From IMG/VR virus record IMGVR_UViG_3300042691_008354, positions 1-36,551 of that record: a stretch of DNA of 36,551 bases; one strand, 5' to 3'. Below the pieces are notes generated by a model, which worked only from the letters and a program-made list of their open reading frames with translations, had not been told where the DNA came from and did not search any database. This DNA is from a virus. Position numbers and translations under genes: made by a program. Below are positions 1 to 36,551 of this stretch, piece after piece; position 1 is the stretch's first letter; every line of letters begins with the position of its first letter.

Positions 1-1024
1 CTAAATTAGATAAACCTACTAAAGCTGTATTTAAACCAAAAACTCCATTAGCTACATTATAAATTTTACTCATAGCTTCAGAAAGTTCTACTTCAGAAGG
101 TTCTCTACCATTTTGCTCTATAAAATCTTGAATATAATTTTCTCTAGCTTCATTAGCAAAATGCCTAGCTTCTACACCAGATTCATAAAATGTACCAGTA
201 CCTAATCTTCTTACAGCACCTGCTACATCAGCAGTTTCTTTAGCTGTCATTCCTAAAGTTCTAAATGCCTTTGAAGCATCTTCTACTTTAGAACCTGCTT
301 TTAAACCTGTTCTTAAAAATCTAGAAGCCATTCCTGGTATAGCAGAAGAAGCTATACCTAAACTTAAATATTCTGTTAATACTGCTCCTGCAACAAATGA
401 CATACCTGAAAGTACATCATTTGCCCAAAAGTTATGAGTACCCATTTTTTGTAGTATACTATAATCTTCAACTTCTTTTCTTACATAATTAGGTAGAGCT
501 TCATCCATTGCTTCATTAGCTCTATCTAACATTCTTTGAAAGTCATTATCATAGACATTACTAAAACTTCCTGTAGCTGCTCCATAAAGCAATCCAGGAA
601 TCATAGCTAAACCTCCTGCTGTTGCAGTTAAAGTTTTACCTGCAAATTTAAGAGTACCATTAGCCCATTTATCAGACCAACTTTGAGTTTCACCAAATAA
701 ATCATCTACATCAGCATATATAGAAGGAGCAGCTTGAGTTTTTTTAGTAAACTCTTCTAATTTTTCTGCTTGTTCTCCTACTACTCTTTCTTGGGTAAAA
801 GCAGGAGTAGCTGGTTGATAACCTCTTTTATCACCAAAAACATCCTCATATTTTAAGCCAGGATTTTCTAATTCCCACTTTTCTTTTTCTTGTGTAAGTC
901 TAACAGCTTCAGGAATATTAATTCCTGGACTAACTATTTGCTGTATTCTATCTCTTAATTGATTTTGTTTATTTTCTTGGCCAATCCACTCCCACTTTCC
1001 AGTAGCTTCATTATACTTCCACAT
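1..1024 (-). CDS. Cargo/ejection-type virion protein, 5' part only
   Basis: This ORF is open from an ATG at 1024 to the window edge, giving 341 codons with the C-terminus off the window. It begins MWKYNEATGKWEW. A charged, helical N-terminal half is followed by Gly/Ala-rich hydrophobic stretches (for example around 'TATAGGLAMIPGLLYGA' and 'SGMSFVAGAVLTEYLSLGI') that could be membrane-active or amphipathic helices. Such segments are common in phage internal proteins that are injected with DNA. It is the last gene of a run of very large virion genes, which supports a virion-internal role. In crAss-like phages the virion RNA polymerase lies beyond the cargo genes; nothing here shows polymerase motifs, and the rest is not visible. 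The leader has no Shine-Dalgarno site. Confidence 0.75.
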   Translation of the reverse strand, partial: MWKYNEATGKWEWIGQENKQNQLRDRIQQIVSPGINIPEAVRLTQEKEKWELENPGLKYEDVFGDKRGYQPATPAFTQERVVGEQAEKLEEFTKKTQAAPSIYADVDDLFGETQSWSDKWANGTLKFAGKTLTATAGGLAMIPGLLYGAATGSFSNVYDNDFQRMLDRANEAMDEALPNYVRKEVEDYSILQKMGTHNFWANDVLSGMSFVAGAVLTEYLSLGIASSAIPGMASRFLRTGLKAGSKVEDASKAFRTLGMTAKETADVAGAVRRLGTGTFYESGVEARHFANEARENYIQDFIEQNGREPSEVELSEAMSKIYNVANGVFGLNTALVGLSNL

Positions 1025-1048
1025 AAATAAAAAGTTGAAATTATTTTA

Positions 1049-1056
1049 CAAATATA
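1049..1056 (-). promoter_or_regulatory. Candidate -7 box (TATATTTG) before the truncated cargo gene
   Basis: On the minus strand the short gap before the ATG at 1024 contains TATATTTG, which matches the Bacteroidota -7 consensus TAnnTTTG. I see no matching TTTG -33 element at the expected 19-21 nt upstream. This could be chance in AT-rich DNA. Confidence 0.2.
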
Positions 1057-1059
1057 AGT

Positions 1060-1415
1060 TTAATAATTAAATTCTATATGATAATGTGGTGCACCACTAT
1101 CAATTGAATGATATAAAACAGAAGCACCGTATTTACTTTTCCATGCTTTACCTTCTGGTGTTAATAACCAATTCCAAAATTGTAAACCTGCTTCATCATC
1201 TCTAATATCTACAGCTTTACCTTTTACATGAGGAGGATTTTGAGGTTTTTTAGAACTACCTTTTTTATATAGATTTTCTTGTTGTTCAGAAGTTCTAATA
1301 GCATCTGTTACAGTTATTCCAAAAGGAATACTATTTACAGGGGTAAGAAGATAAGAAGTTATATTTTCTTTAACTCCTTCTTTAAATTTTATCTCCTGTC
1401 CCCCTGTTTGGGCTT
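1060..1415 (-). CDS. M15-type peptidoglycan peptidase domain, reached by -1 frameshift from the 847-aa cargo gene
   Basis: Read in the -1 frame relative to the upstream cargo gene, this stretch encodes 117 residues ending HYHIEFNY and a TAA stop at 1060-1062. It carries the M15 (VanY / L-Ala-D-Glu peptidase) signature: an Arg-containing 'TDAIRTSEQQENLY' segment, then HVKGKAVD (HxxGxAxD, tail residues 62-69), then HYH (110-112). His62, Asp69 and one of the last two His are the expected zinc ligands. The frame is open back to a stop at 1504-1506 but has no ATG, GTG, TTG or CTG, so independent initiation is unlikely. A slip at G GGA AAG (1413-1419) would join residue 840 of the cargo protein to this tail, giving 957 aa. 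The likely role is local peptidoglycan cleavage during DNA entry, as with other virion-associated muralytic domains. The domain call is strong; the expression mechanism is inferred, and a one-base sequencing error is the main alternative. Confidence 0.8.
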
Positions 1416-3932
1416 TCCCATAGAAGTACCTCCAGGACTTTGAGTAGAAAAAGGATTTGTAGATAAGTACGCACCAATGTAAGTCATAACTTCTCCGTAA
1501 GATTTAACATTAGAAGGGTTAATAGACTGACCATTACTTAATGGTAGTTGATCAAGACCTCTATAACTACCATCAGGTTTTACTAAAGATATAGAAGTTA
1601 CTCCTGTTGTTGGAGAAGTTCTTAAAGCATACACATTTCCTTCTTTATCTTTAAATTCAACAGGATTTACAGGTCTAGAATTTCCTTGAAAATATAAAGA
1701 AGGTATAGATAACATATTTCTACTAAAGTTTTCTGTAGCTAACCAAGAATATCCTACTTGATTTACAGCAGGATCATCTGAACTTAACATATCAGAAATT
1801 AAGTTTATTTTATCTTTAGAATCAGCTTCACTTAAATCTATTTCTAAACCAGAATATGAATTTGGTTTTATAGCACCATCAGTACCTTTATTAGCTACTC
1901 TAATAAGCATTGTAGGACTTCCTAAATTATTTACATCAAAAAACACTCCTGTAACTTTGTACCCAGCAGAAGCATCAAATTCTGACTCTTTAAAAGGATT
2001 ATCAGCACTAGATAAAATATCTGCTAAATTAGTATTATTTAAATAACTCTTACCACCTATTCCTCTAGAAGCAGCAGTTTTTTGAGCCATATTTGCTATT
2101 GCTGGAGAGTTACTTACAACAAGGTCTTCATATCTTTTTTGTATGCTGTACATAGCTCCTTTTTCTTTTTCATTTTCAGGATCAGCAGCATATACTGTCA
2201 TTCTATTTTGAGCATATTTTTGATTAAAAGTTTCTCTAATAATAGATGTGTGCTCTCTAATTTTGTTAAATTCTGTATTAATTTTAGGATCTTTAGCAGT
2301 GGGGTTGTATTTTTCTATTCCAAATCTTTTTTCTGGAAAATTTTCTACTGGAGTTATTATTTTTAAATCATATAATTTTTTTAAACCAAAATTTGAATTT
2401 ATTTCATCTATAGTATAACTAGTAGAATATCTACTTTTTTCTGGAAAATATTGTTCTACATAAGACATTAATACTAAAGAATTTTGTATTTCTTCTTCAG
2501 GTACTTTAAGCTGTTCTGCTGAAGAACTTACAGCTTCATTATAAATTATTTCTGTGTTTTCTTTTACTTCTTCAGCTTCTCTTAATTGATTTACACTACT
2601 TACAAATTGAGTAAAAGCATTATATTCATCTTCATTCTGAGTAGCAGAAGGAGAAAGGTCTAAAAGTCCTGCATAAACTTTATCTCTAATATCAGTAATT
2701 TGTTCAGGAGTAAAAATTGAATTTAATACAGGGTTTTGTTCATTTAATCCTTGAGAACCTTGGCTAGTAAGTAAATCAAATAATGAAGAATTACTTTGGA
2801 GCAATGCAAGGATCTGAGGTTTATTTTGTAAAGGAATATTTGCTCTTTCTAAAGCTTTTCTAGCAATTTTATCAAACTCAGCATCAAACTTAACAAGTTG
2901 TTCTTTTAAAAGAGGAGAAGAAGTTCTTACAAGACCTAAAAAGTTTTCAGTAGTTCTTTCTTCAGCTTTTGTTATATTTTCAGTTATTTGTGTTGTAGTT
3001 TGAGCAAGAATATCAAAAGGATTTATAACAGCTCCTTCTTCTACAACTGAAATATTTGACCTAACACCTGAAGGACTATATCCTGAATTATTATCTGAAG
3101 TCTTAGGTGATATTGGAGTACTAACATCAGCCTCTGTAATATTATAAAACCTTTTACTAGCTAATTGTTCTACATATCTTTCTAAATCTTCTTGAGTATT
3201 AATTCCTAAATATTCTTTTATGTATGATGCTTGAGCATGAGTATCTTCTAAAAGAACTCTAGCATATTTTTTAATAGCTTCTTGTATATATTTTGCTGAA
3301 GTATTTAAATCAGTTACTTTTCCTTTTTTAACCATTACTATACCACCTGAAGGGTCTACTCTAAATTCTGCATCTTCTTCTTTTGCAGAAGCTGTTAAAA
3401 ATTTTACAAAATTTTCATTTACATAATTTTGAGTATCATTAAAAATAGGAGCTTTAATATCTTCATAATTAATATTTTGCCTCCATTTATATTCTCCTGT
3501 AATAGGGTCAAATTCTTTTAATCCTCTATAATAAGCAGTTTGAGAACCTTCTTTTCCTTCTAATGGTTGAATATTTGTTTTATAAGCAGTAGCATGTCTA
3601 AGTAGTTCTACCATTTCAGGGTCATTTAAATATTCTCTATTTAAATCAGCTAATTGACTAACTACTTGTCCATAATTACTTTTATCTCTTTCTAGTTGAG
3701 CAGCTAACTCTTGAGTTTTTTGAGAAAAATAATCTCTTTTTTTCTGAGCTAAACCTTGTTGTTCATGCCAAGGAGAAGCTTCAACTTTAAAAGTAGCTTT
3801 ATTAGTTAAATCTCTAGCTGCATCTAATCCTGCTTGTTTTTCTTGCAAATTTTTATACATGAAATCCAAAGGCATAGGCACAAACTGTGACTCATAAGGA
3901 GTTTCTATTGGGTTTATAAATCTTACTGCCAT
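1389..3932 (-). CDS. Cargo/ejection virion protein (0-frame product, 847 aa)
   Basis: The protein starts MAVRFINPIETPYESQFVPMPLDFMYKN-, an opening I associate with internal virion (cargo) proteins of crAss-like and related Bacteroidota phages. It is mostly helical and polar. Residues about 30-110 are Lys/Glu/Gln-rich and may form coiled coils, and there is no signal peptide or clear membrane span. It lies 3 nt after the 2194-aa gene and upstream of another cargo-like gene, so it probably belongs to the same injected set. The 0-frame ends MGKPKQGDRR-stop. Just before this end, the heptamer G GGA AAG and an upstream GGAGG suggest that some ribosomes shift to -1 and add an M15 peptidase tail. 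The 0-frame product would then be the major form and the fusion the minor form, or the reverse if the locus contains a base error. Confidence 0.75.
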   Translation of the reverse strand: MAVRFINPIETPYESQFVPMPLDFMYKNLQEKQAGLDAARDLTNKATFKVEASPWHEQQGLAQKKRDYFSQKTQELAAQLERDKSNYGQVVSQLADLNREYLNDPEMVELLRHATAYKTNIQPLEGKEGSQTAYYRGLKEFDPITGEYKWRQNINYEDIKAPIFNDTQNYVNENFVKFLTASAKEEDAEFRVDPSGGIVMVKKGKVTDLNTSAKYIQEAIKKYARVLLEDTHAQASYIKEYLGINTQEDLERYVEQLASKRFYNITEADVSTPISPKTSDNNSGYSPSGVRSNISVVEEGAVINPFDILAQTTTQITENITKAEERTTENFLGLVRTSSPLLKEQLVKFDAEFDKIARKALERANIPLQNKPQILALLQSNSSLFDLLTSQGSQGLNEQNPVLNSIFTPEQITDIRDKVYAGLLDLSPSATQNEDEYNAFTQFVSSVNQLREAEEVKENTEIIYNEAVSSSAEQLKVPEEEIQNSLVLMSYVEQYFPEKSRYSTSYTIDEINSNFGLKKLYDLKIITPVENFPEKRFGIEKYNPTAKDPKINTEFNKIREHTSIIRETFNQKYAQNRMTVYAADPENEKEKGAMYSIQKRYEDLVVSNSPAIANMAQKTAASRGIGGKSYLNNTNLADILSSADNPFKESEFDASAGYKVTGVFFDVNNLGSPTMLIRVANKGTDGAIKPNSYSGLEIDLSEADSKDKINLISDMLSSDDPAVNQVGYSWLATENFSRNMLSIPSLYFQGNSRPVNPVEFKDKEGNVYALRTSPTTGVTSISLVKPDGSYRGLDQLPLSNGQSINPSNVKSYGEVMTYIGAYLSTNPFSTQSPGGTSMGKPKQGDRR
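1413..1419 (-). promoter_or_regulatory. Putative -1 ribosomal frameshift heptamer G GGA AAG
   Basis: The codons ATG GGA AAG of the 847-aa frame contain GGGAAAG in the phase required for tandem -1 slippage (X XXY YYZ). The same heptamer drives the lambda G/GT tail-chaperone frameshift (established knowledge). It sits six codons before the 0-frame stop, inside the only window (1391-1503) where a shift into the M15 frame is possible. I saw no strong downstream stem-loop; lambda G/GT also lacks an obvious one. Confidence 0.65.
1429..1433 (-). promoter_or_regulatory. GGAGG element 9 nt upstream of the slippery heptamer
   Basis: GGAGG on the minus strand lies 9 nt before GGGAAAG. This resembles the Shine-Dalgarno-like stimulator about 10 nt upstream of the E. 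coli dnaX slippery site. It is also 7 nt before the in-frame ATG at 1421, so it could act as an ordinary ribosome binding site there. It may simply encode Gly-Gly. Confidence 0.4.
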
Positions 3933-3935
3933 AAC

Positions 3936-6900
3936 TTATCGTTGTATTTCTGCGTACTGACCACTAGGTAATTTAATATATTTTTTACCATTAACTTCTA
4001 TTTCACCATCATAAAGAGCTGAACCTGATGGAGTAATTCTAGGAACAATTTTACCATTAACTAGATCATAACTTAATGCTCCAAAATCTTTAGTTCTTAA
4101 ATTATTAATCATCATATCTTGACTTTCTCTAGCTCCCATATCTTTTAAGAATGTTTGGAAGTTTTTACCAATACCTTCAGCTCCTTTAAGTCCTAGATTC
4201 CATCTATTAGCTATAGATTGGTCTTTCAATAGATTATTTTGTGCAGCTATATTTGCAGCATTTTGAGCTTCTTGATTAGCTAGAGTTATATTTTGATTAT
4301 CAATACCATATCTAGTTTCAGCTAAAGCACTACCTAAAGCAGTATTTAAAGATGCAGTTCCACTAGCCATATTACTTAAATAAGCAGCTTGTGTAGGTGA
4401 ACCAGTTCTTATAGAATCTTTCATTGTAGCTAATGCTTGATTAGCAGCAGCTCTTCTTAAAGCTACAGGAGTATAATTAAATCTTTGGAACTTAGGTGCA
4501 TAATTATAAGTAGCATCAGGAGAAGCAGCAGCAGCTACCATATTAGCTACAGGGCCTACCATAGAAGCACCTAAACCACCTAAATAATTACCCATAGGAG
4601 AAGAGTAATCTTCTAATTTAAAAGATTGAGAATTAGGATTTTCTGAACTTTTTAAATTAAAATTATCGTTAGTATATAAATTATTAACAGAAGTAAAACC
4701 TGTTGGGTCTGAATTGTATTCTATAGGATTTACAGCTTGTACTCCTAATCTTACAGAAGGTCCTTGTGGTACAGAAGATGAATTAAAAATACTTCTAGAA
4801 AAATCTATAGTTTCTGGAAAAGAAGGATTTACAGCTTTTGTTTCTAATGGATTTTCATAATTAATAGATACTGGATTTACTTTATTATTAGTAGAGTTTA
4901 AACCTCTTATTACATTATTTACTCCACTAAATAAATCATCTGAAGTATTAGGAGTTTTAGAAGGTAAATAACCACTTCTTTGATAATAAAGTTTACCACC
5001 TTTTCTCATTACCATAGGTAAATTAGGAGGAGCAGCTTGCATACCTGACATGTCTTGAGGCATACCTTCAGGCATACCTTGTTGTTGCATAGGCATTTGC
5101 TGTTGTTGTCCACCTAATTGCTGCATTACCATTTCAACAATTTGTACAGCTTGTTGTTCATCTATACCTTGTTGAACTAGACCTTGAATAATTTGCTCAG
5201 GAGGTGTACCATTAGATAAAGCTTGAGCAACCATTTGCATTAGTTGTTCTTGACCTCCACCAGGCATTTGTTGTTGTTGCTGTGGCATCATCATTTCACC
5301 TCCCATTTGATACATATACCCACCATACTCTTTAGCAAAGTTCTTTGCAAAATTAGCTTTTTTTCTCATAGCAGGGCTATAAGTACCTTCTTTAGAATTA
5401 AGTATTTTAGAAGCAGCTTGTTGAACACTTAATCCCATTTTAGATGCTTGTGCTTTAAATGTTCCTTTTTTAGAAGGGTCTATGTGAATACTCCCACCAT
5501 TTTTATACATTTCTACAACATCATTTGTTAAATTAAAATAACCACCATCTTCCCATGTTGCTCTAGCATAAGCTCTAAAATATGGATTTTTAGCTAAATT
5601 CTTTTTATGTTTAGCATAGAAAGCATCTTTACCATATTTAGATTTACTTCTTTCTCCTAACTTAGGGTCTCCAAAATATTTTTTAGTTCCATCAGGCCCT
5701 GTAACTACATGAGTTTTACCTTTTCTATCATTAGACCTTCTAACAGTATAACCACCATTTTTATAATCTACTTCAGGAATTTCATATTCAGCTAAAGGAT
5801 TATATTGTTCAATCATATAACCTCCAAATTCTTTTTTAGGTTTATCATAAGGAAAACTTGGAGAAGTATTACTTTGTTGAATAGCTTGAACTGCATCTGT
5901 TGTTTTACCTAAAACTGGTGTACTAGATAAAGCAATCCCTAGTAACTTTTGGTTTCTACTTAATCTTGAAGAAATATTAGGAGTAGATCTTAATAAGGAT
6001 TTACCTATTTTACCTACTTTACCTAAAATAGGTAAAGCTCCAAAAACTTCTAAACCAGTATCAGCACTAAATAATCCATTGTCTTTAACTGAATTATATA
6101 CATCATCCCAAGAAGTTAATCCTGTAGGATCTGCTATTTCTACAATATTTTCAAAATTAGATTCATCAGAAGGATTAAATAATGATAAAGGATTTTGTCG
6201 TTTATCTAATATTAATCTTCCTTCTTTTCTTTCTTGCTCTTTTAAATAATTTTGTCTTTCAGGATAAGACATTGTTCTAACACTATTAGTATTTAATAAA
6301 TTAGGTCTTGTAAAATTAACAGTATTAGAAAATTGAAAAGAACTATTAGGTGCAGGTAGATAACTACCATTTTGGTAAGATTTTTTAATCTTAGCTTCTT
6401 GCTTTAGCATTTCTTTTGTAGGTTTTTTACCACTACCTCTGTTTGCTCTAATATTATCCCATAGCCCTCTTCTAGAATAAGAACCATCAGCTCTTTTAAT
6501 CATATTACCACCTCCACCTAATTTTTGTTCCATAAAAGGAGCTTGTGTTTCTATAGGTTGATTAGTTAATAGTTGTTGAGAACCATCAGCACCAGTAACC
6601 ATGATAGGTTCATTATTATTAGTAGGAACTACTTGTGTAGGCCCTTGTCCAGGAAAAGTAATACTTTCAGCATCAGGATATAAGTTATATCCCATTTGTT
6701 TTTCTAATTCAGAATTAGCAATAATGTCTTGTTCTTCTTTAGCTTTTTTATCTAATTGGTGAGCTTGAACAAGTTTTTTCATTTTTTGCTCAAATACTTT
6801 TTTAGTTAGAGGATCATTAGGTCTTAGTCCTCCACTTAAAGTAGTTTTAATTAATTTACTAATTTGAGCATAAGTTTTACCAGCATATTTTTCAGGAAGT

Positions 6901-9900
6901 CCTAATGCTTTTAAAGCAGGTTTAGTTGCTTTAATAGTATCAGACATTACATAGTTTTCTGGAGTGTATATAGTTTCATTTCCTTCTACTTCTACAGCAG
7001 GTGCATTAGAATTATTAGGTAGTGTTACACCACCTTGTTCATGTGTAGGCCCTTTAATTTCTGTAAGACCTAAGTTATTATTCATCATACCTCCTTGCTG
7101 AAAATAGAATTTACCTCCATTTCTAGCTAATTTAGCTCCACCAAGTAATCCAGTTAAATTGTTTATTCCTTTTTTAGAATTACCTGTCATTGTACCTGTT
7201 AATGAACCCAAAGCATTAATAGATTCTCCAGCTATTTGTGCAGCTTCACTATCAGGATTTATACCTTTTACACCTGCACCAATACCTTCTAAACCTTCTT
7301 CAAAAGCTGAAGTCATACTAGCAGGATTAATAACAGCTCCACCAGCAGCACCAACTAAATTTCCCCAACCAGCTATTCCTTTTTGTTTAGCTGCTTGTTT
7401 ACCTGTAGTACCAGCAGCACTTTGTAATCCTTTAAAACCTAAGTCTGTAAGTTCATCAGTTAAACCAAAAGTTACAGTATCAAGTAAACCTTCACCTACA
7501 CCATAAAACCCAGCCATAACATCTTCAAATACAGAAGGAGTTTTAGGTCTATTACCCATTCTAACTTTATCTGCATTTAATCCAGAGGTATTTAAGTTAG
7601 TGTTAATAGCACCTCCCATTTGTTTTTTATATTTCATATTTCCTCCGTATTTATAAGTATTGTTATTTTGTTGTGTTGGTTCTATTCTTTTTAAACCTTC
7701 ATATCCTAAATATCCTGTTCCTATGTATGGAAGTAAAGTTCTAAAAATACCAGTTACTTGTCTTGGATCAGAATAAAATCCTACAGCTTTGTCTTTTTTA
7801 ATATTACCTTCCCAAACTTCATAAGAACCTGTTTGTGTTTTTCCTGTTAATGGATTTGTTACTGTTCTTGATTGCCCACTTGCTCCATCACTAATCCTTC
7901 CTAAATCATATTTTTTTAAATACTTATTAAGAGATTCATACAAATGTGTTCCTGGAGTACCTTTAAGCTTAGACATTGTAGGAAAAACACCTCTTGAAGT
8001 ATCAAAAGCTGAAAGACCTGGAATACTGTTTATATAATCATGACTAGCAATATCTTCAATTTCTCCTCTCCAAAAACCTGCTTTTCTAATTGGCATTCTT
8101 GCTACTTGTTCTCCAGCTTCTACTACAGTACCATCAGCTAAAGTTTGTTTAGGAGTATAAATAGTAACAATTCCATTTTCATCTATACCTGTAATTCTAT
8201 ATTCTATACCAGATTTATTTAATCCTTCAGGGCCATTTATAATATTATCATTAAGATCATCTAAATACCTATTAAATTCATCTGCATATTCTTTATTAGA
8301 TGCACTAATTACTCCTTCTGCTTTTTTATTAGGTTGATAAGAAACTACTTCTCCATTAGGTTTAAGAACAGTATTTTCAAATTCAGTTTCTGACATTTTA
8401 GAAACAGCATCTTTATCTTTAGCAGATGCTTTTTGTACTACTTCATCTTTAGTTAATCCTGATTTATTAACAGGTTTTTTTGATTTACTTAAATAACTTC
8501 CTTGTCTATTTTGTGTAAATATTGAAGGTTGAAGTTGTTGAAAGTAATTTACTGTTGGTATATCACCAGAAATAGTTTGTATATCTGATGGGTATCTTAA
8601 TAATTGATCTCTATTAGAATCTCTGATTCTCCACCAATTATTTAATTGATCTTGTGTTAAATTATTTGAAGTTCTGTACTCTGATGCTCTTCCTAAACCA
8701 TTTTTATGTAAAAAAGCTGCTTCATGTGGCTGTAAAAATCTTTCAGAGTTATGAAATACTCTTCTAAGCTCTTCTAAATTTAAAGAAGGTTTTGCAGGTA
8801 CATATTTATTTGACTTTAATGCACCTCTTAAACCTCTTAAAGAGTTTTGTGCAACATAATTTCCTCCTCTTACTACATCATCTACTAAAGACAATGCTCC
8901 TGCTTTATAAGGTAATCCTACAAAACCTAAAGCAGTAAGTCCTACATTACCAACAGCATCATCTATATTTCTTAAAGTAGGATTTTCAATAGCAGTTCTT
9001 ACAGATGTGTTAGTAGCTGATTGTGGGTTTATTATTTGACTTCCAGATGCAGCAGCTCCTACAGCTCCTAAAACATTATTAGCTGTTAGCCAAGGTAAAG
9101 TAGTATTTCCTACAACAGCAGGTAAATTTAAAGTACTTAAAGCACTACTAGCAGCAGCAGGAGCAGCAGCTACTAAACTAGGACCAGCAACTAAGCCAGT
9201 CATTAATCCCATACCTTTAAGCCTATCTTCTTCTTTTTTATCTAAAATTTCTCTACCTTCTCTTTTTGCTTTTTTAAATTCATAGTCTTTTCTTTCTCCA
9301 TAAGACATAGCTCTAGGGCCTGTTTGTTTAATAGGAGAAGCTGCATAATTAGGAACAGCTCCAAATTGAACTACAGGTTTTACAGGAGGTAAGGGAGGTA
9401 AATTCCCACCATTTTCTTTCCAAACTTTATCACCAAAATTTAATCCTCCTAATTCTGTTCCAACAATAAGAGGTACTTTTTTACCTCCAGGGATTTGTAT
9501 AGAATCTTGACCTTGAAAAGAATTAAATTGTTCTCTATTTAATATTTGTCTAGTAGGTTGTAAATTATTATTTCTATACCATATTTCATACTGATTACCT
9601 CCTATAGGATTTATATAAGCAGCATCAGGTTGTAAAGGTTGGTTACTTCTAGGAATAATAGTTGAAGAAGGTGTAGAACTAATTATAGGTTCTTCTTTTT
9701 TAGGAATAGTTATTGTTGTAGGTTTTCTTTGATATTTAATAGGTTGTACTGGTTTTTTGTATTCTCTTGCTTCTTGAGCTATTGTATTTGGTGATATTAA
9801 ATGTCTTTGATATGTTTTATAAGGTTTAGGATAATTTAAGCGTTCTAAAAGTCTTTCTGTTTCCCAAAAAGTAGGTATATATACTTTATTCCATTCTAAG

Positions 9901-10520
9901 CTACTTTTAACTTTTTTTAAACCATCAATCTGTCCTCTAGTTAAATTATGTAAACTTAAACTATCCTGATAAGCTTTTAATCTAGGATCATTAGGGTTAT
10001 CTACATATATAGGTGCTCTACCACCTTTTTGATATAACTGCTTAGTCTTAGGAACATATTGTAATTGGTTTTCTCCAAAATGTCCTTCAGGATTATATGT
10101 AATATTATAGTTATTATAAACTTCAGGGTTTAGTTGATAACCATGTAAAACTTCCTCCCATGCTGAAGGGTGTTGTTTAGATTTTAACCAATTACCATCA
10201 TTACCAACACTAAAACCATGATATAGTCCATCATCTTGTAAAGGAAAATATTCAGTATCTTTTACATGTAAAAAAGATTTAGGAGAACCTACAGTTTCCC
10301 ACATTCCTCTTAAATTATATTCAGGGCCTGTTTGTTTTAAATTATCAGGTAGTGTTTCTACAAAATCATTAAAATTATAATCTTCAACATGTTTTACAAA
10401 ATCTTCAAAACTACCACCTGCTTGCATAACAACAGGGTTAAGACCTAAACCTTTTCTAAAAGACATTTCAGAAGGGTAGTTAGCTCTTTTTTTCTTTTTA
10501 GTATATCTTTTAGCTTTCAT
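3936..10520 (-). CDS. Giant mosaic cargo/structural protein (2194 aa)
   Basis: This is the largest gene in the window. Its ATG shares one base with the stop of the preceding muzzle gene (TAATG), so the two are translationally coupled. The N-terminus is basic (KAKRYTKKKKRANYPSEMS). The protein is a string of dissimilar segments separated by short motifs with GG after a charged or aromatic residue (near residues 166, 370, 957, 967, 1132, 1141, 1336, 1565, 1588, 1658, 1673, 1733, 1740 and 1840). Recognisable pieces are: a hydrophobic Gly/Ala segment near 440-500; a 'GPTHEQGG...EVEGNETIYTPENYV' module near 1160-1200 that I have seen in Bacteroidota phage proteins; a 'GPDGTKKYFGDPKLGER' module near 1600-1625; a Gln/Met-rich part at about 1745-1830; and an Ala-rich helical C-terminal region ending in a small beta segment. 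Position and size match crAss-like cargo protein. No enzymatic motif was identified. Confidence 0.75.
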   Translation of the reverse strand: MKAKRYTKKKKRANYPSEMSFRKGLGLNPVVMQAGGSFEDFVKHVEDYNFNDFVETLPDNLKQTGPEYNLRGMWETVGSPKSFLHVKDTEYFPLQDDGLYHGFSVGNDGNWLKSKQHPSAWEEVLHGYQLNPEVYNNYNITYNPEGHFGENQLQYVPKTKQLYQKGGRAPIYVDNPNDPRLKAYQDSLSLHNLTRGQIDGLKKVKSSLEWNKVYIPTFWETERLLERLNYPKPYKTYQRHLISPNTIAQEAREYKKPVQPIKYQRKPTTITIPKKEEPIISSTPSSTIIPRSNQPLQPDAAYINPIGGNQYEIWYRNNNLQPTRQILNREQFNSFQGQDSIQIPGGKKVPLIVGTELGGLNFGDKVWKENGGNLPPLPPVKPVVQFGAVPNYAASPIKQTGPRAMSYGERKDYEFKKAKREGREILDKKEEDRLKGMGLMTGLVAGPSLVAAAPAAASSALSTLNLPAVVGNTTLPWLTANNVLGAVGAAASGSQIINPQSATNTSVRTAIENPTLRNIDDAVGNVGLTALGFVGLPYKAGALSLVDDVVRGGNYVAQNSLRGLRGALKSNKYVPAKPSLNLEELRRVFHNSERFLQPHEAAFLHKNGLGRASEYRTSNNLTQDQLNNWWRIRDSNRDQLLRYPSDIQTISGDIPTVNYFQQLQPSIFTQNRQGSYLSKSKKPVNKSGLTKDEVVQKASAKDKDAVSKMSETEFENTVLKPNGEVVSYQPNKKAEGVISASNKEYADEFNRYLDDLNDNIINGPEGLNKSGIEYRITGIDENGIVTIYTPKQTLADGTVVEAGEQVARMPIRKAGFWRGEIEDIASHDYINSIPGLSAFDTSRGVFPTMSKLKGTPGTHLYESLNKYLKKYDLGRISDGASGQSRTVTNPLTGKTQTGSYEVWEGNIKKDKAVGFYSDPRQVTGIFRTLLPYIGTGYLGYEGLKRIEPTQQNNNTYKYGGNMKYKKQMGGAINTNLNTSGLNADKVRMGNRPKTPSVFEDVMAGFYGVGEGLLDTVTFGLTDELTDLGFKGLQSAAGTTGKQAAKQKGIAGWGNLVGAAGGAVINPASMTSAFEEGLEGIGAGVKGINPDSEAAQIAGESINALGSLTGTMTGNSKKGINNLTGLLGGAKLARNGGKFYFQQGGMMNNNLGLTEIKGPTHEQGGVTLPNNSNAPAVEVEGNETIYTPENYVMSDTIKATKPALKALGLPEKYAGKTYAQISKLIKTTLSGGLRPNDPLTKKVFEQKMKKLVQAHQLDKKAKEEQDIIANSELEKQMGYNLYPDAESITFPGQGPTQVVPTNNNEPIMVTGADGSQQLLTNQPIETQAPFMEQKLGGGGNMIKRADGSYSRRGLWDNIRANRGSGKKPTKEMLKQEAKIKKSYQNGSYLPAPNSSFQFSNTVNFTRPNLLNTNSVRTMSYPERQNYLKEQERKEGRLILDKRQNPLSLFNPSDESNFENIVEIADPTGLTSWDDVYNSVKDNGLFSADTGLEVFGALPILGKVGKIGKSLLRSTPNISSRLSRNQKLLGIALSSTPVLGKTTDAVQAIQQSNTSPSFPYDKPKKEFGGYMIEQYNPLAEYEIPEVDYKNGGYTVRRSNDRKGKTHVVTGPDGTKKYFGDPKLGERSKSKYGKDAFYAKHKKNLAKNPYFRAYARATWEDGGYFNLTNDVVEMYKNGGSIHIDPSKKGTFKAQASKMGLSVQQAASKILNSKEGTYSPAMRKKANFAKNFAKEYGGYMYQMGGEMMMPQQQQQMPGGGQEQLMQMVAQALSNGTPPEQIIQGLVQQGIDEQQAVQIVEMVMQQLGGQQQQMPMQQQGMPEGMPQDMSGMQAAPPNLPMVMRKGGKLYYQRSGYLPSKTPNTSDDLFSGVNNVIRGLNSTNNKVNPVSINYENPLETKAVNPSFPETIDFSRSIFNSSSVPQGPSVRLGVQAVNPIEYNSDPTGFTSVNNLYTNDNFNLKSSENPNSQSFKLEDYSSPMGNYLGGLGASMVGPVANMVAAAASPDATYNYAPKFQRFNYTPVALRRAAANQALATMKDSIRTGSPTQAAYLSNMASGTASLNTALGSALAETRYGIDNQNITLANQEAQNAANIAAQNNLLKDQSIANRWNLGLKGAEGIGKNFQTFLKDMGARESQDMMINNLRTKDFGALSYDLVNGKIVPRITPSGSALYDGEIEVNGKKYIKLPSGQYAEIQR

Positions 10521-13500
10521 TAAAAATAGCTTAAAGTAATATTAGTAGTAAAATCATTAAGTCTAAATATCCTATTATTACTATTACTATAGTAGATAGT
10601 TATTTTAGCATAAACATCTCTTAAAAAAGGTTTAATAGGTAAAGTAGATTTATTATCTCTTATATGATTAATTCTCCAACCTCTTTCTCTTCTAACAACA
10701 TTTTGCTGTGGTGTTAATACTAGTAAAGAAGATTGAGTACTTTGATAATCATTTTCTATTACAATACCTGTTATAGTTTCTAAAGGAACATCTATACCAT
10801 TTGCATCAAATATTTCAGACCAAAAGTTTAAAGTATCTATACGAAAGGCTTTAGCTTTAGTTTCTTCAGGGAAGTTAATAATAAAAGATATTACACTATT
10901 TACAGGAGATTTATCATAAAACACTCCATAGTTTCCTTCATTATGCAGATATACAGAATTATTAAATGTAAATGGATTTACAGATAACAATCTTTCATCT
11001 GTAGGTAAGTACATTGTAGGAGTAAAAGAATAGAAAGATTCAAATGCTTGAAGCACTTCATTATAAGCTAAAGTAAATTTATAACTTACTTTTTTATCTC
11101 TTATTAATAAAGCTATACTTCCTTCTATAACATTAAGAGTTAATTGAGTTTGACTAATAGAATCTACTTGATATTGATTATTACCAATAGTCAAAATATC
11201 TCCAGGATCTAAAATATTTAAATTACTTGGAGTATAGTTATTTAAAACCCATTTTGATGTTCCAGGTATTTGAGATATTGAAGAATAGTTAATATCAAAA
11301 GTATTTAAAAATGTATAATACACTTTATTATACTTAGAATCATAAGCTCCATGAATACCTGTATTTAATAAAATGTTATCAGATACTAGTATAGCACCTT
11401 GTAATTTTTTTCTATAATAAGCTGACAACCCTTTAACATCAGTTATATTCTGTATACCTTCACCTATTTTAAATAGTTTTTTAGTTCTAGCATCAATAAA
11501 ATAAGCAAAAGCAGGGCCTGTAATTACACTATGTTGATGAAATGTTCCAAAAACTTTAGAATAATAATCATATCTAGCTAGAGTATTACCTGTACCAATT
11601 TGATATACAGCATTAGAAGCAGCATCATTTACAGCAGATATTTCTTCAGAACTTACTGTAGCACTAGCTCTAGTTTGAAAAGCTATTATAGATTCTTTTA
11701 AAGTTATGATTTTATTAATAGGACCATAATTTCCTTCTAAAGCTATATAACTATTAGTTAAATATTTTCTCCAATTATCTTGGATTTCTCTATCAAATTT
11801 TCTTTCAGAAGCTAATACCCAATTAAATAACTCTTGGTCAGTATTAAAATTAAAAGGTTTTGGAAAATATACTTTTAAATTGTTTTCTTGAGAATAAGCT
11901 GTATTATAGCTGTATTCATCAGATAAAAACTTAGGAAAACCTGTACCAGAATTAATAGGGTTTTTTTGAGAAACAAAAGTACCTGTATTATTAGTAAATA
12001 CTTGATTTTTATTCCAATAGTTTTTATCTCTATATTCTGTATTAATACTAGATTCTGTAGGAAAGCATAAAGCTAAAGCTGACATACTTTTTGATACAGG
12101 GTTATATATTTGCCCTAAACCTGAAGCAGTAGCATTAGGTTCTTGATAATCTTCTTTCCAATGGAAAAAACTCATTGTAGTGCTATAATAGTTTACATAC
12201 ACATCACCACCAAAAACTTCAATGCTTTGAGAAGTATTATTTATTAAAGCTTTTGGAATATAATCTGATGCTGATATGTAATTATTATTATATCTAGCAG
12301 ATCTCCAAGGCCCACCATATTGTCCAAAATTAAATCTAGTTAAAGATACTATAGTAAAAGCAGATGTTTTAGGAATAGAAGGAGCAACAGGACTTAAATC
12401 ACAAAATAAAGATTTAGTAGCAAAACCTGATAATTCCCAATCTATGTTAGCTACTCCAGTTTCAGTTTGAGGTAATGTATAAATAGCTATATGATGATAA
12501 TCTTTTCCTGCCATTTTAACTGGAGAAAAAGAAGAAGGTACTACACTTTCTATATCAACTATAGTCTGATTAACAATAGGAGTAGTTCTAATAACATAAG
12601 GTAAAGTAGGTTTAGGGTGAGTTAATTTAACAAAAAATGCAGAAGCAGGTCTAGTGCTATTATCAATAGTGCTACTCCAATAAGCTACACCTTGGTTAAA
12701 AAATTCTCTACCACCTATAGTAGGATTACCAAAATAAGTTTCATAAAATGATGTAGGAGGAACAGTAATATCACCAAAAGAATACCCTTCTAAAAATCTA
12801 ACATTAACAGCATCATTAAGCTCATAGCTATTAAAGTCTAGCTCAGGAAATTTAATAACACTTAAACCATTATTGACTTTTTTAACAAAGTCTGCTGGTG
12901 AAGATATATTACCATGATGTGCAGGTGCTGAAGGTATACCTCCTGTAACAGCAGCTTCTCCAACACTTAAATCATTGTTAATATACATTAAAGGTATTTC
13001 AGGATCTGGTGCACTATCTGTAGTATCATAGTTAGAAAAAGAAATTAAGTGATAACAATCTGTAAGACCAGCACCAGATAATTGTATTTTACTATCTAAT
13101 AATCCAAATAAAATACCTGTACCAAATCTAGTTTTATCTTGTTTTTCTCTTTTTACTCTAACTATTCTTAAACCAGAAATATTAGCAGGAAGATTTTTAA
13201 AAGTAAATTCAATACCTAAAGCTTTAACATATACTCTAGTATCTCCAGAACTTTCATCATATCTAATTAATCTAGCATCAGAAGTAAGGTCAGTAGGGTC
13301 TAATAGCCCATCTAAATTTTCAGGTATTCTAATATCAGCAATCCAATTAACAAAAGATTCTTCTCCTTTATCATTATAAAATACTACTCCATGTCTATAT
13401 ACTTCACCTCTAGCATAGCTGTTGAATAATGAAGCTCTAATAGGGTCTTTTAATGATTGCCAATTATTAGAAAAATAATTCATGTCATTAAAAGGAGGAG

Positions 13501-15262
13501 TACCAAAATTAAAATTAGATGTAGGTTTAAATCCTACACTAACAAAAGGAGCATTTTGTCTAAAGTAATCTTTAATATTTCCAGCAGTTACAGAATCAAA
13601 AGAAAAGCTAAATTTTTCATCCCCTCTTATTTCTTGAATAACAAATTTATAAGATACATTAGGCCCTTCTCCTCCTAAAGTAACACCATCTGTTTGATAT
13701 TTATATTGATAATTGTTTTCCCAATCTATATAAAGATTTGTAGGTAATAAACCAAATACTTGACCAGATTCATCATTATAAGGATTAACTGCATCAGCAT
13801 TATCATCTAAAGAATATAAATCAACTAAATCTCCAGGAATAGTAGCATCATAAGATTGTGCAGATCCATCTTTAGAAAATAATACAGCAATTTGACTATT
13901 ATTAAATCTATATGCTCTAGCATCATAATTTACTTCAAAAGTTCTAGTAGTAACATTAGCTGGATATAGTTTATTTTTCTTTTGTGTAAAAGTTTTTACA
14001 GTATCAAAGAATATTAATGGATTAATAAACTCTTCTACACTAATAGCAATTTTATCTTCTCCACCACTAATAACAAATTGCATAGAGTTTCCATCTATGG
14101 AAACATCATACACTACATTTATAATAGGAACATCAATAACACTATATTCAATTAAAACTATTCTAACAAAATCATAGTTTAAATCAATGTTATTGACATT
14201 TATTTTTAAAGATTTCCCTGAAGGAGTTTCTACTTCAGCACCATCATAAAGGTAATAAGGCCCTGATAAAGCAGAATCTGTAATAGGTACTAATTTGCTA
14301 CAAGGACTAAAATTAGAAAAAGCTCCATCTTTAGTATAAAGTTGATAAGCTACTTGATATTTTCCAGAGTTTAAAAGACCTCCAGTTAATACTTCTTCAA
14401 TAATAGGAGTACTTAATTCTACAGAAGGTTTCCAATCTAGTAGCTCTACAGGAATAGCTGGACATTGAGGGTTATAAATGTTAATAACTCTAGGTAAATT
14501 ATAGTTATCTGTCCAGTAAAAATTACCTCTTAAAGAAGATTCTTTTCTTCCTATAGTTTCTCTTTCTATTTCATGAAACAAAGAAAAGTTTAAAATGTTG
14601 TTATATTTTAAATGAATAGCAGGATTTAAACTTCCTGCATTTAAATTAGTTACAACATTAGTAGCATCATCATAATTAATTACCCACACCTGTCCTGATG
14701 TATTTACAGGTCTAGGCCCATCATTAGCTAATGGAGTAGTTAATAATACTATCTCTTCTTCTAAAGTTCCCCAACCTATAATAGATAAATTTGATTGAGT
14801 ATTAAGTATAGTAGAAACAGTTAAAGCTGTTCCTATAGTAACTACAGGATTAGCATTAACAGAATAACTCTGAATAATAATGGCTTTAGAATTAAAATAA
14901 ATTCCATACAAGCCATTATTAATCTGAGCAGCTATTGTAATATTAGTTAATAGCTGATTGTAAATATCTTCAGGAGTAGATTGTGGAGATAAACTAACAG
15001 TAACTAAAACTCCATTAATATTAATTTGATTAGTTATAATAGATACAGGAGGAGTTAAGTTTAAACTATACAAAGGCAAAACATTAGGTATTCTAAACTG
15101 AAACTTATTTCCTTTGTGATTAGATATAATTCCTGTAGATTCTCCAGTATCAGTAATAATATCAATATTTAAAGCAGAGAATAACTCAGTATTGCTATAT
15201 TTAGTTACAGCTAAATCCTGGTTTATTCCTTTAATAAAAGAGTTTGTTACTTTAGTGTTCAT
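10520..15262 (-). CDS. Tail muzzle / stabilisation protein (1580 aa)
   Basis: The N-terminus (FIKGINQDL, then 'SALNIDIITDTGESTGIIS' and 'HKGNKF') is the characteristic opening of the large tail 'stabilisation' or muzzle protein of crAss-like phages. The body is beta-rich, Asn/Ser/Tyr-rich and almost free of low-complexity sequence, as expected for a large folded tail component that closes the distal end of a short tail. There is no signal peptide or membrane span. It lies 1 nt after the 311-aa ring-like gene and overlaps the next gene by one base, so it sits in a tightly packed tail operon. In related phages this protein is often a target for host-range variation; I cannot tell this from one sequence. 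The family call rests on the N-terminal motif, size and gene order. Confidence 0.8.
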   Translation of the reverse strand: MNTKVTNSFIKGINQDLAVTKYSNTELFSALNIDIITDTGESTGIISNHKGNKFQFRIPNVLPLYSLNLTPPVSIITNQININGVLVTVSLSPQSTPEDIYNQLLTNITIAAQINNGLYGIYFNSKAIIIQSYSVNANPVVTIGTALTVSTILNTQSNLSIIGWGTLEEEIVLLTTPLANDGPRPVNTSGQVWVINYDDATNVVTNLNAGSLNPAIHLKYNNILNFSLFHEIERETIGRKESSLRGNFYWTDNYNLPRVINIYNPQCPAIPVELLDWKPSVELSTPIIEEVLTGGLLNSGKYQVAYQLYTKDGAFSNFSPCSKLVPITDSALSGPYYLYDGAEVETPSGKSLKINVNNIDLNYDFVRIVLIEYSVIDVPIINVVYDVSIDGNSMQFVISGGEDKIAISVEEFINPLIFFDTVKTFTQKKNKLYPANVTTRTFEVNYDARAYRFNNSQIAVLFSKDGSAQSYDATIPGDLVDLYSLDDNADAVNPYNDESGQVFGLLPTNLYIDWENNYQYKYQTDGVTLGGEGPNVSYKFVIQEIRGDEKFSFSFDSVTAGNIKDYFRQNAPFVSVGFKPTSNFNFGTPPFNDMNYFSNNWQSLKDPIRASLFNSYARGEVYRHGVVFYNDKGEESFVNWIADIRIPENLDGLLDPTDLTSDARLIRYDESSGDTRVYVKALGIEFTFKNLPANISGLRIVRVKREKQDKTRFGTGILFGLLDSKIQLSGAGLTDCYHLISFSNYDTTDSAPDPEIPLMYINNDLSVGEAAVTGGIPSAPAHHGNISSPADFVKKVNNGLSVIKFPELDFNSYELNDAVNVRFLEGYSFGDITVPPTSFYETYFGNPTIGGREFFNQGVAYWSSTIDNSTRPASAFFVKLTHPKPTLPYVIRTTPIVNQTIVDIESVVPSSFSPVKMAGKDYHHIAIYTLPQTETGVANIDWELSGFATKSLFCDLSPVAPSIPKTSAFTIVSLTRFNFGQYGGPWRSARYNNNYISASDYIPKALINNTSQSIEVFGGDVYVNYYSTTMSFFHWKEDYQEPNATASGLGQIYNPVSKSMSALALCFPTESSINTEYRDKNYWNKNQVFTNNTGTFVSQKNPINSGTGFPKFLSDEYSYNTAYSQENNLKVYFPKPFNFNTDQELFNWVLASERKFDREIQDNWRKYLTNSYIALEGNYGPINKIITLKESIIAFQTRASATVSSEEISAVNDAASNAVYQIGTGNTLARYDYYSKVFGTFHQHSVITGPAFAYFIDARTKKLFKIGEGIQNITDVKGLSAYYRKKLQGAILVSDNILLNTGIHGAYDSKYNKVYYTFLNTFDINYSSISQIPGTSKWVLNNYTPSNLNILDPGDILTIGNNQYQVDSISQTQLTLNVIEGSIALLIRDKKVSYKFTLAYNEVLQAFESFYSFTPTMYLPTDERLLSVNPFTFNNSVYLHNEGNYGVFYDKSPVNSVISFIINFPEETKAKAFRIDTLNFWSEIFDANGIDVPLETITGIVIENDYQSTQSSLLVLTPQQNVVRRERGWRINHIRDNKSTLPIKPFLRDVYAKITIYYSNSNNRIFRLNDFTTNITLSYF

Positions 15263-15263
15263 A

Positions 15264-16199
15264 TTAATAAGCTAATCTACTACTAAATCCACCTAATGTA
15301 CTAATTCTAGGATGATTATACCTTTCTTCTGGATGCTGTAAATTACCAAAGAATCTTTTATGCTCAAAAAATTTAGGTATAGTTCTAAGTCTTTGGTTTT
15401 TATAAGATTCCCATTCATCTAGATTTTTAGGCATTTTGCCTTCATTTTTAGCTTTTTGATAATACAAAGCCAAATACCCTTTAAATTCTTCATATTTAGC
15501 AGGAGTGTATTTATCTTGCAAGTACAATTGAAAAGCTATTTTATTACCTATATACCATGTAACATAGTTAATTACTGACTGGTTATCAGGAATCATAGGT
15601 AGTCCATTTTCATCTGTAGGAACAGCTTTATAAGCCATTGCTATTTTACCGTCTTTAAAAGAAGTAAAAATGTAATTGTTATTTACAGTATAGGTTAGAT
15701 CTGAATTAGTTCTAAAATCTATATCTGTACCATGATAAGATTTATAAAAAGTATTAGTGTCCCACCTCATAGGCATAAACACATAACACTTTTCTTCTTT
15801 ATTACATTTACTCTGAGAAGTAGTTAATGTGCTACATAGAGCACTACCATCACCTGTAGTACAAGTTTCATTAGTGTTATAATCCACATAAACTACTCCT
15901 GAAACAACAGCTTTATTAACACCATAAGTAGATTCTACTGCACAAGAAGTTTGAGTAATAGAAAATAAATCACAGGGTAACTTACCTCTACCATCTTCAA
16001 TATGGATAAAATCATGGTGGCCTAAATCTTTATTACCATCAGTAACTTTATCAACATAAAAACAAGGAACTTTAAGTTCTCTCAAAGCTTCTCCTAACCA
16101 TTCTAATATATCATAATATTGAATAGTGTAGTCCCAAGCAAAATCTCTGTACATTTTATCAATGACAGAAGAAGATGATATTAATAAACCATTGTACAT
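15264..16199 (-). CDS. Ring/tail-hub-type structural protein (311 aa)
   Basis: The N-terminal half contains 'WDYTIQYYDILEWLGEALREL' followed by a beta-rich part with a short Cys-rich loop (CAVES...NETCTTGDGSALCSTL...CNKEEKCYVF, residues about 100-140). The C-terminal part is helical (YLQDKYTPAKYEEFKGYLALYY). Proteins of this type lie directly upstream of the muzzle gene in crAss-like phages and form rings of the short tail. The six or so closely spaced Cys residues could form a metal site or disulfides. It ends 1 nt before the muzzle start. The role is inferred from gene order and overall similarity; which ring it is cannot be decided. Confidence 0.65.
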   Translation of the reverse strand: MYNGLLISSSSVIDKMYRDFAWDYTIQYYDILEWLGEALRELKVPCFYVDKVTDGNKDLGHHDFIHIEDGRGKLPCDLFSITQTSCAVESTYGVNKAVVSGVVYVDYNTNETCTTGDGSALCSTLTTSQSKCNKEEKCYVFMPMRWDTNTFYKSYHGTDIDFRTNSDLTYTVNNNYIFTSFKDGKIAMAYKAVPTDENGLPMIPDNQSVINYVTWYIGNKIAFQLYLQDKYTPAKYEEFKGYLALYYQKAKNEGKMPKNLDEWESYKNQRLRTIPKFFEHKRFFGNLQHPEERYNHPRISTLGGFSSRLAY

Positions 16200-16478
16200 T
16201 TAAACGTATTTTTTAGCTAGTTCTACTAATTTCTTTAGATTATCATCTTTTTCAGAAGAAACCATTTCAGAGGGCATGTCTTCAGAAGCTTTAGCATAGC
16301 TTTCTATTTTTTTACCATCATACATGTAATCAGAGTCTTTATTAAGTTCTCTAACTTCTCTAAATTCTACAAATCCTCCATTAATTAGTTCATATAAACA
16401 AATGTGAGTAATTGTAGAACCTGTTTTTTCTGTTTTTTCAATTTTGCTTTTATAAAAGCATTCACTAATATGTGACAT
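16200..16478 (-). CDS. Small protein of unknown function in the tail operon (92 aa)
   Basis: I do not recognise this protein. It starts MSHISECFYK and has a short beta-like N-terminal part (TITHICLYELINGGFVEFREV) and a Ser/Glu/Lys-rich C-terminal part ending in an amphipathic helix (NLKKLVELAKKYV). It is directly adjacent to the 311-aa ring-like gene, with no spacer. That position suggests a tail or connector accessory protein. Confidence 0.6.
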   Translation of the reverse strand: MSHISECFYKSKIEKTEKTGSTITHICLYELINGGFVEFREVRELNKDSDYMYDGKKIESYAKASEDMPSEMVSSEKDDNLKKLVELAKKYV

Positions 16479-16489
16479 AGTTTTAAAGT

Positions 16490-17017
16490 TTAATAGTTAA
16501 TTTCAAAATAATCAACATCTATGTTATTTTTAAGAATATATGAGAGTTCTCTATCTATTTTTCTTACAGGTTTAAACTTGTAAATAGTTTTATTATTCAA
16601 AAGATTTTTACGTTTATCCCAAACAAATTTATATTGATACCCTTTAGTATGTTTATTAATATGGTATACTTTTAATTTCTTCTCTTTTGCTTCAGGATCT
16701 GATTCCCATAGTTTTTTAGTGTTTTGCCAATCTATTCTGATATGACTTTTTCTAATGTCTAAATCTCCGTTAGGTTTAAATTTAATCTTTGGTTTATATT
16801 TTTTGATGTAAATATTTCCTATTAGAGGGAAAGATACTATATACGCAGAATAAAGAAGTTTGTTTACTATTTTATTAATAATACCTTCTTCAGCAAATAA
16901 GAATTTTAAAAATATATCATAACTTACTGGGTTGTCAGTAGTTGATTTATAAAAATTATACAAATGTCTAGTTGTATAATCTTTTCTAATTAATGCTTTA
17001 CCTCTTTTAGTTATCAT
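16490..17017 (-). CDS. Conserved crAss-type small basic protein, possibly HU/IHF-like (175 aa)
   Basis: This is a Lys-rich basic protein (MITKRGKALIRKDYTTRHLYNFYK-). Residues about 45-80 (helix 'EEGIINKIVNKLLYSAYIV' followed by 'SFPLIGNIYIKKYKP') resemble the second helix and first beta hairpin of HU/IHF proteins, where a helix precedes 'V-x-hydrophobic-x-G-F-G-x-F'. The C-terminal half has many aromatic and basic residues (YQYKFVWDKRKN, TIYKFKPVRKIDREL). IHF-like proteins have been reported inside the structural block of crAss-like phages. I infer a DNA-binding or DNA-condensing virion role but cannot exclude a purely structural one. It is coupled to the 236-aa gene with a 6-nt spacer. Confidence 0.5.
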   Translation of the reverse strand: MITKRGKALIRKDYTTRHLYNFYKSTTDNPVSYDIFLKFLFAEEGIINKIVNKLLYSAYIVSFPLIGNIYIKKYKPKIKFKPNGDLDIRKSHIRIDWQNTKKLWESDPEAKEKKLKVYHINKHTKGYQYKFVWDKRKNLLNNKTIYKFKPVRKIDRELSYILKNNIDVDYFEINY

Positions 17018-17023
17018 AGTTTA

Positions 17024-17734
17024 TTATTTACCTCCTGGAGGGATAGGGTCAATTCTATTATCTTGATTATCATTGTTGTTATCCAGAGGATTAGTAGCTT
17101 TAAATTGTAGGTCAGTTGATAAAATATCATTTTTACAATAATCCCACAATCTTTCTTCTAAAGGAAATGGAGAGTCTGGTGTCCAACAAGGTTTATTATC
17201 ACAGGTTTTAAAATTAAAAGCATCTCTAGGATCTCTCATTACTCCTCTTATAGAAATGTTTTCTATTAGAGGATATTTTATTTTGTCTTTAGAAATAAGA
17301 TATATATATCCATTTAATAAGAATACACCTACACTTTGAGTATTATACCTACCATTGCCAAAAAATTCAGCTCTTCTGTATGGAATTATATTAAAAGGAA
17401 TACCTACAACACCTACAGGAGATACTTTATCTATTAATTCACCATCTGTTAATGATATAAAAGAAGGTATTTGTTTTTCAGTTCTTAAAATAAAACAGTC
17501 TGTTTTTATATCACAACACTCTGATTGGTCTACATGTATAACTTTAACACATTCTAAAGTTTGATAATAAATATTAGGTATAGTTTTATTAAACTTATTG
17601 TAGCTATTTTCAAACCACTTAACTCTTTTATTTATAATAAATTCATCAATAAGCCTGTAATCTAACTTACTATCATCAGAATACTGATTTATTATCTCTA
17701 GGATTTCAAACCTAAGTTTATTTAAACTTTTCAT
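17024..17734 (-). CDS. Ring-type connector/tail protein (236 aa)
   Basis: It begins with a helical segment, MKSLNKLRFEILEIINQYS, then 'DYRLIDEFIINKR', an opening I associate with ring proteins of crAss-like phages. The middle is beta-rich (SFISLTDGEL, VSPVGVVGIPFNIIPYRRAEFFG), and the C-terminus is a flexible Asn/Asp/Pro tail ending in PPGGK. It lies 3 nt after the metallophosphoesterase gene and 6 nt before the HU-like gene. The likely role is one layer of the head-tail connector stack; the exact ring number is not determinable. Confidence 0.65.
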   Translation of the reverse strand: MKSLNKLRFEILEIINQYSDDSKLDYRLIDEFIINKRVKWFENSYNKFNKTIPNIYYQTLECVKVIHVDQSECCDIKTDCFILRTEKQIPSFISLTDGELIDKVSPVGVVGIPFNIIPYRRAEFFGNGRYNTQSVGVFLLNGYIYLISKDKIKYPLIENISIRGVMRDPRDAFNFKTCDNKPCWTPDSPFPLEERLWDYCKNDILSTDLQFKATNPLDNNNDNQDNRIDPIPPGGK

Positions 17735-17737
17735 ATC

Positions 17738-18892
17738 TTAAATGTAAACTAATAAGTTAGCAGCCAATCCTTTTTCTTTTGTAAAGATATAACTTTCTGC
17801 TGTTTTAGGAACACCTACAAATCCTTGCTCATATTCCCATTTAGATAAATCTGATAAACATCTTAAAAAAGAAATAGTACAACCTTTTAGGTCTTTACTA
17901 GAGTGAGTTACAAAAGTTTCTTTATGATGAATATCTCCACAAAAATGATGGATATAATCTATTAAAGGCATAATACTTTTATTCTCAATCATAATAGTTG
18001 AAGGCAATGAATTAAGATAGTTCTTTTCATTGTGCCCATGACTAAAACCTAATAAATTACTCCCATAGACGATATATTTTCTAGATGCAGTAGAAGTATC
18101 AATTTTCACAAATTCATCGTTAGAATAAACTACAGAAAGAATTTGGCCTAAAAAGAATAGCTTATCTGCATCATGATTACTAATAACTAAAGGCACTTCT
18201 ATTTTACAATATTTTCTAGCTTTATCTATACAATTTTTAAGAGTTATAAATCCTTGGATAAAACTTTTTTTCCAAAAAGGATTAGAATCTTGTGGTGTGC
18301 CTTTTACAGTAGTATTTCTAGCATCATTAGCATTAAAAAAATCATTGCCTATAGGAAAAATAATTAATTCAGGATTATAAACTAGGCTTTGAGATAAAAG
18401 TTTATTAAATGCTTCTTCAAATATTCTACAATTTTGTTCTACAGATCCTGAAGGATTAGTTTCATCTATCAATACAAGTTTATCAATATGGGCATCATAA
18501 AGATTAATAACTGCTGCACTAGAAGAAATAGTAGAATTTAAAATAGGGTCATGTTGTGGAGTAGAATACTCAGCTAATATCTCTTTAATTTCTTCTAAAA
18601 TTTCTCCTGGATTTTCATACCAATGGTTTTTAGTATTAACAGAAAATCTAGGTTCACCATTAAAATTTTGCCAAAACTTAACAGATTTAACATCTGAAAG
18701 ACTTAGATTGTTAGATATTAAGAACTTTTCAAATTCAGAAATATCAGAAGATGTTTTATAAGATTTTTTTATTTCATGTACAGCTTTTAAACAAGTATCA
18801 TAAGGTATTTTTACTTTTAAAGAAAGCTTTTTAATGTTTTTTAAATAAGAAGGTTTGAGTATTATAAACTCTTTTAATTCTTCGTAAGTCAT
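17738..18892 (-). CDS. Winged-helix plus calcineurin-like metallophosphoesterase (384 aa)
   Basis: Residues about 1-65 form a small helical DNA-binding-like domain (SYLKNIKKLSLKVKIPYDTC). The rest carries the binuclear metallophosphoesterase motifs in order: DAH (133-135), GND (182-184), NHD (239-241), HGH (285-287) and GDIHH (319-323). All metal-ligand positions appear intact, so the enzyme should be active on a phosphoester; the substrate (nucleic acid, nucleotide or protein) is unknown. It sits between the lysis genes and the ring proteins. That is unusual for an enzyme but compatible with a nuclease or phosphatase packaged in, or acting on, the virion. The domain call is strong, the role is open. 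Confidence 0.85.
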   Translation of the reverse strand: MTYEELKEFIILKPSYLKNIKKLSLKVKIPYDTCLKAVHEIKKSYKTSSDISEFEKFLISNNLSLSDVKSVKFWQNFNGEPRFSVNTKNHWYENPGEILEEIKEILAEYSTPQHDPILNSTISSSAAVINLYDAHIDKLVLIDETNPSGSVEQNCRIFEEAFNKLLSQSLVYNPELIIFPIGNDFFNANDARNTTVKGTPQDSNPFWKKSFIQGFITLKNCIDKARKYCKIEVPLVISNHDADKLFFLGQILSVVYSNDEFVKIDTSTASRKYIVYGSNLLGFSHGHNEKNYLNSLPSTIMIENKSIMPLIDYIHHFCGDIHHKETFVTHSSKDLKGCTISFLRCLSDLSKWEYEQGFVGVPKTAESYIFTKEKGLAANLLVYI

Positions 18893-18898
18893 AATTAA

Positions 18899-19330
18899 TT
18901 ATTTAGATAGTAAGGTAAAAACTAAAACAGAAGTACTAATGACTCCTGCTGCTATAATTAATTTGTTTACCAACTTTGATTTTTTTAACTTCTTATTTAA
19001 TTCTACATTTTCTTTTTCATATAAAGTTACTAGCTGTTGATAAGCAACAATTTGTGTATCTAAATTATCTATTTGGTTTTGATAATTTAAATGGAGATTT
19101 TGAGATGTTTCTAAAGCTTTTTGATAATCTAAAACAACAGAATCTAAAGAATCTATTAGTTCAGCATAAGCATCAACTAAAAACAAATCTTTATTAATAA
19201 CTCTTAGCTGGTCAAAAGTAACACATACTACTGTGTCACTTCCTATTTTTATTTCTTTTGGATAAATGCTCTGCGAGAAACTCAACTGATTTATCATTAG
19301 GAAGAGTGCTAATAGAATCGGCCTTAACAT
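18899..19330 (-). CDS. Coiled-coil membrane protein, spanin-like second gene (143 aa)
   Basis: The N-terminus looks like a signal peptide (MLRPILLALFLMINQLSFSQ), with no lipobox Cys near the predicted cleavage site. Residues about 50-118 form a long Gln/Leu/Asn coiled coil, and residues about 119-140 are a C-terminal membrane segment (KLIIAAGVISTSVLVFTLLS). Two membrane contacts joined by a coiled coil recall unimolecular spanins, but the missing lipobox departs from that class. The first 95 nt overlap the end of the 120-aa gene in another frame, the arrangement typical of embedded or overlapping spanin pairs. The likely role is outer-membrane disruption at lysis. A structural chaperone role cannot be excluded. 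Confidence 0.55.
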   Translation of the reverse strand: MLRPILLALFLMINQLSFSQSIYPKEIKIGSDTVVCVTFDQLRVINKDLFLVDAYAELIDSLDSVVLDYQKALETSQNLHLNYQNQIDNLDTQIVAYQQLVTLYEKENVELNKKLKKSKLVNKLIIAAGVISTSVLVFTLLSK

Positions 19331-19598
19331 ATAGTTTAGATTTTAAATATTTGATGTGCTTATTTTTTTTATCAATAGTCACTAAAGCAGAATTTAATTC
19401 TGACATCATGCTATCTCTTTGGGACTCTAGATATTTATTAGCTTTTTCTAATCCTGAAATTTGAATAGTTAAAGAATCTACTTTAAGCTGTAAGCTTAGA
19501 TTTTCTCTAGATTTTGTAAAATATCTATTAGTAGCTATAGAAGCAACTAAAGAAGCAAGTAAAAATAAAAATACAAATAATACCATGTTATTTTTCAT
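19236..19598 (-). CDS. i-spanin-like membrane-anchored coiled coil (120 aa)
   Basis: A single N-terminal membrane anchor (residues about 5-24, MVLFVFLFLLASLVASIA) is followed by a basic stop and a long heptad-rich coiled coil. This is the topology of an inner-membrane spanin subunit. The gene overlaps the holin by 11 nt upstream and the 143-aa gene by 95 nt downstream. It ends in TGA while most neighbours use TAA; the overlap constrains this choice. The function is inferred from topology and from the holin next to it. Confidence 0.6.
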   Translation of the reverse strand: MKNNMVLFVFLFLLASLVASIATNRYFTKSRENLSLQLKVDSLTIQISGLEKANKYLESQRDSMMSELNSALVTIDKKNKHIKYLKSKLYVKADSISTLPNDKSVEFLAEHLSKRNKNRK

Positions 19599-20040
19599 TT
19601 TGATTTACATTAGGATTAAACTCTTTTACTAGATTAATCGTTTTTTTAATTTTTTTAATAAATTCTACTACTCTGTCTGATATACCTTTTCCAGTAGCCC
19701 ATTTAATCTTTTCATCTACACTACTATATTCTATACTAATTAGAAAAATAGTTGTAAAAGCTGTTGCTAAATATTCTTTAGGAAAGTAAAGGAGCATGAA
19801 GTCATTAATTAAAAACTTATCTAAAAGAAATATAAAAAATAGTCCTGCTCCATAAGTAATCATTTTAGTAACAAAACCTATTCTAGTTTTTTTACTAGTT
19901 ACTACTTCATTGTTTCTTTTAGCATACCATCTTCCTACAAAAGTATCAATTACTACAGCAAAAAATACTAAACAAGCTAAAGGAGCAGCAGGTAAAAAGA
20001 ATGAACCTATAATTGATAAAAATGAGATAATTTTTTCCAT
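19588..20040 (-). CDS. Phage holin, multi-span type (150 aa)
   Basis: The N-terminal third is strongly hydrophobic (residues about 4-36, including LPAAPLACLVFFAVVIDTFV), followed by a basic patch and two further membrane segments (about 56-75 and 86-104). The tail is polar and Lys-rich. Size, three-span topology and the 'IDTFVGRWYAKRN' loop fit the phage_holin_4-type proteins common in Bacteroidota phages. The expected function is timed permeabilisation of the inner membrane. It lies 4 nt after the DUF5675-type gene and overlaps the spanin-like gene, so this is a compact lysis cassette. Confidence 0.75.
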   Translation of the reverse strand: MEKIISFLSIIGSFFLPAAPLACLVFFAVVIDTFVGRWYAKRNNEVVTSKKTRIGFVTKMITYGAGLFFIFLLDKFLINDFMLLYFPKEYLATAFTTIFLISIEYSSVDEKIKWATGKGISDRVVEFIKKIKKTINLVKEFNPNVNQNEK

Positions 20041-20044
20041 TGTA

Positions 20045-20515
20045 TTAAAGTTTAATAGTCCAAGTTGCTTCTCCTTTTTTTACAGCTTCATAAATCTTTT
20101 TATAGAGTTCTTCATAAGCTAAAGTACTTTGAGAAATAGCATTTTTATGTTTTTTCTTTCCAGGAAGTAAACATCCATGAGTGTCTTTATTAGTGTTACC
20201 TATGTGCACCATAATAAACTTAAATCCTGGTACAGGATCTAAGCAAATAGTTTCTTTATGCCAAGTCCATCTTTTATGATATTGTTGATAATGTCTTCCT
20301 GCTTTTCTTAACCAAGGTTTATAGACACCTGCTGGAATAGCAGTATTACCCCATACTTTACCTTCTTTTGCATCATCAAAATCTCCATCTTTATTTTTAT
20401 CTACAAGTTCTCTAACAGGATCTTCTAAAATAAAACATTGAAATATATCATCAATGTACAATTCACTAATAGTAGCTACATCAGTAAGCTCTTTTCTAAT
20501 TTGTAAAATTTTCAT
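20045..20515 (-). CDS. DUF5675-type protein, candidate cell-wall enzyme (156 aa)
   Basis: The N-terminal 'LYIDDIFQCFILEDPVREL', the 'IPAGVYKP' turn and the C-terminal 'VHIGNTNKDTHGCLLPG' match the phage family DUF5675. The closing motif, His104 followed by His113-Gly114-Cys115, resembles the catalytic H...HGC of YkuD-type L,D-transpeptidases, so a cysteine peptidase or peptidoglycan-acting fold is plausible. The gene is immediately upstream of the holin, the position where an endolysin would be expected, and no other lysozyme-like gene is present nearby. The family assignment is good; enzymatic activity is inferred only. Confidence 0.7.
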   Translation of the reverse strand: MKILQIRKELTDVATISELYIDDIFQCFILEDPVRELVDKNKDGDFDDAKEGKVWGNTAIPAGVYKPWLRKAGRHYQQYHKRWTWHKETICLDPVPGFKFIMVHIGNTNKDTHGCLLPGKKKHKNAISQSTLAYEELYKKIYEAVKKGEATWTIKL

Positions 20516-20516
20516 G

Positions 20517-20819
20517 TTATGTTAGATTAGAATAATAAATAAAATCAACTTCATCTTGAAAAGCCCATATAAAACCAAACTTATCAAGTATTAGCCAACC
20601 TTGAGGCAAATATAAGGGTTCTTGACCTTTTATCCATCTTAAAATTGTAGGAGGAAAAGGATTTATATTATTTTCTTGTGTAGATTTTATTTCATTAAAC
20701 TTAACTAAATAATCATTAAAATCTTCAAATGCTTCTCCTTCAGTACCATTAACTATAATATACCATTTTTCAGGTATTTCAGGTCTATCAGGTTCAACCC
20801 ATGTTATTTTGTTAGACAT
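20517..20819 (-). CDS. Small Trp-rich protein of unknown function (100 aa)
   Basis: I do not recognise this protein. It is acidic and rich in Trp, Pro and Phe (WVEPDRPEIPEKWYIIVNG, RWIKGQEPLYLPQGWLIL). It has no signal peptide or membrane span. The start overlaps the end of the 214-aa fibre-like gene by 16 nt, and the stop lies 1 nt before the DUF5675-type gene. The overlap suggests a role linked to the fibre genes, for example a fibre cap or assembly factor. Confidence 0.55.
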   Translation of the reverse strand: MSNKITWVEPDRPEIPEKWYIIVNGTEGEAFEDFNDYLVKFNEIKSTQENNINPFPPTILRWIKGQEPLYLPQGWLILDKFGFIWAFQDEVDFIYYSNLT

Positions 20820-21448
20820 AACTTAGCAAATTGTAAGGTTTCACTTGAGTTAGTTACATTCATTTGAGTTGTAATAACTATAAAGTATGTAAGGGCAGGA
20901 TTAAAAGTAATAGGGGTAGTAGATACTAAAGATTGAGTCTGAATATTAGACCATACTGTTTGACCAGCGTTTACATCTCTAGGTACAATTAAACCAATTG
21001 AGTTTCTAAAATATCTAAAAAATGGTGAAAATGAAGTATTAGAATTAAATCCATTAGCATTTTCTAGCACTTTAGTTCCTCCTATAGCTGCTGAAGTATT
21101 GATATAGATCCTAAAAGTAGAAGTATGTCCTGATGGTCCTTTAGAAATATTATAGTTAAGCTCATACATTGCACCAACTAAATTTTTAGCAGGAGGTATA
21201 GCTAAAGATGTAAAAATAGTTTCAGCATTAGTATTACTAATTGTAATTGGAGTAGATTGAGTAACTAAAGTTTCAAGATCTGATGATCCTCCTGGAATTA
21301 CAGTAGGAACAAATATTTTTCCATCAGTACCTAATGTTGCAGAATTATTAGCATCACTACTAATAGGATTAGTAATAAAATTAATAATAAAAGCACTTAC
21401 AGGATTTTTAGCTGCAAAGTTTTTTACGTTTTGAAAAAATTTAGACAT
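20804..21448 (-). CDS. Beta-rich fibre/decoration-like protein (214 aa)
   Basis: The N-terminus (MSKFFQNVKNFAAKNP) is a short amphipathic helix, followed by Ser/Thr/Asn-rich beta strands with the look of a jelly-roll (ISNTNAETIFTSLAIPPAKN, then FRIYINTSAAIGGTKV). The N-terminal helix pattern (MxKFxxNxKxF) and the last strand (FAKLCLTK against SEVCVLSKIY) match the adjacent 192-aa protein, suggesting diverged tandem paralogues. The short helix may anchor the protein to the virion and the beta domain may be exposed. It could be a receptor-binding or head-fibre protein. Confidence 0.55.
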   Translation of the reverse strand: MSKFFQNVKNFAAKNPVSAFIINFITNPISSDANNSATLGTDGKIFVPTVIPGGSSDLETLVTQSTPITISNTNAETIFTSLAIPPAKNLVGAMYELNYNISKGPSGHTSTFRIYINTSAAIGGTKVLENANGFNSNTSFSPFFRYFRNSIGLIVPRDVNAGQTVWSNIQTQSLVSTTPITFNPALTYFIVITTQMNVTNSSETLQFAKLCLTK

Positions 21449-21449
21449 T

Positions 21450-22028
21450 TTAGTAAATTTTACTTAAAACACAAACTTCACTATAAATATTATTTCCAGC
21501 ATTATTGCTTCCCCATTGAGCAGTTACATCTAAAGAATTTAGTACAGTAGTATCAAATGAAGTATTATTTAAAAAACTAAAATCTACACCTTCAAAATTA
21601 TTTGAAGCATTTCTAGAATAAGTAAAAACTCCTTTTGTCATTATAGCTGCTACAGTTGCTATACCTACAGCTCTAACAGTAAATATAACTTCTAAATCCC
21701 AATGTTTTGTAGTAATATTTGGAAGAATAATATTTCCTGAAGATGCTAGTATAACTGAATTAGATTTTAATTTAATATTTAAACTTTCGTTATTAACAGA
21801 AGATATAATACCTCCTAGTGTCAAAGAAAAAGAATCTCCTATTGAAAAACCATTTGGAGGTACTACTAATCCTCCTACACCACCATCTAATAAAGTAGTT
21901 TCTGTAGTAGTTCCTGTAATAGGAATAGATGAAGCTGTTTGACTAAATAAACCAAAACTAATAGATTTATTAGCAGCATCTAAACTTTTAAATACAAATG
22001 ATTTTAAATTAGCAGAAAACTTTCCCAT
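21450..22028 (-). CDS. Beta-rich fibre/decoration-like protein, paralogue of its neighbour (192 aa)
   Basis: It begins MGKFSANLKSFVFKS, and the body has a 'VVPPNGFSIGDSFSLTLGG' segment typical of trimeric jelly-roll heads in phage fibres (IPAN-F-xxGDxF-type). Strands continue to the Cys-containing end SEVCVLSKIY. It is followed after 1 nt by the 214-aa paralogue. The likely role is surface attachment or decoration. Without structure prediction I cannot say whether it is on the head or the tail. Confidence 0.55.
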   Translation of the reverse strand: MGKFSANLKSFVFKSLDAANKSISFGLFSQTASSIPITGTTTETTLLDGGVGGLVVPPNGFSIGDSFSLTLGGIISSVNNESLNIKLKSNSVILASSGNIILPNITTKHWDLEVIFTVRAVGIATVAAIMTKGVFTYSRNASNNFEGVDFSFLNNTSFDTTVLNSLDVTAQWGSNNAGNNIYSEVCVLSKIY

Positions 22029-22032
22029 TATA

Positions 22033-22383
22033 TTAAACTAAATATGTTATAAATATAGTAGTAGTACCTACTGCTTCTCTAGTTACTCTAAATTTTTCTA
22101 AATTAGAAAATTCAGAAAGAATAAATTCATCATTATCTTGTCTAGCTATACCAACACCTACAGAAGGAGTACTTCCATCATAAGTGTACCTAAGAGCTTT
22201 ACCTACTAAAGTAGAATTTACATATACATGAATAGCTTTAGCATCTTTTCTTTTTCCTACAGTTAAATTTAATAATTTAACAGTAGCATCTACAGTTATA
22301 GTTTCAGAATCAAAAGCTTTATATTCATTTACAATAGTTTCTTTTGTCTTAAAACTATTCCTATTTAAAAATCCTTGTACCAT
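22033..22383 (-). CDS. Small beta-rich virion protein (116 aa)
   Basis: The protein is rich in Thr and Val, with regular alternating hydrophobic strands (ITVDATVKLLNLTVGKRKDA, AIHVYVNSTLVGKALRYTYDG) and no helix-rich region. Size and composition fit a small decoration or fibre-tip protein. It is packed between the Cys-rich 91-aa gene and the fibre pair, with spacers of 3 and 4 nt. No specific family recognised. Confidence 0.5.
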   Translation of the reverse strand: MVQGFLNRNSFKTKETIVNEYKAFDSETITVDATVKLLNLTVGKRKDAKAIHVYVNSTLVGKALRYTYDGSTPSVGVGIARQDNDEFILSEFSNLEKFRVTREAVGTTTIFITYLV

Positions 22384-22386
22384 AAT

Positions 22387-22662
22387 TTAACAATTGCAGG
22401 GTTCAGTTAATTCTATACTATGATTGACTATTGAACAGATTTCTTTTTCTGTCAAACAGTTAATTTCATCTAAAGTTTTACCTTCTTCAGGTTCTGTATT
22501 ATAACAATATATACTATCTAAATATTCTTTAACAATAAGCATTTTCATTTCTAGTTCAGGACAGCTTCTGCTTAATTTATAAGCAGAAAAAACTTTACTG
22601 ACTAAATCAGAGTACCTACATTGTATATACTGTATATATTTTATTTTACACTCAGTAGTCAT
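22387..22662 (-). CDS. Small Cys-rich protein of unknown function (91 aa)
   Basis: There are eight Cys in 91 residues, including a terminal CNC, with otherwise helical, Glu/Leu-rich sequence (KVFSAYKLSRSCPELEMKML). The ATG overlaps the stop of the collagen-like gene by one base (TAATG), so the two are coupled. Cys-rich termini are also found in the 222-aa and 187-aa neighbours, which suggests a shared assembly. I do not recognise a family. Confidence 0.55.
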   Translation of the reverse strand: MTTECKIKYIQYIQCRYSDLVSKVFSAYKLSRSCPELEMKMLIVKEYLDSIYCYNTEPEEGKTLDEINCLTEKEICSIVNHSIELTEPCNC

Positions 22663-23330
22663 TATTTTCTTACTATATATTCAGCAGTAAAATAAACAGG
22701 TTCAACACCTGCTGTATCTGTAGTTGCAAGTATAATTCTAAAGTTTTGATTAATGTCTACAGGAGCTACAGGAAAATTTGTTGTAAAAATAAAATAATCT
22801 TCTGAAGGAACAGCTAAATTAAATAAATTAACTCCTACATCAGAAGTATCTGTAAAACAAGCTCTACCTATTACATTAATAGCTGTATTGCTCCATTTAT
22901 CAATATAAAATTCTAGGTAAAAATATTTTAAAGCTGGATAAAAACCAGACCATTTAACAATTTCAACAGCGTTGGTTAAATTATCATTGTTATTTAAAAA
23001 AACAGAAAGTTGTCCAGCAGATTCAATTTCTTCTGTTTTAAATACAGCTCTTACTTTTAATCTGTTTTCATTTTTATGAAACTCAGATGCATGCTGCACT
23101 AAAATACTAGGTACATATCTTCTTAGTCCAGAAGAACTAATACCACCAAAGTTAATTTCTGTATCAATTACATTACCTGCATCAGCACCAGGTAATCCTT
23201 GAATACCTTGTATACCCTGAATACCTTGTGGGCCTTGTGGGCCTTGTGGTCCAACAGGACCTTGTGGGCCTGGAATACTAGGTAAAGTTATAGTATCACA
23301 ATTACAATTATCATTAGCACATTTACACAT
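22662..23330 (-). CDS. Collagen-like fibre protein with Cys-rich N-terminus (222 aa)
   Basis: The first 12 residues contain four Cys (MCKCANDNCNCD). Residues 21-50 are ten uninterrupted Gly-X-Y triplets (GPQ, GPV, GIQ, GLP, GAD types), which should form a collagen triple helix. Residues about 55-222 are a beta-rich domain. This layout, an anchor, a trimerising stalk and a globular tip, is typical of phage fibres. The N-terminal Cys could lock the three chains or bind metal. It follows the 187-aa gene by 11 nt and is coupled to the 91-aa gene. Confidence 0.75.
   Translation of the reverse strand: MCKCANDNCNCDTITLPSIPGPQGPVGPQGPQGPQGIQGIQGIQGLPGADAGNVIDTEINFGGISSSGLRRYVPSILVQHASEFHKNENRLKVRAVFKTEEIESAGQLSVFLNNNDNLTNAVEIVKWSGFYPALKYFYLEFYIDKWSNTAINVIGRACFTDTSDVGVNLFNLAVPSEDYFIFTTNFPVAPVDINQNFRIILATTDTAGVEPVYFTAEYIVRK
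23181..23270 (-). repeat. Ten Gly-X-Y collagen triplets
   Basis: A 90-nt tract encodes GPQ-GPV-GPQ-GPQ-GPQ-GIQ-GIQ-GIQ-GLP-GAD. Codons are near-identical, so the DNA is a 9-nt imperfect repeat (GGNCCACAA-like on the coding strand). Such tracts can change length by slippage and so vary the fibre stalk. Confidence 0.85.
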
Positions 23331-23341
23331 ATCTTAATTTT

Positions 23342-23905
23342 TTAGCAGCAACATTTTTGAAAAGAACATATTTTTTCTAGTTGTTTAAGTAAATCTTTAG
23401 CTTGTTGTTTTTTACCACAAGCATAAGCTGATTTTATACCAACTAAAAGAGCAGAAGCTTTTTGATAATAATCCCAATAAGTTTTCCAATTACACCCACA
23501 ATATTCTTCTACAAACTTAGCTTTCATTTTTTCTATGCAGCATTTTACCTTGCATAATGAAAGAACTTCTATAGAAGTAGTATAAGTAATATCTGTATCT
23601 TCATCAATTACTTCATAAGTAATTAAATATATACCATCAGGTAAATCAGTATTTTCAATTAAATCTAATTGAAACTCTTCATCAACAATTACAGCAGTTT
23701 GCACAGCAGTAGTTACATCATATACTACAATAGTTCCACTAGGAAAAGTAATAGTAACAGATGCAGCATCTACATCAACTAAATTTAAGTTAGGAGTGTT
23801 CCATCCTGTTAAATTAGTCAAAGAATACTCTCCAGTAATATCTGTTAATTCTAGCTTGCTGCAATTATCAATAAAACAAGCTTTTATTTTAAGTTCTAGT
23901 GCCAT
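23342..23905 (-). CDS. Beta-sandwich protein with Cys-rich helical C-terminus (187 aa)
   Basis: Residues about 10-115 are beta-rich with a 'LPDGIYLITYEV' motif, a pattern I know from structural proteins of Bacteroidota phages. Residues about 116-187 are helical and carry most of the 12 Cys, including CKVKCC, CGC and the terminal CSFQKCCC. It is the first gene after the terminator at 23952-23982 and starts a new block of surface genes. The likely role is a virion surface or fibre-adaptor protein; the Cys clusters may be crosslinking or metal-binding. Confidence 0.6.
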   Translation of the reverse strand: MALELKIKACFIDNCSKLELTDITGEYSLTNLTGWNTPNLNLVDVDAASVTITFPSGTIVVYDVTTAVQTAVIVDEEFQLDLIENTDLPDGIYLITYEVIDEDTDITYTTSIEVLSLCKVKCCIEKMKAKFVEEYCGCNWKTYWDYYQKASALLVGIKSAYACGKKQQAKDLLKQLEKICSFQKCCC

Positions 23906-23951
23906 AGCTATGATTACGAAATATTAACAAATTAGTTCCAAAAAAGTATAA

Positions 23952-23982
23952 AAAAGGGTACTCCAAAATGAAGTACCCTTTT
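23952..23982 (-). terminator. Rho-independent terminator after the 430-aa virion gene
   Basis: A perfect 11-bp stem (AAAAGGGTACT / AGTACCCTTTT) with a 9-nt loop is followed on the minus strand by TTATACTTTTTT. It lies in the 108-nt gap after the 430-aa gene stop, so it ends the capsid transcript. The rest of that gap shows no convincing promoter. Confidence 0.85.
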
Positions 23983-24013
23983 AACCATGAATACTAAAAA
24001 CTAAAAACCAAAA

Positions 24014-25306
24014 TTATAGATTACCAATCTGTGCAGTAAGGTTTGTAAAGTTTACTACATAAGCATCTAGTACATCTACAATACCATCACCAGCACCACC
24101 AGTATAACTAGTTTTAAATGTGTGAGGAACATTAGCATCCAGAGCACAAGCAATACACAATTGTTGTCTAAAGTCAGTATTAGTCAAAGCTTTATTAGGT
24201 TTGCTAAGAACCAAGTTTAGAGTAGAGTGATCTTGACTAACAATAAGGTCAGTTTGAACAGTTGTTGGAGGAAACTCAGTATAAGTAAAGAGTTGTCCTT
24301 GATTTCTCCAAGAAGAAGCTTCAAGGGTTCTCATTTGCTCATAAGTACCATGTCCAATAAATGCACCTACTTGGTAAGAAAGGTTAGTAGAACCACCACC
24401 AGAAATACCAATTTGGAAATTTACCAAACTAACAGGTCTAGAATCCAAAATAAATGGTTGGTTCAAACCACTTACTTTAATTCCAAAGTTAGCAGCATTA
24501 GCACCAGCAGCAGTAATACCTTCCCAAGCAGCAGCAGTAAGTGTACCGCTAGTTTGTGCAGGGTAAGCAAGTGTAAAGCTTGTGTTAGCTACTACTTGTG
24601 TAATAAGATACACAGGGTCATTAACACCAGTACCTAGTCTTACATAATCACCTGCTACAAAAGTTCCTGTAAGAGAACAGCTAACAAGAGGAGATCCTTG
24701 TACCCAAGTAATAACAGAACCAGCAGGAGCAGCAATGTTACCTGTATTAGCATTAATTAGTTCTGCAAGAATAGGTCTTCTAGTCCAATAAGAAAGTTGT
24801 CTTACAAGGTTTCTATAAAGACCATTAGCTACTTCAGCTTGTGTGGCAGATGCATCAGAAAGATAATCTACCAAAATAGGATTCATCAAAGAAGAAGCTT
24901 CTTGGGAAAGCAACTCATAAAATGAAATAACCATTGTGTAGTAGTTATCATTAATAACGCTAAAACTACCTACACCAGTTACACCATTATAACCGTAATA
25001 AGATACTTGTTGTACTTTAGGAGCAAAAGCAATACCTGTATAGTTTTGAATATCTTTATAGGTAAACAATTGAGATTCCCAAAGAGCAACACCAGCACCT
25101 CTACCCATTACAATTTTAATAGGAGAAGTAGTTGTAAGAACAGATGTAGAATCCAAAATAACATTACTTGCATCAGTAATAACTAGCTCACCTTGAGCTA
25201 GGTTACTTGGAGCAGCTACTGTACCAGCACCTGTACCAACAGTTCTGTCTACGTCAGCACCTGCAAAAAATTTAAAGTTGTCTAAAATTTGAGGTTGAGA
25301 AATCAT
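24014..25306 (-). CDS. Abundant virion structural protein of unknown class (430 aa)
   Basis: The protein is Ala/Thr/Gly/Val-rich and beta-rich, with a conserved-looking core (KVQQVSYYGYNGVTGVGSF, then 'MVISFYELLSQEASSLMNP'). A beta insertion lies at about residues 205-275 (SCSLTGTFVAGDYVRL, NTSFTLAYPAQ). Together with the capsid gene it has fewer A/T-only codons than the rest of the window, a sign of high expression. It is followed by a strong terminator. The 'eqv-YYGYNG' pattern faintly recalls tube or sheath-like proteins, but the ring and muzzle genes indicate a short-tailed phage. It could be a second head protein or major tail component. I am confident that it is a virion gene, not of its role. 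Confidence 0.55.
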   Translation of the reverse strand: MISQPQILDNFKFFAGADVDRTVGTGAGTVAAPSNLAQGELVITDASNVILDSTSVLTTTSPIKIVMGRGAGVALWESQLFTYKDIQNYTGIAFAPKVQQVSYYGYNGVTGVGSFSVINDNYYTMVISFYELLSQEASSLMNPILVDYLSDASATQAEVANGLYRNLVRQLSYWTRRPILAELINANTGNIAAPAGSVITWVQGSPLVSCSLTGTFVAGDYVRLGTGVNDPVYLITQVVANTSFTLAYPAQTSGTLTAAAWEGITAAGANAANFGIKVSGLNQPFILDSRPVSLVNFQIGISGGGSTNLSYQVGAFIGHGTYEQMRTLEASSWRNQGQLFTYTEFPPTTVQTDLIVSQDHSTLNLVLSKPNKALTNTDFRQQLCIACALDANVPHTFKTSYTGGAGDGIVDVLDAYVVNFTNLTAQIGNL

Positions 25307-25345
25307 GATAATAATTTTTTATGTTATAAGTTAATTTTTAAAATT

Positions 25346-25771
25346 TTATCCAATAGATACTAGATGAAAAAGTACAGTTACTTGAAGAGTACCATTAAAT
25401 CCTTTTACATCAGCACCAGGAGCAGAAATATCTACGCCTTTTGCAGGGATAACTTGAGAAGTAGCAGATGCTTTACCTACTACAGAAATATAAGTTTCTT
25501 TTGTAGCACCCATAGAAAGTATAGCACTAGAGTTAGTAGAAAATTCAGGTTCATCCAAAGAGTTAAGTAATGAAGCTGTTCCAGTATAAACTAGACCAAT
25601 AGGTTCATCAGCACAACTACCTACAGCAGTTCCTGAAGTTTTAGCTACAATAAGGCTATGTGGTACAATAGCCAATCCTGCTTTAGGAGCAGGAATAACA
25701 TTAACTGGCGTAGTGTCTAAAGCATTTACTTGTGCAGCAGTTAAAGTAATAGTTTTTGCAAAGGTTTTCAT
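25346..25771 (-). CDS. Auxiliary capsid / decoration-like protein (141 aa)
   Basis: The protein opens with MKTFAKTITLTAAQVNAL, then 'TTPVNVIPAPKAGLAIVP', a short beta-sandwich pattern frequent in small phage decoration proteins. The rest alternates strands and Gly/Ala turns, and it ends with LQVTVLFHLVSIG. It lies between the connector-like gene and the 430-aa virion gene with AT-rich spacers of 39 and 34 nt, longer than elsewhere. It probably coats the capsid in many copies; this is inferred from size, composition and position. Confidence 0.6.
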   Translation of the reverse strand: MKTFAKTITLTAAQVNALDTTPVNVIPAPKAGLAIVPHSLIVAKTSGTAVGSCADEPIGLVYTGTASLLNSLDEPEFSTNSSAILSMGATKETYISVVGKASATSQVIPAKGVDISAPGADVKGFNGTLQVTVLFHLVSIG

Positions 25772-25805
25772 TTTAATTATTTAAATTTAAAGATTATACG
25801 ATAGT

Positions 25806-26594
25806 TTATTCAATTTGTTGTGCTCCTAATTCTGTTTTTTGTACAGGCTGATTTAATGCTTCTTTAATCATTAAAACAGCTATATCAACTATAGGTCTAT
25901 GTGTAGATTCATCTAGTTCACAATTCTGCATATTAACAGGTGAAACAAAGTTAGTTAAATCTACTTTAATTGGCTTAGGAATTTTTAAATATCTTAAATT
26001 ATAATCAGTTACATTAAAAGTTCCATCAGTAATTAACTCATGTCTTTTACCTGTTTGGCCTGTTATAAATTCATAACCATTAGAAGCAGTAACTGTTTGA
26101 GAATTATATCCAGATATATCTCTTTTATAAGCTATTCTCCAGACTAATCCTTCAGTACCATTGAAGTAAGGTTTTTTAAAAGGATTACTTCTACTTCTAT
26201 TAAATTCATTATGAGAAATTACAAATACAGGAATATCAGCTTCTTCATTGGTTTCACAATCTATTTTATCTATAATACATCTTTCCCAAATAGTATACAT
26301 AAAATCTAAAGGTAGAGTAGCAAATACACCATTAGGTAAATTTTCACTATTAGAAGTAAATGCAGAAATAGAAGCAGAAGTTATCAAATTAGATAACCCC
26401 TGCATCCTAATTTCTGTTTCTTCTAATCCCTCCTTTTTGAGATTGAGTATTGCTGTAATTCTAGTATGAACATAATGAAATTGGGCATTAGTCAATATAA
26501 TATCAGCTTCAAGTTCTTGAATACCTGGAGCACCAGCAGAGTTAAGTTTTTCATACTCTACTAAAACTAATTGCCACATTTCATTTGCTGTCAT
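25806..26594 (-). CDS. Head-tail connector-like structural protein (262 aa)
   Basis: The N-terminal helical region (TANEMWQLVLVEYEKLNSAG, then GIQELEADIILTNAQFHYVH) is followed by a beta-rich domain with 'LPLDFMYTIWERCIID' and 'NRSRSNPFKKPYFNG'. The C-terminal part reads 'KHELITDGTF...YNLRYLKIPKPI'. I know this pattern from conserved structural proteins encoded near the capsid in Bacteroidota crAss-like phages. It may be an adaptor between portal and tail. It starts 5 nt after the 329-aa gene. Confidence 0.6.
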   Translation of the reverse strand: MTANEMWQLVLVEYEKLNSAGAPGIQELEADIILTNAQFHYVHTRITAILNLKKEGLEETEIRMQGLSNLITSASISAFTSNSENLPNGVFATLPLDFMYTIWERCIIDKIDCETNEEADIPVFVISHNEFNRSRSNPFKKPYFNGTEGLVWRIAYKRDISGYNSQTVTASNGYEFITGQTGKRHELITDGTFNVTDYNLRYLKIPKPIKVDLTNFVSPVNMQNCELDESTHRPIVDIAVLMIKEALNQPVQKTELGAQQIE

Positions 26595-26599
26595 GAGAA

Positions 26600-27589
26600 T
26601 TATCCTTCGTAATTTTCTACTTGAAATTCAATTTTCTTCCTAAATTCAATTTTTTCAGCACTATTAAGCAAAGAGATTACATCACCAAGATTTCCTAGTG
26701 GTTCATCTCCCATTGAAAAATACTTGTTACCAATTTTCTTCAATGCTCCAGCTCTAACAGCTTTAAAAATAAGAATCTTATCTTCTCTATATTCATCAGT
26801 TACAATAGACAAAAACAGAGCAGGATTATTTTTAAGAACGTCATATACTAGACCAAACAAAAAGTCTGTAGAAGATGTCTTAGCAATAATGTTATTAGGG
26901 TCTTTGATAATCAAAAACTCCATAAGCATTTCTCTGTGATCTTTAATTTTGTTGAACTCTTCTGTAGCTCTTAGCTCCAGCATAATTCTTTCTTTCTTAA
27001 CATCAACAGATACTTTTTCATCTACTAAAGCAAACCAATAAGTAGGTTTAGCATTTTTAGTTTCCCAAGAAGGAGCAATATACTTGTCATTAGTTTTAAG
27101 AACTCTCCAAGTAATATTATCCCATACATTAGACAAATTCAATGTAAAACCTTCTTTAGGAAGTTTAACAGAATAAGGCTGTTTACCTTTATTGTTAGGT
27201 CCTTCTGATACCCAACCTGCCCAGAAATTTTTAACTTCTTTGGTAGAAGACAAATCATAACCTGTCATTCTACTAAAGAACTCCAATTCAGTCATTGGTT
27301 CTTCTGGAAATTGAGGAGTAACTACTTTATTTACATGGTCAAAAATAGGAAGAAATTCTCCAGTAGTTCTATCTCTTTTTAATTCTAAAGATCTACCCAT
27401 ACCTTCATGGATAAAGCCTTCAGGTAGCTGTTCAATTTGTTGATTAGTAAATGTTCTTGTTTCTACAGGAACTACTTTAACAATTCTTTCAGCTAAAAAA
27501 TCCTTAAAAGGAAGTTTTGTTTTCTTTTCAGTAATAGCTTCTGTATTTTCTACTTCAGAAGCTTCAATTTGATTTTTAGGTCTAGCCAT
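26600..27589 (-). CDS. Virion-associated protein of unknown function (329 aa)
   Basis: A charged, disordered N-terminus (MARPKNQIEASEVENTEA) precedes a folded region rich in Lys, Glu and aromatic residues, with 'FAGWVSEG'-like and 'FWAGW' segments near residue 125. The C-terminal third is helical (REMLMEFLIIKDPNNIIAK, FGLVYDVLKNNPALFLS). No catalytic motif is evident. The gene follows the MCP and its hairpin. I have seen similar proteins in Bacteroidota phage head regions but cannot name the function; a head completion or assembly role is plausible. Confidence 0.5.
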   Translation of the reverse strand: MARPKNQIEASEVENTEAITEKKTKLPFKDFLAERIVKVVPVETRTFTNQQIEQLPEGFIHEGMGRSLELKRDRTTGEFLPIFDHVNKVVTPQFPEEPMTELEFFSRMTGYDLSSTKEVKNFWAGWVSEGPNNKGKQPYSVKLPKEGFTLNLSNVWDNITWRVLKTNDKYIAPSWETKNAKPTYWFALVDEKVSVDVKKERIMLELRATEEFNKIKDHREMLMEFLIIKDPNNIIAKTSSTDFLFGLVYDVLKNNPALFLSIVTDEYREDKILIFKAVRAGALKKIGNKYFSMGDEPLGNLGDVISLLNSAEKIEFRKKIEFQVENYEG

Positions 27590-27618
27590 AATTAAATTTT
27601 TAGTTTATAGTTATAATA

Positions 27619-27646
27619 CAAAAGTGGGGTTTTACCCCCACTTTTG
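27619..27646 (-). terminator. Hairpin terminator after the major capsid gene
   Basis: An 11-bp perfect stem (CAAAAGTGGGG / CCCCACTTTTG) with a 6-nt loop lies 14 nt after the MCP stop. The following minus-strand sequence, TATTAT, is T-containing but not a clean U-run, so termination may be partial. That would let some transcription continue to the 329-aa gene while setting MCP mRNA higher. Confidence 0.7.
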
Positions 27647-27660
27647 CAAAAATAAACAAC

Positions 27661-29193
27661 TTAAATGTTGTAGGGCATCCAAACAATTTTAGTGGGGTCT
27701 TCTACTACACAACCTGTCCACTCCATACCATGTACTTCATAAGCATCTACAGGGCTTGCAGTCATAGCAGAACCAGTATTAACTTTAGAAGTGTATGGAG
27801 AGAAAGGATCTCTCATACCAGGAATATATTTATATACTCCATTTTCAAGACCTTTAACAGACAATCTGTGAATACCAGGATCTCCCAAGAACTCTCCATT
27901 GGCCATTTTATGACCACCTCTAATCAAAATGTGTCTAGAGGCATTAAGACCATATCCAGATGGGTGTTTTTCTTTGTAACGCTCAACATCATCAAAGAAA
28001 GGTCTGTGTTTAACCATGATGTTTACACCATTGTAAGATTTAAATTGTGTAAACACACCTTGGTAAGTAAGACCTTGTTTACCCATATCTCCATTGTTTT
28101 GTACTCTTTCAGTTACAAAGTTTGGAGTATATTGAGTAGAACGGCTTTCAATCCATTGAGAGATGTCTTTTTTACCATAAGCACCAGTTTCTAGTACCAC
28201 ATAGTATTCATCCTGCATTTTGTAAGCAAGACCCATTTCAATGGTCATGTCTACAATTTTATCTAGGTTCAAAGTAGAATAAGGGTGAATATTGGTATTA
28301 GCAATCTGCTTAAACATACCAGCAAAAGTCTGGATAGTACATCCGTTTCTATCATCTATACCATAATAAATTTCGTTTTGAGTATAGTTTTTATGAGAGA
28401 AAAGGAATGCTCTAGCTTGTTGCTTCTTAAATTGGTAAAGGGCTACCATATCATAGAAGTTTACAAAAGCACCAGTATAAGGCTTTTGGGATTTAGGATC
28501 TGTAGGATCTGGGAATCCAAAAGCTAGAGGTACGTTTTTACCTTCTGCAATAATGTTACCATCAATTTTATAGTTCATTCTTTGAAGGGCTGCTCTAGCT
28601 TTCAACTCTACAAAAGTAGTAAAGTGAGCTTGAGTACCACTCATAGACCTTTCACCAGATTGGAAGTTAGTTTCTTTAGACCAACGAGTACCAATGTTAA
28701 GTTCACTAGAAGGAACAGAACGATTAATAGGATCATCAGTAATAAGAACTACTTCATATTTCCAACGGTTAGGAGCTTCTTCTTCTACATTTTTAATTTG
28801 GATGTAGTAATCATCAGGATTGTGGCCTACAATTACGTCATTAATGTCAAAGAATCTTTCTCCAAATACCATAAACCATCTAGCTTGGTTAAGACCTACA
28901 GCTACAGGTTTAGCACCTAGGCTATCATACCAGTCAAGAAGTTGTACAGTTTTGTTGTTGTTACCAGCAACTCTCCAATGATAAAATTTATTTTCAGTAT
29001 CAAGTACCTTTGTAGGAAACTCGTTCATGAAATTCACATAATCATCAGAAGGAAGAGTTTGGAAAATTCTGCGGTACATATCAGAAGCCAATTGAGGCTC
29101 AATCATACCTAGTTCTCCAAGGTGAGGAACTTTCAATGGACCATTAAATGTTTTAGGCCCATATCTAGCAATCAAAGGAAATAATTCAGTCAT
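27661..29193 (-). CDS. Major capsid protein, HK97-fold type (510 aa)
   Basis: The gene lies after portal and scaffold and is flanked by a terminator hairpin, as expected for the MCP. The N-terminus (LFPLIARYGPKTFNGPLKVPH) and the middle of the protein, with a long stretch of mixed alpha/beta sequence, fit crAss-like capsid proteins of about 500 aa. Codons are less A/T-biased than in surrounding genes, suggesting strong expression. There is no Shine-Dalgarno site; the leader is AT-rich. A 430-aa gene downstream shares this codon pattern but lacks the position and the capsid-like length. The call rests on synteny and overall sequence, not on a single motif. Confidence 0.8.
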   Translation of the reverse strand: MTELFPLIARYGPKTFNGPLKVPHLGELGMIEPQLASDMYRRIFQTLPSDDYVNFMNEFPTKVLDTENKFYHWRVAGNNNKTVQLLDWYDSLGAKPVAVGLNQARWFMVFGERFFDINDVIVGHNPDDYYIQIKNVEEEAPNRWKYEVVLITDDPINRSVPSSELNIGTRWSKETNFQSGERSMSGTQAHFTTFVELKARAALQRMNYKIDGNIIAEGKNVPLAFGFPDPTDPKSQKPYTGAFVNFYDMVALYQFKKQQARAFLFSHKNYTQNEIYYGIDDRNGCTIQTFAGMFKQIANTNIHPYSTLNLDKIVDMTIEMGLAYKMQDEYYVVLETGAYGKKDISQWIESRSTQYTPNFVTERVQNNGDMGKQGLTYQGVFTQFKSYNGVNIMVKHRPFFDDVERYKEKHPSGYGLNASRHILIRGGHKMANGEFLGDPGIHRLSVKGLENGVYKYIPGMRDPFSPYTSKVNTGSAMTASPVDAYEVHGMEWTGCVVEDPTKIVWMPYNI

Positions 29194-29224
29194 TTTATTA
29201 TAATTTAATTGTGAATGTTACTTG

Positions 29225-30436
29225 TTAAATAGTTTTTAGTTTTTTAGCTAATTCAGCCCATCTTTTTTTATGGTCTTCTTTTTCTACATCAAAGTCATAA
29301 GTGTCATTAGAACCATAAGAAGAAGTTCTTCTTTTTTCATTTTCAAACTCTACAGCTTTTTGTAAATTAGTAATTGTTTCGTTTTTAGAAGTAGTTTTAA
29401 TTACAGAAAAATCTGGAACAAAATCTTGTTTTTTAGCATCATATTTAAATAGACCCATAGCATGATACAATCTTAAAAGAGCATCAAACTTATTAGGGTC
29501 TGCTTCTCTAGTAGCTAATACAGGATTTACTTTTTTTCCATTTACTTCTACTAGACCATATTCATTAATCCATTTATTTTTAAGGGTTTTGTTAAGCTTA
29601 ATTCCACCAATTTCTTCTGTAGCTTGTAGATAATTATTTAAATCTTCAGCCAATCTTTGTTGAAATTGCTGTTGTTGTTGAATAGTCTGCTTAACTTCTT
29701 TTTTATATTCTTCTTCTTGTTCAGCAAGAAGTCCTTTAAATTCAGGAATAATGTCTAGAGCTTTATCAATCAAAGTACCTGCATCTTCTTTTTCTTGAAT
29801 TTCTTTTTTAATTCTATCTTCAGAAAAAGCAGTAGTAAATCTTAAATATTCAGCATAAAGCTTTTTAGCTTTGTCAGGGTCTTCAATAAGAATATCTTCA
29901 GTAATATTATCTGAAAGCTTATATCCTTTTACAATTTCAGCAGCATTTTCTTCAGACAAACCATCTTCAACCAAACTAACAAACTTTTGTTGCAAAGGTG
30001 TTAGGTTATGATTAATGTAGCTGTTAGCTAGGTTTTCTGCATTTTTAGTAGCATATCCATCAAGATATTCTAAAAATGATTCAGGAGTATCTTCAAATTC
30101 TTCTTCATTAAATCCCTCAAATGCTCCTGTTTTTTCATGCAAAGCTTTAATAATAGCTGCGTATTTTTTAGATGATGAACTAGCAGCAGAATTAGGTTCA
30201 GGTTTATCTGCTCTTTGTGCCTTATTATTAGGCTCTGGTTCATCATCTTGATTAACCATGTTTGAGATAGGTAATAGTCCAGATGAATCAGCAGTATCAG
30301 TAATTACTTTTGGTTCATCAGCATTGCCTTCATCAGGTTGTTCTTGATGCTCTTGAGTAGAAGCATTCCCCATTTCTGATATACTCATTAATGGTTGCTC
30401 TTCTACTTTAAGTGAATTTAAAAAATCTAATGCCAT
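29225..30436 (-). CDS. Scaffolding/prohead core-like protein (403 aa)
   Basis: The protein is acidic, disordered and Asn/Glu/Gln-rich in its first 100 residues (EHQEQPDEGNADEPKV, NQDDEPEPNNKAQ). Helices follow, with a Glu/Lys/Gln coiled coil at about residues 210-280 (EEYKKEVKQTIQQQQQFQQR), and the C-terminus is basic (HKKRWAELAKKLKTI). This is the usual architecture of a scaffold, whose basic end binds the capsid protein. It is immediately upstream of the MCP (31-nt gap) and follows a candidate promoter. No protease motif is seen. Confidence 0.7.
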   Translation of the reverse strand: MALDFLNSLKVEEQPLMSISEMGNASTQEHQEQPDEGNADEPKVITDTADSSGLLPISNMVNQDDEPEPNNKAQRADKPEPNSAASSSSKKYAAIIKALHEKTGAFEGFNEEEFEDTPESFLEYLDGYATKNAENLANSYINHNLTPLQQKFVSLVEDGLSEENAAEIVKGYKLSDNITEDILIEDPDKAKKLYAEYLRFTTAFSEDRIKKEIQEKEDAGTLIDKALDIIPEFKGLLAEQEEEYKKEVKQTIQQQQQFQQRLAEDLNNYLQATEEIGGIKLNKTLKNKWINEYGLVEVNGKKVNPVLATREADPNKFDALLRLYHAMGLFKYDAKKQDFVPDFSVIKTTSKNETITNLQKAVEFENEKRRTSSYGSNDTYDFDVEKEDHKKRWAELAKKLKTI

Positions 30437-30455
30437 ATACAGTTGTTTAATACTA

Positions 30456-30487
30456 CAAAATTATTTAAAAGTTACAAGAGTGCTAAA
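30456..30487 (-). promoter_or_regulatory. Candidate Bacteroidota-type promoter for the head operon
   Basis: The 104-nt gap between the Dps-like and scaffold genes contains TAATTTTG (30456-30463), a match to the -7 consensus TAnnTTTG. TTTA (30484-30487) lies at the -33 position with a 20-nt spacer, one mismatch from TTTG. The predicted transcript would start close to the scaffold ATG at 30436. Confidence 0.45.
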
Positions 30488-30508
30488 TATTTATACTAAA
30501 ATGGTACA

Positions 30509-30533
30509 AAGTATATAGCATTTATATATACTT
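30509..30533 (-). terminator. AT-rich inverted repeat, possible weak terminator
   Basis: A 9-bp perfect arm pair (AAGTATATA / TATATACTT) with a 7-nt loop lies just after the stop of the Dps-like gene and before the promoter candidate. The stem is AT-rich and there is no long U-tract, so termination would be weak. It could also be an operator-like palindrome. Confidence 0.35.
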
Positions 30534-30540
30534 TATTTAT

Positions 30541-30939
30541 TTAAGATAAATACTTTAGCTTGTATAAAGTACTTTGAATTAAAGTTTTAAACTCGTCTAT
30601 TTGATTTAACAAAGCAGAATCAGTAAAAATCTTTTTATTTGTTTCAATATAACTATGCAAAGTTTCTAAATGTTTAACTGGTTCTTCTGCTGTTGAAGCA
30701 GGAATTGTTAAATTAAGAATCCCATACAAACCTTGATAAGATTCTACAAAAGAATCTACTCTATCAAGCAAAGTATCATAATATTTATTCAAAGCTCTAT
30801 GAGCTGCATCATTTTTAGTTTTTAAATGTGCTAAATGAGCTATATCTCTAGATTGAAATAGCTTTTGAATAAATTCTTGTGGTGTAGGTTTAGCAGCTAC
30901 TCTTTGCAATGCTTCAATCATTTCTTTGTCCATTTTCAT
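30541..30939 (-). CDS. Small Dps/ferritin-like helical protein (132 aa)
   Basis: The all-helical sequence contains, at residues about 32-70, a pattern of Dps/ferritin-like helix pairs: SRDIAHLAHLKTKNDAAHRAL, then YYDTLLDRVDSFVESYQG. His35, His38, His47, Asp62 and Glu66 sit where Dps-like proteins carry His and acidic residues. I believe it belongs to the phage family DUF5856, but this is from memory. The start codon overlaps the portal stop (TAATG), so it is coupled to the portal. Its role in a packaging operon is unexplained; DNA binding or an adaptor function is possible. Confidence 0.6.
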   Translation of the reverse strand: MKMDKEMIEALQRVAAKPTPQEFIQKLFQSRDIAHLAHLKTKNDAAHRALNKYYDTLLDRVDSFVESYQGLYGILNLTIPASTAEEPVKHLETLHSYIETNKKIFTDSALLNQIDEFKTLIQSTLYKLKYLS

Positions 30940-33488
30940 TATTTTTTAGATTTAATTTTCTCTCCTGATACAGGATTTTTAAGTTTAAGTTTTTCAACTT
31001 CTTTTTTAACATCTGCTTTCATTTTTTCTATTCTTTCTTTAGTTTTTAGTTCTTCTCTTTTTAGATTAATCTTTTCAGTTTCAATTCTAATTTTAGAAGC
31101 TTCAGCTAATTGTTTATCTAAAGCATTTCTTTCAATTTCTCTATCTTTTTGATAAATCTTCTGAAGTTCAATAGGATCAGGTATTTTATTATTATTTAAA
31201 TCTATTTCTTCTCTTCTAGCATAAGTATTAATAGTAGATGTTTGAAGTCTAGTATCATTGTTAGCATCAATTTCATATTTTTTAAGTTGAGCTTCAGTAT
31301 CAATTTTATACTTTTCTAATTCTAGCTTTCTATTTTCTAATTCTAGTTTAGCTTGCTCTAAAGCTGTTTTAGCTTGAATTTCTTGTTGCTTTACTTTTAA
31401 TATTTCTTGTTCTTTTTGCTGTTGAGCTTGTGCTTGTTCTTCTCTTCTATTTTTTAATATTCTTGCAGCATCTTGAACACTTTCATTTTTAACTACACTA
31501 ATTAAATCAGCTATATCTGCTGTACCTGCATCAATAGCTCTTTGGAAGTTTTGTTCAATCATTTGTAGTAATGCAGCATCATCTGAAGACCTTGATACCA
31601 TTAAATCAAATTGACCTAGTAATGCAGCTTCTAGTTCTTCATTAGTAACTACTTCTCTAGTATAATCATCTAGTAAGTAATTTAACATTTTAGGATTTTT
31701 TCTAAGAATATTAAATCCTATATCTAATAATCTTCTTAAACATCTTTCTTTAAAAAACTCATTTTTAGCAAACCATTTTTCTGTAGAATGTGAAGATTGT
31801 GTTACAGCTCTTTCTACATTACCTACTAGTTCATTAGAGCTAATAGCACCTTGCCTTTGTTGAGTAATTCCAGATACTATATCCATAGTCCTAATAATAT
31901 CTTGCAAAACATTATTAAGAACTGAAATAGGCCCACTTTGATTTGCAGATAATCTATTAGGAGTAATAGTATTAAATGTTCCTGCTGACTGAAGACCTTT
32001 AGGAGTCATAACATCAGCAGTTGGGTCCATAGGCATAAATGCTGTAGAAGTTACATAGTTTAAAAACTCATGTAAACTCATACCATCAGGAATCATACTA
32101 GTTGGAAACTGTACAATATCTGGCAGCATTAAATTAATAAGTACCTGTCTTTTATAATCAAAAATATTATACAAATAATCGTAAGGCTTAATTATGTCCA
32201 TTAAGGACTGTGCTCTTGAAGAATTTGTATTATAAAATTGAACAATAACAGGAGGTTCTTGTCTTGAAATATTATTAATAGAATTTCCTAAATAAGGTAT
32301 AGGTTGAATTTTAAGATAAATCTCAGCTCCAATTTTATAACCTCTCCACCATTCATTAATCCATTCATCTCTTACAAAAGATTCTCCATTTTTTTCATCT
32401 ACAATATATTTTTGATGCACCCAATCTAATTCTTCTAATCCATTTTCAGTAAGTCTTTTAATAACTTTTACTTTTCTTTTAGACCTCCAAATACAATGCA
32501 TTAATCTAATATTACCTCTAGCATCAAAATAAGAAGAAAACATAGGAAGATCTAAATCTCCTAAAGGCATTATTTCTTGTATTCTAGCTGTAGCAGAATC
32601 TGTAGGAATAGCAAGTTCTCCTACATGGCCATACATAGGATAGTTAAAATATGGAGCTGGCCCTGAATTATAACCTCTATAATCTTCTAATATTTTTAAT
32701 TGGTCATGAGATAATTCATCATGAAATAAATCTACTAAAGAAGAAATAGTATGGTAACTAACCTCTACTAAAGCTTCTAATCCTGATTCATTATTAGCAT
32801 GACCATTCATAATAGTAAAAATCCTAGTAGGATCTCCTTTTCTAATAATAATATCAGAACCTAATTCTTCTATAAAACAATATTGTTCAGCAGCAATTAA
32901 AGCATCTTCAAATGCAGGGTCAAATACTAAATCTTTAACATTATAATACTTGTATAAAAATTTTAATATTTTATTAGCACCTCTTTCAGCCACATCAAAA
33001 TAAGGTGACTCAGTAAAATCCATTAATTTTTTTAATTTTTTTTGGGCTTCTTCTTCTGAAAAGTTAGAATTTTGAATTTGTTGAGTAAAAAATTCTTTAA
33101 TTTTTTGATTTTTTTCTTCTTCTACACTTTTAATACCTTCTTGGTCAGAAGAACTTCTAATAACCCTAAAATCAAACTTTCTTTTAATATGCTCTCCAAC
33201 AAGTAAATCAATTTTACTATTACCAATTCCTTTATGCTCCATTCTACCAGGAAAAGTACCTAGCCCTAAACCATAAGGGTCTACTACTTTTTCCACATCA
33301 TTCATGTTAAGAATACCTCTCTTTAAGTTATAGTTAGTAACTTTATTATAGTAAGAGTTTTTAATCTGTCTGTTTTCAAACAATACTAAAGATTCAAAAG
33401 AATCTATAGTATCTTTTTGCCATTTCTCAGATTTCTTAACACTATCTGGAACTAATTGACTTGGAGCAGCAAATATTCTATTGTACAT
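30939..33488 (-). CDS. Portal protein with long C-terminal coiled coil (849 aa)
   Basis: The length, position (directly after the terminase, 11-nt overlap) and the segment 'RTMDIVSGITQQRQGAISSNELVGN' in the middle fit crAss-type portals. Residues about 690-849 are an almost pure Lys/Glu/Gln/Ala coiled coil (EEQAQAQQQKEQEILKVK-). The portal ring forms one capsid vertex, and DNA passes through it during packaging and ejection. The extended C-terminus could form the barrel inside the head, or be clipped. There are no disrupting mutations. Confidence 0.85.
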   Translation of the reverse strand: MYNRIFAAPSQLVPDSVKKSEKWQKDTIDSFESLVLFENRQIKNSYYNKVTNYNLKRGILNMNDVEKVVDPYGLGLGTFPGRMEHKGIGNSKIDLLVGEHIKRKFDFRVIRSSSDQEGIKSVEEEKNQKIKEFFTQQIQNSNFSEEEAQKKLKKLMDFTESPYFDVAERGANKILKFLYKYYNVKDLVFDPAFEDALIAAEQYCFIEELGSDIIIRKGDPTRIFTIMNGHANNESGLEALVEVSYHTISSLVDLFHDELSHDQLKILEDYRGYNSGPAPYFNYPMYGHVGELAIPTDSATARIQEIMPLGDLDLPMFSSYFDARGNIRLMHCIWRSKRKVKVIKRLTENGLEELDWVHQKYIVDEKNGESFVRDEWINEWWRGYKIGAEIYLKIQPIPYLGNSINNISRQEPPVIVQFYNTNSSRAQSLMDIIKPYDYLYNIFDYKRQVLINLMLPDIVQFPTSMIPDGMSLHEFLNYVTSTAFMPMDPTADVMTPKGLQSAGTFNTITPNRLSANQSGPISVLNNVLQDIIRTMDIVSGITQQRQGAISSNELVGNVERAVTQSSHSTEKWFAKNEFFKERCLRRLLDIGFNILRKNPKMLNYLLDDYTREVVTNEELEAALLGQFDLMVSRSSDDAALLQMIEQNFQRAIDAGTADIADLISVVKNESVQDAARILKNRREEQAQAQQQKEQEILKVKQQEIQAKTALEQAKLELENRKLELEKYKIDTEAQLKKYEIDANNDTRLQTSTINTYARREEIDLNNNKIPDPIELQKIYQKDREIERNALDKQLAEASKIRIETEKINLKREELKTKERIEKMKADVKKEVEKLKLKNPVSGEKIKSKK

Positions 33489-35508
33489 AATTATTTTCTT
33501 CGGAATTATTAAAATTAGCCCAAATATCTTGATTATTTTGCTTTATTTTAAATTTATCAAAATAACTTCCTGTTTTTTTCTTTTGTGGGTATTGTTCAAT
33601 GGCTATACGATTAAATTCTTGTAGTGTTACATCATACCACATAACCATTAACATAGCTGAAATTCTATCAAAGTTAGCTCTAGGATTAGGATTCCACATT
33701 GTTAGTTCTTTTAGTAAACCTACAGACCTTATTTTAGTTAAATTCATTTCTTCAGATTCCTCTGATATAGGTTCTGTAAGCCAAGCTTTTAAATACTCTA
33801 ATCCTCTTTCACCTACCATTTTAGTTTTAATAATACCTTTAGAAGTATTAGTACCTTGTCTCCATACATTTCTATCTCTAAGGTTATATGGAGTATCTGC
33901 TAATAAATGAAGAGCTTTTTTCTTTTCAAAATATGTGTATAAACCTGTAATGTTAGCTTCATACATAGCAGTAGCTTGATAGTAAATAATAAGCTTTCTA
34001 CAGATTTCATAAAACTTATCTGTGTTTTCAGGTCTACCTGAATATTCTGCTACTATTCGTCTAGCTAATCTATCAAAAATAAATATAGTACCTATAGAAT
34101 CTCCAGCAGATACATCATATTTATAAGGGTCAATACCAGCTATATATCTACCTACATTAACATTATTAGAATTTTCTTCTAGTCTAGGTGTTTCATAAAT
34201 TTCAATACAACCTTCTTCATGCTTTTTAACAGGATAATCTCTAAAAGGAGTAGCTCCTTGAACATCCTTCCATTTTAATTCTCCAGCTTCAAAAGTTAAA
34301 TAACCTACATTATGCTTAGATAATTCAATTGTATCATCCATTTTAGCTAATGTAGTTTTTAATTCTACTATAGGAAAAAAGAAAGAATGGCTTTGTAAAA
34401 AAGCTTCTTTAGGAGATAATGGGTACTGAGTAACACTATCTATTCTTGCTTGTGGATCTGAACCTTGTTCTGCTCTTTTCCTGTTATCTAAAATAGATTG
34501 CCTGGCTATATCCTCTAAAGAATTACCAAATTCATCTATCATTGGAGAATTTTTCCACTCAGGATGCTCTTTATATGGGTCTTTATAAGTACCAAATCTC
34601 ATTCTTGTAGCAGGAATAAAAAACCCACATTGAGTTCCTTTAGCATCATCATCCCATATATTATCAAAAGCTAAAAAGTTATATTTTTCTGGATGAAAAA
34701 ACATCTCTGCAAATTCCTGAGTACCACCTTCCATATCACCACCAGTTCCTTGAATAATAGGTACTCCAATTAAATCATCACCATCTTTCCAACAAGGCTC
34801 TGATATATTATAAGATTGTAGAAGTCCTGGCCATTTACCTGCTTCTTCAAAAAGAAATATGTTACTAGATTTACCAATAGCTGCAAATGGGTTGTCTTTA
34901 AAAGTAAAAGAGTGTATTTCAGACATATAACCTGCCCAACCTGTAACACCATCTACTGTTTTTTTATACCTAGCTTTAACAAAGTCTTTAGTATTAGGAT
35001 TTCTTTCTTTACCCCACTCTGTATGTAAATCTAAAAAGTTAAGATTGTCTAAAGACATTCTCATTGTGTTTTCAGATAATTCAGATTGAAAAGCTCCTAT
35101 AATACATTTAGCATTTTTATAAAAGCTAAATTCATGTGAAATAATAGCTGCTGACTTATATGAAAAACCAATCCTTCTAGGTTTTACAAGAACAATACCT
35201 TTTTGCTGTTCTCTAGCTTTTTCAATAAAAGTAAAATACTCTAAGTCTACATCAGTAAACAAAGGAAAGCCTTGAGTCTTTCTTCTAGTTTTTTCATCTT
35301 TTAAATCAATTTGAGTATAATTTAAGTAATAGTAATAAGACCCAGGAATATACAAATTTCCATAAGTAAACCCTTCTTTACATTTCCTAGTTTCTTCTCT
35401 CCAATATTCTTCAAATTGATATGTACCTATTGGGTATTTAGTGTACACACCATTTTTAGAAAAGAAAGAAGCAGCTTCAGTAAAATATTTAGGTGGTGTA
35501 TTAATCAT
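33478..35508 (-). CDS. terL: Terminase large subunit (TerL)
   Basis: The ATPase domain has a divergent Walker A-like segment, KPRRIGFSYK (residues 109-118), a Walker B NIFLFEEAG (216-224, with the acidic pair E221/E222) and a coupling motif GTGGD (254-258). The nuclease domain has acidic residues in the expected RNase H-like places: GID (D460), YEANITG (E517) and NFDRIS (D614). This enzyme packages phage DNA into proheads through the portal, which follows it. The gene overlaps the upstream 172-aa gene by 8 nt and the portal by 11 nt. It ends in TAG, rare in this window, within the portal overlap. Confidence 0.93.
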   Translation of the reverse strand: MINTPPKYFTEAASFFSKNGVYTKYPIGTYQFEEYWREETRKCKEGFTYGNLYIPGSYYYYLNYTQIDLKDEKTRRKTQGFPLFTDVDLEYFTFIEKAREQQKGIVLVKPRRIGFSYKSAAIISHEFSFYKNAKCIIGAFQSELSENTMRMSLDNLNFLDLHTEWGKERNPNTKDFVKARYKKTVDGVTGWAGYMSEIHSFTFKDNPFAAIGKSSNIFLFEEAGKWPGLLQSYNISEPCWKDGDDLIGVPIIQGTGGDMEGGTQEFAEMFFHPEKYNFLAFDNIWDDDAKGTQCGFFIPATRMRFGTYKDPYKEHPEWKNSPMIDEFGNSLEDIARQSILDNRKRAEQGSDPQARIDSVTQYPLSPKEAFLQSHSFFFPIVELKTTLAKMDDTIELSKHNVGYLTFEAGELKWKDVQGATPFRDYPVKKHEEGCIEIYETPRLEENSNNVNVGRYIAGIDPYKYDVSAGDSIGTIFIFDRLARRIVAEYSGRPENTDKFYEICRKLIIYYQATAMYEANITGLYTYFEKKKALHLLADTPYNLRDRNVWRQGTNTSKGIIKTKMVGERGLEYLKAWLTEPISEESEEMNLTKIRSVGLLKELTMWNPNPRANFDRISAMLMVMWYDVTLQEFNRIAIEQYPQKKKTGSYFDKFKIKQNNQDIWANFNNSEENNYVQ

Positions 35509-36019
35509 CTTCGTATAATCTAGTTCTTTTTTCTCCTGTTCTTTTATCTTTTGCAGAAGCTTTTTCTTTGTTTACAGCATCTTCTAATATAGATAACTGT
35601 CCTACTAATTTAGAAGTGCTTTCAATAGCTTTTAAAATTGCTGGCAGAGTTTCTTCATTAGTTTCAGAATTATTTAAGAAATTAGCTATACCATCAATTT
35701 TCATCTTAACACTCATTAATAATCTTTGTGTAGGTGTTTCAGATAGTAAAGTATATTTTAACATTGCATTTTTTAAATCTGCTGTTTCATTTACTTCTCC
35801 TTTAAACATATCATTAAAGACCATAGTCTTTTTACTTTCTAATGGAAAGTTACTATATGGACTATTAGAATCAACCATAAAATAAATAACAGCAAATTGC
35901 TTAAAAGCTTTGTCTTTATCTTTACTTTTATCTGAAACCCAGATCTTATTAAACTCTGGTATTATTAATAATGAAGTATCAAATTCTATTTTATTATTTA
36001 CTAAATTAAATAGCTTCAT
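35501..36019 (-). CDS. Small protein upstream of TerL, possible small terminase (172 aa)
   Basis: The helical, Lys/Glu/Asn-rich protein contains 'IYFMVDSNSPYSNFPLESKK', a pattern found in proteins located directly upstream of TerL in Bacteroidota phages. The C-terminal third is a charged helix ending in RTGEKRTRLYEDD. I see no helix-turn-helix typical of TerS. The position suggests a terminase small subunit or DNA-recognition factor, but the evidence is synteny only. Its ATG overlaps the stop of the 76-aa gene (ATGA). Confidence 0.55.
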   Translation of the reverse strand: MKLFNLVNNKIEFDTSLLIIPEFNKIWVSDKSKDKDKAFKQFAVIYFMVDSNSPYSNFPLESKKTMVFNDMFKGEVNETADLKNAMLKYTLLSETPTQRLLMSVKMKIDGIANFLNNSETNEETLPAILKAIESTSKLVGQLSILEDAVNKEKASAKDKRTGEKRTRLYEDD

Positions 36020-36246
36020 TTTTTTCTATTTTTATTTATGTTTTCTACTACTTTTAAATTAGGATAAAAAGTTCCTAAGTTTTTTATGTATATAGATTTA
36101 AAAGAATCTAAATCATCATAATCTCCTTGGTCCATAGTAGCAGAAATAAACCCAGGAATACTTTTAAATATTTCTAGTCCTTGTGTTTTAGAAATACCTA
36201 GTTCTTCACATCTTTTTTCAATAATTTTATTTAGTATTACATCCAT
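36016..36246 (-). CDS. Small protein with HU-like strand motif (76 aa)
   Basis: The protein is helical, then 'FKSIYIKNLGTFYPNLKVV', where 'I-x-LGTFYxN' resembles the beta-hairpin start of HU/IHF proteins (GFGTFxxR). It lacks the full HU arm and the length of about 90 aa, so this is only a resemblance. It starts inside the end of the upstream gene (10-nt overlap). The function is not known; small DNA-binding proteins near TerL are common. Confidence 0.5.
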   Translation of the reverse strand: MDVILNKIIEKRCEELGISKTQGLEIFKSIPGFISATMDQGDYDDLDSFKSIYIKNLGTFYPNLKVVENINKNRKK

Positions 36247-36551
36247 GAAGGTATGTTATTACTAGAATTATCATCAATAAAAAATTTATCAAAAGGGTCA
36301 GAGTAGTTTATATCTTCTGTAGGATATTCTTCATCTAATTCATCTTCTACAATTTCATTAGATTCTCCAATATCTTGAATAGGTTGTTCTGGGATTTCAT
36401 TTGTAGGTTCTGGTACAACTGGAGTATCAACAGTAACAGGATTATTACTAGTAACTCTATTCTCAATTTTACAATTAAAAGATACCTCAAGAGAATCTCC
36501 AGGATAAATAATAAACCTATCATCTATAATATTTTTTTCAATTACGTTCTT
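36237..36551 (-). CDS. Acidic protein, C-terminal 104 residues only
   Basis: The frame is open from the window edge to a TAA at 36237-36239. The visible part starts in a beta-like region (FIIYPGDSLEVSFNCKI) and ends in a Glu/Asp/Pro-rich flexible tail (VEDELDEEYPTEDINYS, then SNNIPSWM). The identity is not recognisable. It may be a structural or assembly protein of the packaging block. Confidence 0.65.
   Translation of the reverse strand, partial: KNVIEKNIIDDRFIIYPGDSLEVSFNCKIENRVTSNNPVTVDTPVVPEPTNEIPEQPIQDIGESNEIVEDELDEEYPTEDINYSDPFDKFFIDDNSSNNIPSWM

Follow-up and report, generated by a model that had tools for sequence, protein, structure and literature searches.

In the virus analysed here, the 3′ end of the gene for an 847-residue protein very probably carries a conserved programmed −1 ribosomal frameshift site, a reading drawn from sequence comparison across ten lineages of crAss-like phages. 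We consider it likely, with slightly less assurance, that the shifted product is a fusion of this protein to a cell-wall hydrolase. With appreciably more reserve, we favour a role for that fusion in phage entry.

The junction and its neighbourhood

The window, by which we mean the whole 36.5 kb virus record, holds the Crassvirales gene set of crassvirus portal, terminase, capsid and cargo protein 1 (CARG1). Its terminase, portal and major capsid match crAss-like profiles in profile searches, and the named relatives of the portal are crAss-like phages, at 25–29% identity. The features around the junction are as follows.

3936..10520, minus strand: preceding gene, 2194 aa, with a crassvirus cargo protein 1 (CARG1) domain (Pfam PF25725, 1.2e-10)
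1389..3932, minus strand: 847 aa product of the zero frame, in the position of crAss001 cargo protein 2 (gp46)
1413..1419, minus strand: slippery heptamer G GGA AAG, phased so as to allow a −1 slip, with the zero-frame stop eight codons on
1060..1413, minus strand: −1-frame extension with an M15-like peptidase domain, 117 codons plus the stop at 1060-1062, predicted to need the slip
2..1024, minus strand: gene that follows, for a gp47-like RNA-polymerase-associated protein of 341 aa, truncated at the window end (phrog_32390)

The order of CARG1-domain protein, 847-residue protein and gp47-like gene is that of crAss001. Within the product of the preceding gene (3936-10520, minus strand) a block of about 50 residues (residues ~1662-1719) matches genes of gut crAss-like phages that are distant in other respects, at 51–63% identity.

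The heptamer is read in the zero frame as ATG GGA AAG, the slippery G being the last base of the ATG codon (atG GGA AAG). The −1 frame is open from 1503 to the stop at 1060-1062, overlaps the 847-residue frame by 115 nt and contains no ATG, GTG or TTG anywhere in this open stretch. A −1 slip predicts a passage from TSMGK to AQTGGQEIK, within the predicted junction peptide TSMGKAQTGGQEIK, and a fusion of 957 residues to which the downstream part contributes 117. A preliminary description had set out this arrangement. When the open reading frames and the heptamer were re-derived from the sequence its coordinates, phase and junction proved to be right, a slip at 1413-1419 gave the same 957-residue product, and the −1 frame was again found to be open from 1503 to 1060 with none of the three start codons.

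Conservation of the predicted shift site

Relatives of the junction were located through the gp47-like neighbour gene together with the conserved N-terminus of the upstream protein. Ten lineages were obtained: the window, L015, L024, L028, L031-L033, L034, L035, L036, L037 and L046, where L031-L033 are three separate contigs from different metagenomes that are counted once as a single lineage. Searches with single proteins (the upstream protein, the M15 part and the L015 homologue) gave no match among viral contigs or named phages, and no relatives of the junction were found in the bacterial genome contigs searched. The closest relatives by terminase, L002-L009 (~82%), are fragments with no match to the upstream protein.

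In all ten lineages the −1 frame opens within the 3′ end of the upstream gene and the shift is always −1. The overlaps are short (13–38 codons) and each contains an in-phase heptamer, 8–18 codons ahead of the zero-frame stop, which is GGGAAAG in nine lineages and GGGAAAA in the other (L015). One of the ten, L046, was retrieved only after the heptamer rule had been fixed in writing, and it conforms. The upstream proteins of the nine loci compared are 23–79% identical, mostly below 40%, so the shift site has been kept across deep divergence. Away from the junctions, just two in-phase copies of GGGAAAA or GGGAAAG were counted among about 21 800 codons of the window, L015, L024 and L028. The product of chances is about 4e-23 (using a rate of three per 21 825 and treating nine lineages as independent), a figure to be taken as a measure of conservation and not as a true p-value since shared ancestry is ignored. 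No extension was found after the equivalent gene in the outgroups L026, L029, crAss001, phi14:2, phi4:1, csAssE-Sib, L022 and L023.

The −1 part shows the marks of a coding sequence. Between the window and L031 the extension is 62% identical while the upstream protein is 33% identical, and the extension has dN 0.32 and dS 0.86, giving dN/dS of about 0.37, a rough value because dS is high. Judged from these substitution patterns, the −1 part is under selection at the protein level. In five lineages the extension runs to 585–713 codons and is therefore not a chance open frame.

These comparisons bear on three other ways of accounting for the split frames. The window sequence is known from an assembled contig alone, and a single in-frame fusion gene might have been divided by an error of one base in sequencing or assembly, or by a mutation that arose recently; the preliminary description had named a one-base deletion as its main alternative and had asked for homologous loci to be aligned. 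The heptamer and the −1 layout turn out to be conserved in nine further lineages, one of them represented by three contigs from different metagenomes. This excludes sequencing error, and we regard the error or recent-mutation account as having a negligible chance of being correct. The contrary case, a relative with the hydrolase in frame, was sought and found in none. A second account holds that the −1 frame is translated separately, by termination and re-initiation or from a non-canonical start, to give a small hydrolase, with the heptamer being incidental. The close overlap of the zero-frame stop and the −1 frame fits this account, as do the GTG or TTG codons that lie near the zero-frame stop, up to about 40 nt past the heptamer, in L028, L035, L036 and L046. 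The extensions of the window, L031 and L034, however, have no ATG, GTG or TTG, and in L015, L024 and L037 such codons occur only inside or well beyond the junction, the first in the extension being some 200–460 nt beyond the heptamer. Re-initiation also leaves unexplained the presence in every overlap of an in-phase heptamer that is otherwise rare, and we think it improbable. Slippage by RNA polymerase rather than the ribosome would yield frame-shifted mRNAs and the same product, and runs of G and A are present. Polymerase slippage usually requires a long homopolymer, however, which GGGAAAG does not offer; the run of five G that follows the site in the window is not common to all relatives, and what is conserved is a correctly phased heptamer of the tandem-slip type X XXY YYZ. 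This makes the transcriptional account very improbable, and ribosomal frameshifting is the reading that we retain.

Candidate stimulators of the proposed ribosomal slip were sought on both sides of the heptamer. Two are present in the window.

1337..1407, minus strand: predicted RNA stem-loop of ~70 nt starting 5 nt after the heptamer, candidate stimulator (80 nt fold, −25.8 kcal/mol)
1428..1433, minus strand: GGAGGT, resembling a Shine-Dalgarno sequence and placed 8 nt before the heptamer; a possible but doubtful stimulator as in dnaX

Of 370 background windows taken from the record, not one folds as stably as the stem-loop, and four have z <= −4. Stems that start 4–6 nt past the heptamer are also predicted in L015, where the stem is strong, and in L035, L036 and L046; RNA folding gave no clear stem downstream of the heptamer in L028. 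An upstream GGAGG is also present in L015, L024, L028, L031 and L034 and is absent from the 45 nt upstream in L035, L036 and L037. Bacteroidota seem to make little use of Shine-Dalgarno pairing, hence the doubt over GGAGGT as a stimulator. Since no element is shared by all ten lineages, downstream or upstream, the evidence for stimulators is suggestive; to our knowledge neither a downstream structure nor a Shine-Dalgarno-like element is obligatory for −1 frameshifting in bacteria. The GGAGG stretch is accompanied by a hairpin just upstream of the heptamer in L024, L028, L031 and L034. In L031 (6543-6573), L024 and L028 the GGAGG is complementary to a CCTCC that follows it; the hairpin that the two can form lies just before the slip site and could regulate or stimulate the shift.

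Enzyme types behind the shift site

The extension resembles a peptidoglycan hydrolase in nine of the ten lineages, and the enzyme type varies. The M15-like parts are those of the window, L031, L034 and L028, in which two motifs align.

1207..1230, minus strand: HVKGKAVD (residues 62-69 of the −1 part), a putative zinc-binding motif within the M15-like domain; H62, G65, A67 and D69 are invariant
1078..1086, minus strand: HYH (residues 110-112 of the −1 part), a second motif with a putative zinc-binding or catalytic function, invariant in the alignment

The motifs of the M15 domain named in the preliminary description are invariant and the window domain matches the endolysin family phrog_465 among the PHROG profiles (3.1e-7), but the profiles of the M15 family (LAS metallopeptidases) stay below their curated cut-offs, the best values being 20.0 bits against 25 for VanY (L031) and 14.0 against 23.2 for M15_3 (L028). 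An AlphaFold model of the window domain is poor (confidence 61.6) with no meaningful fold match. We treat the M15 assignment as putative, drawn from the HxxGxAxDxR...HYH motif, matches to phage endolysins and L-Ala-D-Glu peptidases, and weak profile matches.

The L046 extension contains a clear M23 peptidase (6.3e-29). Those of L015, L024, L035 and L036 align with one another and are tentatively called lysozyme-like or transglycosylase-like from a match to a phage gene that itself bears a weak transglycosylase match and from a weak structural match; the model is fair (80.7), and the label is a weak one because the best structural match is the phi6 lysin at E 0.96. None of the profile libraries searched assigned a domain to the L037 extension, which, like the second domain of L046, may resemble the P5-type phage lysozymes. 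A C-terminal module of about 245 residues (IAYHDLGSFSAKP...YTGGALAxPSN) closes the extensions of L046 (6225-6965), L035 (6030-6779) and L028 (5670-6425). It is 53–79% identical among the three, that is across clades, and had no match in named phages.

In a phylogeny of the gp47-like neighbour, L024 groups with L028 as its sister (support 100/99), yet the two carry different enzymes, and L037 falls close to L015 and L036 with an extension different from theirs. Sisters with different enzymes mean that the enzyme has been exchanged behind a fixed shift site. On the domain assignments given above, the site is fixed and the enzyme exchangeable among putative M15, M23 and lysozyme-like types.

Lambda G/GT uses the same GGGAAAG heptamer as the window. 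It is established that programmed −1 shifts can lengthen virion proteins, as in T3, T7 and A2, or yield tail chaperones, as in lambda (PMC5009743). In lambda the ribosome slips by −1 shortly before the first gene ends, which gives a minor form with a C-terminal extension, at a G to GT ratio of 30:1 (PMC5009743). The lambda products are chaperones that are absent from the virion and are encoded beside the tape measure gene, whereas the first product in the window, which comes from a short-tailed crAss-like phage, is a member of a virion-protein family and has a predicted enzyme as its extension. The tape-measure neighbour expected for a lambda-type chaperone of a long-tailed phage is not found; in the window the neighbours are the CARG1-domain and gp47-like genes. 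A further parallel is offered by gene 10 of T7 and T3 (10A/10B) and the capsid of phage A2, in which a −1 shift places a C-terminal domain on a share of the copies of a virion protein (PMC5009743). What is added there is an Ig-like or otherwise non-enzymatic domain on the outer coat protein, whereas here various peptidoglycan hydrolase-like domains would follow a presumed internal protein at a conserved site. In the case of the Ig-like domains of phages, shifts are believed to arise when a domain moves by chance (PMC5009743); here, in contrast, the shift site is conserved while the domain is exchanged. The users of programmed frameshifting would gain a new class of gene, one in which the shift site stays and the domain behind it is exchanged. 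The preliminary description knew of no account of this in crAss-like phages, and in the open-access papers searched we likewise found no description of crAss-like frameshifting or of a frameshift-made virion hydrolase. Ordinary gene callers will miss or split such fusions, so enzymes of this kind have probably been overlooked in many environmental phages.

The upstream protein and a possible role in entry

The 847-residue protein alone has no PHROG match. Its N-terminus aligns with the phi4:1/csAssE-Sib family over 235 N-terminal columns (hhalign probability 91.7, E 7.9e-7), and this family (phi4:1 gp039, phrog_32131) is one of virion structural proteins, phi4:1 gp039 being annotated as found in the virion by MS/MS. 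Homology to the crAss001 gp46 profile was not detected (hhalign probability 0.9, E 0.06), and for this reason we call the protein a positional equivalent only. Both loci have a CARG1-domain protein, a gene in the gp46 position and then gp47; crAss001 differs in lacking an extension, with gp47 beginning 7 nt after the gp46 stop. The preliminary description had spoken of an injected cargo protein bearing the hydrolase on a minority of copies at a set ratio; we keep ejection of the 847-residue protein and a set, minor proportion of fused copies as working assumptions.

In the mechanism that we propose, most ribosomes would complete the 847-residue protein and some would slip back one base on G GGA AAG into the −1 frame, giving the 957-residue protein with a C-terminal M15-type peptidoglycan peptidase. 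Both forms would join the virion through their common N-terminal part. The few hydrolase-bearing copies would then exit among the ejected proteins and breach the cell wall so that the DNA can enter. Slippage in vivo, a particular slip rate, packaging in the virion and wall cleavage during infection are what this scheme would predict. An internal virion protein with a wall-cutting domain that leaves with or before the DNA is known in T7 gp16. The proposed fusion is like T7 gp16 and the P22-type ejection proteins in that an internal virion protein bears such a domain. Every copy of the T7 protein carries it in frame, whereas here it would be present on a fraction set by the frameshift. The sequence G_GGA_AAG is highly shift-prone in E. 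coli (PMC5009743). How often ribosomes shift on it depends on the tRNAs of the host.

The cargo proteins of crAss001 have been proposed to exit before the DNA and to form a channel; the paper on the crAss001 structure describes these proteins with no mention of peptidoglycan, lysozyme or endopeptidase (PMC10172136). An in-frame Phage_lysozyme2 domain adjoins CARG1 in cargo protein 1 of cr85_1 (L040, 1242-4013) and bajarodcaudo virus 1 (L038, 1011-3974). Profile searches found no Phage_lysozyme2 domain in crAss001 gp45 and no lysozyme domain in cargo protein 1 of the window. The exit proposal for crAss001 and the in-frame lysozyme in cargo protein 1 of the gut relatives make a wall enzyme among the ejected proteins generally plausible, and the crAss-like group formed by these ten lineages would supply its enzyme by frameshift.

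Entry is the use that we judge probable. The hydrolase domains resemble phage endolysins, and a real frameshift might instead serve another step, such as late lysis or capsid maturation, with the fusion not being ejected. The fusion partner, however, has a relative found in the virion and sits in the cargo-gene cluster, and a lysozyme domain occurs in the neighbouring cargo protein 1 of other crAss-like phages, which together make another step unlikely, though far less so than the accounts that dispense with ribosomal frameshifting. For the passage of crAss-like phages across the cell wall, the frameshift-made fusion is a specific candidate with a possible dose control. We would give an even chance to the further idea that, in an ejected virion protein, the shift site provides a fixed docking point, limits the number of hydrolase copies in each particle and allows the hydrolase (M15, M23 or lysozyme-like) to be exchanged to suit the wall of the host. 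If this is true, the wall would be opened locally without destroying the cell, and the structural protein and the dose control would stay the same while hydrolases are swapped.

A cyanobacterial phage, Leptolyngbya phage Lbo-JY46 (L019, PP438436), has gp47-like and phrog_32131-like virion genes in a crAss-like order, together with a transglycosylase-like gene.
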